Assembly (NCBI GenBank): GCA_021166725.1
Contig: JAJPES010000057.1
Span: 1-64,000, forward strand
DNA length: 64,000 nucleotides
From: Burkholderiaceae bacterium
GTDB lineage: Bacteria; Pseudomonadota; Gammaproteobacteria; Burkholderiales; Burkholderiaceae_E
Direction of reading: 5' to 3'
In this document: piece after piece, positions 1 through 64,000 of the stretch
Layout: every line of letters begins with the position of its first letter
Numbering within the stretch: the first letter of the stretch is position 1
Position numbers and translations under genes: made by a program
Notes under the pieces: model-generated
Told to the model about the DNA's origin: nothing
What the model saw: the letters and a program-made list of their open reading frames with translations, nothing else
Database searches by the model: none

Positions 1-153
1 GGGTTTAGGGTGTGGGTGGGGGGGGCCCGGTTTTATAACTGTTTGTAACCCCACACCCCGCTTCACAACCCGGGGGGCAACCCCTGGTTTTGGCCCCCAC
101 CCCGGGGGTCCCACCCCGGTTTTCTTCTTCCGGTTTTCTTCTTCCCCCTTCCC

Positions 154-2910
154 TCACAAAGACAGCCACACCCGCTTCAGCGCCGGATCGTCGCGATCGG
201 TCTGCACCGAAAATCCCAGCGCCTGCATCAACCGCATCATCGGCGCGTTGGCAGCCAGCACGAAGCCTTCGATGCGTTCGAGCCCCCGCTTGCGGGCATG
301 CTCGACGATCGCGTTCATCAGCGTCTTACCCAGGCCCTGGCGCTGCATTTCGTCGGCGATCGCGATGGCGAACTCGCAGCTGCGCCGGTCGGGGTTCAAC
401 AGGTAGCGCACGACGCCGATGATCGAGGAGTCGTCGTCGTGCGACAGCACCGCCACCAGCGCGAGCTCGCGGTCGTAGTCGATCTGCGTATAGCGAACCA
501 GCATGCGCGGCGACAGTTCGTTCAGCGCCGAGATGAAGCGGAAATAGCGCGACTGCTCGGAGAGCGCGCGCACGAAGCGCTGCAGCCGCTCGCCATCCTC
601 GGCCTGGATGGGACGGATCGTGCAGGGACGGCCGTCGCGCAGCGTGCACCGACGCACGAGCTCCGACGGGTACGGCATGATCGCCATGTGCGCATAGCGA
701 CGCTGGTCGTGCGGCTCGCGCGGAACCTTCGCATCGGCGACCGCGCGCGCGTCGACGGCGATCAGGCCGCCCTCGTCGGCGATGATCGGGTTGATGTCGA
801 GCTCGGCGAGCTGAGGCAGCTCGCAGACCATCTCCGACACCCTCACCAGCAGCCGCTCGAGCGACTCGAGATCGACGGCGGGTGCGTCGCCGTATTCGCC
901 GAGCGTGCGCGCCCCGCGCGTGCGCGCAATCATGCTGCGCGCAAGAAAACTGTTCAGCGGCGGGAACTCGAGCGTGGTGTCGCGATGGATCTCCACGCGC
1001 GTTCCGCCGGTGCCGAATGCGATCACCGGTCCGAACAGCGGATCGCGAAAGACGCCCACGTACAACTCGCGACCGTGACGGCCGAGCTTCATCGGCTGCA
1101 GTGTCACGCCCTGGATGCGCGCGGCCGGTCGCGCCGCGCGCACCGAGCGCAGGATCTCGTCGAACTGCTCGCGCACTTCGGTGGCATTGCGCACGTTCAA
1201 TGCCACGCCGCCGACATCGCTCTTGTGCGCGACATCCGACGAGCTGATCTTCATCGCCACCGGATATCCGATGCGGTTGGCCGCCGCCACCGCCTCCTGG
1301 CGGTTGGTCGCCAGCAGCGTCCGGTTCACCGGTACGTGGAACGCGTCGAGCAGCACCTTCGATTCGAGCTCGGTCAGCACCTCGCGATCTTCGGCAAGCG
1401 CCGTATCGAGCACCGTGCGCGCGCGGGCGACGTCGGGCGCCGTCATGTCCGACAGCGAGCGCGGCGTCTGCTGCAACAGCAGCTGGTTCTGGTAGAACGT
1501 TGCAACCGTGGAGAACGCGTCGACCGCCGCCTCCGGCGTGCGAAAGACCGGCACGCCCGCTGCGTCGAGCCAGGCGCGCAACGGGCGGGTCGACGTGTCG
1601 CCCAGCCAGCAGGCGAACAGAGGTTTACCGAGCGTGCCGGCGATGCGCGCGATGCGCTCGGTGATCTGCGGCGCGTCCAGCCCGGCGAACGGCGACAGCA
1701 GCACGAGCATCGCGTCCGACTCCGGGTCGTATGCGATTGCCTCGAGCGCGCTGGCGTAGTCGTCGGCACTGGCGCTCAGTCCGAGATTCAGCGGATTGGT
1801 GATTTCGACGCCGGGCAGCGCTGCCTCGAGTCTCCGTCGGGTCGGTTCGGTGTACGGCAGCAGCCGGATGTTGGCGAACCACGCCTGGTCCGACGCGAGC
1901 ACGAGCGGACCGTTGCCGTTGCCGATCATCGCGAGCCGCTTGCCCAGCGGCCAGTTACGCGACGCCAGATAGCGCACCGCCGTGAACAATTGCGTGAACA
2001 GGCGTACCTGCACCGCGCCGGCGCGGCGCAGCGCCGCGCTGTAGATCGCATCGCTGCCGACGATCGCTCCCGAATGCGTGCGCGCCGTCGGCCGGCGGGC
2101 GGCGTCGCGACCGCCCTTGAGCACGACCACCGGCTTGACCGACGCCAACGCGCGCAGCGCGCTCATGAAGCTGCGCGAATCGAGCACCGCCTCGAGATAG
2201 ACGACCACCGCCTTCGTCGACGCGTCGTTCGCCAGGAAGTCGAGCACCTGCGCGACGTCGATGTCCAGTTCGGCGCCGAGCGACACCGCCAGCGAGAACC
2301 CGATCGCCGTGTCGCCGGCCCAATCTAGGATGGCACCACCCAGTACGCCCGACTGGGTGACGAGCGCGACGTTGCCGGGCGGCGGCAGCGCGCCCAGCCG
2401 TCCGGCGTCGAGCCTGCGCGGTGGACGCGCGAAGCCCAGCGAACCGGGGCCGAGCAGGCGGATGCGCGCCGCGCGCGCCGTCGCGAGCAGCGACTGCAGC
2501 ACGGCGGGCTCCTGCGCATGGCCGAGCAACATCGCCGTGCGCGCACCGATGGCGATCGCCTCGCGCAGCGCATCGAGCATGTGTTCGGAATCGACGGCGA
2601 GGACGGCGAGATCCACGCCTGCGCCCTCTTCACGCGCACGGCCGCCGACTGCGCTCGCGCCCGGCGCTCTCCCGCCCGGTGCTGCCTCGTCCTCGGCACT
2701 CCCGCCGGAGGCACTCCCGCCCGGGGCCCGTCCGCTGCCCTCGGCCGCCGACTCCGCGCGCGGCGCGAGCACGATGCTGCGCACCTGCGCCTTCGATTCG
2801 GCGAGCTTGCGTCCCAGCTCCTCGACCCACGCCGGCACCGGGGACGGACCGTGAACGAACGCTATGCGCGAAGGATCGAACAGCGCGGTGAGCGAGTGCA
2901 GGCGTTCCAC
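154..2910 (-). CDS. Bifunctional acyl-CoA synthetase (NDP-forming) / GNAT N-acetyltransferase (Pat/PatZ-like protein acyltransferase)
   Basis: 918-aa ORF: N-terminal CoA-binding/succinyl-CoA-ligase-like domain (NVALVTQSGVLGGAILDWA), ATP-grasp-like region, C-terminal GNAT segment (EFAIAIADEMQRQGLGKTLMNAIVEHARKRG). Confidence 0.88.
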   Translation of the reverse strand: MERLHSLTALFDPSRIAFVHGPSPVPAWVEELGRKLAESKAQVRSIVLAPRAESAAEGSGRAPGGSASGGSAEDEAAPGGRAPGASAVGGRAREEGAGVDLAVLAVDSEHMLDALREAIAIGARTAMLLGHAQEPAVLQSLLATARAARIRLLGPGSLGFARPPRRLDAGRLGALPPPGNVALVTQSGVLGGAILDWAGDTAIGFSLAVSLGAELDIDVAQVLDFLANDASTKAVVVYLEAVLDSRSFMSALRALASVKPVVVLKGGRDAARRPTARTHSGAIVGSDAIYSAALRRAGAVQVRLFTQLFTAVRYLASRNWPLGKRLAMIGNGNGPLVLASDQAWFANIRLLPYTEPTRRRLEAALPGVEITNPLNLGLSASADDYASALEAIAYDPESDAMLVLLSPFAGLDAPQITERIARIAGTLGKPLFACWLGDTSTRPLRAWLDAAGVPVFRTPEAAVDAFSTVATFYQNQLLLQQTPRSLSDMTAPDVARARTVLDTALAEDREVLTELESKVLLDAFHVPVNRTLLATNRQEAVAAANRIGYPVAMKISSSDVAHKSDVGGVALNVRNATEVREQFDEILRSVRAARPAARIQGVTLQPMKLGRHGRELYVGVFRDPLFGPVIAFGTGGTRVEIHRDTTLEFPPLNSFLARSMIARTRGARTLGEYGDAPAVDLESLERLLVRVSEMVCELPQLAELDINPIIADEGGLIAVDARAVADAKVPREPHDQRRYAHMAIMPYPSELVRRCTLRDGRPCTIRPIQAEDGERLQRFVRALSEQSRYFRFISALNELSPRMLVRYTQIDYDRELALVAVLSHDDDSSIIGVVRYLLNPDRRSCEFAIAIADEMQRQGLGKTLMNAIVEHARKRGLERIEGFVLAANAPMMRLMQALGFSVQTDRDDPALKRVWLSL

Positions 2911-2938
2911 TTCTTCGGCCGAAGACGGCGCGCAGGCG

Positions 2939-3865
2939 TCAATCGATTCCGATCAGCGCGCGAAGGTGCAGCTCGACGCAGCGCGCCAGTGCCGCGAGTT
3001 CGTAGCCGCCTTCGAGCGTGGAGACGATCCGGCCTTCGCAATGCTCGTCGGCGAAGTTCGCGATCTGCGCGGTGATCCACGCGTAGTCGTCATCGCGCCA
3101 TCCGAGGTGGCTCATGTCGTCCTCGCGGTGCGCGTCGAACCCCGCCGAGACGAAGAGCATCTGCGGGGCGAAAGCCCGCAGGCGCGGCAGCCAGCAGTCG
3201 AGCACCGCCTGCCGCATCGACGCACCGTCGCTGTAAGGCTCGAGCGGCACGTTGCACATGTTCGGGCCGCGCGGGTTCTCGCCGAGAAACGGATACAGGC
3301 GCGACTGGAAGGTGGACGCCATCAGCACGCGCTCGTCGCTGGCGAGAATGTCCTCGCTGCCGTTGCCGTGGTGCACGTCGAAGTCGACGATCGCGACGCG
3401 CTCGAGCCCGAGCGCATCGAGCGCATGCAGTGCGCCCACCGCGATGTTGTTGAAGAAGCAGAAGCCCATCGCCCGGCCGCGTTCGGCGTGATGCCCGGGA
3501 GGGCGCACCGCGCAGAAGGCGCGCCGGTACTGCCCGGACACCACCAGCTCGGTAGCCCGCACGAGAGCGCCGGCAGCGTGCAGCGCGGCGTTCCACGTGT
3601 GCGGGTTCATCGCCGTGTCGGGGTCGAGCTGCGAGTAACCCTCGCGTGGGGAACTCGCCTGCAACTCGAGGAAGTAGCGCAGGTCGTGCGCGCGCGCGAC
3701 CTGCTCCGTGGTCGCTTCGGGCGCTTCGATCGTGTCGAGGTAGTCGCTGACGCCACGCAGCAGCAGCCGGTCGGCGACCACGGCGAGCCGTTCGGGGCAC
3801 TCGGGATGATGCGGCCCCATCTCATGCAGCAGGAAGCTCGGGTGCGTGAGGTAAGCGGCCTTCAT
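2939..3865 (-). CDS. Histone deacetylase family protein (AcuC/acetoin-utilisation-like)
   Basis: MKAAYLTHPSFLLHEMGPHHPECPERL..., RPPGHHAERGRAMGFCFFNNIAVGA, VDFDVHHGNGSEDI motifs. The longer ORF in the track is a spurious N-terminal extension. Confidence 0.93.
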   Translation of the reverse strand: MKAAYLTHPSFLLHEMGPHHPECPERLAVVADRLLLRGVSDYLDTIEAPEATTEQVARAHDLRYFLELQASSPREGYSQLDPDTAMNPHTWNAALHAAGALVRATELVVSGQYRRAFCAVRPPGHHAERGRAMGFCFFNNIAVGALHALDALGLERVAIVDFDVHHGNGSEDILASDERVLMASTFQSRLYPFLGENPRGPNMCNVPLEPYSDGASMRQAVLDCWLPRLRAFAPQMLFVSAGFDAHREDDMSHLGWRDDDYAWITAQIANFADEHCEGRIVSTLEGGYELAALARCVELHLRALIGID

Positions 3866-3964
3866 CGCGACTCCTCCCAGTCGCCACTGTAGCGTACGGC
3901 GACGAGGTAGACTCTTTCGCCCGCAGCAGCCCCACCGGCCAATTCGACTCGCCCGACGATCGCA

Positions 3965-5623
3965 ATGTCCGACGCATTCGTCCGTGTCCGGGAGTTCGTC
4001 CGTTCGTCGCGCAGCCGCGCACAGCAGCCGACCCGGGCCGGGCCGTCGCTGCCCGGCTTCGCGCTCGCGCGGCGCCGTTTCGCGCTGGCGCTGTGCCTGC
4101 TCGCCCCGGCGCTGGTCTCCTGCGCAAGCCTTCCCGCTGCGCAACCGCGTCCGGCACAGCGCGCGTTCGACCACCCGCAGAGCACGTCGCTCGGTCGCAT
4201 CGTTGCCGCCGCTGCACCCGATGCGCATTCCTCGGGAGTGCGCCTGCTCGTTTCCGGCGAGGACGCGCTCGGCTCGCTGGTGACGCTCGCTCGGCGCGCG
4301 GAGCGCTCGCTCGACCTCGAGTACTACATCGTGCGCAACGACGCCTCCACGCGCACGCTGCTGCGCGAAGTGCACGCGGCCGCGGTGCGCGGCGTGCGCG
4401 TGCGGATGCTCGTGGACGACCTGAACACGGCCGGCAGCGACGAAAGCCTGCTGTGCTTCACCCGACACCCGAATGTCGAACTGCGGCTGTTCAATCCGTT
4501 TCCGGCCGGGCGCTTCTCCACCTACACGCGCATCCTCGCGTCGCTCACCGACGTCGACCGGATCAACCAGCGGATGCACGGCAAGATGTTCGTGGCCGAC
4601 AACGCGATCGCCGCCACCGGCGGGCGCAATCTCGGCGACGCGTATTTCGTGCGCAGCCCGAAGAGCAATTTCGTCGACCTCGACGTGCTCGTCGCGGGTC
4701 CGGCCGTGCGCCGGCTGTCGGCTGCCTTCGATCGCTTCTGGAACGACCCGCTCGCCTACCCGGCGGCGCAACTCATCCACGAGACGCCGCGCTGCGAGGG
4801 GCCGGTTTCGGAGTCGCCCCAGCCGGAGACGAACGCGCAGGGCGAGACCGTCGAAGCGCCCGACTCCACCCCGGTGCCGTCGAGCACGCTGGCTCGTGCA
4901 CTGAAGGAGGGACGGCTGAAGATGCGCTGGGACGACGTACGCGTGCTCGCCGACACGCCGGCGAAGATCACCGGCAGTAGCGCTCCCCCTCCCGCATCGG
5001 CGTCGATCGCCGACGACGTCGCCCGTCTGCTCGGCTCCGCGCGCACCGAGCTGATCCTGATCACGCCGTATTTCGTTCCCGGCGATCACGGCGTGGCGCT
5101 GATCCGCGCGCTTCGACAGCGCAACGTGCGCGTGCGCGTGCTGACCAACTCGCTGGCTTCCACCGACGCGCCGGTCGTGCACGTCGGCTACGCTCGCTAC
5201 CGCCCGCAGCTGATCGAAATGGGCGTGGAGCTGTACGAGCTGCGCAACCAGCTCGGCACGCCGCGCTCGCAGCTCGGGCGCTTCGGATCGTCGCTGGCGA
5301 GCCTGCACGCGAAGGCCGTGGTGGTCGATCGCCGCACGGTGCTGATCGGCTCGATGAACCTCGACCCGCGCTCGCAACGTCTGAACACCGAGATGGGCCT
5401 GGTGATCCCCGACACCGTCGTCGCCGGACAGGTCGTGCGGCTGTTCGACGACGTTTCGAGCAACAGCAGCTATCGCGTCGTCGAGGACGACGAAGGGCGG
5501 CTGCGCTGGATCGGCGGCTCGCCGACAGTGCCCGACGCCGAGGGCAGCGAACCGGGCGCCAGCGCCGGATTGCGCGCGCTGATGTGGCTGCTGACGCCGT
5601 TCGCGCCGGAAGAGATGCTGTGA
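3965..5623 (+). CDS. Phospholipase D family protein (cardiolipin synthase-like)
   Basis: Two HxK motifs (RMHGKMFVADNAIAATGGRN; SLHAKAVVVDRRTVLIGSMNLDPRS); N-terminal signal/lipobox-like segment. Confidence 0.88.
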   Translation: MSDAFVRVREFVRSSRSRAQQPTRAGPSLPGFALARRRFALALCLLAPALVSCASLPAAQPRPAQRAFDHPQSTSLGRIVAAAAPDAHSSGVRLLVSGEDALGSLVTLARRAERSLDLEYYIVRNDASTRTLLREVHAAAVRGVRVRMLVDDLNTAGSDESLLCFTRHPNVELRLFNPFPAGRFSTYTRILASLTDVDRINQRMHGKMFVADNAIAATGGRNLGDAYFVRSPKSNFVDLDVLVAGPAVRRLSAAFDRFWNDPLAYPAAQLIHETPRCEGPVSESPQPETNAQGETVEAPDSTPVPSSTLARALKEGRLKMRWDDVRVLADTPAKITGSSAPPPASASIADDVARLLGSARTELILITPYFVPGDHGVALIRALRQRNVRVRVLTNSLASTDAPVVHVGYARYRPQLIEMGVELYELRNQLGTPRSQLGRFGSSLASLHAKAVVVDRRTVLIGSMNLDPRSQRLNTEMGLVIPDTVVAGQVVRLFDDVSSNSSYRVVEDDEGRLRWIGGSPTVPDAEGSEPGASAGLRALMWLLTPFAPEEML

Positions 5624-5670
5624 GATAGGGGCGACGAGCAATCCCGATCGACGCCGACCCGAACGCGCCG

Positions 5671-5937
5671 GGTTCGCTGCCGTTCTCCCCGACCACGACT
5701 CTTACCGTCCGCCTCAGCGGTGCCCTGCGCGATTTCGTAGCCGAGAGCGTGGGGGGGGACGGCGACTATGAGAACGTCAGCGCATACATCCGGGATCTGA
5801 TCCGCCGCGACAAGGAGCGCAAGGAGCAGGAGTCCTTCGAGCGACTGAGGGCCGAGTTGGTCCATGCCTTTACCGGCCCGGAATCCTCGTATCGGCCGCT
5901 GAAGGCGGCGGACGTGATCGCGCGCAACCGGGGCTGA
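5671..5937 (+). pseudogene. ParD-type antitoxin, start codon unclear
   Basis: TLTVRLSGALRDFVAESV(G)GDGDYENVSAYIRDLIRRDKERKEQ resembles ParD. No ATG/GTG/TTG in frame before the conserved N-terminus; the first in-frame GTG (5749) would remove it. Confidence 0.55.
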
Positions 5938-5941
5938 TCAG

Positions 5942-6263
5942 GTGGCCCGAGTGCGGGTCCGGAAGTCGGCGTCCTAACGGCTCGACGAAATCTATCGCTA
6001 CACACGCGACCGCGGAGGCGTTCGACAGGCCGATCGTTACATCCAGGGGTTGTTCGAGAAGTTCGACGGCATCGCGATAACAGCAAGACGCTTTCACGTC
6101 CGATTCCCGCCGACTTCGGAGTCGCCGGCTACTTCTTCCGTTACGAACGGCACTTCGTTTACTGGCGCTGGCTCTCGAACGGCGACGTCGGCATCGTGAC
6201 GATCCTGCACGAGCGGATGCATCTGATCGAACGCTTCCGGGACGATTTCGAAGCATTCCGAAC
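5942..6263 (+). pseudogene. ParE-type toxin remnant (internal stop plus frameshift)
   Basis: VARVRVRKSAS*RLDEIYRYTRDRGGVRQADRYIQGLFEKFDGIA then, in another frame, SKTLSRPIPADFGVAGYFFRYERHFVYWRWLSNGDVGIVTILHERMHLIERFRDDF. Confidence 0.75.
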
Positions 6264-6281
6264 TGGAGCGGGTGAAGGGAA
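6264..6281. repeat. Distal attachment-site direct repeat (copy of tRNA-Gly 3' end)
   Basis: tggagcgggtgaagggaa, identical to 11923..11940 within tRNA-Gly. Confidence 0.85.
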
Positions 6282-6311
6282 ATACACAACCGGCCGCATG
6301 GCCGAGATGGG

Positions 6312-6890
6312 CACGCCGATCGACACCACGAGGACCATGACCATGATCACGATCATCACGACCGCGACTACCCGTTCGATTGGAATGAGGCTCTGCGCAT
6401 CTGTCTGAGGGCGGTCGCAGCCGTTGTCCCTGGTTCAAATGGTGGGAGCCGTATCCAGCGGTCAGCGTAATCGGAGTCATTGGCTTGGTGATCTGTGGTT
6501 GGCCGATCTTCAAGGAAGCGCTGGAGCACCTGCAGGCCCGGCGCATGGCGATGGAACTGTCGAGGACCCTCGCGATCGTTGCCGCCGCCCCAATCGGCGA
6601 ATTTTTCACCGCCTTGGTGATCACGCTGTCGTGCTGATTGCGGAGGTGCTGGAGAGTCTGACGGTCGGCCGCGGCCGCAAGGCTACCCGGGACCTGCTGA
6701 AGCTTTTGCCGCGTGAGGTGTCGGTGCGTAGGATGGGTTCTATCAAGACCGTCTCGGCCGAGGAACTGTCAGTGGGTGATGTGATTCTGGTTTCCCCAGG
6801 CGGCCGCCTTCCGGTCGACGGTGTTGTGGTCTCCGGCCACTCATTCACCGACGAATCGCGGATCACCGGCGAGTCACGCTGGCGGTCTCG
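6312..6890 (+). pseudogene. Heavy-metal P-type (P1B) ATPase N-terminal remnant, multiply frameshifted
   Basis: Frame pieces: HADRHHEDHDHDHDHHDRDYPFDWNEALRICL; WWEPYPAVSVIGVIGLVICGWPIFKEALEHLQARRMAMELSRTLAIVAAAPIGEFFTALVITL; VLIAEVLESLTVGRGRKATRDLLKLLP...SVGDVILVSPGGRLPVDGVVVSGHSFTDESRITGES. Catalytic core absent. Confidence 0.8.
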
Positions 6891-7073
6891 CTCGCCACGG
6901 CCGTGATCACGCTGGCCGTCGTCGCTGGCCTCGTGGCCGGCGTGGTCGACTACATGACTTTGCACGGCAGCCGCCTGCATGATCGATGAGGCTTGCAGCT
7001 TGCCCCGGCGCCCGCGACGACACGGCGACCAGCCGCTGCGGCGGCGTGCACGAACCGGATTGAGGACGGACAC

Positions 7074-8438
7074 ATGAAAACCTTGATCACCATGTGCATC
7101 GCCGCAGCGTCCATCCGGGCCGGAGTGGCCGCGGCGGATCCCGCGGACCTCGCCCAGGCGAAGCCGGCGTTGTCGGCGCAGGCGTCGAACCCCCACACCA
7201 TGGACTGGATGCAGGGCTTTCCACCCGCGCCGGACAAGACGATCCGCGTCACCGATGCGGACTATTTCGCGTTTCCGAAACTGCGCTGGACGGTCTGCCA
7301 CTTCCGCGAGCTGATGCCGACCGCGGGCGTGCGCAGCGGCACGACGGGCGCCAGCGCGTTGCCGCTGGCGCTCGATCCGGGCATCGACGCGGTGACCTTC
7401 ACCCCGCTCGGCAGCCACCAGCCGATGACCTGGACGGCAGCGTTCGACGCCAACTACAGCGATGGCGTGCTGGTGCTGCACCGCGGCCGCATCGTGTACG
7501 AACGCTACGGTGGTTGCCTTGGCCCGCATACCTTGCACGGCGCCATGTCGGTGACCAAGAGCATCACCGGCTTGTTGGGCGAGATGCTGGTGGTCACGGG
7601 CAAGCTGGATGAAACCGCCCGCGTGGGCGCGCTGATTCCGGAACTGGACCAGAGTGCCTTTGGCGACGCCACCGTGCGCCAGGTGATGGACATGACCAGC
7701 GCGCTCGACTATTCGGAGGATTACGCCGATCCGAACGCCGAGGTCTGGGCCTACGCCAGGGCCGGCAGTGCGCTGCCCGCGCCCGCCGGCTACACCGGGC
7801 CGCGCAGCTACTTCGAGTTCCTGCAGACGGTGAAGAAGAAAGGCACCCATGGCGAGGCGTTCGGCTACAAGACGGTCAACGCCGATGTGCTGGGTTGGCT
7901 GATCGCGCGCACCACGGGCAAGTCGGTGGCCGAGATCCTGGCCGACACGGTCTGGACCCGGATCGGCGCCGAACGCGAGGCCTTCTACACGGTCGATTCC
8001 ATCGGCACGCCGTTCGCAGGCGGCGGCTTCAACGCCACCCTTCGCGACGTGGCGCGACTGGGCCTGCTGGTCTTGAACGACGGCCGCTGGAACGGCCGGC
8101 AGGTCATTCCGGCCAAGGCGATCGGGCGCATCCGCGCCGGCGGCGACAAGGTCGCCTTCGCCAAGGGCGGCTACGGTCTGCTGAAGGGCTGGAGCTACCG
8201 CGACATGTGGTGGATCAGCCATGACGATCACGGCGCGTTTGCCGCGCGCGGCGTGCACGGCCAGACGATCTGGATCGACCCGGCCGCGCAGATGGTGATC
8301 GTGCGCTTCGCCTCCACCCCGGTGGCGGCGAACGCATCCAGCGATCCGACCTCGCTGCCCGCCTTTCGCGCCATCGCCGATTACCTGATGGCACACGACC
8401 GCGACAGCGGCGCGACCCCGGCGGGCCGGAAGCAATGA
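7074..8438 (+). CDS. Serine hydrolase (beta-lactamase class C family)
   Basis: Signal-peptide-like N-terminus; SVTKSITGLLGEML (SxxK), MDMTSALDYSEDYADP, YGLLKGWSYRDMWWISHDDHGAFAARGVHGQTIWIDP. Confidence 0.85.
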   Translation: MKTLITMCIAAASIRAGVAAADPADLAQAKPALSAQASNPHTMDWMQGFPPAPDKTIRVTDADYFAFPKLRWTVCHFRELMPTAGVRSGTTGASALPLALDPGIDAVTFTPLGSHQPMTWTAAFDANYSDGVLVLHRGRIVYERYGGCLGPHTLHGAMSVTKSITGLLGEMLVVTGKLDETARVGALIPELDQSAFGDATVRQVMDMTSALDYSEDYADPNAEVWAYARAGSALPAPAGYTGPRSYFEFLQTVKKKGTHGEAFGYKTVNADVLGWLIARTTGKSVAEILADTVWTRIGAEREAFYTVDSIGTPFAGGGFNATLRDVARLGLLVLNDGRWNGRQVIPAKAIGRIRAGGDKVAFAKGGYGLLKGWSYRDMWWISHDDHGAFAARGVHGQTIWIDPAAQMVIVRFASTPVAANASSDPTSLPAFRAIADYLMAHDRDSGATPAGRKQ

Positions 8439-10012
8439 GCATGCGGGCCAGGCGCGGTCGTCGCTGGTGGATCCTGCTAGCCGTGTTGGCGCCGCTGGCC
8501 GGCTTCCTGACGATGGTCGGCTGTGCCTCGCTGCCATCGCTCGAGGGCCGCACGCCCAGCACCGCGCTCGACGCCGAACAGGCACAGGCTACGCGACTGG
8601 GCGTGGCGACGCGGCCGCTGGTGGCGGCGCATCCCGGCACCAGCGGCCTATTGCCGCTGACCGATGCCCGGGCGGCGTTCGCGGCGCGGGCCTTGCTGGC
8701 GCGGCACGCCGAACGCACCATCGACGTCCAGTACTACATCTGGCAGGACGACGTCACCGGCACCCTGCTGCTCACCGAACTGGAACGTGCCGCCGGACGC
8801 GGCGTGCGCGTGCGCCTGCTGCTCGACGACAACGGCATCCGCGGGATCGACGACGCGCTCGTCGCACTCGCCGCGCAGCCGAACTTCGAAGTGCGGCTGT
8901 TCAATCCCTTCACCTTCAGGCACCCCAAATGGGTCAATTACCTGACCGCGTTCCCGCGCCTCAATCACCGCATGCACAACAAGTCGTTCACGGTGGACAA
9001 CGCGGTCACCATCATCGGCGGGCGCAACGTCGGCGACACCTACTTCGGGGCGACCGACGAGGTCGCCTTTGTCGATCTCGACGTGCTGGCGATCGGCCCG
9101 GTGGTGCCCGAGGTGTCGCACGAGTTCGACCGCTACTGGGCCAGCCGATCCGCCTATCCGGTCGAGCGCATCGTCGGCAAGCCGGCGCATGATGCGCTGA
9201 CGCACCTGCATGCCCGCGAGACGCGCATCGGCGACGACCCGGCGGCCCGGATCTATCGGCAGGCACTGGCGGAAAACCATGCCGTGCAGGCGTTGCTCGA
9301 TTACAGCGCGGAGCTGACCTGGGCACCCACGCGGACTATCGGCGACAGTCCGGCCAAGGCGCTGCGGGCACAAGGCGACGGTGAGCGCCTGATCGATGAG
9401 CTGGCCCCGGTATTTGCCGACACCCGGGTTTCTCTGCAACTGGTGTCGCCCTACCTGGTGCTCGGCGACAAGGGCACGCGCGATGTCGCGGCCATGGCTC
9501 GGCGCGGTGTCGACGTGCAGGTCCTGACCAATTCCCTGGCCGCCACCGACGTGGCGGCCGTGCACGCCGGCTACGCCAAGCGACGCAAGCAGCTGCTCGC
9601 GGCCGGGGTCAGGCTGTACGAGCTGCGCCCCACCGGCCATCGCCTCGATGATCGCGATCTGGCCGGGCCGTTCGGCAGCTCGGGTTCGAGCCTGCACGCC
9701 AAGACCTTTGCCGTCGACGATCGAACGCTTTTCATCGGCTCGTTCAATTTCGATCCTCGTTCCGCCAACCTCAACACGGAAATGGGCTTCCTGGTCGACA
9801 GCCCCGCGCTCGCCCAGACCATGCACGAGGCATTCGCGCACGAGGTGCCGGCGCGAGCCTACGAGGTCAGGCTCGATGCCGACGGCAAGCTTTACTGGCT
9901 GCTGCGGCAGGGCGATGCAGTGCAGCGTTTCGATACCGAACCCGACACCTCGTGGCTGCGCCGCATGAGCGTGCGCCTGCTCGCGCTGCTGCCGATCGAC
10001 TGGTTGCTCTAG
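8435..10012 (+). CDS. Phospholipase D family protein (second paralogue)
   Basis: HRMHNKSFTVDNAVTIIGGRN and SLHAKTFAVDDRTLFIGSFNFDPRS HxK motifs; overlaps the serine hydrolase stop by 4 bp. Confidence 0.88.
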   Translation: MSMRARRGRRWWILLAVLAPLAGFLTMVGCASLPSLEGRTPSTALDAEQAQATRLGVATRPLVAAHPGTSGLLPLTDARAAFAARALLARHAERTIDVQYYIWQDDVTGTLLLTELERAAGRGVRVRLLLDDNGIRGIDDALVALAAQPNFEVRLFNPFTFRHPKWVNYLTAFPRLNHRMHNKSFTVDNAVTIIGGRNVGDTYFGATDEVAFVDLDVLAIGPVVPEVSHEFDRYWASRSAYPVERIVGKPAHDALTHLHARETRIGDDPAARIYRQALAENHAVQALLDYSAELTWAPTRTIGDSPAKALRAQGDGERLIDELAPVFADTRVSLQLVSPYLVLGDKGTRDVAAMARRGVDVQVLTNSLAATDVAAVHAGYAKRRKQLLAAGVRLYELRPTGHRLDDRDLAGPFGSSGSSLHAKTFAVDDRTLFIGSFNFDPRSANLNTEMGFLVDSPALAQTMHEAFAHEVPARAYEVRLDADGKLYWLLRQGDAVQRFDTEPDTSWLRRMSVRLLALLPIDWLL

Positions 10013-10175
10013 TACGCCGACCCACAGGTATCGCAACAAGATGAAAGCGATGGATTCGGCCCCAGGGCAAGGCGCAAACCGCAGCCATTGCAGTAGCTAT
10101 GGCGAGGTTTTGCAACGCCTTCCTGGGGCCGAAGACGCGCTTTCATGTTGCGATACCTGTGGGTCGGCGTACTAG
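10009..10175. repeat. Near-palindromic hairpin element (MITE/REP-like) with 30-bp perfect terminal inverted repeats
   Basis: Left arm ctagtacgccgacccacaggtatcgcaaca (10009-10038), right arm its exact reverse complement (10146-10175); inner arms ttcggccccagg / cctggggccgaa. Confidence 0.88.
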
Positions 10176-10209
10176 GAGCCTGGGGCCAGGCCTCGGCAAA
10201 GGAAGGCGG

Positions 10210-10239
10210 GCGCGCCGGCGGATGGGATGGCCGGCGCGC
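10210..10239. terminator. Stem-loop, possible terminator or repeat remnant
   Basis: gcgcgccggc-ggatgggatg-gccggcgcgc: perfect 10-bp arms, 10-nt loop; no obvious U-tract. Confidence 0.4.
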
Positions 10240-10257
10240 AGGCTGCAGTCAACATGC

Positions 10258-10712
10258 TGCAGTCAATACGTCGTCCAGCCCCCATCGGTGGCTCGGGTGG
10301 CGCCCCTGATGTTGGACGCGTCTGCAGACAGCAGGAACAGGATCGTGCTGGCCTGCTCGGCGGGCGTGGCCATGCGGTGGTTGGAGTCGGCGTACATCAG
10401 CAGGCTCTGCGTTTTCGCCAGGCCCATGTTCGGAAAGCCGGCCGCTTGCCTGCGCTCCTTCTGCAAGGCGACGACCTTCCGAGTTCACGCGGATGCCGTA
10501 CGGCGCGTAATCGACCGCCGCGTTGCGCGGTCAGGCCGGTCACCGCGTGCTTGCTCGCCACGTAGGCCGGATTTCCGGCCAGTCCGCTCAGCCCGGCGAC
10601 GGATCCGATGTTGACGATCGCGCCGCCCGCGCCCTGGCGCACCAGCTGCCGCAATTCCGAGCGCAGCGACTGGAAGGTGCCGGTCGCGTTGACGCGCCGC
10701 GCGGATCGCGGT
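10258..10712 (-). pseudogene. SDR oxidoreductase C-terminal remnant
   Basis: VNATGTFQSLRSELRQLVRQGAGGAIVNIGSVAGLSGLAGNPAYVASKHAVTGLTAQ...LQKERRQAAGFPNMGLAKTQSLLMYADSN...DGGWTTY split over frames; Rossmann N-terminus missing. Confidence 0.75.
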
Positions 10713-10743
10713 AAGAGAAAAAAACACGACAAGAGCGCAGAGG

Positions 10744-11511
10744 TCAGTCGAGTTCCTGCACACCCCCGCCCGAGACGGTGAGCACCTGGCCGCTGATCCA
10801 GCTTGCCGCTGGCGAGCACAGGAACAGCGCAGCGCGTGCAATGTCCTGCGCTTCGCCCAAGCGCTTGATGGGCGTGTGACGGAGCATCGTGGCCTCGATT
10901 TCAGGCGTCAGCACCGACGCCAGCGCCGCGGTCCTGGTGGCGCCTGGCGCGATGGCGTTGACGCGAATGCCCTTGGCGCCCAGATCGAAAGCAATGTTGC
11001 GGGTCAGGTGATTGACAGCGGCTTTGGACGATCCGTAGGACGCCATGCGCGTGTTACTGTTTTCACCCGACATGGAAGAGATGTTGAGCACCGCACCGCG
11101 CTTTTCCTTTTCCATGTGGGGCGCGGCCAGCTGGATCAGGCGAAACAGGCCGAACACGTTGATCTCGTAGGCCCGGCGAAAGTCCTCCATCGGCATGTCG
11201 AAAGGCTTGGGGCCACCGCCGCCGGCGTTGTTCACCAACAGCGTCAGCTTGCCGAATTCCGACACGGCCGCGTTCACTGTCGCGGCCAGATCGCTTTCCT
11301 TCGTCACATTGCAGGCAACGCCAATGGCACGCCCGCCAGCTGCCGTGATTTCCGCTGCCACGCCCACTGCCGTCCTGGCGTCCAGATCACTGACGACCAC
11401 GGCTGCGCCAGCCTCTGCAAACAACATCGCAATCGCCCGGCCGATGCCGGCGCCGGCACCGGTGACCAGCGCCACATCGTTGTCCAATTTGAGAAGATCC
11501 GAAAAATGCAT
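10744..11511 (-). CDS. hdhA: SDR oxidoreductase, 7-alpha-hydroxysteroid dehydrogenase (HdhA)-like
   Basis: MHFSDLLKLDNDVALVTGAGAGIGRAIAMLFAEAGA...LLVNNAGGGGPKPFDMPMEDFRRAYEINVF...LFLCSPAASWISGQVLTVSGGGVQELD closely follows the HdhA pattern. Confidence 0.8.
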   Translation of the reverse strand: MHFSDLLKLDNDVALVTGAGAGIGRAIAMLFAEAGAAVVVSDLDARTAVGVAAEITAAGGRAIGVACNVTKESDLAATVNAAVSEFGKLTLLVNNAGGGGPKPFDMPMEDFRRAYEINVFGLFRLIQLAAPHMEKEKRGAVLNISSMSGENSNTRMASYGSSKAAVNHLTRNIAFDLGAKGIRVNAIAPGATRTAALASVLTPEIEATMLRHTPIKRLGEAQDIARAALFLCSPAASWISGQVLTVSGGGVQELD

Positions 11512-11794
11512 GCTTGTCTCCGCTTCCGCGCGCTTCCGCTTGCGGTGAACATGGAGGTTGATGCTCTTGGCGACCAAGGCACGCGCCTCGTCGCGCAGCG
11601 CGCGGGCTTCGAGCAGCGATACCTCGGGACAGGCGCCGAACGACGTCCGCCTGGGCTCCTCGAGCCAGTAGTAGCGGAAGTGTCAGGTCTTGCCTCCTGT
11701 CCCTGCAACAGCGAGGGAGAGGCCCAAGGTGCGGGAGGGTGTAGTCGTTGCGGGTGGCTTTGGCGCACCGAACGGCCAGGTCGGAAAGTGCCAT
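11512..11794 (-). pseudogene. P4-type tyrosine integrase N-terminal remnant (DUF4102 / arm-binding domain)
   Basis: MALSDLAVRCAKATRNDYTLP [frameshift] LGLSLAVAGTGGKT*HFRYYWLEEPRRTSFGACPEVSLLEARALRDEARALVAKSINLHVHRK; catalytic domain absent. Confidence 0.82.
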
Positions 11795-11922
11795 GCTTCC
11801 CGCTCCCGAACGCGAGAGCGCGAGTCAGGAACTCGGTGCTGGTCACATCACCTGCGCGCCTCTACAAACAATCCGGAAACGGTCGTGGCCGGATTTCAGC
11901 GGACCTCCGCAGAGAGATGCAG

Positions 11923-11996
11923 TGGAGCGGGTGAAGGGAATCGAACCCTCGTATGCAGCTTGGGAAGCTGCCGTTCTGCCATTGAACTACACCCGC
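11923..11996 (-). tRNA. tRNA-Gly (CCC anticodon), CCA encoded
   Basis: gcgggtgtagttcaatggcagaacggcagcttcccaagctgcatacgagggttcgattcccttcacccgctcca on the minus strand; anticodon loop ttCCCaa; 74 nt. Confidence 0.95.
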
Positions 11997-12067
11997 TCGG
12001 GTGTGGCCGATTATAGCGATGCGCGCCCGCGCCCGGCCCGTCGGGGCTTGCATGCGACAATCGCCGC

Positions 12068-12271
12068 ATGCAAACGATCGTCGTCAACGGACAGCCGCGC
12101 CCGCTGCCGGCGCCGGCCACCGTCTCCGCGCTGCTCGGCGAGCTCGGCCTCGTCGGACAGCGCCTTGCCGTAGAGCGCAACGGCGAGATCGTTCCGCGTA
12201 GCCTGCACGAGCGCGAAACACTCCAGCCCGGCGACCGGCTGGAGATCGTCGTCGCCGTGGGCGGCGGTTGA
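12068..12271 (+). CDS. thiS: Sulfur carrier protein ThiS
   Basis: MQTIVVNGQPRPLPAPATVSALLGELGL...VAVERNGEIVPR...LEIVVAVGGG with C-terminal GG. Confidence 0.93.
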   Translation: MQTIVVNGQPRPLPAPATVSALLGELGLVGQRLAVERNGEIVPRSLHERETLQPGDRLEIVVAVGGG

Positions 12272-12311
12272 ATCGAACGCCGAACGTCCACCGATTTCGA
12301 AGCGAGGAACC

Positions 12312-12770
12312 ATGTCCGCCGAGCACCTCTTCGAAGGCAGCCTGCACTGGCAGGGGCATCCCGCCGATGTGCCCTTCGATTACGAGCACCTGCATCGCAC
12401 CACGCATCTCGAATTCGAAGGCGGAGCGTCGCTGACGGGCTCGGCGCCTGCCGTGTTCCATGGCGACGACCGTCATCCGAACCCCGAGACGCTGATGATC
12501 GCGTCGCTGATGCAATGCCATTTCCTCACCTTCATGGCGGTGGCGATCAAGTCGAGGCTGCACGTCACGGCCTATTCCGATCGCGCCGTCGGCCGCCTGG
12601 CGATGCAGGACGGCAAGATGCGCTTCGTCGAAATCGTGCTGCGCCCGTCGGTGACTTTCGAAGAACCGATCGACGCGGAGCGTCTCGTCGCGCTGCACGA
12701 CAAGGCGCACCGTAACTGCTACATGTCGAATTCGGTGAATTTCCCGGTGCGCATCGACCCGGTCGGCTGA
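12312..12770 (+). CDS. OsmC family protein
   Basis: [24 protein letters not shown]...[15 protein letters not shown]. Confidence 0.85.
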
Positions 12771-12823
12771 TCGCGCCGAGCGCGCGTTCCTTGCCCCCAC
12801 ATCCCTTCACGCACGGCGGCACC

Positions 12824-13630
12824 ATGAGACCCTCCGACCCGTTGACGATCGGCCGCCGCAGCTTCGCGTCGCGGCTGCTGATCGGCACCGGCAAATACCG
12901 TGACTTCGACCAGACCCGAGACGCCGTCGAGGCGAGCGGCGCGCAAATCGTCACCGTCGCGATCCGGCGCACGAACATCGGCCAGAACGCCGGCGAACCG
13001 AACCTGCTCGACTTCCTGTCACCCGATCGCTTCACGATCCTGCCGAACACCGCCGGCTGCTACAGCGCCGAAGATGCGGTGCGTACGCTGCGCCTGGCGC
13101 GCGAGCTGCTCGGCGGCCACACGCTGGTGAAGCTCGAGGTGCTCGGCGACGCGCGCTCGCTCTACCCGAACATGCCGGAAACGCTGAAGGCCGCCGAAAC
13201 GCTCGTGCGTGAAGGCTTCGAGGTGATGGTCTACGCGAGCGACGACCCGATCCAGGCCAGGCATCTCGAGGAGATTGGCTGCGTCGCCGTCATGCCGCTC
13301 GCATCGCTCATCGGCTCGGGTATGGGCATCCTCAACCCGTGGAACCTGCAGCTGATCCTCGAACAGGCGAAGGTTCCGGTGATCGTCGACGCAGGGGTCG
13401 GCACCGCCTCCGACGCAGCCATCGCGATGGAACTCGGTTGCGCGGGCGTGCTGATGAACACCGCGGTAGCTGCCGCGCGCGATCCAGTGCGCATGGCGGG
13501 CGCGATGCGCATGGCGGTCGAGGCCGGCCGTGAAGCGTTCCTCGCCGGCCGCATGCCGAAGAAGCCATACTCGGCCGCGGCTTCGTCGCCCACCAGCGGA
13601 CTCATCGCCCCGGCCGCGTCGCACTCGTGA
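12824..13630 (+). CDS. thiG: Thiazole synthase ThiG
   Basis: [34 protein letters not shown]...[51 protein letters not shown]. Confidence 0.95.
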
Positions 13631-14367
13631 GCGCGACGCCGCAGACGTCGCCGCATCCGCACATCCGCAGCTTCTCGGGGCGCCGCGGCCACTTCACGAG
13701 CGGCCAGCGCCACGCCTACGAGACGCTGCGCGATCGATGGTGCATCGCGTACGACGCTGCGCAGCCATTCGACGCGCAGCGTAACGCCGCCCTGTTCGGC
13801 CGTGCGGCGCCGCTGGTCGTCGAGATCGGCTTTGGCATGGGCGACGCAACGGCACAGATCGCTGCCGCCGAACCGCAGCACGACTTTCTCGGCATCGAGG
13901 TCTATCCGGCCGGCGTCGGTGCGCTGCTGATGCGCATCGACGCGCAGCGCCTGGCGAACGTGCGCATCGTCCAGCACGACGCGGTCGAAATCTTTCGCGA
14001 GATGCTCGCGCCCGACTCCCTCGCTCGCGTCCAGGTGTTCTTTCCCGATCCGTGGCCGAAGAAGCGCCATCACAAGCGCAGATTGATCCAGCCGCCGTTC
14101 GTCGCGCTGCTGGCGAGCCGGCTGCAGCCGGGCGGGCTCCTGCACTGCGCTACCGACTGGGAACCGTACGCCGGGCAGATGCTCGACGTGCTCTCGCAGG
14201 AATCGCTGCTGGAGAACACGGCGAGCGACGGCGGCTTTGCGCCGCGTCCCGACTATCGGCCACTGACCCGCTTCGAGAACCGGGGGCGCCGGCTCGGGCA
14301 CGAAGTGCGCGATCTGCTCTTCCGGCGTCGGCTCAGCCCCACCGAACGAGCCCCGACCACGCCGTAG
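13627..14367 (+). CDS. trmB: tRNA (guanine-N7-)-methyltransferase TrmB
   Basis: [37 protein letters not shown]...[27 protein letters not shown] start overlapping thiG stop. Confidence 0.94.
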
Positions 14368-15181
14368 CGAGCACGACGACGCCGAAGGCGATCCGGTACC
14401 ACGCGAACGGTACGAAATCGTGGCTGGCGACGTAGCGGATCAGCCAGTGCACGCAGGCGAGTGCGGCAAAGAACGAAAACAGAAGCCCGACGCCGAACAG
14501 CGGAATGTCCTCGAACCCGAGCAGCGAACGGTATTTCCAGGTGTCGTAGGCACCGGCACCGATCAGCGTGGGAATCGCGAGAAAGAACGAAAACTCGGTA
14601 GCGACGCGACGCGACAGTCCGAAGAGCATCCCACCGATGATCGTCGCGCCCGAGCGGCTCGTTCCCGGAATGAGCGCGAAGGCCTGCGCGATGCCGAGCT
14701 TCAACGCATCGACCAGCGTCAGTTCGTCCATGTCGTCGATGCGCGGCGCCGCCTGCGCGCGACCACGCTCGACCCACAGGATGACGAAGGCGCCGACGAT
14801 GAACGCGATCGCCACCGGCACCGGCTGGAACAGCCGCGCCTTGATGGCGCCGGCGAACAGCACGCCGAGCACGGCGGCCGGCAGGAACGCCACGAAGACG
14901 TTCATCGCGAAACGTCGCGCACGCGGCTCGGTGAAGACACCGGCGATCGTCTCGATGATGCGCGCCCGGTAGTACCAGATCACCGCGAACATCGCACCGG
15001 TCTGGATCGCCACCGAGAACATCTTCTCCTTCTCGCCCTCGAAACCGAGCAGGCTCGACGCGAGGATCAGATGCCCGGTGCTCGAGATCGGCAGGAACTC
15101 GGTCAGGCCCTCGACGATTCCCAGCAGCGCGGCCTTGACCAGCAACGGGAGTCCGTAGAGGAATTCGATCATCGATTCCAC
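14333..15181 (-). CDS. uppP: Undecaprenyl-diphosphatase UppP (BacA)
   Basis: [47 protein letters not shown]. Confidence 0.96.
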
Positions 15182-16068
15182 CAGGCGTGGAAGTGATGCA
15201 CCGGACCGTGACCGCTGCCGACCTGCAGTTCGTCGGCGTGACGCAATGCCTCGGTCAGATAGCGCTTGGCCTCGCGCACCGCATCCACCGGTTCGAGTCC
15301 GTGCGCGAGCAGCGCCGCGATCGCCGCCGACAGCGTGCAGCCGGTGCCGTGCGTATTGCGCGTCTCGATGCGAGTCTCGGGCAACTCGATCATGCGGTCA
15401 CCATCGTGCAACAGGTCGATCGGATCACCGCTCGCGTGCCCCGCCTTCAGCAGCACGAAGCGCAGCCCGTTGTCGGCCAGCAGCCGACGCAGCCGCTCGG
15501 CGGCGCGCCGCATCTCGCGCGGCGTCTCGGGCGGACGCTCGTGCAGAAGTACGCCGGCCTCCGGCAGGTTCGGCGTAACCACCGTCGCCAGCGGCAGGAT
15601 CGCGTCGATCAGCGTGCCGACCGCCTCGCGATCGAGCAGCATGTCGCCGCTCTTGGCGACCATCACCGGATCGACGACCCGATGCGGCAGCCGCCCGTCG
15701 GCGATCGGCGCCGCCAACGCTTCGGCCACCGCCGTCGCGATCGGCGCCGTGCCGAGCATCCCGATCTTCGCGGCATCGATGCGCACGTCGGCGAACAGCG
15801 TGTCTAGCTGCAACCGCACGAATGCCGGCGGCACCGGATGCACGCCGGTTACCGTGCGGGTGTTCTGTGCCGTCAACGCCGCCACCACTCCCGTGCCATA
15901 AGCACCGAGCGCCGAGAACGCCTTCAGGTCGGCAAAGATCCCCGCGCCCCCGCTCGGATCGATGCCGGCGATCGACAGCGCGTTGGGAATCCGCGCGCGC
16001 GACGAAGAATCTGCAGAGTCGCGCGAGCCCTGCGCCCCCGCACCCCGGGAAGTTCGATGTTGGTTCAC
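15169..16068 (-). CDS. thiD: Bifunctional hydroxymethylpyrimidine kinase/phosphomethylpyrimidine kinase ThiD
   Basis: [29 protein letters not shown]...[14 protein letters not shown]...[22 protein letters not shown]. Confidence 0.94.
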
Positions 16069-16192
16069 GGCTTCGTGCTGCGCGACCGCAGCCTGCAGGA
16101 AAAGACAGCGCGACGCTGCGCCGGACGCGATGGTACCCGCGTCGCGGCGGGCCGTTGCGCTGAGGGCGCCGCCGCCGGGGAGGCGATGGAAC

Positions 16193-17365
16193 TCAGCCCA
16201 ACGGCTCGCCGCGCCGCGCCGCGAGCAGCGGGACCCGCATTTCGTCCTCGCTCGGCCCCCCGTGCATCCCGATGAACCGCATCGGCTTCTCGCCCTCCAG
16301 CGTATCTATCAACGTCACGCGCCGCCGCGGCACCAGCACGTGAGTGCCGATCCTCCCGACCAGCGCATCGCCCGCACCGAACCACCCCGCGGCAAGCAGA
16401 TCCTGCGACCGATGCACGTCGAACGCATCGCCGAGTGCGGAGCGCACCGTCTCACCGAACCGCTCCTGCGCGTCTGCACGTACCGAGCAGAACGGCACCC
16501 GCGGCTCGCCGGACAGCGGCCTGTCGAGGTACGCGGCAATCGACGGAAAATCCTCGAGCTGCAATTGATCGTCGTCGGCGATGTCGACGAAACCGTGATC
16601 GGCCGTGGCGAGCACGATCGCTTCGCGCGCGCGCATGCGCTCGACCAGCTGCGCGAACCACGCGTCGAGACGGCGCACGACGGCGCCCGCCTTCTGGCTC
16701 GCGCAGCCCGCCTCGTGGCTCACCGTGTCGAAATGCGGCAGGTAGACGAAGACGTACGCCTCATCCACGGCCGAGAACAACTCGTCGATGCGGTCGCAGA
16801 CCTCGTTCAGGCTGCGATACCCGACGATCGTCGTTCCGGCGTAGGTGTGGCGCGAAAACTCGGAATCGGCAAGCTGCACCGGCAGCAGCGCGAACGCCGG
16901 AACCGCGCAGCGGGCGGTCCAGGCCGACCAATGCCAGGTGTCGGCCGCGAGCACCTTAGCTTCGTGATCGGCACGCAGATCCATCGGCAGCGTGCGGACC
17001 AGTGCTCCGGCCGCGTCGGACCACATCAGCCAGCCAGGATTGCCGTGCGTGGCGGGCGGAGCCGCCGCCGACAAGGCCGACAGCGCCGGCGCGGTGCTCG
17101 ACGGAAACACCGAATCGAGCGTCCGGAAACGAAAATGCGCGAGCGCACCGTCGGGCGCATGCAGGGCAAGGGCAGCCTCGCCCAGGCCGTCCATCAGGAC
17201 GAAGACGGCGCTGCGGCTCGAATCGAGCGCGTCGGCCACGGCGCGGTCGCGCAGTGCGGGAACCGTGCCGCCGTCGGCAAAGCGGCCTGCAAGCGTAGCC
17301 GCCAGCGAAACGATGCTCGAAGCAGCGCCGAAATCGGTGGGCGCGCGGGGTGTGGAACGGATCAA
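16193..17365 (-). CDS. Alkaline phosphatase / nucleotide pyrophosphatase superfamily protein
   Basis: VFVLMDGLGEAALALHAP...VFPSSTAPALSALSAA...LATADHGFVDI; start inferred as TTG at 17365. The 642-aa ORF includes a spurious antisense extension. Confidence 0.75.
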   Translation of the reverse strand: MIRSTPRAPTDFGAASSIVSLAATLAGRFADGGTVPALRDRAVADALDSSRSAVFVLMDGLGEAALALHAPDGALAHFRFRTLDSVFPSSTAPALSALSAAAPPATHGNPGWLMWSDAAGALVRTLPMDLRADHEAKVLAADTWHWSAWTARCAVPAFALLPVQLADSEFSRHTYAGTTIVGYRSLNEVCDRIDELFSAVDEAYVFVYLPHFDTVSHEAGCASQKAGAVVRRLDAWFAQLVERMRAREAIVLATADHGFVDIADDDQLQLEDFPSIAAYLDRPLSGEPRVPFCSVRADAQERFGETVRSALGDAFDVHRSQDLLAAGWFGAGDALVGRIGTHVLVPRRRVTLIDTLEGEKPMRFIGMHGGPSEDEMRVPLLAARRGEPLG

Positions 17366-17445
17366 CTCGGAACCTCCACTGCAGCAATGCGGCGCGGCGG
17401 TTCCGACAGCTCCTTCGGCGGCGTGCCGAAGGAGCGCAGGGAGGG

Positions 17446-17994
17446 TCAGTGACGATGCCCGCGGCCGCGATCGCCGCGATGTCCGTGGTGGCCGCGGTCG
17501 TGCGACCAGCCACCGTACGAAGGACGATACACCACGCGCGGCGGCACCTGGTAAACGACCCTGGGCGCACGATAGACGACCGCGGGAGGCGCATAGACGA
17601 CCGGCGGCGCTCCGTAGTACACGGGCGGCGGCGGCGCGTAGTACACCGGCGGCGACGGCACGTACACCGGCGGCGGATATCCGACCCCGACCCCGACACC
17701 GACCGACGTACTGTAGCCACCGTAGCCGTAGCCGTGCCGTGCGCTCTGCGCCGCCGCGGCGCCGGCCGCCGCGCCGATCGCGCCTCCGATCACCGCGCCG
17801 TCGCGTCCGCCGATCGACTGTCCGATCATCGCGCCGGCGCCACCACCGATGATCGCGCCGACCACCGGTTGCGACGCATGCGCGCCCGGCGCCAACACCA
17901 CCGCCGCCGCAACGACCAGCGCCGATGCCGCCATCCATCGCACGACCGTGGGCGACACGCGTGGTGCCATCCTCGTGCCTTGCGTTCCGTTCAT
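17446..17994 (-). CDS. Glycine-zipper 2TM domain protein with Pro/Tyr-rich tail
   Basis: VVGAIIGGGAGAMIGQSIGGRDGAVIGGAIGAAAGAAAAQ followed by repeated PPVYY/PPVVY units and a His/Arg/Gly C-terminus. Confidence 0.8.
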   Translation of the reverse strand: MNGTQGTRMAPRVSPTVVRWMAASALVVAAAVVLAPGAHASQPVVGAIIGGGAGAMIGQSIGGRDGAVIGGAIGAAAGAAAAQSARHGYGYGGYSTSVGVGVGVGYPPPVYVPSPPVYYAPPPPVYYGAPPVVYAPPAVVYRAPRVVYQVPPRVVYRPSYGGWSHDRGHHGHRGDRGRGHRH

Positions 17995-18224
17995 GTCGAC
18001 TCCTTGGTTCGCGTCCGGCGCATTCGCCCGACCTTCGATCCGAGCGTAATCCCGCATCGGCCCGGCGGCCAGCCCCCATCCTGCAAAAGGCGTAACAGGA
18101 TGTAAGGGAGATCCCGGCCACGAAGCACGGCAGCGTGACCCTCGCGCACTTTTGCCCTTAGCATCGTTCGTACCGCGCGCCGAACGCGCGGCGCTCACGG
18201 AGAAACGACGGAAGCTCGCTCACC

Positions 18225-20381
18225 ATGCGCCTGCGCACAGTATGGATCGGACTGGCCATCGTGGTCGCGCTCGTCGCGCTCGCGCTCGTCGTCTTCGTCG
18301 CAACCTTCGACGCGAACCGCTACAAGCCGACGATCGTCTCCCTCGTCGAGCAGTACACGGGGCGCAAGCTCGACATCCAAGGAGAGCTGTCGCTGTCGAT
18401 CCTGCCCGACATCGCGCTGTCGATGGGCAAGGCCACGCTCTCGGGTCCGCAAGGCGAGGGCCGCTTCGCCAGCATCGACTCGGCGAAGATCGGCGTGGCG
18501 CTGTGGCCGCTGCTCTCGCGCGAAGTCCGCGTGCAGCGCGTTGCGCTCGACGCATTGAGCGTAAACGCGGTCCGCCACAAGGACGGCAGCACCAATTTCG
18601 ACGACCTGCTCGCGCGCCTGAAGTCGCAGCAGCCGCAATCCGGCGCCGCGCCGCAGGGCCCCGCGTCGGCGGGCGAAGCCGCCTCCGCCGCAGCGACGAC
18701 GGTCACCGTGGCCGAGGTAGCGCTGCGCAACGCCGCGCTCGACTGGCGCGACGAGGGCAGCGGCGACGAATGGCGATTGCACAACTTCGATCTCACTGCC
18801 GACCGGATCGGCAGCGGCGAACCGGGCACGCTGAAAGCGAGCGGACGTCTCGCCGTGAAGAAGGCCGGAATCGATACGCAGCTCAACGTGGCAAGCGCCT
18901 ACCGCGCCGACTTCGCCACCGGCAACGTCTCGCTATCCGATGTGAAGCTGGATGTGACCACCGAAGACGGCGTCACCGCGCATCTCGAAGCGCCCGCACT
19001 GACGATCGCCGGAGGCTCGATCGAAGGCAAGCCGATCGCGCTGCAATTGCAGATGCAACGCGACGGGACGAAGCTGGACGCATCGCTCTCGACGCAAGTC
19101 TCGGCCCCGGCCAACCAGCCGATCGCGCTGCGCGACATCCGCGCCAACCTGAGCGCCTCCGGCGGCGGCCTTCCGGCCGACGGCATCCAGGCCTCGCTCG
19201 GCGGCAACGGGATGATCGACCTGCAACGCAAGACCGCGGCGCTGAATCTGCAGGGCCGCGTCGAAGACTCCCCGATTCAGGCGCGCTTCACCGCGCCGAG
19301 CCTTTCGCCGCTGTCGCTGCAGTTCGACGTGCAGGCCGACAAGCTCGACGTCGATCGCCTGCGCGGCGCGCCCGCGCCCGGGAAGAAGGCGAACGGCGAG
19401 AAAGCGAACGGCGTCGCATCGCCCGGCCCCGCCGGGACAGCGACGAAGAGCGCCGCGGCGAACGGCGCACCGATCCCCGTTCCGCCGATCGCCAACATCG
19501 ACACGACCGGCTCGGTGCGCGTCGGCACGCTGCGCGCCGCCGGCGTGGAACTGCGAAATCTCGCGACGACGCTGCGCTCGGGCAACGGACGGATCGACAT
19601 CACGCGGCTGGCCGCCGCGCTGTATGGCGGAACGATCAACGGCAGCGCTTCGCTCGCCACCAGTGGGCGAACCGCGCTGAAGATGCAGATGAACGGCATC
19701 GACGTGGGACGCGCACTGCGCGATTTCACGCAGCGCGAGATTCTCGAGGGCCGCGGCAACCTGTCGATCGACGTCACCGGCACCGGCAAGACCGTGCCGG
19801 CGCTCGAACGCTCGCTCGGAGGCAGCGCGCGCATCGCGTTGCGCGATGGAGCGATCCTCGGCATCGATCTGAACGAGGTGGTGCAGAAAGTCGAAAGCGC
19901 GATCGCTGCCGTGCGCGGCGGAGCCGGCCAGGCGGTCGAGAGCCGCACCGGCGGCGGCGGGAAAACCGGCTTCTCGTCGCTCGACGCCAGCTTCGCGATC
20001 CGCAACGGCGTGGCGCACAACGACGACCTTGACCTGCGCTCGCCGTTGCTGCGCGTCGGCGGTAACGGCAGCATCGACATCCCCGACCAGACGATCGACT
20101 ACCTGGTGAAAGTGTCGCTGGTCGATACGCTGGCAGGACAGGGCGGCGCCGCTCGCTCGGCGCTGCGCGGCGTCACGATCCCCGTTCGCGTCTCGGGCCC
20201 GCTGGCATCGCTGTCGTATCGCGTCGAGCTCGAGAGCCTCGCCCGCGATGCGTTGAAGAAGGAAGTGACGAAGCAGCTCGAGGAGCGCCTGCTCGGCAAG
20301 GGCGCCTCGGGCGACGGCAAGTCGGGAGAATCGGCGAAGCCGAGCCCGCGCGACCTGTTGCGCGGGCTCATCGGCCGCTGA
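18225..20381 (+). CDS. AsmA family protein
   Basis: [72 protein letters not shown]...; C-terminal [14 protein letters not shown] region. Confidence 0.88.
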
Positions 20382-20496
20382 CCGGGGCAGTCGCCGACCT
20401 CGCGGCGAGCCGATATCGAATTTCCGTATCATTGCGCCGATGTGCGCAATGCGTGTCCTGCGCGATGCGCCCCTCCTCTTTTCTGCTACCAACCGA

Positions 20497-21051
20497 ATGA
20501 ATTCCCCGCTGGCTCTCGACCCGATGCGCTTCAGAAAGAAGTCGAGCTACGCCTACGAAGAGCTGATCGATTGCGGGCACGGCCGGCTGTTCGGACCGGG
20601 CAACGCCCGGCTGCCGCTGCCGCCGATGCTGATGTTCGACCGCATCACCGCAATCTCCTCCACCGGCGGCGCCTTCGACAAGGGCTTCCTCACGGCCGAG
20701 TTCGACATCCGTCCCGATCTGTGGTTCTTTGCCTGCCACTTCGAGAGCGACCCGGTCATGCCCGGCTGCCTCGGCCTCGACTCGCTGTGGCAGATGCTCG
20801 GCTTCTTCCTCGGCTGGACCGGCGCTCCCGGCTCCGGCCGCGCGCTCGGCCTGGCGCAGCTGAAGTTCACCGGACAGATCCTGCCCGAGACGAAGCGCGT
20901 CGATTACCGCATCGACATCAAGCGGGTGATCAACCGTCGCCTGGTCCTCGGCGTGGCCGACGGCGAAGTGCGCGCCGACGGCGAGCGCATCTACCACGCC
21001 ACCGACCTGCAGGTGGGTCTTTTCGAAAACCCCAACTCGATCCGCGCATGA
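20497..21051 (+). CDS. fabA: 3-hydroxydecanoyl-ACP dehydratase FabA
   Basis: [63 protein letters not shown]. Confidence 0.95.
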
Positions 21052-22283
21052 ACGCCCTGCGTCGCGTCGTCGTCACCGGAATGGGCATCGTCTCGTGCAT
21101 CGGCACGAGCGTCGAGCAGGTGCTCGCGTCGCTGCGCGAGGGCCGCTCGGGCATCTCCTTCGTCCCCGAATACGCCGAACTGGGCTTTCGCAGCCAGGTC
21201 GCCGGCCGGCCCGACATCGATCTCGAAACGGCGATCGAACGCAAGCTGCGCCGCTTCATGGGCGACGGCGCGGCCTACCTTCACCTGTCGATGCAGCAGG
21301 CGATCGCCGACGCCGGCCTGGCCGACGACGAGATCTCGAACGAACGCACCGGCATCGTCGTCGGTTCGGGCGGCCCGTCCACGCGCAACCAGGTCGAAGC
21401 GGCGCAGACGTGCAGGGAGCGCGGACCGAAGCGGGTCGGCCCGTACATGGTGCCGCGCTGCATGTCGTCGACCACGTCGGCCACCGCAGCAACCAACTTC
21501 CGCATCCACGGCGTGAACTACACGATCTCGTCGGCCTGCTCCACGTCGGCGCACTGCATCGGCAACGCCGCCGAACTGATCCAGTGGGGCAAGCAGGACG
21601 TCATGTTCGCCGGCGGCGCCGAGGAACTCGACTGGACGCTGTCGGTGCTGTTCGACGCGATGGGCGCGATGTCATCGAAGTACAACGACCGCCCGCACGC
21701 AGCTTCGCGCCCCTACGACGCGAACCGCGACGGCTTCGTCATTGCCGGCGGCGGCGGCGTGGTCGTGCTCGAGGAACTCGGCCACGCCCTGGCGCGTGGC
21801 GCGAAAATCTACGGCGAGATCGTCGGCTACGGCGCGACCTCCGACGGGTTCGACATGGTCGCGCCGAGCGGCGAAGGCGCGGTGCGCTGCATGCGCCAGG
21901 CGCTCGCCACCGTGAAGACGCCGGTCAGCTACATCAACACGCACGGAACGAGCACGCCGGTGGGCGACATCACCGAACTGGATGCGATCCGCACCGTGTT
22001 CGACGAGCGCGGGCAGGCGCTGCCGCACCTGTCGTCGACGAAATCGATGACCGGCCATTCGCTCGGCGCCACCGGCGTGCAGGAGACGATCTACAGCCTG
22101 CTGATGCTGCAGCACGACTTCGTCGCGCCGAGCATCAACATCGAGACGCTCGACTCCGGCGCCGAAGGCATGCCGATCGCGCGCAAGCGCATCGACGACG
22201 TGCATCACGAGACGATCCTGTCGAACAGCTTCGGCTTCGGCGGAACGAACTGCACGCTGGCGCTGGCGCGCTACCACGGCTGA
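21048..22283 (+). CDS. fabB: Beta-ketoacyl-ACP synthase I FabB
   Basis: [22 protein letters not shown]...[24 protein letters not shown]...[26 protein letters not shown]...[17 protein letters not shown] overlap with fabA. Confidence 0.95.
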
Positions 22284-22364
22284 AAGGCCGTTACGCCGGG
22301 CCGCAACGCGCGCTCCCGTGCTTTCGGCCTGACGGGTTGAGCATCGCGGCAGTCCGCGCTACAC

Positions 22365-22388
22365 TTTAATGACTCATCGGTCATTAAA
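22365..22388. promoter_or_regulatory. Candidate TetR operator
   Basis: tttaatgac-tcatcg-gtcattaaa: perfect 9-bp arms, 6-bp spacer, ending 3 bp before the tetR start. Confidence 0.65.
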
Positions 22389-22391
22389 GAG

Positions 22392-23063
22392 ATGCCGTCC
22401 GCCCGAAGCTCGCCCGCGTCCGCGCAGCAGTTCCCTGCCGAACGCCGCTGGGCACGTCGCAAGGACGCGCGCCCGGGCGAACTGCTCGACGCGGCGCTCG
22501 ACCTGTTCGTGGACCGCGGCTTCGCCGCCACGCGGCTGGAAGACGTCGCGCGCCACGCCGGCGTCAGCAAGGGCACGCTCTACCTGTACTACGCCAACAA
22601 GCAGGAGCTGCTCGAGGCAGTGGTGCGCGCGAACCTGATTCCGCTGATCGACGCCTTTGCCGGCGAAATCCGCGCCTCGGGAGCGCCCTGCGCCGAGCAA
22701 CTGCGGCTTTTCTTCGCGAAATGGTGGGATACGGTGGGCGCCACCCGCTACGCCGGCATCGCCAAGCTCGTGGTCGCCGAATCGGGCAACTTCCCCGAAC
22801 TCGCGCGCTTCTTCCAGCAGGAAGTGATCCTGCCGGTGATGGGCGTGCTCGGCTCGATCGTGCGCCGTGGCATCGCGCTCGGCGAGTTCCGCGAAGTCGA
22901 CGTCGAGGCGTCGGTGCCGCTGTGGATGTCGCCGCTGGTGCTGCGCGCGATCTGGGAACACTCGATCACGCCGTGCTGCCCGCCCGACTTCGATATCCCG
23001 ATCGAGCGCTTCCTGCAAACGCATCTGTCCTACGTGCTGCGCACGCTGTCGCGCGAACCCTGA
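22392..23063 (+). CDS. TetR/AcrR family transcriptional regulator
   Basis: RPGELLDAALDLFVDRGFAATRLEDVARHAGVSKGTLYLYYANKQELLEAVVR HTH. Confidence 0.92.
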   Translation: MPSARSSPASAQQFPAERRWARRKDARPGELLDAALDLFVDRGFAATRLEDVARHAGVSKGTLYLYYANKQELLEAVVRANLIPLIDAFAGEIRASGAPCAEQLRLFFAKWWDTVGATRYAGIAKLVVAESGNFPELARFFQQEVILPVMGVLGSIVRRGIALGEFREVDVEASVPLWMSPLVLRAIWEHSITPCCPPDFDIPIERFLQTHLSYVLRTLSREP

Positions 23064-23104
23064 TTGCTAGAATGCCGCCACTTTCCCTCTCCCCCGCTCC
23101 CCTC

Positions 23105-23770
23105 ATGGACTTCGAACGCGCCCGTTTCAACATGGTCGAGCAGCAGATCCGTCCGTGGGACGTGCTCGACCCCGATGTGCTCGAGACGCTGTTCGCCGTT
23201 CACCGCGAGGATTTCGTGCCGCCCGCTTACCGCGCGCTGGCGTTCAGCGACCTCGAACTGCCGCTGACGGTCGACGGCGTCGCCACCGGCGAGACGATGC
23301 TCGCGCCGAAGCTCGAGGCACGCATGCTGCAGGCGGTGCTGCCCGAGCGCGTGCATTCGGTGCTCGAGATCGGCACCGGATCCGGACACATGGCCGCGCT
23401 GCTCGCGCAGTTCGCCCGTCATGTCGTCAGTTGCGAGCTGCGCGAAGACCTGTGCCGCTTCGCTCGGTCGAACCTGTCGAAGGCGGGCATCGGCAACGTG
23501 AGCGTCGAGCATCGCAACGGCCTCGACATGGCCGCGGAGGGCGGCTTCGACGTCATCGTGCTCTCGGGCTCGGTGCAGTTCGTCCCCGATGCGCTGATGC
23601 AGCGACTGAACCGCGATGGCCGCCTCATCGCGATCGTCGGCGAGCCGCCGGTAATGAGCGCGCAGCGCGTCCTGCGCACCGGCGATCGGGAATTCCACAG
23701 CGAGAAGCTGTTCGAGACCGCGGCACCGCCGCTGCGCGAGTTCCCGCAGCGCGATCGCTTTCGCTTCTGA
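23105..23770 (+). CDS. pcm: Protein-L-isoaspartate O-methyltransferase family
   Basis: MDFERARFNMVEQQIRPWDVLD...LEARMLQAVLPERVHSVLEIGTGSGHMAALLAQ. Confidence 0.88.
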   Translation: MDFERARFNMVEQQIRPWDVLDPDVLETLFAVHREDFVPPAYRALAFSDLELPLTVDGVATGETMLAPKLEARMLQAVLPERVHSVLEIGTGSGHMAALLAQFARHVVSCELREDLCRFARSNLSKAGIGNVSVEHRNGLDMAAEGGFDVIVLSGSVQFVPDALMQRLNRDGRLIAIVGEPPVMSAQRVLRTGDREFHSEKLFETAAPPLREFPQRDRFRF

Positions 23771-23797
23771 TGCGGCGCGCAGCGCTCGTCGAGCAGC

Positions 23798-24112
23798 ATG
23801 CAGCAGGTCGCGCCGCGTTCGCTCGCTTCCTGGCTTCGCGACGAGCCGCTGGTGCTGCTCGACGTGCGCGAAGCCTGGGAAGTGGCGACGAGCCCCTTCC
23901 CCGGCGCGCTGCACGTGCCGATGCGCGAGATTCCGTCGCGCATCGGAGAGCTCCCGCAGCAGCGCACCATCGTCTGCATCTGTCATCACGGGGCGCGCAG
24001 CGCGCAGGTCACGATGTTCCTGCAACAGCGCGGCTTCGAGCGCGTCTACAACCTGTCGGGAGGCATCGATGCCTGGGCGCGGGAAGTCGATTCCACGATC
24101 GTTCGCTACTGA
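23798..24112 (+). CDS. Rhodanese-like domain protein
   Basis: LVLLDVREAWEVATSPFPGALHVPMREIPSR...IVCICHHGARSAQVTMFLQQRGFERVYNLSGGIDAW. Confidence 0.88.
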   Translation: MQQVAPRSLASWLRDEPLVLLDVREAWEVATSPFPGALHVPMREIPSRIGELPQQRTIVCICHHGARSAQVTMFLQQRGFERVYNLSGGIDAWAREVDSTIVRY

Positions 24113-24149
24113 TTCAGGGTCGGGGCGCGTCATCCTCGTGGAGCTGCCG

Positions 24150-25637
24150 ATGAAGCGCAGGCAAGCGGTGAAGGTGCTCGCCAACACGGTCGCGGGCATC
24201 GTGCTCGTGGCCTCCGCGCTGCCCGCCTGCGCATTGGACCTGATGCAGGCCTGGCGCGAGGCGCTGGCCAACGACGCGCAGGTCGCCGCGGCGCGCTCGC
24301 AACTCGACGCAACCCGCGAGCGCGTTCCGCAGGCGCGCTCGCAACTGCTGCCCGCGGTCGGCGCAACGGCCGGCATGAATCGCCTGCGCGTGGATCCGAG
24401 CCGCGGCCCCGACCGCAGTTTCACCTCGGAGGCCTACGCGATCCAGCTATCGGTGCCGCTGCTCAGCCTGCCCGAACAACAGGCATGGGAACAGAGCAAG
24501 CTCGCCGTGGGCATCGCCGAGGCGCAGTACGCGCAGGCGCAGCAGGATCTCATCCTTCGCGTCTCGCGCGCGTACTTCGACCTGCTCGCCGCGCAGGACA
24601 ACCTCGAGACGATCCGCGCGCAGAAGCGCGCGATCGCCGAGCAGCTCGAAGCGGCCAAGCGCAACTTCGAGGTCGGCACCGCGACGATCACCGACCAGCA
24701 GGAAGCACAGGCGCGATTCGACCTTACGGTGGCGCAGGAAATCGCGGCGATCAACGCGCTCGACGTACAGCGTGCGCTTCTCGCGCAACTCATCGGTCAT
24801 CCCGTCGGCGAACTCGACGTCCTGCGCCGCAGCGTGCTGCTGCAACCGCCACAGCCGGCGAGCGAGGCCGCATGGGTCCGCCAGGCCACCGACAGCAACC
24901 TGGCGGTGCAGCAGCAACGGGTGAACGTCGAGATCGCACGTCGCGAGATCGAGCGGCGCCGTTATGCGAAATACCCGACGGTGGACCTGGTCGGCTCGCT
25001 CGCGCGCAACGAGAACGCGGCGCTGAACACGGTAGGCCTGCGCACGAACTCGGCCACCGTCGGCGTGCAGTTGTCGGTACCCTTGTATACGGGCGGCGGC
25101 ATCGAGGCTGGCGTGCGCGAAGCGGCAGCACTGCTCGATCGTTCGCAGTCGGATCTCGAGGCCACGCGCCGGCAGGTCGAACAAGCCACCCGGCAGGCAT
25201 ACCTCGGCGTGAACAGCAGTCTGGCGCAGGTGAGCGCACTCGAAGCGGCCGAGCGCTCGAGCCAGCTCGCGCTCGAATCGAACCTGCTCGGCTACCAGGT
25301 CGGCGTGCGCATCAACATCGACGTGCTCAACGCGCAGCAGCAACTGTTCAGCACGCGGCGCGACCTCGCTCGCGCGCGTTACGACGTCGTCGTCAACGGA
25401 CTGCAGTTGAAGTCCACCGCGGGCACACTCGGAGCAGAAGACGTCGCCGCAGTCGATGCGCTGCTCGCGCCGCCGTCGCCTGGGCAGTCGGAGCGAGGCA
25501 GTGCTTCTTCACCGCTGCCGAGCACGCCGTTGCCGCCGCCTGCGACCTCGTCGCCTGCGACAGACCCGTCGCCTCCGGCGCCCGCGACACCGAAGGCGCC
25601 CGCGCCGGCCCGCCCGCCGAGCCCCGACCGACGCTGA
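24150..25637 (+). CDS. tolC: TolC family outer membrane efflux protein
   Basis: ALDLMQAWREALANDAQVAAARSQLDATRERVPQARSQLLPAVGATAG...; paired OEP repeats. Confidence 0.88.
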   Translation: MKRRQAVKVLANTVAGIVLVASALPACALDLMQAWREALANDAQVAAARSQLDATRERVPQARSQLLPAVGATAGMNRLRVDPSRGPDRSFTSEAYAIQLSVPLLSLPEQQAWEQSKLAVGIAEAQYAQAQQDLILRVSRAYFDLLAAQDNLETIRAQKRAIAEQLEAAKRNFEVGTATITDQQEAQARFDLTVAQEIAAINALDVQRALLAQLIGHPVGELDVLRRSVLLQPPQPASEAAWVRQATDSNLAVQQQRVNVEIARREIERRRYAKYPTVDLVGSLARNENAALNTVGLRTNSATVGVQLSVPLYTGGGIEAGVREAAALLDRSQSDLEATRRQVEQATRQAYLGVNSSLAQVSALEAAERSSQLALESNLLGYQVGVRINIDVLNAQQQLFSTRRDLARARYDVVVNGLQLKSTAGTLGAEDVAAVDALLAPPSPGQSERGSASSPLPSTPLPPPATSSPATDPSPPAPATPKAPAPARPPSPDRR

Positions 25638-25709
25638 TCGCTCGACCGCGCCGCCGCAGCCCCCGGCGCGCGCTCGACGCCCCAGGCGCGCGACCGAGCC
25701 ACCTCGCCC

Positions 25710-27023
25710 TCAGCGCTCGGCGCGCAGCAACGGTTCGAGCGCGCTCATCGTCCGGTCGGTAGCGCCGCGATGATGTGCGGCGAACGCGAGCGCGCGATCG
25801 CTCATCGACTGGCGCCGCTCGGCGTCGAGCACGACGTCGAGCGCCTCCTTCACCGCGCGTGCCGCGTCCGGGACGCGAATCGCCGCATCGGCGTCGATCG
25901 CCCGTTCGGCCGCTTCCGCGAAATTGAAGGTGTGCGGGCCGACGATCACCGGGACCCCCGCTGCGCAGGCTTCGATCAGGTTCTGCCCACCATAGGGCAG
26001 CAGCGAACCGCCGATGATCGCGACGTCGGCCAAGGCGTACCAGGCCGGCATCTCGCCCATCGAATCGCCGAGGATCACCTGCGCATCGCAGCGCTGGGCT
26101 TCGGCGATCCGGCTGCGTCGCGCGAAACGCCAGCCCTGCGACTCGATCAGCGTGGCCACCTCGTCGAAACGCTGCGGGTGGCGCGGAACGATGACGAGCA
26201 GCGGCGGAAAGCGGCTGGCAAGCGAAGGGGGCCGCAGCGCCGACGCCCATGCATCGAGCAGCAGCGCCTCCTCGCCGTCGCGCGTGCTCGCTGCGACCAC
26301 GCAGAAGCGCGGAAGGCCGTCGGCGCGCTGGCGCGCCAGCCAGTCGATGCGCCACCGGTGCCCGAGCGCCTCGAGTTTCGGCGCCGCGCCGACGTCGAAT
26401 TTCAGGTTACCGAGCACGCGAGCGTCCGAGCGCCCGAGTTGCGCGAGCCGACCCGCGTCGTCGGCCGATTGCGCCAGCACCAGGTCGAGCGTGGCCAGCG
26501 CCGGCTCGATCAGCGCCGCCCAACGCTGTCCCTTGCGCAGCGACCGCTCCGACAGGCGCCCGTTGACCAGAGCGAGCCGCACGCCCTCCGCGTGCGCGAT
26601 CGCCACCAGGTTCGGCCACAGCTCGGTTTCCATCAGCAGGCCCACCGACGGACGCCACGCGCGGAGGAATCGGCGCACCGCGAACGGATAGTCGTAGGGC
26701 AGGTACGCGCGGTGGATGCGCGGATGCGAGAACAGCGCCGCGCCGGCTTCCCGCCCGGTCGGCGTCATGTGCGTGATCAGCAACTCGTGATGCGGATAGC
26801 GCGCGAGCAGCGCGTCGACCAGCGGCTGTGCGGCGCGCGTCTCACCCACCGACACCGCATGCAGCCAGATCAGCGGCTGCAGGTCACCACGCGGCGCATG
26901 CGCGCCGAAGCGCTCGCCGAGATGATGGCGGTAGCCGGGCTGGCGACGCGAACGCCACAGCAGGTGCACGAACAGCCACGGCATCGCCAGGTACCAGGCG
27001 ATCGTGTAGAGCCATCGTGCCAT
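25710..27023 (-). CDS. waaA: 3-deoxy-D-manno-octulosonic acid transferase WaaA (KdtA)
   Basis: IWLHAVSVGETRAAQPLVDALLARYPHHELLITHMTPTGREAG...LMETELWPNLVA...GGSLLPYGGQNLIEACAAGVPVIVGPHTFNF. Confidence 0.95.
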   Translation of the reverse strand: MARWLYTIAWYLAMPWLFVHLLWRSRRQPGYRHHLGERFGAHAPRGDLQPLIWLHAVSVGETRAAQPLVDALLARYPHHELLITHMTPTGREAGAALFSHPRIHRAYLPYDYPFAVRRFLRAWRPSVGLLMETELWPNLVAIAHAEGVRLALVNGRLSERSLRKGQRWAALIEPALATLDLVLAQSADDAGRLAQLGRSDARVLGNLKFDVGAAPKLEALGHRWRIDWLARQRADGLPRFCVVAASTRDGEEALLLDAWASALRPPSLASRFPPLLVIVPRHPQRFDEVATLIESQGWRFARRSRIAEAQRCDAQVILGDSMGEMPAWYALADVAIIGGSLLPYGGQNLIEACAAGVPVIVGPHTFNFAEAAERAIDADAAIRVPDAARAVKEALDVVLDAERRQSMSDRALAFAAHHRGATDRTMSALEPLLRAER

Positions 27024-27043
27024 GTCGCGCGAGAGCGGCCGCT

Positions 27044-27463
27044 TCAGCTTTCCCGGAACGGATCGACGATCTCGAGGCCGTCGAATTTCCGACCGTTCTG
27101 CAGGTCCTCGGTGTAGAGGATTTCAGCGCCCGATTGCTGGGCGGAGCGAACGATCAGCGCGTCCCGGAACGAAATGCTGCTGCGAACGCTCGTCGCAATC
27201 GCGGCCAGAATCAACTGTGGATCGATCTGAACTACCGAGAGATCCGCCAGGCGTCGGACGACACGCTCTGCTTCCACGACGGCAAGAGGAACGGCGAGCT
27301 TCCGCGTGACAGTGACGAAGAATTCCTGGAGTACCTGGGTGCTCAACGTGGCGCGTCCGGCATCTGCCTCACGCGCGAGAAGCTTGCGCGCCTGCGTCTG
27401 CTTCGTCGGCGCGTCCGCGTCGAACAGATAGACGAGTACGTTCGTATCGAAGAACGTGCGCAT
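27044..27463 (-). CDS. PIN-domain toxin (VapC family)
   Basis: MRTFFDTNVLVYLFDADAPTKQTQARKLL...SISFRDALIVRSAQQSGAEILYTEDLQNGRKFDGLEIVDPF. Confidence 0.9.
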   Translation of the reverse strand: MRTFFDTNVLVYLFDADAPTKQTQARKLLAREADAGRATLSTQVLQEFFVTVTRKLAVPLAVVEAERVVRRLADLSVVQIDPQLILAAIATSVRSSISFRDALIVRSAQQSGAEILYTEDLQNGRKFDGLEIVDPFRES

Positions 27464-27696
27464 CAGCTGCGGTCGTACAGTTCGTCGCGGGTCCAACGTC
27501 GGCCGCCACGACGCGATCGGCTCTTCTTCGAAAGGGCGATGAGGTCAGCGGCGGCCGCCGCTTGCGAATCGCGCACGCCGGCGTAGGCTTCGAGGAGTTC
27601 GCGAAGCACCGCGTTCACGGATGAGCCCCGCTCCAGTGCGCGGATGCGCGCCTTCCGGAGCACCTCTTCGTCGACGGTGATCGTGAGATTGCTCAT
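27463..27696 (-). CDS. Ribbon-helix-helix antitoxin (VapB/CopG-like)
   Basis: MSNLTITVDEEVLRKARIRALERGSSVNAVLRELLEAYAG; TGATG overlap with toxin start. Confidence 0.85.
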   Translation of the reverse strand: MSNLTITVDEEVLRKARIRALERGSSVNAVLRELLEAYAGVRDSQAAAAADLIALSKKSRSRRGGRRWTRDELYDRS

Positions 27697-27713
27697 TCCT
27701 GAAAAACCTCGAC

Positions 27714-27742
27714 TCGTGCTACACGAATGAAGTGTAGCACGA
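27714..27742. promoter_or_regulatory. Candidate vapBC autoregulatory operator
   Basis: tcgtgctacac-gaatgaa-gtgtagcacga: perfect 11-bp arms, 7-bp spacer, just upstream of the antitoxin. Confidence 0.7.
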
Positions 27743-27905
27743 CGATCGACTTCGCCTGCGCGGTCGGCCCAAAGACCGAACGCGGGATTGCGCACGCCCG
27801 CTGTGCTCTTCGGCGCTTCCATGTCGGTAATCGCCAAGCTGGACAGAGAAGGGTAACAAGGTCGCGGGGCAGGAGCGCGCCCCCGATTTTGGATATTCTC
27901 GCCCG

Positions 27906-29000
27906 ATGATCCTCGTCACCGGCGGCTGCGGTTTCATCGGCGCGCGCTTCGTCGTCGAATGGCTCGAGAGCAGCGACGAGCCGCTGCTGAACCTCGACGC
28001 GCTCACCTATGCAGCGCGCCCCGCGGCGCTATCGACCTGCGCGACCGACGCGCGCTACCGCTTCGTGCGCGGCGACGTCTGCGACGCACCACTCGTCGCC
28101 GCCCTGCTCGCCGAGCACCGGCCGCGCGCCATCGTGCACCTGGCCGCCGAGACGCACGTCGACCGCTCGATAGCCGACGCTGCCGCCTTCGGCCGCACCA
28201 ACGCGCTCGGCACGCTCGTGTTGCTGCAGGCCGCGCACTCGCATCTCGCGGGGCTTTCCGCCGAGGAGGCCGCGCGCTTCCGCTTCCTGCACTGCTCCAC
28301 CGACGAGGTGTTCGGCTCGCTCGCAGTCGACGACGAGCCGTGCGACGAAAACGCGCCCTACCGCCCGCGCAACCCCTACGCTGCTTCGAAGGCGGCCGCC
28401 GACCATTTCGTCGCCGCCTTCCACGTGACGCACGCGGTCCCCACGCTGGTCACCCGCGGCTCGAACACCTACGGACCCGGCCAGCATCCCGAGAAGCTCG
28501 TCGCGCTGGCGATCGAGCGGCTGCTCGCCGACGAACCCGTACCGCTGTACGGCGACGGACTGGCGGTGCGCGACTGGCTGTACGTCAGCGACCACGTCGC
28601 GGCGCTGCGCACCGTGCTCGAGCGAGGCCGACCCGGCGAGAGCTACAACGTTGCCGGACATCAGAGCGTGACGAACCGCGAACTGATCGAACGGCTGATC
28701 GAAGCGGTGGACGTCGAACGCGAGGCGCATGCGGCCTGCAGCCGCGACGGCGGCGCCGTGAATAACGCGACGGTCGGCGCTTCCTGCGTCGGACTCGCCG
28801 GCACGGAGCGCAACGCCTTCGGCGAGCGCATCCGCTTCGTCGCCGACCGCCCCGGCCACGATCGCCGCTATGCGCTCGACGACCGCAAACTGCGCGCCGA
28901 GACCGGCTGGTCTCCGCAGGTGAGCCTGGGCGAGGGCCTGCGCGCGACCGTCCGCACCCGTCTCGCACCGATCGACCTTGGAATCGAGAATCCGCCGTGA
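27906..29000 (+). CDS. rfbB: dTDP-glucose 4,6-dehydratase
   Basis: MILVTGGCGFIGARFVVEWL...HLAAETHVDRSI...FLHCSTDEVFGSL...YAASKAAADHFV...TRGSNTYGPGQHPEKLVAL. Confidence 0.95.
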   Translation: MILVTGGCGFIGARFVVEWLESSDEPLLNLDALTYAARPAALSTCATDARYRFVRGDVCDAPLVAALLAEHRPRAIVHLAAETHVDRSIADAAAFGRTNALGTLVLLQAAHSHLAGLSAEEAARFRFLHCSTDEVFGSLAVDDEPCDENAPYRPRNPYAASKAAADHFVAAFHVTHAVPTLVTRGSNTYGPGQHPEKLVALAIERLLADEPVPLYGDGLAVRDWLYVSDHVAALRTVLERGRPGESYNVAGHQSVTNRELIERLIEAVDVEREAHAACSRDGGAVNNATVGASCVGLAGTERNAFGERIRFVADRPGHDRRYALDDRKLRAETGWSPQVSLGEGLRATVRTRLAPIDLGIENPP

Positions 29001-29569
29001 AACTGCGCATCGCCGATCCGAGCGGCTGGGCGCTGTTCGACTCCGAAGCGCACCACGACGAACGAGGCTGGCTCGCCGAAACGCTGCGCATCGAAGCGCT
29101 GCATGCCCACGCGGGCGGCGTGCGCATCATGCAGCAGAACCTGAGCGCGAGCCGGCGCGGCGTGCTGCGCGGCCTGCACTACCAGGTCGAAGCGCCGCAG
29201 GGCAAGCTCGTGCAGGTCGTGCAGGGCCGCATCTTCGATGCGATCGTCGACCTGCGGCGTGGTTCGCCGAGCTTCGGCAGCAGCTTCGTCTTCGAGATGC
29301 GTGCGGAGTCGCTTCAGTCGCTGTGGGTGCCGCCGGGCTTCGCCCACGGATTCCTGGCGCTCGACGACGTCGTGGTGCTGTATGCGTTGACCGAACCGCG
29401 CATCGCGCACGCCGAGCGCGTGCTGCGCTGGGATTCGCCCGAGCTCGCGATCGAATGGCCGCTGCAAGGGCGCGCGCCGCTGCTTTCCGCGCGGGATCGC
29501 TCGGCGCCGGGGTGGCGCGAGGCGCAGGCATTCGACTCGGCCGATCCCGGTCGAGACGTATCGCGGTGA
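28997..29569 (+). CDS. rfbC: dTDP-4-dehydrorhamnose 3,5-epimerase
   Basis: QQNLSASRRGVLRGLHYQVEAPQGKLVQVVQGRIFDAIVDLRRGSPSFG...PPGFAHGFLALDD. Confidence 0.95.
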   Translation: MKLRIADPSGWALFDSEAHHDERGWLAETLRIEALHAHAGGVRIMQQNLSASRRGVLRGLHYQVEAPQGKLVQVVQGRIFDAIVDLRRGSPSFGSSFVFEMRAESLQSLWVPPGFAHGFLALDDVVVLYALTEPRIAHAERVLRWDSPELAIEWPLQGRAPLLSARDRSAPGWREAQAFDSADPGRDVSR

Positions 29570-30534
29570 AGGAGGCCCGGCGCATCCTGCTGCTCGGCGG
29601 CACCGGCCGCCTCGGCATGGCGATCGCAAGACACATCCGACTCGCCGCGAACGCGAGCATCGACGCATGCGGGTCGGCCCGCGAAACCGGTCCGTCGTCC
29701 GCCCGGCCCGCGCCCGCGCTTTTCGCGCCGTCGCGCATCGCGCTGGCGCTCGATACGCGCATACCACTCGAGGCCGCCGAGCGCTGGATCGAAACCTGGA
29801 AACCCGAGGTCATCGTCAATTGCATCGCGGCGAGCGACGTCGACCGCTGCGAACACGAACCGCTCGAAGCGATCCGCATCAACACCGATCTGCCCGGCGC
29901 ACTGGCAAAAGCCGCCCGACGCGCAAACGTGCACCTCGTTCATTTCTCCACCGATTTCGTATTCGACGGCGAATTGCGGCGACCGTATCGGGAGGACGAC
30001 CCGGCAGCGCCGCTGTCGGTTTACGGCGAAAGCAAGCTGCACGGCGAAAAGGCGATCGCCTCCGAAAATCCGTCGCACTGGATATTCCGCATCAGCTGGC
30101 TCTATGGGGGCCGCGAGCGAAATCTCGCCGCCACGCTGCTCGATCCGGCCAACGCCGGGCGCACCATCGCGCTGAGCGTCGACCGCATCGGCGTGCCGAA
30201 CCCGGTCCAGTTGCTCGCCCGGGAAATCGTGCACGCGATCGGATACGTGCATGGGCCGCTGCAGCCGGCCGACGGCGTTTATCACCTGTCGTGCCGGGGG
30301 CAGGCGAGCTGGCACGAATTCGGCCGCGAGTTCGTCGCGCAGGCAATCGACGCGGGCTGCCTCGCGCCCGGCAATGCACCGCGAATCGAGGCGATCCACG
30401 AACAGACCATGGAGCGTCCGGCACGGCGTCCGCCCTGGTCGGTACTCGACGCGTCCAGATACGAAACGACGTTCGAACGTCCGCTCCCCGATTGGCGCGC
30501 GGCGATAACGCTCGCACTGCAACGAGCGGAGTAA
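29566..30534 (+). CDS. rfbD: dTDP-4-dehydrorhamnose reductase
   Basis: RRILLLGGTGRLGMAIA...VNCIAASDVDRCEHEP...HFSTDFVFDGELRRPYREDDPAAPLSVYGESKLHGE. Confidence 0.93.
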   Translation: MKEARRILLLGGTGRLGMAIARHIRLAANASIDACGSARETGPSSARPAPALFAPSRIALALDTRIPLEAAERWIETWKPEVIVNCIAASDVDRCEHEPLEAIRINTDLPGALAKAARRANVHLVHFSTDFVFDGELRRPYREDDPAAPLSVYGESKLHGEKAIASENPSHWIFRISWLYGGRERNLAATLLDPANAGRTIALSVDRIGVPNPVQLLAREIVHAIGYVHGPLQPADGVYHLSCRGQASWHEFGREFVAQAIDAGCLAPGNAPRIEAIHEQTMERPARRPPWSVLDASRYETTFERPLPDWRAAITLALQRAE

Positions 30535-30650
30535 CCCGAATGCACCATATTCCGGTAGTGCTCCCTGCACGCCTTGTGGCAGTATTCCGCGACGCGCGGA
30601 TCACCCGATTCCGCGGAAGAAGGACCTGAACCGAGGAGTCACAAAAGAAA

Positions 30651-30989
30651 ATGCCGCGTCGATCTTATGAATCCATTCGCAAGCAGATCGAGAAACTCGA
30701 AGCACAGGCCGCAAAACTCGAAGCCGTCGCCGACGAGAAGAAGAAGAAGTCCGTCGGACAGGTCGTCACGCTGATGAAAAAACTCGACGTCACCGCCGAA
30801 GACCTCGTCGAGTACCGCCCGCGCCGGGGCCGCGCCGCGAAGAAGGCGGCCGGCACCCGCAAACCGGTGGCGCCGAAGTTCCGCAACAGCAAGACCGGTG
30901 AAACCTGGAGCGGTCGCGGCCGTACGCCGCGCTGGCTGGCCGCGCTCGAGGCGCAGGGGAAATCGCGCGAGGATTACAGGATCCAGTAG
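30651..30989 (+). CDS. H-NS family nucleoid-associated protein
   Basis: IRKQIEKLEAQAAKLEAVADEKKKKSVGQVV...KFRNSKTGETWSGRGRTPRWLAALEAQGKSREDY. Confidence 0.9.
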   Translation: MPRRSYESIRKQIEKLEAQAAKLEAVADEKKKKSVGQVVTLMKKLDVTAEDLVEYRPRRGRAAKKAAGTRKPVAPKFRNSKTGETWSGRGRTPRWLAALEAQGKSREDYRIQ

Positions 30990-31014
30990 GAGCGGGTTCA
31001 GCGAACGGGGAGGA

Positions 31015-31434
31015 TCACTCGGCTCGAAGCGCGCGTTCGAGCAATGGATGCCGGCGCTCGGCGAACGGATCGACGACCGTAATACCGCGCCAGGTGAAAC
31101 CCGGCGCAAGATCCTCGCCGAGCAGCATTCGGCACTGGTTCTCGGCGACTACCGACAGGATCAAAGCGTCCCAGATCTGCAATTCGCGATCCGCGGATAA
31201 ATCGAGTGCTGCCTGAAATGCGCGCCACGATGAGTCGGCTACCTCGAAACTGTCGGCCCACTCGAGAATCGCATTTCGCGCTTCCTTGCGGCTGCGTAAC
31301 AGCTTTTTCGTGAGAACGTTGAAAAGCTCTCCGAGGACCTGGGCCGGAACGATCACGGCATTGCCCGGCAGGAGCGCAATCAACTCGCGGGCGCAGGCGA
31401 GGATATCCGTTGCGAGAGCGCATGTCCGATGCTG
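31015..31434 (-). pseudogene. PIN-domain toxin remnant, N-terminus with catalytic DTN missing
   Basis: TDILACARELIALLPGNAVIVPAQVLGELFNVLTKKLLRSRKEARNAILEWADSFEVADSSWRAFQAALDLSADRELQIWDALILSVVAENQCRMLLGEDL...VDPF. Confidence 0.7.
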
Positions 31435-31552
31435 GAACGATCGCGGCCACCGCTTTCCCGCGCGACAGAACGGTGATGCGCCCACCGCGCGATACTTCTT
31501 TCAACAGAGCCGAGAAATGCCGATTCGCATCGGCGGCGCTGACGCTTCTCAT
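31420..31552 (-). pseudogene. Phd/YefM-type antitoxin, C-terminally truncated
   Basis: MRSVSAADANRHFSALLKEVSRGGRITVLSRGKAVAAIVPAS, then runs out of frame into the toxin remnant. Confidence 0.7.
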
Positions 31553-31571
31553 CGCAGGACAACCGATATAT

Positions 31572-31591
31572 AGGTAGTGATGAGCACTACT
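31572..31591. promoter_or_regulatory. Candidate operator of the decayed Phd-PIN module
   Basis: aggtagtg-atgag-cactact: 7-bp inverted repeat immediately upstream of the antitoxin. Confidence 0.45.
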
Positions 31592-31648
31592 TAATCGCGC
31601 CGAGCACCATCACGCAAGAAAACGCGTGATCCCTCGCCGCAACGTCCG

Positions 31649-33040
31649 CTAGAACGGTAGGCGTGCCTCGGGCGAGACCGCGCGGATCGCGCGCCTGAAA
31701 TCCGCCTGGATGCGCTCGAGCGCCGCCGGCGTATCGGCCTCGAAGCGGATCACGACCACCGGCGTCGTGTTCGACGGTCGCGCGAGGCCGAAACCGTCCG
31801 GATATTCCACCCGCACGCCGTCGATGGTAATGACCTCGGTCGCTCCGTCGAAGCGGGCTTCGCGCTGCAGTTTCTCCACCAGCGCAAAATTCTCGCCCTC
31901 GGCGGTTTTCAGGTGCAATTCCGGCGTCGCCGGAGAATCGGGCAATGCGTCGAGCACCGCGCCCGGATTCCGGCTGCTCGAAAGGATCTCGAGCAGTCGC
32001 GCGCCGGTATAAAGGCCGTCGTCGAACCCGTACCAGCGCTCCTTGAAGAAGACGTGCCCGCTCATCTCCCCGGCGAGCGGCGCACCGCTTTCCTTCAGCT
32101 TGGCCTTGATCAGCGAATGCCCGGTGCGCCACATCGTCGGGCGACCGCCATGCGAGCGGACGAACGAAGCGACGTTGCGACTGCATTTCACGTCGTAGAC
32201 GATCTCCGCACCCGGGTTCCGCGAGAGCACGTCCTTCGCGAACAGCATCAATTGCCGATCGGGCCAGATGATGTTGCCGTCCTTCGTCACGACACCGAGC
32301 CGATCGCCGTCGCCGTCGAAGGCCAGGCCGATTTCCGCATCGGTTTCGCGCAGACAGCGGATCAGGTCCTGCAGGTTTTCCGGATGCGCCGGATCCGGAT
32401 GGTGGTTCGGAAACGTTCCGTCGACTTCGCAAAACAACTCGATAACCTCGCAGCCCAGCGCGCGAAAGAGTTGCGGCGCGACCGCGCCGGCAACGCCGTT
32501 ACCGCAATCGATCGCGATCTTCATCGGACGGGCGAGCTTCACGTCGCCGACGATGCGCTCGATGTAACGCGCGACGAGATCTTCGCTGCGCATGCCACCG
32601 CGGCGCTGCCCGGACACCGCGGCGGGCGCACCGAAAACGATCGTTCCTCGCAACCGCTGGATCGCGTCGCCGTAAATCGCATCGCCGGCGATGACCATCT
32701 TCAGGCCGTTGTAGTCGGGGGGATTGTGACTCCCGGTAACGGCCACTCCGGTACGCGTGCCCAACTCGAAAGTCGCGTAATAGACGACCGGCGTCGGCAC
32801 CATGCCGATGTCGATCACATCGACGCCGGCGTCGCGGAACCCCTCAGCGAGCGCAGCGGACAGCGCGGGGCCCGACAGGCGGCCATCACGACCGATCACC
32901 GTCTCGCGCATGCCGGCCTCTCGCGCCTGTGCGCCGAGGGCGAGACCGATCGCTCGCACCACATCGACCGTGAGCGTGTCGTCGACGATGCCGCGGATGT
33001 CGTAGGCCTTGAAGATCGACGGCGATATGCGCATGGGCAT
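31649..33040 (-). CDS. Phosphomannomutase/phosphoglucomutase (ManB/AlgC-like)
   Basis: IFKAYDIRGIVDDTL...AVTGSHNPPDYNGLKMV...LAFDGDGDRLGVVTKDGNIIWPDRQLMLFAKDVL. Confidence 0.94.
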   Translation of the reverse strand: MPMRISPSIFKAYDIRGIVDDTLTVDVVRAIGLALGAQAREAGMRETVIGRDGRLSGPALSAALAEGFRDAGVDVIDIGMVPTPVVYYATFELGTRTGVAVTGSHNPPDYNGLKMVIAGDAIYGDAIQRLRGTIVFGAPAAVSGQRRGGMRSEDLVARYIERIVGDVKLARPMKIAIDCGNGVAGAVAPQLFRALGCEVIELFCEVDGTFPNHHPDPAHPENLQDLIRCLRETDAEIGLAFDGDGDRLGVVTKDGNIIWPDRQLMLFAKDVLSRNPGAEIVYDVKCSRNVASFVRSHGGRPTMWRTGHSLIKAKLKESGAPLAGEMSGHVFFKERWYGFDDGLYTGARLLEILSSSRNPGAVLDALPDSPATPELHLKTAEGENFALVEKLQREARFDGATEVITIDGVRVEYPDGFGLARPSNTTPVVVIRFEADTPAALERIQADFRRAIRAVSPEARLPF

Positions 33041-33441
33041 CACGTGGAGAGTTGCACGAGCCGAAGGTCGGTGCATTCCGCGATGGCGCGGAAATCCCGA
33101 TCCTTGGTCAACAAGACAAGATCGTGTCGCAGGCATCCCTGCGCGATCAGACAATCGACATTCGAGCGAATCGTGCGCCCGCGTGAGCGACATGCCCTGA
33201 AAATCCGCGCAGCCTCGAGGCAGTCGCCGCGATCGGCTTCGGGCAATTCGTCGAAAGCCTCGAGTAGATGAGCGATGCGCGCGGCCTCGCCGTCGCCACG
33301 GAGACCCGAGAGAAGCTCGACCAGCACGATTCCCGGAATTTGAATCGGCTCCCCGTCGGCGATCAAGGCAGCCAGCAGTTGCGCTTCACGGGAATCGTGA
33401 GCATTGAAGAAGTCGATCCATACAGAAGTGTCAACGAGCAT
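33040..33441 (-). CDS. PIN-domain toxin (VapC family)
   Basis: MLVDTSVWIDFFNAHDSREAQLLAALIADGEPIQIPGIVLVELLSGLRGDGEAARIAHLLEAF...DCLIAQGCLRHDLVLLTKDRDFRAIAECTDLRL. Confidence 0.92.
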   Translation of the reverse strand: MLVDTSVWIDFFNAHDSREAQLLAALIADGEPIQIPGIVLVELLSGLRGDGEAARIAHLLEAFDELPEADRGDCLEAARIFRACRSRGRTIRSNVDCLIAQGCLRHDLVLLTKDRDFRAIAECTDLRLVQLST

Positions 33442-33649
33442 CGCTCGCACTTTCGTTACGAGTTCTGCGCAACTGGTCGAGATCGCCGTCCCAGCTGACC
33501 TTCCCGCGTAATGCAAGGAGTTCGCGGCGCTTCAAGGATTTCGACAACTCGACGAGGGCAGCGTTGATCGCCGCCTTCTTCGTCTCGAAGGCTCCCAGGC
33601 GGAGAACCTCCTGCAGCAGATCGTCATCGACTTCGACGTGCGTTTTCAT
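33431..33649 (-). CDS. VapB-type antitoxin
   Basis: MKTHVEVDDDLLQEVLRLGAFETKKAAINAALVELSKSLKRRELLALRGKVSWDGDLDQLRRTR; overlaps toxin. Confidence 0.9.
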   Translation of the reverse strand: MKTHVEVDDDLLQEVLRLGAFETKKAAINAALVELSKSLKRRELLALRGKVSWDGDLDQLRRTRNESASDAR

Positions 33650-33668
33650 CCCAAGAGGATAGCACTCG

Positions 33669-33699
33669 ATGTACATGAAAGCGCTAGTTCTGTGTACAT
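33669..33699. promoter_or_regulatory. Candidate vapBC operator
   Basis: atgtaca-N17-tgtacat inverted repeat immediately upstream of vapB. Confidence 0.55.
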
Positions 33700-33754
33700 A
33701 GACCGTCTGGATCCTTGCACGGTCATCAAGTGCGCGGGCCGGGCCTCGAACGCG

Positions 33755-35641
33755 CTACGCCCCGCCCGCCGCAGAACTCTTCCCGGCCACCACCCGCAGC
33801 GCTGGCGCCTGCTTCGGCAGGAAAGGCGTGTACTCGGGCACGCGCGCAGCCAGCTCCTTACGCACAGTCGCGTCGTCGGCGGGCGCGGGCTGCTCGAGCC
33901 AGCTTCGCAGCGACGCGAGGAAGTCGACGTCCACGGGACGAGAACGCGCGATGCGCAGCTTCGGATGCGGCGTCTCGCGCGTCTGCTCGGCGTCCGCGAG
34001 GAGTTCCTCGTATAGCTTCTCGCCGGGACGAAGGCCGGTGAACTCGATGCGGATGTCGGATTCCGAATAGCCGGACAGTCGGATCATGTTGCGCGCGAGA
34101 TCGACGATCTTCACCGGCTCACCCATGTCGAGCACGAAGATCTCGCCGCCTCCGCCCATCGCGGCCGCCTGCAGCACGAGTTGCGCGGCTTCGGGAATCG
34201 ACATGAAGTAGCGCGTTATGTCCGGGTGGGTGACGGTGACCGGCCCGCCCTTGGCGATCTGCGCCTGGAACTTGGGGATGACACTGCCGGCGCTGCCGAG
34301 GACATTGCCGAAGCGGACGATTTCGAACTGGGTCGCTTCGCCGGAAGCCTGGAGCGCCTGGCATGCCATCTCGGCGAGACGCTTCGTGGCTCCCATGACG
34401 TTCGTGGGGTTCACGGCCTTGTCGGTGGAGATGAGGACGAAGCGCTCGGCGCCGAACTCGCGCGCGCACTCGGCGACGCGCAGCGTGCCGAGGACGTTGT
34501 TGCGCACCGCCTGCCATGCGTTGCCGACCTCCATCAGTGGGACGTGCTTGTAGGCGGCGGCGTGGAAGATCACGTCCGGACGGTGCGTCTCAAAGACCTC
34601 GCACACGCGCGCGGCATCCTTGACGTCGCCCGCCAGCGGAACGATCCGCAATTGCGGGCGGTTCACTGCGAACCACTGCTCGAGTGTGTACAGCGCATAC
34701 TCGTTGTGCTCGAAGAGCACGAGCGTCGCCGGATCGAAGCGCGAGAGCTGGCGGCACAACTCGCTCCCGATCGACCCGCCCGCTCCGGTCACGAGCACCG
34801 TACGTCCGCGGAGCATCGACTCGACGTGCTCGGTGTCGATCTGCACCGTTTCGCGCCCGAGCAGGTCCTCGATCTCGACCCTTCGCAGCAACGACACGGA
34901 TACACGGCCCGAGAGCAGGTCCTCGATGCCCGGGACCGTGAAAACCAGCGCCCCCGCACCAACGGCGAGATCGGTCGCGCGCCGGCGCGTCGCCGAAGAC
35001 GCCGAAGGAATGGCGAGGATCACATGGCGCGCCTTCTCGTCCTCGAGCACCTGCGGAAGCATCTCGATGGCACCGAAGACCGGCCGCCCGAGCACCTCCC
35101 TGCCCCACTTGCCCGGGTCATCGTCGACGAGGCCAACGACGCGCCAATCGGGGAGCCGATCGAGATCGCGCACGAGCATCGCACCGCCCCGACCCGCGCC
35201 GACGATCACGACCGGCTTGCCCTCGGCGCTCAAGCCGCCGTAGAGCCGCTGCTCCTTGCTCATCCGGTACAGGACGCGACCCCCGGCCATCCAGGCCGCG
35301 AGCAGCATCGGGTAGAGCACGAGCGTCGATCGCGGCGTGCTCTCGTCGAAGCGGTACAGCGCGGCGAACACGATCAGCACGAGCGACGACATGGCGACGA
35401 CACGAAGCACACGCTTCAGGTCAGGCAGGCTGGCGAAGATCCACAGGCCCCGGTAGAGCCCCGCGTAGCGGCAGATGAGGAAATGTGCGGGGACGACGAC
35501 GAGCAGGCCCAGGTACATGTGCTCTACATAAGCGGCGGGCCAGTCGAAGTTGAAGCGCAGCAGGAACGCACCGACCCAGGCGAAGACGGGCGCAGCGAGG
35601 TCGAACAGCGCGGCGAAGATGGAGCGGAGCGAGATGCGCAC
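33755..35641 (-). CDS. Membrane-bound NDP-sugar dehydratase/epimerase (CapD/WbpM-like polysaccharide biosynthesis protein)
   Basis: N-terminal TM region then [37 protein letters not shown]...[26 protein letters not shown]...[20 protein letters not shown]. The 1199-aa ORF is a spurious extension. Confidence 0.93.
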
Positions 35642-35803
35642 GGTCGCGATCTTACGCTGGCACCGGCGCCTACCCGGGAAAACCCGTGGTGCTGCTCGCG
35701 AATGACCGCCAGGGAGCGCCGGATGCAGCGGCGTCGAGCGGCCGGGATCGGCTGCACGCGGTGCCGTAGAATGCCGTCCGGCATTGGGCAGCAGGAAGCA
35801 GGA

Positions 35804-36385
35804 ATGGACAGCGTCGACATTCACCCGTCGGCCATCGTTGACGAAGGCGCGCAGGTCGGTGCGGGAACACGGATCTGGCACTGGGTTCACGTATGCGCCG
35901 GCGCCCGGATCGGCGACCGCTGCTCGCTCGGGCAGAACGTCTTCGTCGGGAACCGGGTCGTCATCGGGGACCGCGTGAAGATCCAGAACAATGTCTCGAT
36001 CTATGACAACGTGACGCTCGAGGACGATGTGTTCTGCGGCCCGAGCATGGTGTTCACGAACGTCTACAACCCGCGCGCCGCGGTTGAGCGCAAGAGCGAG
36101 TACCGCGACACGGTCGTGCGCCGGGGCGCCACGCTCGGCGCGAACTGCACAATCGTCTGCGGCGTGACGATCGGCGAATACGCGTTCGTCGGCGCCGGCG
36201 CGGTCGTGAACCGCGACGTCCCGGCCTACGCGCTGATGGTCGGCGTGCCGGCGCGCCAGGTCGGCTGGATGAGCCGGCACGGCGAGCAGCTCGATCTCCC
36301 CTTGAAGGGAAGCGGCGAAGCCGTCTGCCCGCACACCGGCGATCGCTATCGCCTGCGCGACGGCATTTGTACGCTTCGGCCCTGA
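35804..36385 (+). CDS. wbpD: UDP-2-acetamido-3-amino-2,3-dideoxy-glucuronate N-acetyltransferase-like (WbpD family)
   Basis: Left-handed beta-helix: [86 protein letters not shown]. Confidence 0.85.
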
Positions 36386-36412
36386 CCTCCCCGCATTCGA
36401 TCCAGGCACCCC

Positions 36413-37504
36413 ATGCAGTTCATCGACCTCAAGACGCAATACGCAGCGCTGAAGCCCGAGATCGACCGTCGCATCCAAGCCGTGCTCGACCACGGCCAGT
36501 ACATCATGGGCCCCGAGGTGCGCGAACTCGAGGAGCGGCTCGAGCAGTTCACCGGATCGAAGCACTGCATCACGGTGGCCTCCGGCACCGAGGCGCTGCT
36601 CATCGCGCTGATGGCGCTGGGTATCGGCCGCGGCGACGAAGTCATCACCACGCCGTTCACCTTCGTAGCGACGGCGGAGATGATCGTGCTGCTCGGCGCC
36701 AAGCCCGTGTTCGTCGACATCGATCCGTCGACCGGCAACATCGACGCCTCGCGGATCGAGTCGCGCATCACCGCGCGCACGAAGGCGATCATGCCGGTGG
36801 CGCTCTACGGCCAGCCGGCCGACATGGACGAGATCAACGCGGTCGCGGCCCGGCACGGCCTGCCGGTGATCGAGGACGCCGCCCAGAGCTTCGGCGCCGA
36901 ATACAAGGAGCGCAAGAGCTGCAACCTGTCGACCATCGGCTGCACGAGCTTCTTCCCAAGCAAGCCGCTCGGCTGCTACGGCGACGGCGGCGCGCTCTTC
37001 ACGAACGACGAGGCGCTGGCCCGGCGCATGCGCGAGATCCGCGTGCACGGCCAGGAGCGCCGCTATCACCACACCTCGATCGGCGTCGGCGGCCGGATGG
37101 ACACGCTGCAGTGCGCCATCGTCCTCGGCAAGCTCGGGCGCTTCGCGTGGGAGACGGCCGAGCGCCAGCGCAAGGCGCAGCGCTATCTGGCGCTGCTGCG
37201 CGAAGTCGCCTCCGTGCGCATGCTGCAGCCCAAGCCGGACCGGACGTCGGCCTGGGCACAGTTCACGGTGCTCTGCGACAACCGCGCGGTCCTCCAGCAG
37301 CGGCTGTCCGCGGCCGGGATTCCGACCGCAGTTCATTACCCGATTCCGTTGCACCGGCAGCCGGCGTACGAGGCGCTGTGCGACGGCGAGGAGTTCGAGG
37401 TCGCATCGGCGATGGCAGAGCGGGTGATGAGCCTGCCGATGTCGGCCGACCTCGGGGAAGCCGATCAGAAGCGGGTCGTCGCGGAACTCGCGAAGGCGGC
37501 GTGA
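36413..37504 (+). CDS. wbpE: DegT/DnrJ/EryC1/StrS aminotransferase (WbpE-like)
   Basis: MQFIDLKTQYAALKPEIDRRIQAVLDHGQYIMGPEVRELEERLEQFTGSKHCITVASGTEALLIALMALGIGRGDEVITTPFTF. Confidence 0.88.
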   Translation: MQFIDLKTQYAALKPEIDRRIQAVLDHGQYIMGPEVRELEERLEQFTGSKHCITVASGTEALLIALMALGIGRGDEVITTPFTFVATAEMIVLLGAKPVFVDIDPSTGNIDASRIESRITARTKAIMPVALYGQPADMDEINAVAARHGLPVIEDAAQSFGAEYKERKSCNLSTIGCTSFFPSKPLGCYGDGGALFTNDEALARRMREIRVHGQERRYHHTSIGVGGRMDTLQCAIVLGKLGRFAWETAERQRKAQRYLALLREVASVRMLQPKPDRTSAWAQFTVLCDNRAVLQQRLSAAGIPTAVHYPIPLHRQPAYEALCDGEEFEVASAMAERVMSLPMSADLGEADQKRVVAELAKAA

Positions 37505-38727
37505 ACATCCTCTATGTCAATCACTACGCGGGTTCCCTGCGGCACGGCATGGAGTACCGGCCGTTCTACCTCGCGCGGGAGTGGACTCGCCTGGGCCATC
37601 GCGTCCGAATCGTCGCTGCGTCCCGGTCGCACCTGAGAACCTCGGAGCCGGAGTGCGACGTGCCACTGCGGCCCGAACGTATCGACGGGATCGAGTACGT
37701 CTGGCTGCGCACGCCCGGCTACCAGGGCAACGGTGCCGGCCGGATCCGCAATATCCTCGCCTTTCTCGGCGGCCTGTTCCGACGCGGCAAAGCGCTGACC
37801 CGCGATTTCCGGCCCGACGTCGTCATCGCGTCATCTACCTATCCTCTGGATGCGCTCCCTTGCGCCAGGATCGCCCGCCGATCGGGCGCACCCCTCGTCT
37901 TCGAGCTTCACGACCTCTGGCCCCTTTCGCCGATGGAGCTCGGCAACCTGCCTTGGTGGCACCCCTTCATCGCAACGATGCAATTCGGCGAGAACTTCGC
38001 GTGCCGAAACGCCGACCTCGTGGTCTCGATGCTGCCGAAGGCGGAGGAACACCTGCGCGCCCACGGTTTGCGACCGGGCAGATTCCACTACGTTCCGAAC
38101 GGAATCGACGTGGAAGGCTGGAACGAGAGCGTCGAGCCCCTGTCGCGGGAAGTGAAGGAAGCGCTGGAGGGGATGCGCGCAAGCGGGGCGTTCCTCGTCG
38201 GGTATGCCGGAGCGCACGGGCTCGCCAATGCGCTGGACCACCTCGTCGAGGCGGCCTCGCTCACGCGAAGCGAGCCGATCGCCTATGTTCTCGTTGGCCA
38301 GGGCCCGGAGAAGACGCGGCTCCAGGAACGGGCTTCGGCGCTGCAGTTGCAGAACCTGTACTTCCTGCCACCGGTGCCCAAGTCGCAGGTGCCGGCGCTC
38401 CTGGCCGCCATGGACGCACTGTTCATCGGCTGGCAGCGCAAGGCAATCTATCGATTCGGGATCAGCCCCAACAAGCTGATGGACTACCTGATGGCTGCGC
38501 GGCCGATCGTCCACTCGGTCGAGGCGGGCAACGACGTCGTTGCCGAGAGCGGTGCTGGCGTCTCCGTAGCCCCCGAGAACGCCGCGGAAATCGCCGCGGC
38601 GGTCCGGCAACTCGCCGCCTCGACTCCCGAGCAGCGAAGCGAGATGGGTGCCCGAGGCCGGCGCTACGTGCTCGAACGGCATGACTATCGCGTGCTTGCG
38701 AAGAACTTCCTGGAGGCGATCGCTTAA
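37501..38727 (+). CDS. Glycosyltransferase family 4 protein (WbuB-like)
   Basis: [40 protein letters not shown]...[13 protein letters not shown]...[13 protein letters not shown]-type segment [21 protein letters not shown]. Confidence 0.88.
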   Translation: [408 protein letters not shown]

Positions 38728-39450
38728 GTGCAGGCGAAGAGAGACGCCATGGTGCGGCCGAAGCCGTCCGAAGCGGAAGCGGTGGCAGCACGGTATGCAC
38801 GCCGGCAGGCGGGCGACGACCGCTACTCCCCGCTCGCGCCTTCGGTCTACCTCGGATTGCAGGAGCGCCACCGAGCACTGGCGCGCTTGATCCGGGAATC
38901 GCGCCTGGAACCTGTCTGCGACAAGCAAGTGCTCGAGATCGGTTGCGGATCGGGATCGAACCTGCTCGAGTTGATCGGGCTCGGCTTCAGTCCGGAAAAC
39001 CTCGTCGGCAACGAGTTGCTCATCGAGCGCGCCCTGCTCGCTCGCGAGCGACTTCCGCAGGCGGTGCGCATCCTCGAGGGAGACGCGACCCGGCTTGATT
39101 TCCCGCCGGGGACCTTCGACATCGTCTACCAGTCGACGGTGTTCACTTCGTTGCTCGACGACCGGTTCCAGGAGACGCTGGCATCGATGATGTGGGAGTG
39201 GGCCCGTACGGGAGGAGGCATCCTCTGGTACGACTTCGTCTACGATAACCCGCGCAACCCCGACGTTCGCGGCGTCTCCATCCGGCGAATTCGAGAACTC
39301 TTTCCCCGTGGGACCGTCCGCGCACTTCGCGTAACGCTTGCGCCGCCCATCAGCCGCCGCGTCACCCGGGTCCATCCCTCGCTCTACTCGCTGTTCAACC
39401 TGCTGCCGCCCCTGCGCACGCACGTACTCTGCTGGATCGGAAAGAATTGA
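38728..39450 (+). CDS. Class I SAM-dependent methyltransferase
   Basis: [22 protein letters not shown]...[28 protein letters not shown]. Confidence 0.85.
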
Positions 39451-40610
39451 GCGCAACAGAACCAGACTTCCTGCCGTTCGCACTGCCCGACATCGGCGAA
39501 GCCGAGATCGCCGAAGTCGTCGACTCGCTCCGCTCCGGCTGGATCACCACCGGGCCGAAGACACGGCGCTTCGAGGAAGACTTCGCCGGGTTCCTCGGGG
39601 GCGGCGTCGAGGCGATCGCCGTCAACTCGGCGACTGCCGGACTGCACCTCGCGCTCGACGCAATCGGCATCGCCCCCGGCGACGAAGTCCTCACGACGAC
39701 GCACACGTTCACCGCAACGGCAGAAGTGATCCGATACATGGGGGCCGACCCGGTCTTCGTCGACATCGACCCGCAGACGATGTGCATCGACCCGGGACTC
39801 GTCGAGCGCGCGATCACACCGCGCACGAAGGCGATCCTCCCAGTCCACTATGCCGGCCGGGCCTCCGAGATGTCGTCCCTCGGAGCGATCGCCCGTCGCC
39901 ACGGCCTGCGCATCATCGAGGACGCTGCGCACGCGCTTCCGACGACCAGCGGCGGAAGACTTATCGGGACACTCGACAGCGAAGCCACGGTATTCAGCTT
40001 CTACGCCACCAAGACGCTGGCGACGGGCGAAGGCGGAATGCTGGTGACGCGCGACGCGGGCATCGCACGGCGTGCCCGCGTCATGCGCCTTCACGGCATC
40101 GATCGCGACGCCTTCAATCGCTACGTCTCGAAGAAGCCCGCGTGGAACTACGAGGTGGTCGCGCCCGGCTTCAAGTACAACCTCACCGACATCGCCGCGT
40201 CGCTCGGCATCCACCAGCTCGGTCGAGTGCGGGGATTCCAGCAACGGCGCAGCGAGATGGCTGCGCGCTATCGCGAGGGACTGTCCGGACTGCCGCTGCT
40301 CGCCCCGCCCGACGCGGCGCAGGGAGACACGCATGCCTGGCACCTGTACGTCATTAGGCTGGCGGACGACGCGCCCCTCTCGCGCGACGAATTCATCGAC
40401 CAGATGGCCAAGCTCGGCATCGGGTGCAGCGTGCACTTCATTCCGCTGCACCTGCATCCGTACTGGCGAGACACCTACCGGCTGACGCCGGACCAGTTTC
40501 CGCACTCGCAGCAGGCGTTCGAGGCTTCGGTCAGCCTTCCGATCTACACGCGGATGACCGACGACGACCAGTCGAGGGTGATCGAGGCGGTCCGCACGCT
40601 GCTCGGATGA
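39447..40610 (+). CDS. DegT/DnrJ/EryC1/StrS aminotransferase (second)
   Basis: [76 protein letters not shown]...; [19 protein letters not shown]. Confidence 0.92.
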
Positions 40611-41197
40611 GCAAGCGCCTGTTCGATCTGGTTCTTGCCGGCGTCGGACTGGTCGTGTTGGCGCCGGTGTTTGCCGCCATCGCCCTGTGGATCAAGCTGG
40701 ACTCGCCCGGGCCCGTGTTCTTCCGGCAGGTTCGCATCGGCCAGCACGGCAAGCCCTTCCGCATCCACAAGTTCCGGACCATGGTGCCGTCCTCTGGAAC
40801 ACCGTTGCAGCTCACGGTCGGCGAAGACAGCAGGATCACCCGGAGCGGCCGCTTCCTGCGACGGCTCAAGCTGGACGAGCTGGCGCAGCTCGTGGACGTG
40901 GTGCAGGGAAGCATGAGCCTCGTCGGACCGCGCCCGGAGGTGCCGAAGTACGTTTCGCTGTACCCGGATGACGTGCGCGCCATTGTCCTGTCGGTGAAGC
41001 CGGGGATCACCGATTCAGCGTCGATCCGCTATCGTAATGAAAGCGAGATCCTTGCGCGCGCGGCGGACCCCGAGCGGGAGTACACCCAGACAATTCTTCC
41101 CGCGAAACTGCAACACTACGTGCAGTACGTGAAGACGCGCACGCTAGCGGGCGACCTGGGGATCATTCTCCAGACGCTCGGCGCCATCCTCCGATAG
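40607..41197 (+). CDS. Phosphoglycosyl transferase / initiating sugar transferase (small monotopic type)
   Basis: [59 protein letters not shown]...[13 protein letters not shown]. Confidence 0.92.
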
Positions 41198-42250
41198 TCG
41201 CGCAGCGATCCGGTCCGACGCGTCGCCACGTCCGTACGGCGCGATCGCCGCTCCGATCGTCCCCACAGCCGCAGCCATCGCCCGGGCAACGGCATCCGCA
41301 TCGACGGGGGACACCAGCCGGTTCCAGCCCGAGTCGACCAATTCGACCCACTCCGTCTCGTCGCGAAGCGTTGCGCACGGCACACGGTGAAAGAATGCCT
41401 CCTTCTGCACACCCCCCGAATCTGTTGCGATCAGGCAGGCATGCTTCTCGAGCATGACCATGTCGAGATAGCCGACCGGTTCGATCACGAGCACGTTCGC
41501 CGGAATGCGCAGGCCAAAACCCTCGATTCGTGCTTTTGCCCGGGGGTGCATCGGCAACACGACCTTGCCGCCGTACTTCGCGAAGCCATTCAGGATGACA
41601 GAAAGACGGGCCAGGTCGTCGGTGTTCTCCGCCCGATGCACCGTCGCCAAGGCGTAGTCCTTCGGTCTCAGCGACAGGCGACCGAGGACGTTGCTCGTCT
41701 GATCGGCCTTCGCTCCGTAGAAGAGTGCAGCGTCGTGCATCACGTCGCCCACCTCGATCACCAGGTCCCCGGCAATGCCCTCGGCGGCGAGGTTACGCAC
41801 GGCGACCTGCGTCGGGGCGAAGAGCAGGCTCGACGCGTGGTCGGTGAGCACGCGGTTGACCTCCTCGGGCATGCGGCGGTTGAACGAACGCAGGCCGGCT
41901 TCCACGTGAGCGATGGGAATGTTCAACTTGGCCGCCGCAATCGCAGCGGCGAGCGTCGAGTCGGTGTCGCCGTAAACGAGCACCGCGTGCGGCGAAAACT
42001 CGACGAGCACCGCTTCGATCCGCTCGATCATGCGCCCGGTGTTCTGTCCGTGCGTTCCGCCGCCGATGCCCAGGTGCCTGGCCGGCGCAGGCATCTCGAG
42101 CTCGTCGAAGAACACCTGCGACATGTTGGCGTCGAAGTGCTGCCCCGTGTGGACGATCGCCTCGTCGACACGCCTGCGATCCAGCGCTCGCGACACGATG
42201 GCGGCCTTGACGAACTGGGGACGCGCGCCCACGACGGTGACCAACTTCAC
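41144..42250 (-). CDS. UDP-N-acetylglucosamine 2-epimerase family (WecB/WbpI-like)
   Basis: MKLVTVVGARPQFVKAAIVSRAL...HTGQHFDANMSQVFFDELEMP...VYGDTDSTLAAAIAAAKLNIPIAHVEAGLRSFNRRMPEEVNR. Confidence 0.93.
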   Translation of the reverse strand: MKLVTVVGARPQFVKAAIVSRALDRRRVDEAIVHTGQHFDANMSQVFFDELEMPAPARHLGIGGGTHGQNTGRMIERIEAVLVEFSPHAVLVYGDTDSTLAAAIAAAKLNIPIAHVEAGLRSFNRRMPEEVNRVLTDHASSLLFAPTQVAVRNLAAEGIAGDLVIEVGDVMHDAALFYGAKADQTSNVLGRLSLRPKDYALATVHRAENTDDLARLSVILNGFAKYGGKVVLPMHPRAKARIEGFGLRIPANVLVIEPVGYLDMVMLEKHACLIATDSGGVQKEAFFHRVPCATLRDETEWVELVDSGWNRLVSPVDADAVARAMAAAVGTIGAAIAPYGRGDASDRIAARLSEDGAERLENDPQVAR

Positions 42251-43365
42251 GTGTTGTCTCCGCGCGAAAGAAGAGAAGCGTAGAGATCCAGGAGCTTGGC
42301 CTCCTCGATCGTCCAGTTGAATCGATCACGAACCGCGCTGCGCCCCTTCTCGCCCATTTCGGCGACGAGCGCGGGATCGTTCGCAAGCGTGTCGATCGCC
42401 CGCGCGATGTCGTCGGCATTCCGCGGGTCGACGCACGTCCCGCAGTTGTTCTCCAAAACGACTTCGCGCCAAAGTGGAAAGTCGGATGCGATGACCGGAA
42501 CTCCCGCGCTCATGTACTCGAACATCTTGTTCGGCTGCGCCTCCACGTGATTGGGCAGCGGATGAAATGTGACGATCCCCGCAAAGCAGCCCGAGAGCAC
42601 ATGGCGCACCTGATCGCGCGTCAGCTGACCCATTTCGTCGACGCGCGCCCAGCCGGCGTCCCTCCGAGCCGCGGCCGCCACCTCGGGCTCGGCGAACGTG
42701 CCGCACAGCTTCAGCCTGGCCGGCGATCGAACCCGCCCCATCGCCGATACCAGCTCCAGGACGCCTCGTATTTCCGTGATGCCACCTACGTAGCAGACGT
42801 CACGCCGCTCCTGTGCAGTCACCGGGTCGGCGACGAGCTCTCCGGGCAGCGGAAAGTTGTTGATGTCCACGACGACAGGATTCATCGTCGCGAACTTGCC
42901 GCGGATCGCGGGCGTCGCCGCCACGATCGCATCGAAGCGGGCTGCTGCCCTGCTCTCGAAGGCGGCAAATGCGCGCGAGACCAGCTGCCGAGCAACAGGA
43001 CCGAGATAAGGCTTGCCGAGGATCTGCAAGGGAACGTCCTCGTGGGCGTCGAAGACGACGCGCTTGCCCATCCGCTTCAACTGCAGGCCTGCCGGGAGCA
43101 GTTCCGGGTCGTGAAAGTGATAGAGATCGGCGTCGATCTCGCGCGCCTTTGCAAGAACACGGCGGGCCCCGCCCCACATGCGGTCGAGTCTTCCCGACGA
43201 AGCGCCGACGTCGTGGATCGCGACCTCGTCCCGCACCTCGTTGCCCAGGCCGTCGGCAACGATCAAGGCCACTTCATAGCCGGCGCCTGCAAGCGAGCGA
43301 CACTCCTTCAGGAAGATGCGGATGTCGAAGCGCGAATGGGCCGAGGTGAGGTGAACGATTCTGTG
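42247..43365 (-). CDS. Glycosyltransferase family 4 protein
   Basis: MHRIVHLTSAHSRFDIRIFLKECRSLAGAGYEVALIVAD...KMFEYMSAGVPVIASDFPLWREVVLENNCGTCVDPRNADDIARAI. Confidence 0.88.
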   Translation of the reverse strand, partial: HRIVHLTSAHSRFDIRIFLKECRSLAGAGYEVALIVADGLGNEVRDEVAIHDVGASSGRLDRMWGGARRVLAKAREIDADLYHFHDPELLPAGLQLKRMGKRVVFDAHEDVPLQILGKPYLGPVARQLVSRAFAAFESRAAARFDAIVAATPAIRGKFATMNPVVVDINNFPLPGELVADPVTAQERRDVCYVGGITEIRGVLELVSAMGRVRSPARLKLCGTFAEPEVAAAARRDAGWARVDEMGQLTRDQVRHVLSGCFAGIVTFHPLPNHVEAQPNKMFEYMSAGVPVIASDFPLWREVVLENNCGTCVDPRNADDIARAIDTLANDPALVAEMGEKGRSAVRDRFNWTIEEAKLLDLYASLLSRGDNT

Positions 43366-43384
43366 CATCCGAAGCCGTCGCACC

Positions 43385-44539
43385 TCACGAATAGACCTTG
43401 ATACGTCGGCCCAGCGACACCTCGACCAATCCCTGGGCCCGCTTCAGAAGGCGATAGCGGCTGTTCCACGTGGGGAAGTCGGTGTAGTGGTGCGACGGTG
43501 CGCGCATGAACTCATCGAATTGCGCGCGCGTGATCCGCAGCTTCTTGCAGAAGTAAGAGATGTCGAGCTCCAGCTCGGCAGGGTCGTAGAGCGGCTCGCG
43601 CAGCTGCGCAAGCGCCTGGTCGCGCGTCAGCTGCCCCGAGACGACCAGGCTCGAAAGGTGCGGACGCCTCTTGTCGAAACCGAACTTCGTCGGAAGGTAG
43701 TAGTTCTGGAACAGCTTGGTAAACAGCGACTCGCCATGCTTGCGCCCGTACGATCGCCAGCCGATCGTCTCCTCGAGCTCGCGGATCGCGCTGGCCTTGT
43801 CGTAGGGCATGTAGTTCAGCGGGCGCACCGTGCGCATCTTCTTCACAAGCGGATACAGGATGTAGTGCTCGAAGAAGCTGATCGTCCTGTAGTGCCGTAG
43901 CGGCCGCTCTCCGAACCGACGGTGGATGGCCCTGAGGTTGATCGCATCCATCGCGCTGCCGTGCCAGGCCTTCGGAAAGATCCCTTCGGTGGCGATGTTC
44001 CCGCCGGACAGGATGTAGCGGATCCGGTTCCGGGTGGCGAAGTGATACAGGCTCGCGAAGAACACGTGATCCTGCGGAACGTCCTGGTTGGCCACGCCCG
44101 ATCGCAGGTACGCAAGCTGCAGGTCGCGCATCTCCTCCCAATCGACGACGTGCGTGTGCAGGTCGTAGTTGCAGTGACGCACGACCTTCTCGATGTTCCC
44201 GACCGCCAGTTCACTGTTCCAGCCCGCATCGACGTGCACGACAAGAGGGCGAAGCCCCTGTTCGCGCACCTTCAATGCCAGGTAGGAACTGTCGACTCCG
44301 CCGCTGAGTCCGATGATGCAGTCGTACTCGCTCGCGCGCCCGGCCGCCTTGATCTCCTCGCAGATCGCCGACCAGCGGCGGGCCCCCTCCTCGTTGGGAA
44401 ACCACTCCTTGCGGGTGACGGCGTCGAAGTACCGGCAGTGGTTGCACACGCCCTGGTCGTCGAAGACGATTTCGGGGTCGCTCGTGTCCATCACGCAGCG
44501 CGTGCAGACGCGCGCCTGTCCTGTGGTTGCATGACTCAT
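43385..44539 (-). CDS. wbpG: N-acetyl sugar amidotransferase (WbpG family)
   Basis: CTRCVMDTSDPEIVFDDQGVCNHCRYFD...YDCIIGLSGGVDSSYLALKVREQGLRPLVVHVDAGWNSELAVGNIEKVVRHCNYDLHT. Confidence 0.93.
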   Translation of the reverse strand: MSHATTGQARVCTRCVMDTSDPEIVFDDQGVCNHCRYFDAVTRKEWFPNEEGARRWSAICEEIKAAGRASEYDCIIGLSGGVDSSYLALKVREQGLRPLVVHVDAGWNSELAVGNIEKVVRHCNYDLHTHVVDWEEMRDLQLAYLRSGVANQDVPQDHVFFASLYHFATRNRIRYILSGGNIATEGIFPKAWHGSAMDAINLRAIHRRFGERPLRHYRTISFFEHYILYPLVKKMRTVRPLNYMPYDKASAIRELEETIGWRSYGRKHGESLFTKLFQNYYLPTKFGFDKRRPHLSSLVVSGQLTRDQALAQLREPLYDPAELELDISYFCKKLRITRAQFDEFMRAPSHHYTDFPTWNSRYRLLKRAQGLVEVSLGRRIKVYS

Positions 44540-44578
44540 GCTTCGACTCGTTCGATGTTGCACCGCCTTGCGGCGGCC

Positions 44579-45883
44579 TCATTCTGCGGCAAGCGCCCGC
44601 GCCTCGACCCTGCGTCTTCTCAGCAACGAAGCGAGGACGATGACGGCAGCCACTCCCGAAGAAAGGAGGGCCGTCGTCGCCGCCTGCTCGACCAGCAGGA
44701 TCGCGTAGAGAAAACCCGCGAAGAGCATCCCCGGACTGTTGCGTGAACGGAAAACGGCGTCCAGGTAGCTGAAGACGACGACCACGACGAAGGTCGTGAA
44801 CAGGTACGACGGCACGCCGCCCGACGCCAGCGCGTATACGAATGCGTTCGTGTTGGCGTTCGTTCCCTTCGTACCGAGATACCACTCGCCGACGAAGAAC
44901 GTGATGCCGAGCGGTGTCTCCCTGCCGGCGACCGCCGACCACCCCGAGAACGGATCCTGGAACAGGAAGTCGAAGAAGTTCGCGAGCACGAACGGCGGAA
45001 CCGCGAAGACGCGTCGCAGGAAGTAGTCCGCGACCACCGAGTATCGGTCATAGCTGTACTCGACGTAGGAGGCGAGCAGCGCACCCCACAGCAGGGCGAA
45101 GACGACAACCGGAAAGAGCCCGACCCGCCCCTTTCGCGTGGCGACGCCGATCACCCAGGCCAGCACGACGTAGAAGAGCGGGGCCTTGAGCCCGAGCACG
45201 TAGAAGAACGCCAAGCCGCTGGCGAGCGCGAGGGCCGGCATCAGCCGTTGGCGCCAGAGTCCGCCGGCGAAGGCGGCGAGCGGCGCCAGTCCGTTGGTGA
45301 TGGCCGCATTCACGTACGCAGCAAGTTCGCCGGCGGGAAACGCGGCCCGCCCCTCGATGCGTCGCTCGTAGGAGCTGCCCAGGTCGATCCCGGCCGACGA
45401 TGGCGCGTGGACAACCGCGTAGGCCACCCCGCCCACGCAGACGAGCGCAATCGCAGCCTCGACGGCCAGCGGCGGCAGCAGCGCCGGCAGGCGCAGCGCC
45501 GGAACGGCGCGAGAAGCCAACAGAACGACGACGACCGGCAGGACGAGCACCGTGAAAAACAGCAGGTACTCGCCGACGCGAACGGGACGATGAATCGAGT
45601 GCAGCGCCGCGAACGGCACGATCACGAAGAGGCCGAAGAAGAGCGAGAGGAAATCCGACGGGCGCTCGATGCGCACCGGCATCAGCATCGCCGCAGCCAC
45701 GACGGAAACGACGAGCAATGCGAGATGGTCCGGTTCGAATCCGACCGGAAGGTAGCCGGCGTACGCGTTCGACTCGGCAAGCTGCGAATCGTACATCAGC
45801 AGGATCGCGACGGCGAAAAGGAGCAGATTCGCGACGAGGAGCGCGCGCGCGAACACCTTCTCCCTGGCGAAGCGCCCGTTCAC
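44579..45883 (-). CDS. wzy: Polytopic membrane protein, candidate O-antigen polymerase (Wzy)
   Basis: About 12 hydrophobic segments, large loop, position between hisF2 and wbpG in the O-antigen operon. Confidence 0.7.
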   Translation of the reverse strand: MNGRFAREKVFARALLVANLLLFAVAILLMYDSQLAESNAYAGYLPVGFEPDHLALLVVSVVAAAMLMPVRIERPSDFLSLFFGLFVIVPFAALHSIHRPVRVGEYLLFFTVLVLPVVVVLLASRAVPALRLPALLPPLAVEAAIALVCVGGVAYAVVHAPSSAGIDLGSSYERRIEGRAAFPAGELAAYVNAAITNGLAPLAAFAGGLWRQRLMPALALASGLAFFYVLGLKAPLFYVVLAWVIGVATRKGRVGLFPVVVFALLWGALLASYVEYSYDRYSVVADYFLRRVFAVPPFVLANFFDFLFQDPFSGWSAVAGRETPLGITFFVGEWYLGTKGTNANTNAFVYALASGGVPSYLFTTFVVVVVFSYLDAVFRSRNSPGMLFAGFLYAILLVEQAATTALLSSGVAAVIVLASLLRRRRVEARALAAE

Positions 45884-46629
45884 GATCCGATCGCTTCCTT
45901 CGGATAGTTGATCAGTACGGCGCGGTGCTTGCCGTGGAAGACGAACAGGCTCCCCGCAGCCACCGCGGACGCACCGCCGTCGCGGATCGCCTCCGAGAGA
46001 TGCTCGAGCTTGCCCGCCCCACCGCAGGCAACGACGGGCACCGTCACCCGCAGCGCGACCTTCCGGATCAGGTCGAGGTCGTAGCCCCCCATCATGCCGT
46101 CGCGATCGACGCTGTTGAGGAAGATCTCCCCGGCCCCCGCCGCGACGAGACGGGCAAGGTGCTCGTCAAGAACGACCTTGGCCTCAACGGTGCCGGATTT
46201 CGCCACCACCCGGTAGCCGCCCAGCAACGTGCGCTTCACGTCGATGCCTGCCACGATCGCCTGCGACCCGAAGACGGCGGCGCCCTCCGAGAGGACCGAC
46301 GTCGACTCGACGGCCGCCGAGTTGACGACGACTTTCTCCACGCCGGAGCGGATCAGCCGACGCATCTGCTCGAGCGTGCGCACGCCGCCACCGTAGGCGA
46401 CCGGCATGAACGCTTCACCGGCGATCTCGGCGACGAGTTCGTAGTTCGGCTCGCGTCCCTCGCGCGAAGCATCGATGTCGAGGACGACGATCTCGTCGGC
46501 TTCCTTCTCGCTGAAGATCCGGACCGCGTTCACCGGATCCCCGACGTAGACCGGGTCGCGGAACCGGCGCGTCTTGACGAGGCCGTTTCCGCGAAGCAGC
46601 AGGCACGGAATCACGCGCGGCCGGTACAT
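45880..46629 (-). CDS. hisF2: HisF-like cyclase subunit for LPS amidination (HisF2)
   Basis: MYRPRVIPCLLLRGNGLVKTRRFRDPVYVGDPVNAVRIFSEKEADEIVVLDIDASREGREPNYELVAEIAGEAFMPVAYGGGVRT. Confidence 0.9.
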   Translation of the reverse strand: MYRPRVIPCLLLRGNGLVKTRRFRDPVYVGDPVNAVRIFSEKEADEIVVLDIDASREGREPNYELVAEIAGEAFMPVAYGGGVRTLEQMRRLIRSGVEKVVVNSAAVESTSVLSEGAAVFGSQAIVAGIDVKRTLLGGYRVVAKSGTVEAKVVLDEHLARLVAAGAGEIFLNSVDRDGMMGGYDLDLIRKVALRVTVPVVACGGAGKLEHLSEAIRDGGASAVAAGSLFVFHGKHRAVLINYPKEAIGS

Positions 46630-47241
46630 TCAGCGCGACTCCGCAAAGGCCTGGAGCATCTTCTTGCCAAAACGGTGGCTCTTCTCCGGGTGGAACTGGA
46701 CGCCCGCGATGTTCGCGCGTGCGACGCCCGCCGCGAAGCGCACCCCGTACTCGGCCCACAGGAGAACGTCTGCCGGGTCCTGCGGGTCCATGAAGTAGCT
46801 GTGCACGAAGTAGAAGCGCGCGCCTTCCTCGATGCCGACCGACAGCGGATGCGCGAGTTGCGCCGGAGTCACCTCGTTCCATCCCATGTGCGGGACGCGC
46901 AGGTCGGCTCGGGCTGGAAAGCGCCGAACGTGCATCGCGAGCCAGCCTAGGCCCGGCTCCCTTCCTTCCTCGCTGCCCGTTCCGAGCATCTGCGCGCCGA
47001 CGCAGATTCCGAGGAGCGGAACGCGCTGCTCGAGCACCTTGCGCTCGAGCACCGGAACCAGGCCGCTCGCGCGCAGGCTGGACACACACGCGTCGAAGGC
47101 GCCGTTCCCCGGCAGGATGATCCGGTCCGCCTGCTCGACGCGGTCGGCGTTGCCGGTGATCTCGCAGGCGTGGCCCAGGCGCTGGAGCATGTTGGCGATC
47201 GCCGCGAGGTTCCCGATGTCGTAGTCGACGATCGCAATCAT
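46630..47241 (-). CDS. hisH2: HisH-like glutamine amidotransferase subunit (HisH2)
   Basis: MIAIVDYDIGNLAAIANMLQRLGHACEITGN...PLLGICVGAQML...GVQFHPEKSHRFGKKML. Confidence 0.9.
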   Translation of the reverse strand: MIAIVDYDIGNLAAIANMLQRLGHACEITGNADRVEQADRIILPGNGAFDACVSSLRASGLVPVLERKVLEQRVPLLGICVGAQMLGTGSEEGREPGLGWLAMHVRRFPARADLRVPHMGWNEVTPAQLAHPLSVGIEEGARFYFVHSYFMDPQDPADVLLWAEYGVRFAAGVARANIAGVQFHPEKSHRFGKKMLQAFAESR

Positions 47242-48482
47242 CGGGGCCCTCCCCGGCTGAACCGATACGACATCAAGAGGTAGCCAACGTACAGGAGGCT
47301 GTAGCCGGCGCTATAAGACAGGATCGCCACGGCACAGCGATCCGGAAGATAGAGCGTCGCCAGCGTCATGGCGAGCAGGCAGACCTGCCAGGCCAGGTCC
47401 AGGTGCTGCTTTCCGGCGATATAGCTCATGTAGCTGAGCGGGCTCGAGACGAAGCGAAGCGCGAACATCGGCATCAACCAGATCGCCATCGTTCCCGCCG
47501 TGCGCCAGCGTTCGCCGAAGGCAAGCGCAAAGAACGGCTCGCTCCCGATCATCACGACGACGCTCGCCGCGATCGAGAGCGCGGCGAGCACGCGGAAGGT
47601 CTGGGTGTATTCGGTACGGCACTCTCCGCGTTCGCGGTAGCTGTTCGATGCCTGGCGCTTGAACACATCGAGCACCGCCTTGCCGAGCAGCGCGGTCGGC
47701 GCGCCCAGAGTGCGGAAGGCGAGCGCCAGCAGCCCGGCGACGTCTGCGCCGAAGCGTGCCGCGATGATCAGGACTGGAAGCTGTGCTGCCGCGGTGTTGA
47801 TCGCATCAGCGGGCAAGGACAGCAGCGGAAAGCGACGGTGCCTCCTCCATGTTTCCCCAACGACGTGAACCAGTCGATCCTTCGGCAACCCGAGAGGGAG
47901 CAGCCGGGTAGCAACGACGAACGCCAGGAACAGGCCCAGGCACTGCGAAGTGGCCAGCGCATCTGCGCTTGCGAACGCAACCCCCGCCGCAACCTGCAGG
48001 GAGGTCACGCAGAGCGCCTCCGCAATCCGGATCCACGAGAGCTCGCGGTAGAGACCCTCGGCCGCCGCCCACGACTGCCACGTCTGCCCCAATGCAACAA
48101 GCGCCGCGGCCGGCAGAAACATCACCAGCAACGGCCTCGGAACGCTCTGGAACGACGCGGGCGCGAGCACGAGGGTCATCGACAACAGCACAGCAACGAC
48201 GAGCACCGAAAGCGCGACGGTCGCTGCCGTGGCAACGACCGCTCGACGGCGTGGCTCTCCATCTGGCTCGAGTGCGAGCGCCGCCTCCAGGCGTCCGGTC
48301 AGTGCCACCCCCGCCAGAAGCACCATGCCCAGCCAGGCCGAGAACCGGCCGAAGTCCGCGGGCGCATACAGCCGCGCAATGACGAGCGACCCGGCGATCG
48401 GTACGGCCTGCGCCAGCGCGGTTCCGGTGAGGACCGAGCCAACGCTGCGCCAGAATCCGACGGTCGAGGCGAAGGTCGTCAT
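47238..48482 (-). CDS. wzx: O-antigen flippase-like polytopic protein (Wzx family)
   Basis: GTALAQAVPIAGSLVIARLYAPADFGRFSAWLGMVLLAGVALTGRLEAALAL...; typical polysaccharide exporter N-terminus. Confidence 0.82.
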   Translation of the reverse strand: MTTFASTVGFWRSVGSVLTGTALAQAVPIAGSLVIARLYAPADFGRFSAWLGMVLLAGVALTGRLEAALALEPDGEPRRRAVVATAATVALSVLVVAVLLSMTLVLAPASFQSVPRPLLVMFLPAAALVALGQTWQSWAAAEGLYRELSWIRIAEALCVTSLQVAAGVAFASADALATSQCLGLFLAFVVATRLLPLGLPKDRLVHVVGETWRRHRRFPLLSLPADAINTAAAQLPVLIIAARFGADVAGLLALAFRTLGAPTALLGKAVLDVFKRQASNSYRERGECRTEYTQTFRVLAALSIAASVVVMIGSEPFFALAFGERWRTAGTMAIWLMPMFALRFVSSPLSYMSYIAGKQHLDLAWQVCLLAMTLATLYLPDRCAVAILSYSAGYSLLYVGYLLMSYRFSRGGPR

Positions 48483-49312
48483 CGAGCCGCTGCGCTCTCC
48501 ACGTAGGCCAGGAACTCGACAAAAAAGGCGAGCAGGACACCGGCGACGAGGCCGACGACGAGTGCGAGCACGAACGCCGCCGCTGGTCGGGGCTCCGAGG
48601 GCTCGGCGGAAGCCGCAATCTCGTTCAGCAGACGCGTTGGGCGCGACTGCGGTTCGGCAAGCTGCTGGACAAGCCGCGGCCGTTGCGCCTCGAGCTCTCC
48701 CAGCGACGTGAGGACGCGCCCGCGCTCGAGCATCAGCAGCGAGGCCTGTACGGGGTCGCGCACCTTCAACGCGTCCAGCACGTTCGTCATCTCCTGCAGG
48801 TGCAGCCGCAACTCGCCGCGCTGGTCGTCCAATTGCCGCAGCCGATCCTTGAGAGCTCCCACGTTCCTTTCGTAGATCTCGCGGTGAGCTTCAGAGACCT
48901 CGCGATAGATGGCTTCGAGCAGATCGGCGGGATCCCTGCGAGCATCGCCCTGCGCGACCAATTCGATTACGGCGCTCGTCCCCTTCTGCACGGAGGCCTG
49001 GGTCAGGTGAGGATAAGGACGCACCGAAGCGTCCGGCGCAATCGGCCCGTAGCGCGCAAGGAGGCGAGTTGTGAGAGCCTCGGCCGGCTCGAACGCCATC
49101 GGCTCATCTCGTGCGGACACCACCTGCCCCACCTCGATCTTCGCGCGCGACTCGAAGACGGGAGCCGAAAGGACGACATATGCGGTAGCAAGAGCCACCG
49201 CCAACACGACGGCGCCCAGGATCCAGTAGCGACGACGTACGAGGATGCCCCAGATCTCTACGAGATCGACCTGGTTCTCCCTCGCGCTCCTTTCGAAAGT
49301 GTCGGCCGGCAT
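48479..49312 (-). CDS. wzz: Wzz-family chain-length determinant protein
   Basis: NQVDLVEIWGILVRRRYWILGAVVLAVALATAYVVLSAPVFESRAKIEVGQV; C-terminal TM helix. Confidence 0.85.
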   Translation of the reverse strand: MPADTFERSARENQVDLVEIWGILVRRRYWILGAVVLAVALATAYVVLSAPVFESRAKIEVGQVVSARDEPMAFEPAEALTTRLLARYGPIAPDASVRPYPHLTQASVQKGTSAVIELVAQGDARRDPADLLEAIYREVSEAHREIYERNVGALKDRLRQLDDQRGELRLHLQEMTNVLDALKVRDPVQASLLMLERGRVLTSLGELEAQRPRLVQQLAEPQSRPTRLLNEIAASAEPSEPRPAAAFVLALVVGLVAGVLLAFFVEFLAYVESAAAR

Positions 49313-49521
49313 ACGCAGCCCGTGAATGGAAAGGCGGCATTGTCGCACCGCACTGCACAAAGAACCCGTCGGAGCAGGCGGCGCCAAGGTCTTCGCGAAC
49401 GTATCATTCGCGCCGGCCTCCATCGTGTTCCAATGACGACAGACTCGTAAGGTGCCCCTGAGCCGCAGCCTTCCGCGCGCAGCGCCGAAGAACGAAATTC
49501 GACCCTTGGCAACGATTACCG

Positions 49522-51192
49522 ATGCAACACCCCTCCCGAACCCCGTGGTTCGCCGCGATCCTTGTCCTGTTGTTCAGCTTAGGTGGCTGCAGTGACGATA
49601 CAGCCAAGAAGGACGCACAAACTCGCCCGATCTTGCAGTCGACGACCGAAGTGCTGCGCCCGTTTGTCTGGTTCTATGCCGACTCCGACAACAGTGAGGC
49701 AAATTTTCGCGCCCAGCTGGACTATGGTGATCCGCTTCAGATCACGACGCGGCTGATTCAGGATTGGATCGCGAATCGCACTCTTGATCGTATTGACCGG
49801 CGCGTCGCCGCTATCGTCGAGAAGTGGCAACTCGACAAAGAAGGAGGACGGATGGACTACTCCTTCGACTATGGAAAGCTGAAAGCCGGGTGGTATTCCG
49901 GCATGGATTCTTGGTCGTTCCCCATGTTCCTCATCGGAATCTGGCAAGAGACCGGCCGACTTGAATACCGATCTCTGGCAGAAGAGCTGATCAGGAAGGC
50001 GGCACGCGATGTCGGCGCTGGAGGAACGGTCTGGCGTGGTGACGAAGGATGCTGGTTTTCGGAGTACGCATGGGACGGCATGTCGCAAGACGATGAATTC
50101 CACGTACTCAACGGCCACCTCTATTCACTGCAATCGGTACGGATGTTGGCGACTGCGCTGAACAGTCCGGATCTCGAAAAACTGTACCGATGCGGCGTGC
50201 AAGCGACGAAGACGAAGAGCGCGCATTTTCTTGGCGATGGTATCTGGCCGCTGTATATGCTGAATCCAAGGACAATCGACCAGACGCACTATGTCATCTA
50301 CGAAACAATGCAATTCGACGCGTTGTACGAACTTGACCGGGATCCATTCTTCCAGGAGCAGGCCGCCGCGCGTCGAAAAGTCCTCCAGCGTCAATTTCCG
50401 GTTTATGTGCTGACCGTAGGGGATGAGCGCAGGCTGACGCTCTCGGCAGTCGGCGCGCCGCACCCCTACGCGATCGACACCTACGCGCTGGAACTCGAAT
50501 GCGCCGACGGAAGTCGTACGGAGCGATATAGCCTTCCGCATCCAACTGACACGAAGCAGCCCCTTGTAGCGCGGGCAATGCTGGACGTCCGCACGAATCT
50601 CGATCCGTCGACAACGAAGTGTCGCGTGACGTCGGAGTACGTCGGCTTTCGGTTCATGCTGTACGACGCGCCGGTCCGCGTTCTGTCCGGCGAGACACGA
50701 CCTGGCGCAGACGTAGCATTTTCGCGCGAAGCACTCTTCGATGCGTGGACGCCAGACGCAAGGCACGTTGTCGTCGACCCCGGCAGGCGCCACAATCCGC
50801 CGGACGCCCCGGACACCTACCTCGACACGCAAGGCCGACTCGTCCTGACGCCGGATGCGCCGATCCCGTTCGGACACGAAGACCTCCTGGGATTCGAGTT
50901 CGACGCCGACGGCCCCCTGCAACTCGGGGTCATCATCCATTCGCGGGGACGCGACTTCTTTCGCTACTACCCCGCAACAAGGCCCGGGGACAGAACTCTC
51001 GTTCTTCTCTCGCCGCTCGGTTTCGACGACGGCACACAGATCGCATCGGTCGACCGGGTGACCTTCTTCTTCTATACCGACAAGCAGGCCGGACCCGTCA
51101 GGCTCACGCCCGGACGGCTCACGGTGTTTCGCAATGCAGTCGAGTTGTACGAGTACTTCCGGCTTCGCGATCCGAACTTCTACACGGAATGA
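49522..51192 (+). CDS. Putative lipoprotein with D-glucuronyl C5-epimerase-like domain
   Basis: Lipobox LFSLGGC; YSFDYGKLKAGWYSGMDSWSFPMFLIGIWQETGRLEYRSLAEELIRKA resembles the C5-epimerase C-terminal domain; long beta-rich C-terminus of unknown function. Confidence 0.55.
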   Translation: MQHPSRTPWFAAILVLLFSLGGCSDDTAKKDAQTRPILQSTTEVLRPFVWFYADSDNSEANFRAQLDYGDPLQITTRLIQDWIANRTLDRIDRRVAAIVEKWQLDKEGGRMDYSFDYGKLKAGWYSGMDSWSFPMFLIGIWQETGRLEYRSLAEELIRKAARDVGAGGTVWRGDEGCWFSEYAWDGMSQDDEFHVLNGHLYSLQSVRMLATALNSPDLEKLYRCGVQATKTKSAHFLGDGIWPLYMLNPRTIDQTHYVIYETMQFDALYELDRDPFFQEQAAARRKVLQRQFPVYVLTVGDERRLTLSAVGAPHPYAIDTYALELECADGSRTERYSLPHPTDTKQPLVARAMLDVRTNLDPSTTKCRVTSEYVGFRFMLYDAPVRVLSGETRPGADVAFSREALFDAWTPDARHVVVDPGRRHNPPDAPDTYLDTQGRLVLTPDAPIPFGHEDLLGFEFDADGPLQLGVIIHSRGRDFFRYYPATRPGDRTLVLLSPLGFDDGTQIASVDRVTFFFYTDKQAGPVRLTPGRLTVFRNAVELYEYFRLRDPNFYTE

Positions 51193-51210
51193 GCATCGGA
51201 CAGAGCAACG

Positions 51211-53241
51211 CTACGAGCCGAGTCGCGAAATCGAGGGCAACGCAAGCGGCCGCGGCGCCCCGTCGAGCGCCTTGAGAATGATCGGCGCGACCCGATGCGA
51301 GCCCAACACACTCAGGTGGTTATCGTCGGCGTAGAGCAGGCCGTCGTCGTCCAATCCCCTGCACGATCCGGCTGCACACAGCGCTGGCGCGGGATCCACG
51401 ACGCGGAGAAATCCCGTTTCGGCGCGCAGCGCGTCCACGAGCGATCGGTACTCGCGCATCCGATCGATGAAGACAGCCTCGTCGACCGCGCAGCCGCGAC
51501 GCGCCGAGACCAGCACGAGAGGCCGCACCAGACAGTCTCGTGCCGGCACGCCGAGTTCGGGCACCTGGAGCACGTAGGCGACAACCCGTCCGCCCGTGTG
51601 CAGCCGACGGACGGTTGCGCCGAGTCCGTCGACGAATGCGCGCGCCGGAGAAAGCCGTCCGTCGCGTGCAGCGATCGGGGGGTAGTTGTAATGGGCTTCG
51701 ACCGGCCCGAAGCCGGTTGCGTCAATGTATTGCGGGCCGCGCGAAGCGATGACGACGGCGTCCACGTTGGGCTGCCGCTCAACGGCACTCAGGATCTTCT
51801 CGATGCTGCTCGCGCACGCCTCCTTTTCGCGCTCGTTTCGCCCCATCACGGCGCCTTCGAAGGGAGGACATCCCGAGTTCGCGAGCAACAGCGTCGAACG
51901 CCCGCTGCTCGCGGCCAGATCCGCGATGCCGGGGAAGAGGACATGCGCATGCGAGTCGCCGATGAGGGCGATCGTTCGTTCCCCCCCCTGGACGCGGCGA
52001 CAGTAGACAGGCGCCTGTCCTGTCGAGAAAAGCGCGGTGCACGCGTCGTCCTGCCGCGGCTCGCGCTGCATCATCGCTTCGGCATTCATCGCATACCGCA
52101 CGGCAGATCGCTGCGGCAGCCCGTCGGCGACCGCGATGGCGCGCGACGCGAGCGCCAGGAGCAGCATCGCCGCGGTAAGCGATGCAACACCCCTTTGAGC
52201 ACGAGAGCCGAAACGTATCGGTCGCTCGACGAGCACGAACGTCGCCCAGGCCAGCACGAACGAGAGCACCGCGGCCGCCCACAGCAGCCAGGCGGGCGGG
52301 TCTCCCGATTCCGCAATTCGCACGTACGAGAGGAGCGGCCAGTGCCACAGGTACAGCGGGTAGCTGATCAGGCCGACGAAAACGAGCGCCCGATTCGACA
52401 GGAAGCGATTCACCGCGGTAGCCGGACCTGCCGCGATGATCGCTGCCACGCCCGACAGCGGCACCAGCACCAGCGGGTGCGGATGCCCGAGAGACTCGTC
52501 CAGTACGAGCAGGCCCCAGAACAAGGCGACGAGCCCGACGCCGGCGAGCACGCCCCGCGCGATCCGCGATTGCAGCAACGACGGAAGAGCGTCTACACCC
52601 CTCGAAAGATGCCACCACCCGAGTGCGCAGCCGACGAGCAACTCCCAGGCACGTGCCAGCGGGTGGAAATAGAGCGCGTCGGGCCTCCGCCCCGCGAGGA
52701 CAACTGCAAAAACGAGCGAGCCTGCACCGAGCAGCACGATCGCCAATCCGAGGTTGATGCGCAGCCGGCGTAACGCGATCAACAGGACAGGCCAGAGGAG
52801 ATAGAACTGCTCCTCGACCGACAACGACCAGAGGTGCAGCAGGGGCTTGGCGTGGGAGGCGACGTCGAAGTAACCCGCTTCGTCCATCAGCCGGAAGTTC
52901 AGCAGGAAGGCGATCGCGTAGAACGAGTGTTGCGCAAGCCTCTGGTACTCGTCCGCGAACAGCGCGAAGTATCCGATGCCGAGCACCGAGAGAAGCACGA
53001 CTGCCAACGCGGGGAACAATCGCCGCACGCGGCGCGCGTAGAAGGCGGCAAACCGGAACCGGCCACCAGCCTGTTCGCGCAGCACGATCAGCGAAATCAG
53101 GTAACCAGACAGGACGAAGAAGACGTCGACGCCGAGGAAGCCGCCCGGCAGGAGTCCGGGCGATACGTGAAACGCGAGAACCGCGAGGACGGCGATCGCT
53201 CGCAACCCATCAACGTCGGCGCGATAGGAGTCTGCGTTCAC
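51211..53241 (-). CDS. OafA/YrhL-type acyltransferase with C-terminal SGNH domain
   Basis: YRADVDGLRAIAVLAVLAFHVSPGLLPGGFLGVDVFFVLSGYLISLIV...HLWSLSVEEQFYLLWPVLL; C-terminal IALIGDSHAHVLFPGI. Confidence 0.93.
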   Translation of the reverse strand: MNADSYRADVDGLRAIAVLAVLAFHVSPGLLPGGFLGVDVFFVLSGYLISLIVLREQAGGRFRFAAFYARRVRRLFPALAVVLLSVLGIGYFALFADEYQRLAQHSFYAIAFLLNFRLMDEAGYFDVASHAKPLLHLWSLSVEEQFYLLWPVLLIALRRLRINLGLAIVLLGAGSLVFAVVLAGRRPDALYFHPLARAWELLVGCALGWWHLSRGVDALPSLLQSRIARGVLAGVGLVALFWGLLVLDESLGHPHPLVLVPLSGVAAIIAAGPATAVNRFLSNRALVFVGLISYPLYLWHWPLLSYVRIAESGDPPAWLLWAAAVLSFVLAWATFVLVERPIRFGSRAQRGVASLTAAMLLLALASRAIAVADGLPQRSAVRYAMNAEAMMQREPRQDDACTALFSTGQAPVYCRRVQGGERTIALIGDSHAHVLFPGIADLAASSGRSTLLLANSGCPPFEGAVMGRNEREKEACASSIEKILSAVERQPNVDAVVIASRGPQYIDATGFGPVEAHYNYPPIAARDGRLSPARAFVDGLGATVRRLHTGGRVVAYVLQVPELGVPARDCLVRPLVLVSARRGCAVDEAVFIDRMREYRSLVDALRAETGFLRVVDPAPALCAAGSCRGLDDDGLLYADDNHLSVLGSHRVAPIILKALDGAPRPLALPSISRLGS

Positions 53242-53296
53242 GAACGACTACCGTCGACGTCCACGGGAACCCGGCGGTGCATCCCGGGCCTGGACT

Positions 53297-54427
53297 TCAG
53301 CCGCCACCTTCGAAGCGGCCGATCGCCGCCGTATAGCTCGCGGCCCCCTGGTAACCGCCAAGCAGGAGCACGCTCCCGTCGGGTAACGGAAGAGCCGTAT
53401 GCAGGGCGCGGACCGTCGACATCTCGGGTCCCCCCTTGAACGCGCCCGAGCCCGGAGCGAAGATCTCGGTGCTGACGAGCGCGCCGTCGACCCCGATTCC
53501 GCCAGCTACGAGAACGCTGCCGTCCGAGAGACGGGTCGCGGAATGACCCGCCCTTGCTTCGAGCATCGGCCCCACGACTGTCGAAACACCCACCTCGGGA
53601 TCGAAGATTTCCGCTTCCGCGATGGGCCCGCCGTCGGAGAAGCCTCCGGTCAGGAGGATGCGGCCGTCCTGCAGACGCGTAGCCCTGAATTGCTTGCGGG
53701 CGAACCGCATCTCGCCGGCCGACTCTACAACGCCCCGAACAGTATCGACGCGCTCGATGCTAGTCAGGTAACGAACCGTTCCGTCTTCTTCGGCCGCGAG
53801 CCCGCCAAATACGTAGACGACGCCCGAACCGGCGTCGGCAACGGCTTCGTGCACGCGCCCCTGAAGAAGACTGAGGCTGCAGTCGCTGGCGGCGCCGGAC
53901 GGGTCGTAGATTTCGAGCCCGGCGATGTAACCGGCGCGATCGCTGTCGCCCCCGATGAACAGCACGCGTCCGTCCGGCAGCGCCACGGCGTGCTGGTTGT
54001 CGCGCGCCTCGCAGAGCGGGTGCAGGGCCTTCGTGACTCCGCTCTTCGGATCCACCTCTTCCACGGACTCAAGAAAGCGGCCTATGCGGTTGAACCCGCC
54101 TGCGACGATGACTCGCCCGCTCGTCGTGACGCTCAACGAGTGCACGAACCGAGGCTCGTGCATCTGCCCCACGACGCGCGCAGAACCCGTCACGGGATCG
54201 AATGCCTGAATCGCGCTGGTGCCCCCGACACCATAATCGCCGCCGGTGAGAAGCGCCCCTACACCCTCCACGTAAGCACCGCGAGCCTCGCTGACCGCCT
54301 GCTCCAGCATCCCCACCCGCTTGATCGTGCCGCCCGCGAGCGCAGGCGCATCTGCGCCCGAGTCGCCGCCCGATCCACAGGACGCAAGCAACAGCGCGGC
54401 GACCAACAGTGAAAGGCTTGACTTCAT
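53297..54427 (-). CDS. Kelch-repeat lipoprotein
   Basis: Lipobox LLLASCGSG; repeated kelch-like units (RATRLQDGRILLTGGFSDGG; HSATRLSDGSVLVAGGIGVDG; HTALPLPDGSVLLLGGYQG). Confidence 0.82.
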   Translation of the reverse strand: MKSSLSLLVAALLLASCGSGGDSGADAPALAGGTIKRVGMLEQAVSEARGAYVEGVGALLTGGDYGVGGTSAIQAFDPVTGSARVVGQMHEPRFVHSLSVTTSGRVIVAGGFNRIGRFLESVEEVDPKSGVTKALHPLCEARDNQHAVALPDGRVLFIGGDSDRAGYIAGLEIYDPSGAASDCSLSLLQGRVHEAVADAGSGVVYVFGGLAAEEDGTVRYLTSIERVDTVRGVVESAGEMRFARKQFRATRLQDGRILLTGGFSDGGPIAEAEIFDPEVGVSTVVGPMLEARAGHSATRLSDGSVLVAGGIGVDGALVSTEIFAPGSGAFKGGPEMSTVRALHTALPLPDGSVLLLGGYQGAASYTAAIGRFEGGG

Positions 54428-54430
54428 CTC

Positions 54431-55408
<978 letters not shown>

Positions 55409-55463
55409 TTATCTCACGCGAGGGCGCACTGATCCCCGTCCCGGCCCGCCTCTCTTCCCTTCT

Positions 55464-55781
55464 TCAGTGGTAGTCCTCCTCCCGCTGATGCCTCACCGCC
55501 AACACCAGTACCTTTCCCGGTTCGGTGATTTCGTAGAGGACGACGTAGCCGGCGGCTCCGAACGGAACGACCAGCTCTCGCCGCAGGCCTTTGCCTCCCG
55601 GCGCCTTCCGGAAGATGAAGGGCGACGCTGAAAGCTGAATCTCCATCGCCATTTCGATGGCGCTCAGCGCGCGTTCCGCAAGGACCAGGTCTTCGATGGT
55701 GTGGGCGCGCTCGAGCAGGTACGTGTACAAGCGTCGCAGGTCCTCGCGCGCGTCAGGCGTGAATGCAACCGAATATTTCAC
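55464..55781 (-). CDS. RelE/ParE family toxin
   Basis: MKYSVAFTPDAREDLRRLYTYLLERAHTIEDLVLAERALSAIEMAMEIQLSASPFIFRKA...GAAGYVVLYEITEPGKVLVLAVRHQREEDYH. Confidence 0.88.
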   Translation of the reverse strand: MKYSVAFTPDAREDLRRLYTYLLERAHTIEDLVLAERALSAIEMAMEIQLSASPFIFRKAPGGKGLRRELVVPFGAAGYVVLYEITEPGKVLVLAVRHQREEDYH

Positions 55782-56065
55782 TCTCCGGGTGCGCGCGCCT
55801 GCAATTGCCTGCGCCGGGACTCCAGCATGTCGCGCAACTCGTCCGCCATCTGGCTCGCCGGGTACGACTCGCCGGTGCGCTGGTATCGCCGCCAGGCAGC
55901 TTCGCCTCGGGCGTGGAACTCGGCCTGCGCGCGCCGATACTCGACTGCGCTACGAACCGTAGTTTCGATGAACTCGGACAGGTTCTCACCTTCGCGCAGC
56001 ACGCTTTCCAACTCGGCGCGCAACTGCGGCTCCACGCGTACCTGGGGAAGAATGGCCGTCTTCAT
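55778..56065 (-). CDS. Antitoxin of ParE-type module (YlcI/YnfO-like)
   Basis: MKTAILPQVRVEPQLRAELESVLREGENLSEFIETTVRSAVEYRRAQAEFHARGEAAW; 4-bp overlap with toxin. Confidence 0.82.
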   Translation of the reverse strand: MKTAILPQVRVEPQLRAELESVLREGENLSEFIETTVRSAVEYRRAQAEFHARGEAAWRRYQRTGESYPASQMADELRDMLESRRRQLQARAPGE

Positions 56066-56157
56066 GTCTCGCATTGTGCTGCATTTGCGTTGCAATCACA
56101 AGCGATCCGCATTGTCGCTTCGCTACTGCTCCCAGGGAGGAAGTGGATGTTCAGGGC

Positions 56158-57264
56158 TTACGAAGCCAGCCGCTCCGCCAGCCTCTCCACGATCCGCTGA
56201 GCCGCCCGCCCATCCCACAACTGCGGCTGCCTCCCCGCCTTGCCCCGCCCGGCGAGCACCGCATCCGCCGCCATCACGATCCGCTCCGGATCGACCCCGA
56301 CGATCGTGTTCGTCCCCTCGTCCACCGTCACCGGCCGTTCGGTGTTCTCGCGCAGCGTCACGCACGGGATGCCGAGCGCCGTCGTCTCCTCCTGCAGCCC
56401 GCCGCTGTCGGTGAGGATCAGGCTCGCGTCCTGCCACAGGTTCAGGAACTCCATGTACGACAGCGGCCTGGTCAGCAGCACGTTCGGACCCAGGTCGATG
56501 CCGAACTTCTCCAGGTTGCCGCGTGTGCGCGGGTGCACAGGGAAGATGAGCGGCAATCTCGCCGAAATCTTCAGGAACGCGGCTGCGATGCCGCGCAACG
56601 TGCGCTCATCGTCCACGTTCGACGGCCTGTGCATCGTGATCACGCCGTAGCGCCCGAGCCGCTTCTTCAACGCCTCGCTCTCGAAGCCGCTGCGATCGGC
56701 CGCGCGCAGGCGGTCGCGCTGGTAGAAAAGGTTGTCGACCATCACGTGGCCGACGAAGTGGACGCGCTCCTCGGGCTTTCCTTCGCGTAGCAGGTTCTCG
56801 CGTCCGGCCGGTTCGGTCACGAAGAACCAGTCGGTGATCGCATCGGTGACGAGCCGGTTGATCTCCTCGGGCATCTTCAGGTCGCCGCTGCGCAACCCGG
56901 CCTCGACGTGGGCCACCGGGATGTGCAATTTCTTCGCGACGATCGAGCAGGCGAGCGTCGAGTTCACGTCGCCGACGACGACCACGCAGTCGGGCCGCTC
57001 GCGCTCGAGAATCGCTTCGTAGGCGGTCATGATCTTCGCCGTCTGCGTCGCGTGGCTGCCGCCCCCGGCTTCGAGGTGGAAGTCGGGCTTCGGGATGCCC
57101 AGTTCCTCGAAGAAGACGTCGCTCATCTCGCGGTCGTAGTGCTGGCCGGTATGGACGATCTTGTAGTCGAAGAGGCTCGGACGGGCCTGGAGCGCGCGCA
57201 CGATCGGCGCGATCTTCATGAAGTTCGGGCGTGCGCCGGCGACGAGATGCAGGGTTTTCTTCAT
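56158..57264 (-). CDS. wecB: UDP-N-acetylglucosamine 2-epimerase family (WecB-like, second copy)
   Basis: MKKTLHLVAGARPNFMKIAPIVRALQ...HTGQHYDREMSDVFFEELGIPKPDFHLEAGGGSHATQTAKIM...DVNSTLACSIVAKKLHIPVAHVEAGLRSGDLKMPEEINRLVTD. Confidence 0.94.
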   Translation of the reverse strand: MKKTLHLVAGARPNFMKIAPIVRALQARPSLFDYKIVHTGQHYDREMSDVFFEELGIPKPDFHLEAGGGSHATQTAKIMTAYEAILERERPDCVVVVGDVNSTLACSIVAKKLHIPVAHVEAGLRSGDLKMPEEINRLVTDAITDWFFVTEPAGRENLLREGKPEERVHFVGHVMVDNLFYQRDRLRAADRSGFESEALKKRLGRYGVITMHRPSNVDDERTLRGIAAAFLKISARLPLIFPVHPRTRGNLEKFGIDLGPNVLLTRPLSYMEFLNLWQDASLILTDSGGLQEETTALGIPCVTLRENTERPVTVDEGTNTIVGVDPERIVMAADAVLAGRGKAGRQPQLWDGRAAQRIVERLAERLAS

Positions 57265-57619
57265 GCGGGGATTGTACGGAGGGCCTGCGGGAGGCAGGGG
57301 GAGGGAAATCACACGGCGAGCGGTAGCGGCGCTGCCGGCCCCCGGCTACGCTGCTCAACACGGGATCGGGCGCGATAGGCGACATGTTCACGCCGACGCT
57401 CTACCCGTCACGCTCGCGTGCCGCATTGGCGATCAGCATGCAGTCGGGCGTGCGGCCGATGTACGGGAATCGATCGAGGCGCGGGGGGACGAAACCTCGA
57501 GTCGAAAGCAGTAGGCAGTGTCTGCACATTCGACGAGTCGGTCGAACGGTTCGAGCTTGCGCCCGTCCCCTCCCGGGTCCAGTCGGCGTGGTGGAACTCG
57601 CTACTTCCCGAGCAGGATC

Positions 57620-57765
57620 GTCCGGTGCCAGCCGCGGCGATACGGCTCCAATGCGAGATCCTCGTTACCGGAGAGCGGACGCATTTCGGCGCGTTGTCCG
57701 GCAGAACGATCGACGGAGTGACGATCCACTCGCCGCGGTCGCTGGCGGAACGCCTCTCGCTCTGA
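57620..57765 (+). pseudogene. PIN-domain protein C-terminal remnant
   Basis: AAIRLQCEILVTGERTHFGALSGRTIDGVTIHSPRSLAERL resembles the C-terminal part of one PIN-protein subfamily; no catalytic N-terminus found upstream. Confidence 0.4.
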
Positions 57766-57860
57766 CCCCACCACTCGCTCGAGCCACAAAATGAATTCTC
57801 TCGGCCCGTGGAATCCATTCCGCGCGCGTAAACGCCACGTCTTGTAGCGCGATGTCCCGT

Positions 57861-58205
57861 CTACAACCTGCCCAGCGCTCCGTTGATCTCCCCGAGCACC
57901 CGCCCGAGCAGCATCCCGGAGATCCGCCCGATGCGCTTCGCCGATTCGGCGGGTACCGTCGCCAGTCTTGCCGTGCGGATTACCGCGTGGGCCGGGGTGC
58001 CTGCCACCGCCGAGTCCAGGATCGGTACGTCACCGCGCCACGCCGGGTCCTCGGGCTTCGTGACGAGTACCACCCAGAGAAGTCCTCGCGCGTGTTCGAG
58101 GTCCGACGGCGAGACGACGAGTGCCATCTGCTTTTCGTCGGGCGACGCTGCAGCTTCACCCGGGAACGGCGTCTGGACCACGTCACCACGCACGAATTTC
58201 GTCAT
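57861..58205 (-). CDS. PemK/MazF-family toxin
   Basis: MTKFVRGDVVQTPFPGEAAASPDEKQMALVVSPSDLEHARGLLWVVLVTKPEDPAWRGDVPI. Confidence 0.75.
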   Translation of the reverse strand: MTKFVRGDVVQTPFPGEAAASPDEKQMALVVSPSDLEHARGLLWVVLVTKPEDPAWRGDVPILDSAVAGTPAHAVIRTARLATVPAESAKRIGRISGMLLGRVLGEINGALGRL

Positions 58206-58317
58206 CGATCATTCCTGGAAGGCGCCGGACGGATCGTCGCCGGACGGTGTGGACTCGCTCTGGCGATGATCCCGCAGCGGTCTACGATCTCGTAAGCGAT
58301 CTCGTTTCCCGCCTGCG

Positions 58318-59151
58318 ATGGTAAGTAATTTCCCGTCTCGAATCGAATCCCGCCCGGATACCTGGGCAATCGGCGACGTCCAGGGCTGCCTCGACAGCCT
58401 CCTGGCCCTGTTGTCGAAGCTCCCCTCCGATGCGCGTCTGTGGCTGGTAGGTGACCTCGTCAACCGCGGCCCGCGCTCGCTCGATGCATTGCGCTGGGCG
58501 ATCGACCAGGGCGAGCGCGTCGTCACCGTGCTCGGCAACCACGACCTGCACCTGCTCGCAGTGGCGGCCGGCATCCGGCGCGCGCATCGCACCGACACGC
58601 TCGACGACATCCTCGCCGCGCCCGACCGGGATGCGCTGCTCGACTGGGTGCGCACGCGACCGCTCGCGTACTTCGACGACGGCTGGCTGATGGTGCACGC
58701 GGGGGTGCTGCCGCAGTGGAGCGTGGAGCGCACGCTCGAACTGGCCGACGAGGTGCATCGCATGTTGTCGGGCCCGCGCTGGCTCGATTTCCTGCGCGAG
58801 ATGTACGGCAACGAACCGGCACAGTGGTCAGATTCGCTGCGCGGCAACGACCGCCTGCGCGTGATCGTCAACGCACTCACGCGTATCCGCTTCTGCACGC
58901 CGGACGGGCGGATGGAGTTCGCGGCGAAGGAAGGCATCGAGACGGCGCCTGACGGTTACGTGCCGTGGTTCGAGGCTCCAGGGCGCGCCAGCGCCGGCAC
59001 GCCGATCGTCTTCGGGCATTGGGCCGCGCTCGGCTGGCTCGATCGACCGGATCTGCTGTCGATCGATACGGGGTGCGTCTGGGGACGGGAGTTGACGGCG
59101 GTGCGGCTGCGGGATCGGCGTGCCGTCAGGGTCGGCTGTGCGGAAAGGTGA
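58318..59151 (+). CDS. apaH: Symmetrical bis(5'-nucleosyl)-tetraphosphatase ApaH
   Basis: WAIGDVQGCLDSLLALLSKL...LWLVGDLVNRGPRSLDALRW...VLGNHDLHLLAVAAG...SIDTGCVWGRELTAVRL. Confidence 0.96.
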   Translation: MVSNFPSRIESRPDTWAIGDVQGCLDSLLALLSKLPSDARLWLVGDLVNRGPRSLDALRWAIDQGERVVTVLGNHDLHLLAVAAGIRRAHRTDTLDDILAAPDRDALLDWVRTRPLAYFDDGWLMVHAGVLPQWSVERTLELADEVHRMLSGPRWLDFLREMYGNEPAQWSDSLRGNDRLRVIVNALTRIRFCTPDGRMEFAAKEGIETAPDGYVPWFEAPGRASAGTPIVFGHWAALGWLDRPDLLSIDTGCVWGRELTAVRLRDRRAVRVGCAER

Positions 59152-59164
59152 TCGTGCGCGCGCT

Positions 59165-59584
59165 TCAGTTCGCCCGAAGCCAGTTCTCGATCGGTAGATC
59201 CGGAATCCGCGAAAACTCGCCAACATTGTCCGTGACGACGATCGCTCCGAGGCCGAGTGCGTGCGCGGCGATCCAGGTGTCGTTCGCGCCTATGCCGCGA
59301 CCCTGCTTCTCCAGAAGCGCACGTATGCGTGCGTACTGCCGGGTCGTCTCGCGATCGATCGGCGCCAGGGTCAAATGCCGCGTCAACTCGGCCAAACGCT
59401 CGAAGTTACGTTGCCGATAGGCGCTCTTTTCAGCACCGAATTCCAGTTCACCCAGCACGATCGGCGACAGGACAAGCGAAGCGAGTGGAGTGTGCTCCAG
59501 CCGAGCACGCACCTCCGCTTGCCCCTTCATGGCCGCGATGATGACGTTGGTGTCGAGCAGGTAAAGCGCGAAGCGGCCTGCCAT
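59165..59584 (-). CDS. PIN-domain toxin (VapC family)
   Basis: RFALYLLDTNVIIAAMKGQAEVRARLEHTPLASLVLSPIVLGELEFGAEKSAYRQRN...GANDTWIAAHALGLGAIVVTDNVGEFSRIPDLPIENW. Confidence 0.93.
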   Translation of the reverse strand: MAGRFALYLLDTNVIIAAMKGQAEVRARLEHTPLASLVLSPIVLGELEFGAEKSAYRQRNFERLAELTRHLTLAPIDRETTRQYARIRALLEKQGRGIGANDTWIAAHALGLGAIVVTDNVGEFSRIPDLPIENWLRAN

Positions 59585-59595
59585 CTGCGTCACCG

Positions 59596-59826
59596 CTAAT
59601 CGAGCGGTAACACCGGCTCGGCGGGCAAGTCTTCCGGGGCTTCCAGGTCGATCTCCTCATCGTTCCAGAACGTGCGAAAAGCTTCTGACGCCATCGTCGG
59701 CCGATCGGGAACGAGGCGGGCAACGATACGACCATGCCGCGTGATCGCGATCTCCTCGCCGCGGGCAACCTCCGCGAGGAGCGCCGATAGCTTCGCCTTC
59801 ACCTCGACCACGGGAACAGTTTTCAT
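59596..59826 (-). CDS. Phd/YefM-type antitoxin
   Basis: MKTVPVVEVKAKLSALLAEVARGEEIAITRHGRIVARLVPDRP. Confidence 0.92.
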   Translation of the reverse strand: MKTVPVVEVKAKLSALLAEVARGEEIAITRHGRIVARLVPDRPTMASEAFRTFWNDEEIDLEAPEDLPAEPVLPLD

Positions 59827-59841
59827 ACGCCGCTCCAGCAC

Positions 59842-59859
59842 TATGACCACATGGTCATA
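59842..59859. promoter_or_regulatory. Candidate bidirectional TA operator
   Basis: tatgacca-ca-tggtcata: perfect 8-bp arms between the divergent antitoxin and ParE-like gene. Confidence 0.6.
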
Positions 59860-60174
59860 ATACATGTTCGGCGCCGCCTGCGAATCGAAGCCTTCACTGT
59901 GAAGCCTCTTGCCGACCAGGTGCGCTACATCGCCCGAGAGAACCCCGCTGCGGCGAGACGAGCCGCCGCGCGCATTCGCGCCTTGGGCAATGCACTGGGC
60001 GAGATGGCAATCGGAAGACCGGGACGCGTGGCCGGAGTCTACGAACTCGTCGAAGCGCGCCTGCCTTACGTGATTGCTTACGCGTTCTCACACAAGGCGG
60101 GCCGCGAGAGTGTCGTGATATTGCGCGTGATTCACACGCGTCGCGATTGGCCTGACGAGGAGTGGCCGCGGTGA
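59851..60174 (+). CDS. RelE/ParE family toxin
   Basis: ADQVRYIARENPAAARRAAARIRALGNALGEMAIGRPGRVAGVYELVEARLPYVIAYAFSHKAGRESVVILRVIHTRRDWPDEEWP; true start uncertain. Confidence 0.85.
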   Translation: MVIIHVRRRLRIEAFTVKPLADQVRYIARENPAAARRAAARIRALGNALGEMAIGRPGRVAGVYELVEARLPYVIAYAFSHKAGRESVVILRVIHTRRDWPDEEWPR

Positions 60175-60196
60175 CGATCCGATTCGGTGCCCCGCT

Positions 60197-61519
60197 TCAG
60201 CGCCGCCCGATCGACTCGTAGCGGAACCCCGCCGCCCGCACCATCTGCGGGTCGTACAGGTTGCGGCCGTCGATCAGCACCGGCTGGCGCATGCGCTCGC
60301 GCAGTCGCCGGAAATCGGGGCTGCGAAACTCGCGCCACTCGGTGACGACGAAGAGCACGTCGGCGCCGTCGGCGGCGCTGTAGGGATCGTCGATCGCCTC
60401 GAAGCCGCTGCGATGCGCGAGGGCCGCGCGCATGTTCTGCGCGGCTTCCGGGTCGTAGCCCTTAACGGTCGCCCCCGCATCGAGCAGGCTCTCGATCAGC
60501 ACCTGGCTCGGCGCCTCGCGGATGTCGTCGGTGTCCGGCTTGAACGCCAGGCCCCACAGCGCCGCACGCAACCCTTTCAGCTTGCCGTCGAAGACCTGCT
60601 TCGCCTTCGCGAACAGCACGTGCTTCTGCCGCTCGTTCACGTCGAAGGCCGCCTGCACGATCGTCAGTGCCGATTCGTGCTCGCCGCTCGTGCGCAGCAG
60701 CGCGCGCAGGTCCTTCGGAAAACACGAGCCGCCGAAGCCGGCGCCCGGATAGAGGAAACTCGCGCCGATGCGGCTATCGCTGCCGATGCCGCGACGAACG
60801 TCCTCGACGTCGGCGCCGAGCTTCTCGGCGAGCGCGGCGAGTTCGTTCATGAACGAGATGCGCACGGCGAGCATCGTGTTCGCCGCGTACTTGGTCAGTT
60901 CGGCGGAGCGCTCGCTCATCACGACGAGCTTCTCGTGGTTGCGCGAGAACGGCGCGTACAGGTTGCGCATGACGTCGATCGCGCGCTCGTCGCTCGAACC
61001 GATGACGATGCGGTCGGGCCGCATGAAGTCGCCGATCGCCGCGCCTTCCTTCAGGAACTCGGGGTTCGAGACGACTGCGAAGTCCACTTCCACGCCGCGC
61101 CGGGCGAGCTCCTTGTCTATCGCCTCGCGCACGCGGTCGGCGGTGCCTACCGGAACCGTGCTCTTGTCGACGACGACGACCGGTTCCTCGACCAGCGAGC
61201 CGATCGTGCGCGCGACGGTGAGCACGTGCGACAGGTCGGCGGCGCCATCCTCGTTCGGCGGCGTTCCCACCGCGATGAAGATCACCTCCGCGTCGCCGAT
61301 CGCCTCGGGCGCGTCGGTGCTGAAGCGGATGCGTCCGTGCTGCGCGCCGCGCACGATCATCTCCGACAGGCCCGGTTCGTGGATCGGCACTTCCCCCCGA
61401 CGCAGCCGCTCGACGCGCGCTGCATCGACGTCGACGCAGGCGACATGGTTGCCCATCTCGGCGAAGCAGGCGGCGGTGACCAGGCCGACGTAGCCGGCTC
61501 CAAAAACGGCGAGTCTCAT
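60197..61519 (-). CDS. ugd: UDP-glucose 6-dehydrogenase
   Basis: MRLAVFGAGYVGLVTAACFAEMGNHVACVDVD...SNPEFLKEGAAIGDFMRPDRIVIG...YPGAGFGGSCFPKDLRAL. Confidence 0.95.
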   Translation of the reverse strand: MRLAVFGAGYVGLVTAACFAEMGNHVACVDVDAARVERLRRGEVPIHEPGLSEMIVRGAQHGRIRFSTDAPEAIGDAEVIFIAVGTPPNEDGAADLSHVLTVARTIGSLVEEPVVVVDKSTVPVGTADRVREAIDKELARRGVEVDFAVVSNPEFLKEGAAIGDFMRPDRIVIGSSDERAIDVMRNLYAPFSRNHEKLVVMSERSAELTKYAANTMLAVRISFMNELAALAEKLGADVEDVRRGIGSDSRIGASFLYPGAGFGGSCFPKDLRALLRTSGEHESALTIVQAAFDVNERQKHVLFAKAKQVFDGKLKGLRAALWGLAFKPDTDDIREAPSQVLIESLLDAGATVKGYDPEAAQNMRAALAHRSGFEAIDDPYSAADGADVLFVVTEWREFRSPDFRRLRERMRQPVLIDGRNLYDPQMVRAAGFRYESIGRR

Positions 61520-61536
61520 GGGTTCGATTCAGTGGT

Positions 61537-62565
61537 TCAGTCGATGCGATGGTACTGGCGGAACCAGTCGACGAAGGCGCGAAGCCCCGTTTCCAGAGGC
61601 GTGTTCGGCGTGTAGCCCGTCATGCGGGCGAGTTTCGTCGTGTCCGAATAGGTGCGTTCGACGTCGCCCGGCTGCATGCCGAGCTCGTTCCTCTGCGCGC
61701 GCCGGCCGGTGATGCGTTCGAGCAGCGCGAGCAGTTCGTTCACGTTGACCGGGTCGCTGCGCCCGAGGTTGACCACTTCGAACGGCGCCCAGCTCGTGTC
61801 GGGAACGATTGCGTTCCAGTCGTCGGGGTCGGTGGAGCTGACGGCGGCACGCGGTGCGTCGAGCAGGCGCAGCGTGGCTTCGGCCGCATCGTCGACGTAG
61901 GTGAAGTCGCGCGAGAGCACGCCGCCGGCGTAGACGTCGATCGGCCTGCCGCGCAGCAACGCCTCGGTGAACTTCCAGATCGCCATGTCGGGACGGCCCC
62001 ACGGGCCGTACACGGTGAAGTAGCGCAATGCCGTCACCGGCAGCGCGAACAGGTGCGCATAGCTGTGCGCCATCAGTTCGTTCGCGCGCTTGGTCGCCGC
62101 GTAGAAGCTCACCGGGTGGTCCACCGCGTCGCCCTCGGAGAACGGCAGTTCGCGGTTCGCGCCGTAGACGCTCGAGCTGCTGGCGAAGACGAGATGGCGC
62201 ACTTCGAGTCGCCGGCACGCTTCGAGAACGACAGTGGTGCCGGTGAGGTTGCTGTCCGAGTACGCCATCGGGTTGGTCAGCGCGTAGCGCACGCCCGCCT
62301 GCGCAGCGAGATGCACGACGCGTTGCGGGCGGTGGCGATCGAAGAGCGCGTCGATGGCGGCGCGGTCAGCGATGTCGGCCTCGTGGAAGGTGAAGGCGTC
62401 GTATGTGCCCAGTTTCGCGAGACGCGCGCGCTTGAGCGTGGGGTCGTAGTAGGCGTTGAGGTTGTCTACGCCGACGACGGCCTCGCCGCGCTCGAGCAGG
62501 CGGCGCGCGACGTGCATGCCGATGAAGCCGGCTGCGCCGGTGAGGAGGATGGGCGCTACCCGCAC
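61537..62565 (-). CDS. NAD-dependent epimerase, UDP-glucuronate 4-epimerase-like
   Basis: ILLTGAAGFIGMHVARRLLERGEAVVGVDNLNAYYDPTLKRARL...HLAAQAGVRYALTNPMAYSDSNLTGT...SSSVYGANRELPFSE. Confidence 0.93.
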   Translation of the reverse strand: MRVAPILLTGAAGFIGMHVARRLLERGEAVVGVDNLNAYYDPTLKRARLAKLGTYDAFTFHEADIADRAAIDALFDRHRPQRVVHLAAQAGVRYALTNPMAYSDSNLTGTTVVLEACRRLEVRHLVFASSSSVYGANRELPFSEGDAVDHPVSFYAATKRANELMAHSYAHLFALPVTALRYFTVYGPWGRPDMAIWKFTEALLRGRPIDVYAGGVLSRDFTYVDDAAEATLRLLDAPRAAVSSTDPDDWNAIVPDTSWAPFEVVNLGRSDPVNVNELLALLERITGRRAQRNELGMQPGDVERTYSDTTKLARMTGYTPNTPLETGLRAFVDWFRQYHRID

Positions 62566-62889
62566 TTAGGCAATTCCCAGAAAGACTGCCAAAGCCCGAT
62601 CGATCGATGCCATGGCGGGTTCGCCGACCACGCCGATGATCGGGCCGACCTTCCTGCGCGCCACGGTCTGGATCTTGTCGACCATTACCTGCGACGGCGA
62701 ACGAAGTCCGTTCGACGAATCCGGTAACAGATCGATTCGAAAGATCGGGGCATGCCTCGGTTCACTCGTTATCGGCAGCACGGTCACCGAGGGATGCTGT
62801 TCGAAAAGATTCGATTGAACGACAACCGCCGGCCGCGGCTTGCCGTAATCGCCCGGAATTGCGACGGCGACGACGTCGCCGCGCTTCAT
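62566..62889 (-). CDS. mazF: MazF/PemK-family toxin
   Basis: MKRGDVVAVAIPGDYGKPRPAVVVQSNLFEQHPSVTVLPITSEPRHAPIFRIDLLPDSSNGLRSPSQVMVDKIQTVARRKVG. Confidence 0.93.
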   Translation of the reverse strand: MKRGDVVAVAIPGDYGKPRPAVVVQSNLFEQHPSVTVLPITSEPRHAPIFRIDLLPDSSNGLRSPSQVMVDKIQTVARRKVGPIIGVVGEPAMASIDRALAVFLGIA

Positions 62890-63095
62890 TGCCACCCGTC
62901 GCGGTCCGCCACTACCTCGAGCCAAGCCAGGACTTCTTCTTCCTGCGGATCACCGAGCAGCGAAAGCGACTGACGACGACACGCGGCAACGAAGGCGGGA
63001 TCCCGTGTGTCGGGAACCCACAGTTGAACCGGACGAAGGCCCGCCGCGCGCAGCGCTTCGCGATGGCGGCGAACCCGGTCTGCACTGGAACTCAT
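62886..63095 (-). CDS. MazE-family antitoxin
   Basis: MSSSADRVRRHREALRAAGLRPVQLWVPDTRDPAFVAACRRQSLSLLGDPQEEEVLAWLEVVADRDGW; overlaps mazF start. Confidence 0.88.
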   Translation of the reverse strand: MSSSADRVRRHREALRAAGLRPVQLWVPDTRDPAFVAACRRQSLSLLGDPQEEEVLAWLEVVADRDGWQ

Positions 63096-63145
63096 TGCCG
63101 ACTCCTCCGCTGCGTCGTTTTCGCGCGAACGTTTCATGTAACATT

Positions 63146-64000
63146 TTAACGGGCTCGCGCCGACGGGTCCATCGTCCATCCGTCGTACGCCACCCTCCCC
63201 TCCACCACCGTCGCCCGCACCCGCCCCCGCACCTCGTAGCCGAGATACGGCGTATGCCGACTCTGGCTGAGCAGCGTCTCGCGCGAGACCTTCCAATGCG
63301 CGTCCGGATCGAATACGCACAGATCCGCCGGCATGCCGATCGCGACGCGCCCCGCAGCTTCATCGATGCCTAGCACCGAAGCCGCGCGCTGCGTGATCTT
63401 CGCGAGCGCGGCGAGCAGGTCGGTCTTCGTCTCGCTCGCCCACTTCAGCGTGAGCGGCAGCAGCAGCTCGAGCGCGGTGACGCCCGGCTCGGCTTCGGCG
63501 AAGGGCAGCTGCTTCGCGTCGTCGTCCACCGGCGTGTGGTCGGAGCAGATCGCGTCGATCGTTCCGTCGGCCAGCCCCGCGCGGATCGCATCGCGATCGG
63601 CGGCGGCGCGAAACGGCGGATCGACCCGAAGGTGGCTGTCGAAGTGTCCGATGTCGACGTCGATCAGATGCACGTGATGCACGGCAACGTCGGCCGTCAC
63701 CGGCAGGCCTTCGCCCTTCGCGCGCCGCACCAGCTCGATGCCGGCCGCCGACGACAGCCGGCACAGATGCACGCGACAACCCGTGTCGCGCACGAGGTCG
63801 AGAATCGTATGGATCGCGATCGTCTCGGCGATGACCGGTATGCCCGATAGCCCGAGGCGCGCAGCGACGACGCCCGCATGCGCCACTCCGCCGCGCGCCA
63901 GGTGCGGGTCCTGCGGTTGCAGCCACACGGTATAGCCGAAGGTGTTCGCGTACTGCATCGCGCGTTGCAGCACCTGCGTGTCGAGCACCGGCGCAAGCGC
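63146..64000 (-). CDS. Dihydroorotase (partial, runs off window end)
   Basis: GIPVIAETIAIHTILDLVRDTGCRVHLCRLSSAAGIELVRRAKGEGLPVTADVAVHHVHLID...ICSDHTPVDDDAKQLPFAEAEPGVTALELLLPL. Confidence 0.9.
   Translation of the reverse strand, partial: ALAPVLDTQVLQRAMQYANTFGYTVWLQPQDPHLARGGVAHAGVVAARLGLSGIPVIAETIAIHTILDLVRDTGCRVHLCRLSSAAGIELVRRAKGEGLPVTADVAVHHVHLIDVDIGHFDSHLRVDPPFRAAADRDAIRAGLADGTIDAICSDHTPVDDDAKQLPFAEAEPGVTALELLLPLTLKWASETKTDLLAALAKITQRAASVLGIDEAAGRVAIGMPADLCVFDPDAHWKVSRETLLSQSRHTPYLGYEVRGRVRATVVEGRVAYDGWTMDPSARAR

Follow-up and report, generated by a model that had tools for sequence, protein, structure and literature searches.

The stretch of DNA analysed here (the window) comprises 64,000 nucleotides from the draft genome of a bacterium that loci from an OsmC search place in the Burkholderiaceae, near Zeimonas and Quisquiliibacterium. 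The region of interest lies between a phospholipase D (PLD) gene and a tRNA-Gly(CCC) gene, and contains the following features:

3965–5623, plus strand: resident PLD gene; its 3′ end abuts tRNA-Gly in two relatives with empty sites
5624–6263, plus strand: dead parDE, extra DNA outside the repeat; parD (5692–5934) lacks a start codon, and parE (5942–6267) has a stop and a frameshift
6264–6281, minus strand: distal att core, an exact copy without a tRNA, from the 18-mer search
6285–6873, plus strand: heavy-metal P-type ATPase, truncated and frameshifted; 67–90% amino acid identity to the ATPase of genome G011
7074–8438, plus strand: serine hydrolase (β-lactamase fold), intact
8435–10012, plus strand: PLD/cardiolipin-synthase-like gene, intact, with a 4-bp overlap with the hydrolase gene
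10009–10175, no strand: MITE-like palindromic element of 167 bp, flanked on each side by CTAG, with terminal inverted repeats of 33 bp
10397–10710 (approximate limits), minus strand: second short-chain dehydrogenase (SDR), broken
10744–11511, minus strand: SDR of the 7α-hydroxysteroid dehydrogenase (7α-HSDH) type, intact; starts ≈16 bp past the end of the integrase remnant
11527–11803, minus strand: P4-type integrase remnant (N-terminal arm domain), frameshifted, with a stop, truncated
11891–11922, minus strand: conserved arm on the tRNA side of the element, also present in pKF715A and in integrative elements from the genus
11923–11940, minus strand: att core at tRNA-Gly(CCC), 5′-TTCCCTTCACCCGCTCCA-3′, within the ICEbph-sal att consensus (PMC6563109)
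11923–11996, minus strand: tRNA-Gly(CCC), the target of integration, whose last 18 bp (3′ end) form the tRNA-side att core

The original prediction described a decayed genomic island bounded by the 3′ end of the tRNA and an exact 18-bp copy of it at 6264–6281. Both ARAGORN and Rfam identified tRNA-Gly(CCC) at 11923–11996 on the minus strand, and an 18-mer search confirmed the exact repeat at 6264–6281 and 11923–11940, with no other copy in the window when up to three mismatches were allowed. The match between the two copies starts and stops with the 18-mer, which includes the CCA end. With both strands counted, the window offers 128,000 positions, so that about 2 × 10⁻⁶ exact matches to a given 18-mer (128,000/4¹⁸) would be expected by chance, or 0.02 with three mismatches allowed. 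Nor was the sequence common elsewhere in the genome: the assembly (88 contigs, 3.57 Mb, a draft at 89% completeness from which ≈11% of the genome may be absent) held a single additional copy with up to two mismatches, which forms the 3′ end of a different tRNA-Gly on contig C40. Such a repeat at the far end is expected of an island targeted to a tRNA by a tyrosine integrase.

Composition, proposed as a check on the island, gave a divided answer. By tetranucleotide profile, the region between the repeats deviated more than any other part of the window, with a distance of 0.266 compared to a mean of 0.161 (sd 0.023, maximum 0.208) for 48 pieces of the same size outside it. The GC content was ordinary, at 0.664 between the repeats versus 0.665 for the flanks, and thus gave no signal of foreign origin. 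We considered the possibility that the two 18-mers were a coincidence or an assembly error in ordinary chromosomal DNA, as might be suggested by the matching GC content and the draft state of the genome. However, the chance expectations given above are very low, the empty sites, integrase remnant and attP arm described below are concordant, and copies of the MITE from the island are also found on other contigs of the assembly. This explanation is in the main refuted by comparison with relatives, and we regard it as extremely improbable.

In both of the nearest relatives, G010 and G012, the site is empty. The alignment to G010, whose flanks are 84–88% identical to the window, breaks off at 11923 and resumes at 5624 after 16 bp, and that to G012 breaks off at 11923 and resumes at 5621 after 45 bp. 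In both genomes the 3′ end of the tRNA is followed by the end of the PLD gene, and parDE is missing together with the island. An ancestral gene content was rejected on the grounds of these empty sites. Because they join the tRNA to the end of the PLD gene at 5623, the extra DNA is 5624–11922, while the repeat encloses only 6282–11922. The 18-bp repeat had been taken as the limit of all foreign DNA, which is not supported, as the extra DNA starts at 5624 and not at 6264. In these two genomes the proposed pre-insertion junction, in which parE ran directly up to the tRNA with one copy of the 18-mer, is replaced by a PLD–tRNA junction. A FastTree analysis of HDAC, thiG–trmB and osmC grouped the window genome (G000) with G010, followed by G012, with a support of 0.987. 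Since G010, the sister, and G012 both have empty sites, the simplest reading is that all of 5624–11922 was gained in the lineage of the window genome. The gene order in these three genomes is PLD–tRNA–thiS (3965–5623 and 11923–11996 in the window), and it is tRNA–PLD–thiS in G005, G006, G009, G002 and G011, with unchanged orientations.

A junction between parE and the tRNA does occur in the more distant Quisquiliibacterium transsilvanicum, where a parE remnant, cut short, adjoins the same tRNA-Gly. The junction may therefore have been an intermediate, and parDE may be a former intermediate occupant of the tRNA site. (At this locus, L055 8746–9395, a PIN-domain toxin and a MazE-like antitoxin lie beside the parDE remnant.) If parDE had instead stood between the tRNA and the PLD gene in the ancestor and been lost from G010 and G012, the insertion would be 6282–11922 only, which would fit both the Q. 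transsilvanicum remnant and the position of the distal core directly after parE in the window. However, two losses would then be required, because G000 and G010 are sisters with G012 outside them. Furthermore, in G005, G006, G009, G002 and G011 the PLD gene flanks the tRNA on the opposite side, and the Quisquiliibacterium site is therefore not strictly the same place. We consider an ancestral parDE unlikely.

Immediately inside the tRNA end, in the geometry usual for such islands, is the remnant of a P4-type integrase, as originally proposed. It is read in two frames with 65–71% amino acid identity to an intact integrase of 624 residues in the congener G004, and ends after approximately codon 96; at the DNA level the identity is 74% over 367 aligned bp. 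The G004 integrase has the Arm-DNA-bind_3, central and catalytic domains, and is located at the same tRNA, ≈220 bp downstream (frame from 1462; tRNA end at 1241). Integrases of this tRNA-Gly(CCC)-specific type are intact in congeners. No cognate integrase was found in the window's own assembly at E 1e-40 (89% complete), the sole match being a 40% identical integrase on contig C60. The arm at 11891–11922 adjoins the tRNA, and ≈120–135 bp behind it are deleted relative to the relatives. The same arm follows the tRNA in G001 and G009. The circular pKF715A has a copy of the core with one mismatch, and this copy precedes the same arm that G002 carries. The core and arm of the window are 86.5% identical to the attP side of pKF715A over 52 bp, and the integrase stretch has 72% DNA identity. 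The G004 integrase is 82% identical to that of pKF715A, and an equally similar integrase is found on a Pseudomonas veronii plasmid. Cores without a tRNA are present in G002 (contig C44), G011 and G021, as in tandem elements or circles. In G002 (L035 9961) and G021 (L118 11632), the core lies at the junction of the integrase side with a conserved distal end, tgctaggaaatg. A search for tgctaggaaatg in the distal arm of the window gave no match.

The closest described element is ICEbph-sal of Pseudomonas KF707 and KF715 (circular form pKF715A), which has an 18-bp repeat, TTCCC(T/A)(T/C)(C/T)(G/A)CCCGCTCCA, at tRNA-Gly(CCC), followed by int (PMC6563109). The window element has the same target tRNA, a core that fits the published att consensus, the conserved attP arm, and a homologous P4-type integrase straight after the tRNA-side repeat. 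Unlike ICEbph-sal, it is only 5.6 kb long, its integrase is broken, and it has neither conjugation genes nor bph or sal genes. The related ICEclc of Pseudomonas knackmussii B13 is 105 kb long and has a type IV secretion system; it targets tRNA-Gly(GCC), and its integrase shares 59% identity with the ICEbph-sal enzyme (PMC6563109). Reading and annotation of the frames between the repeats revealed no relaxase or type IV secretion genes, and the window element is therefore a derivative, not a member, of the ICEbph-sal/ICEclc family. A search of the assembly (89% complete) for PF07514 (TraI_2) gave no match, in a run in which control genomes gave odd results. Elements that keep attL and attR while integration and transfer genes have been lost are known as CIMEs (PMC5704250), with the ICESt1-related elements as an example. 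The island likewise keeps both att sites and has no working integrase or transfer genes, and is a CIME-like remnant, a kind already known and well described. CIMEs are best described in streptococci, which belong to another phylum, and the likeness, read from sequence, consists of the att sites and the gene loss.

Thus, 6282–11922 is very probably the remnant of an ICEbph-sal-type element, related to ICEclc, that inserted at tRNA-Gly(CCC) and decayed to a CIME-like state, with parDE probably having arrived separately. A P4-type tyrosine integrase would have recognised the 18-bp 3′ end of the tRNA, and recombination between attP on a circular element and attB in the tRNA would have restored the tRNA while placing another 18-bp copy at the opposite end. 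The att geometry is observed, and from it we infer the act of recombination. Most of the integrase and any transfer genes would then have been lost, and the metal ATPase and one SDR would have decayed, leaving two exact att cores around the hydrolase–PLD pair, the 7α-HSDH-like SDR and the MITE. The element may have arrived as a whole ICE or as a small element, since the interval retains no ICE backbone gene. In favour of this reading are the exact, rare repeat, the empty sites, the G004 integrase, the pKF715A arm, the att consensus and target tRNA, the tetranucleotide profile, and the occurrence of cargo homologues elsewhere. Against it, the inner distal end in the window differs from that conserved in G002 and G021, the SDR–hydrolase pair is split and inverted relative to G377 and G585 (see below), and the assembly is a draft at 89% completeness.

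The dead parDE pair, which occupies the 640 bp from the resident PLD gene to the distal core, would represent a separate arrival, most simply, by parsimony, a relic of some earlier element at this tRNA. The extra DNA may accordingly consist of two successive islands, with an older parDE element whose far att site disappeared, followed by a younger one that inserted at the tRNA, leaving the 18-bp copy between them. Tandem accretion of this type is well described (PMC5704250). It would account for extra DNA that extends to 5624 when the repeat stops at 6264, and agrees with the Q. transsilvanicum parDE remnant next to this tRNA and with the tRNA-less cores of G002 and G021, which join element to element. 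In G011 (L061 1300–2064), an intact parDE lies 3′ of a 43-bp stretch resembling the 3′ end of another tRNA; no complete tRNA was found by this stretch. This is the third case of parDE adjoining a tRNA end. However, there is no third copy of the core near 5624, and parDE could have arrived by another route. We give such accretion an even chance; it refines the ICEbph-sal-type reading and does not oppose it.

The prediction of a decayed island held in that the integrase, the metal ATPase and one SDR are broken, in addition to parDE outside the repeat, and the whole is missing from G010 and G012. The decay is less extensive than had been proposed, as the serine hydrolase (7074–8438), PLD (8435–10012) and SDR (10744–11511) are full-length open frames. 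The SDR scores above the NCBIfam cut-off for 7α-hydroxysteroid dehydrogenase, and the hydrolase weakly matches 3-succinylated cholic acid synthase. Homologues of the two are adjacent and on the same strand in G377 and G585, which belong to two other families of the class, and form an apparent two-gene operon in these distant genomes (L099 6610–8838; L100 6692–9116). Their counterparts in the window stand apart and are inverted by comparison, as a split version of that arrangement. A Cereibacter plasmid carries an SDR pair in the same order, and in G003 the PLD and hydrolase homologues adjoin. No single close donor was apparent. Across 349 genomes from the order and 369 from the class, the hydrolase, PLD and SDR matches reached just 65–72% DNA identity. 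A search with the SDR part at E 1e-40 was negative in 299 other genomes from the order, and the best 15 plasmid matches listed (64–74%) covered single genes only. The cargo PLD is not a recent copy of the resident PLD, because its DNA identity to the resident gene of the relatives is only about 66–68%.

These results set the ends of the island at base level, and extend the ICEbph-sal type of att site and integrase to a Burkholderiaceae lineage near Zeimonas and Quisquiliibacterium. A reading bounded by the repeat overlooks 640 bp of extra DNA outside it; the corrections that count are that the extra DNA begins on the left at 5624 instead of 6264, and that three cargo genes are intact. The general picture is unchanged, and the use of the data lies in annotation and in tracing the traffic of elements at tRNA-Gly(CCC). 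One might speculate, although we think it unlikely, that the remnant is still movable, in that an incoming tRNA-Gly(CCC)-specific ICE could excise or capture the hydrolase–PLD–SDR genes via the exact cores, making this tRNA a standing point of exchange between Burkholderiaceae and Pseudomonas elements.

The 167-bp element at 10009–10175 is a MITE and probably recent. Seven further near-full-length copies (91–97% identical) are present in the assembly, CTAG flanks every copy examined, and the element is nearly lacking in 200 genomes of the order.
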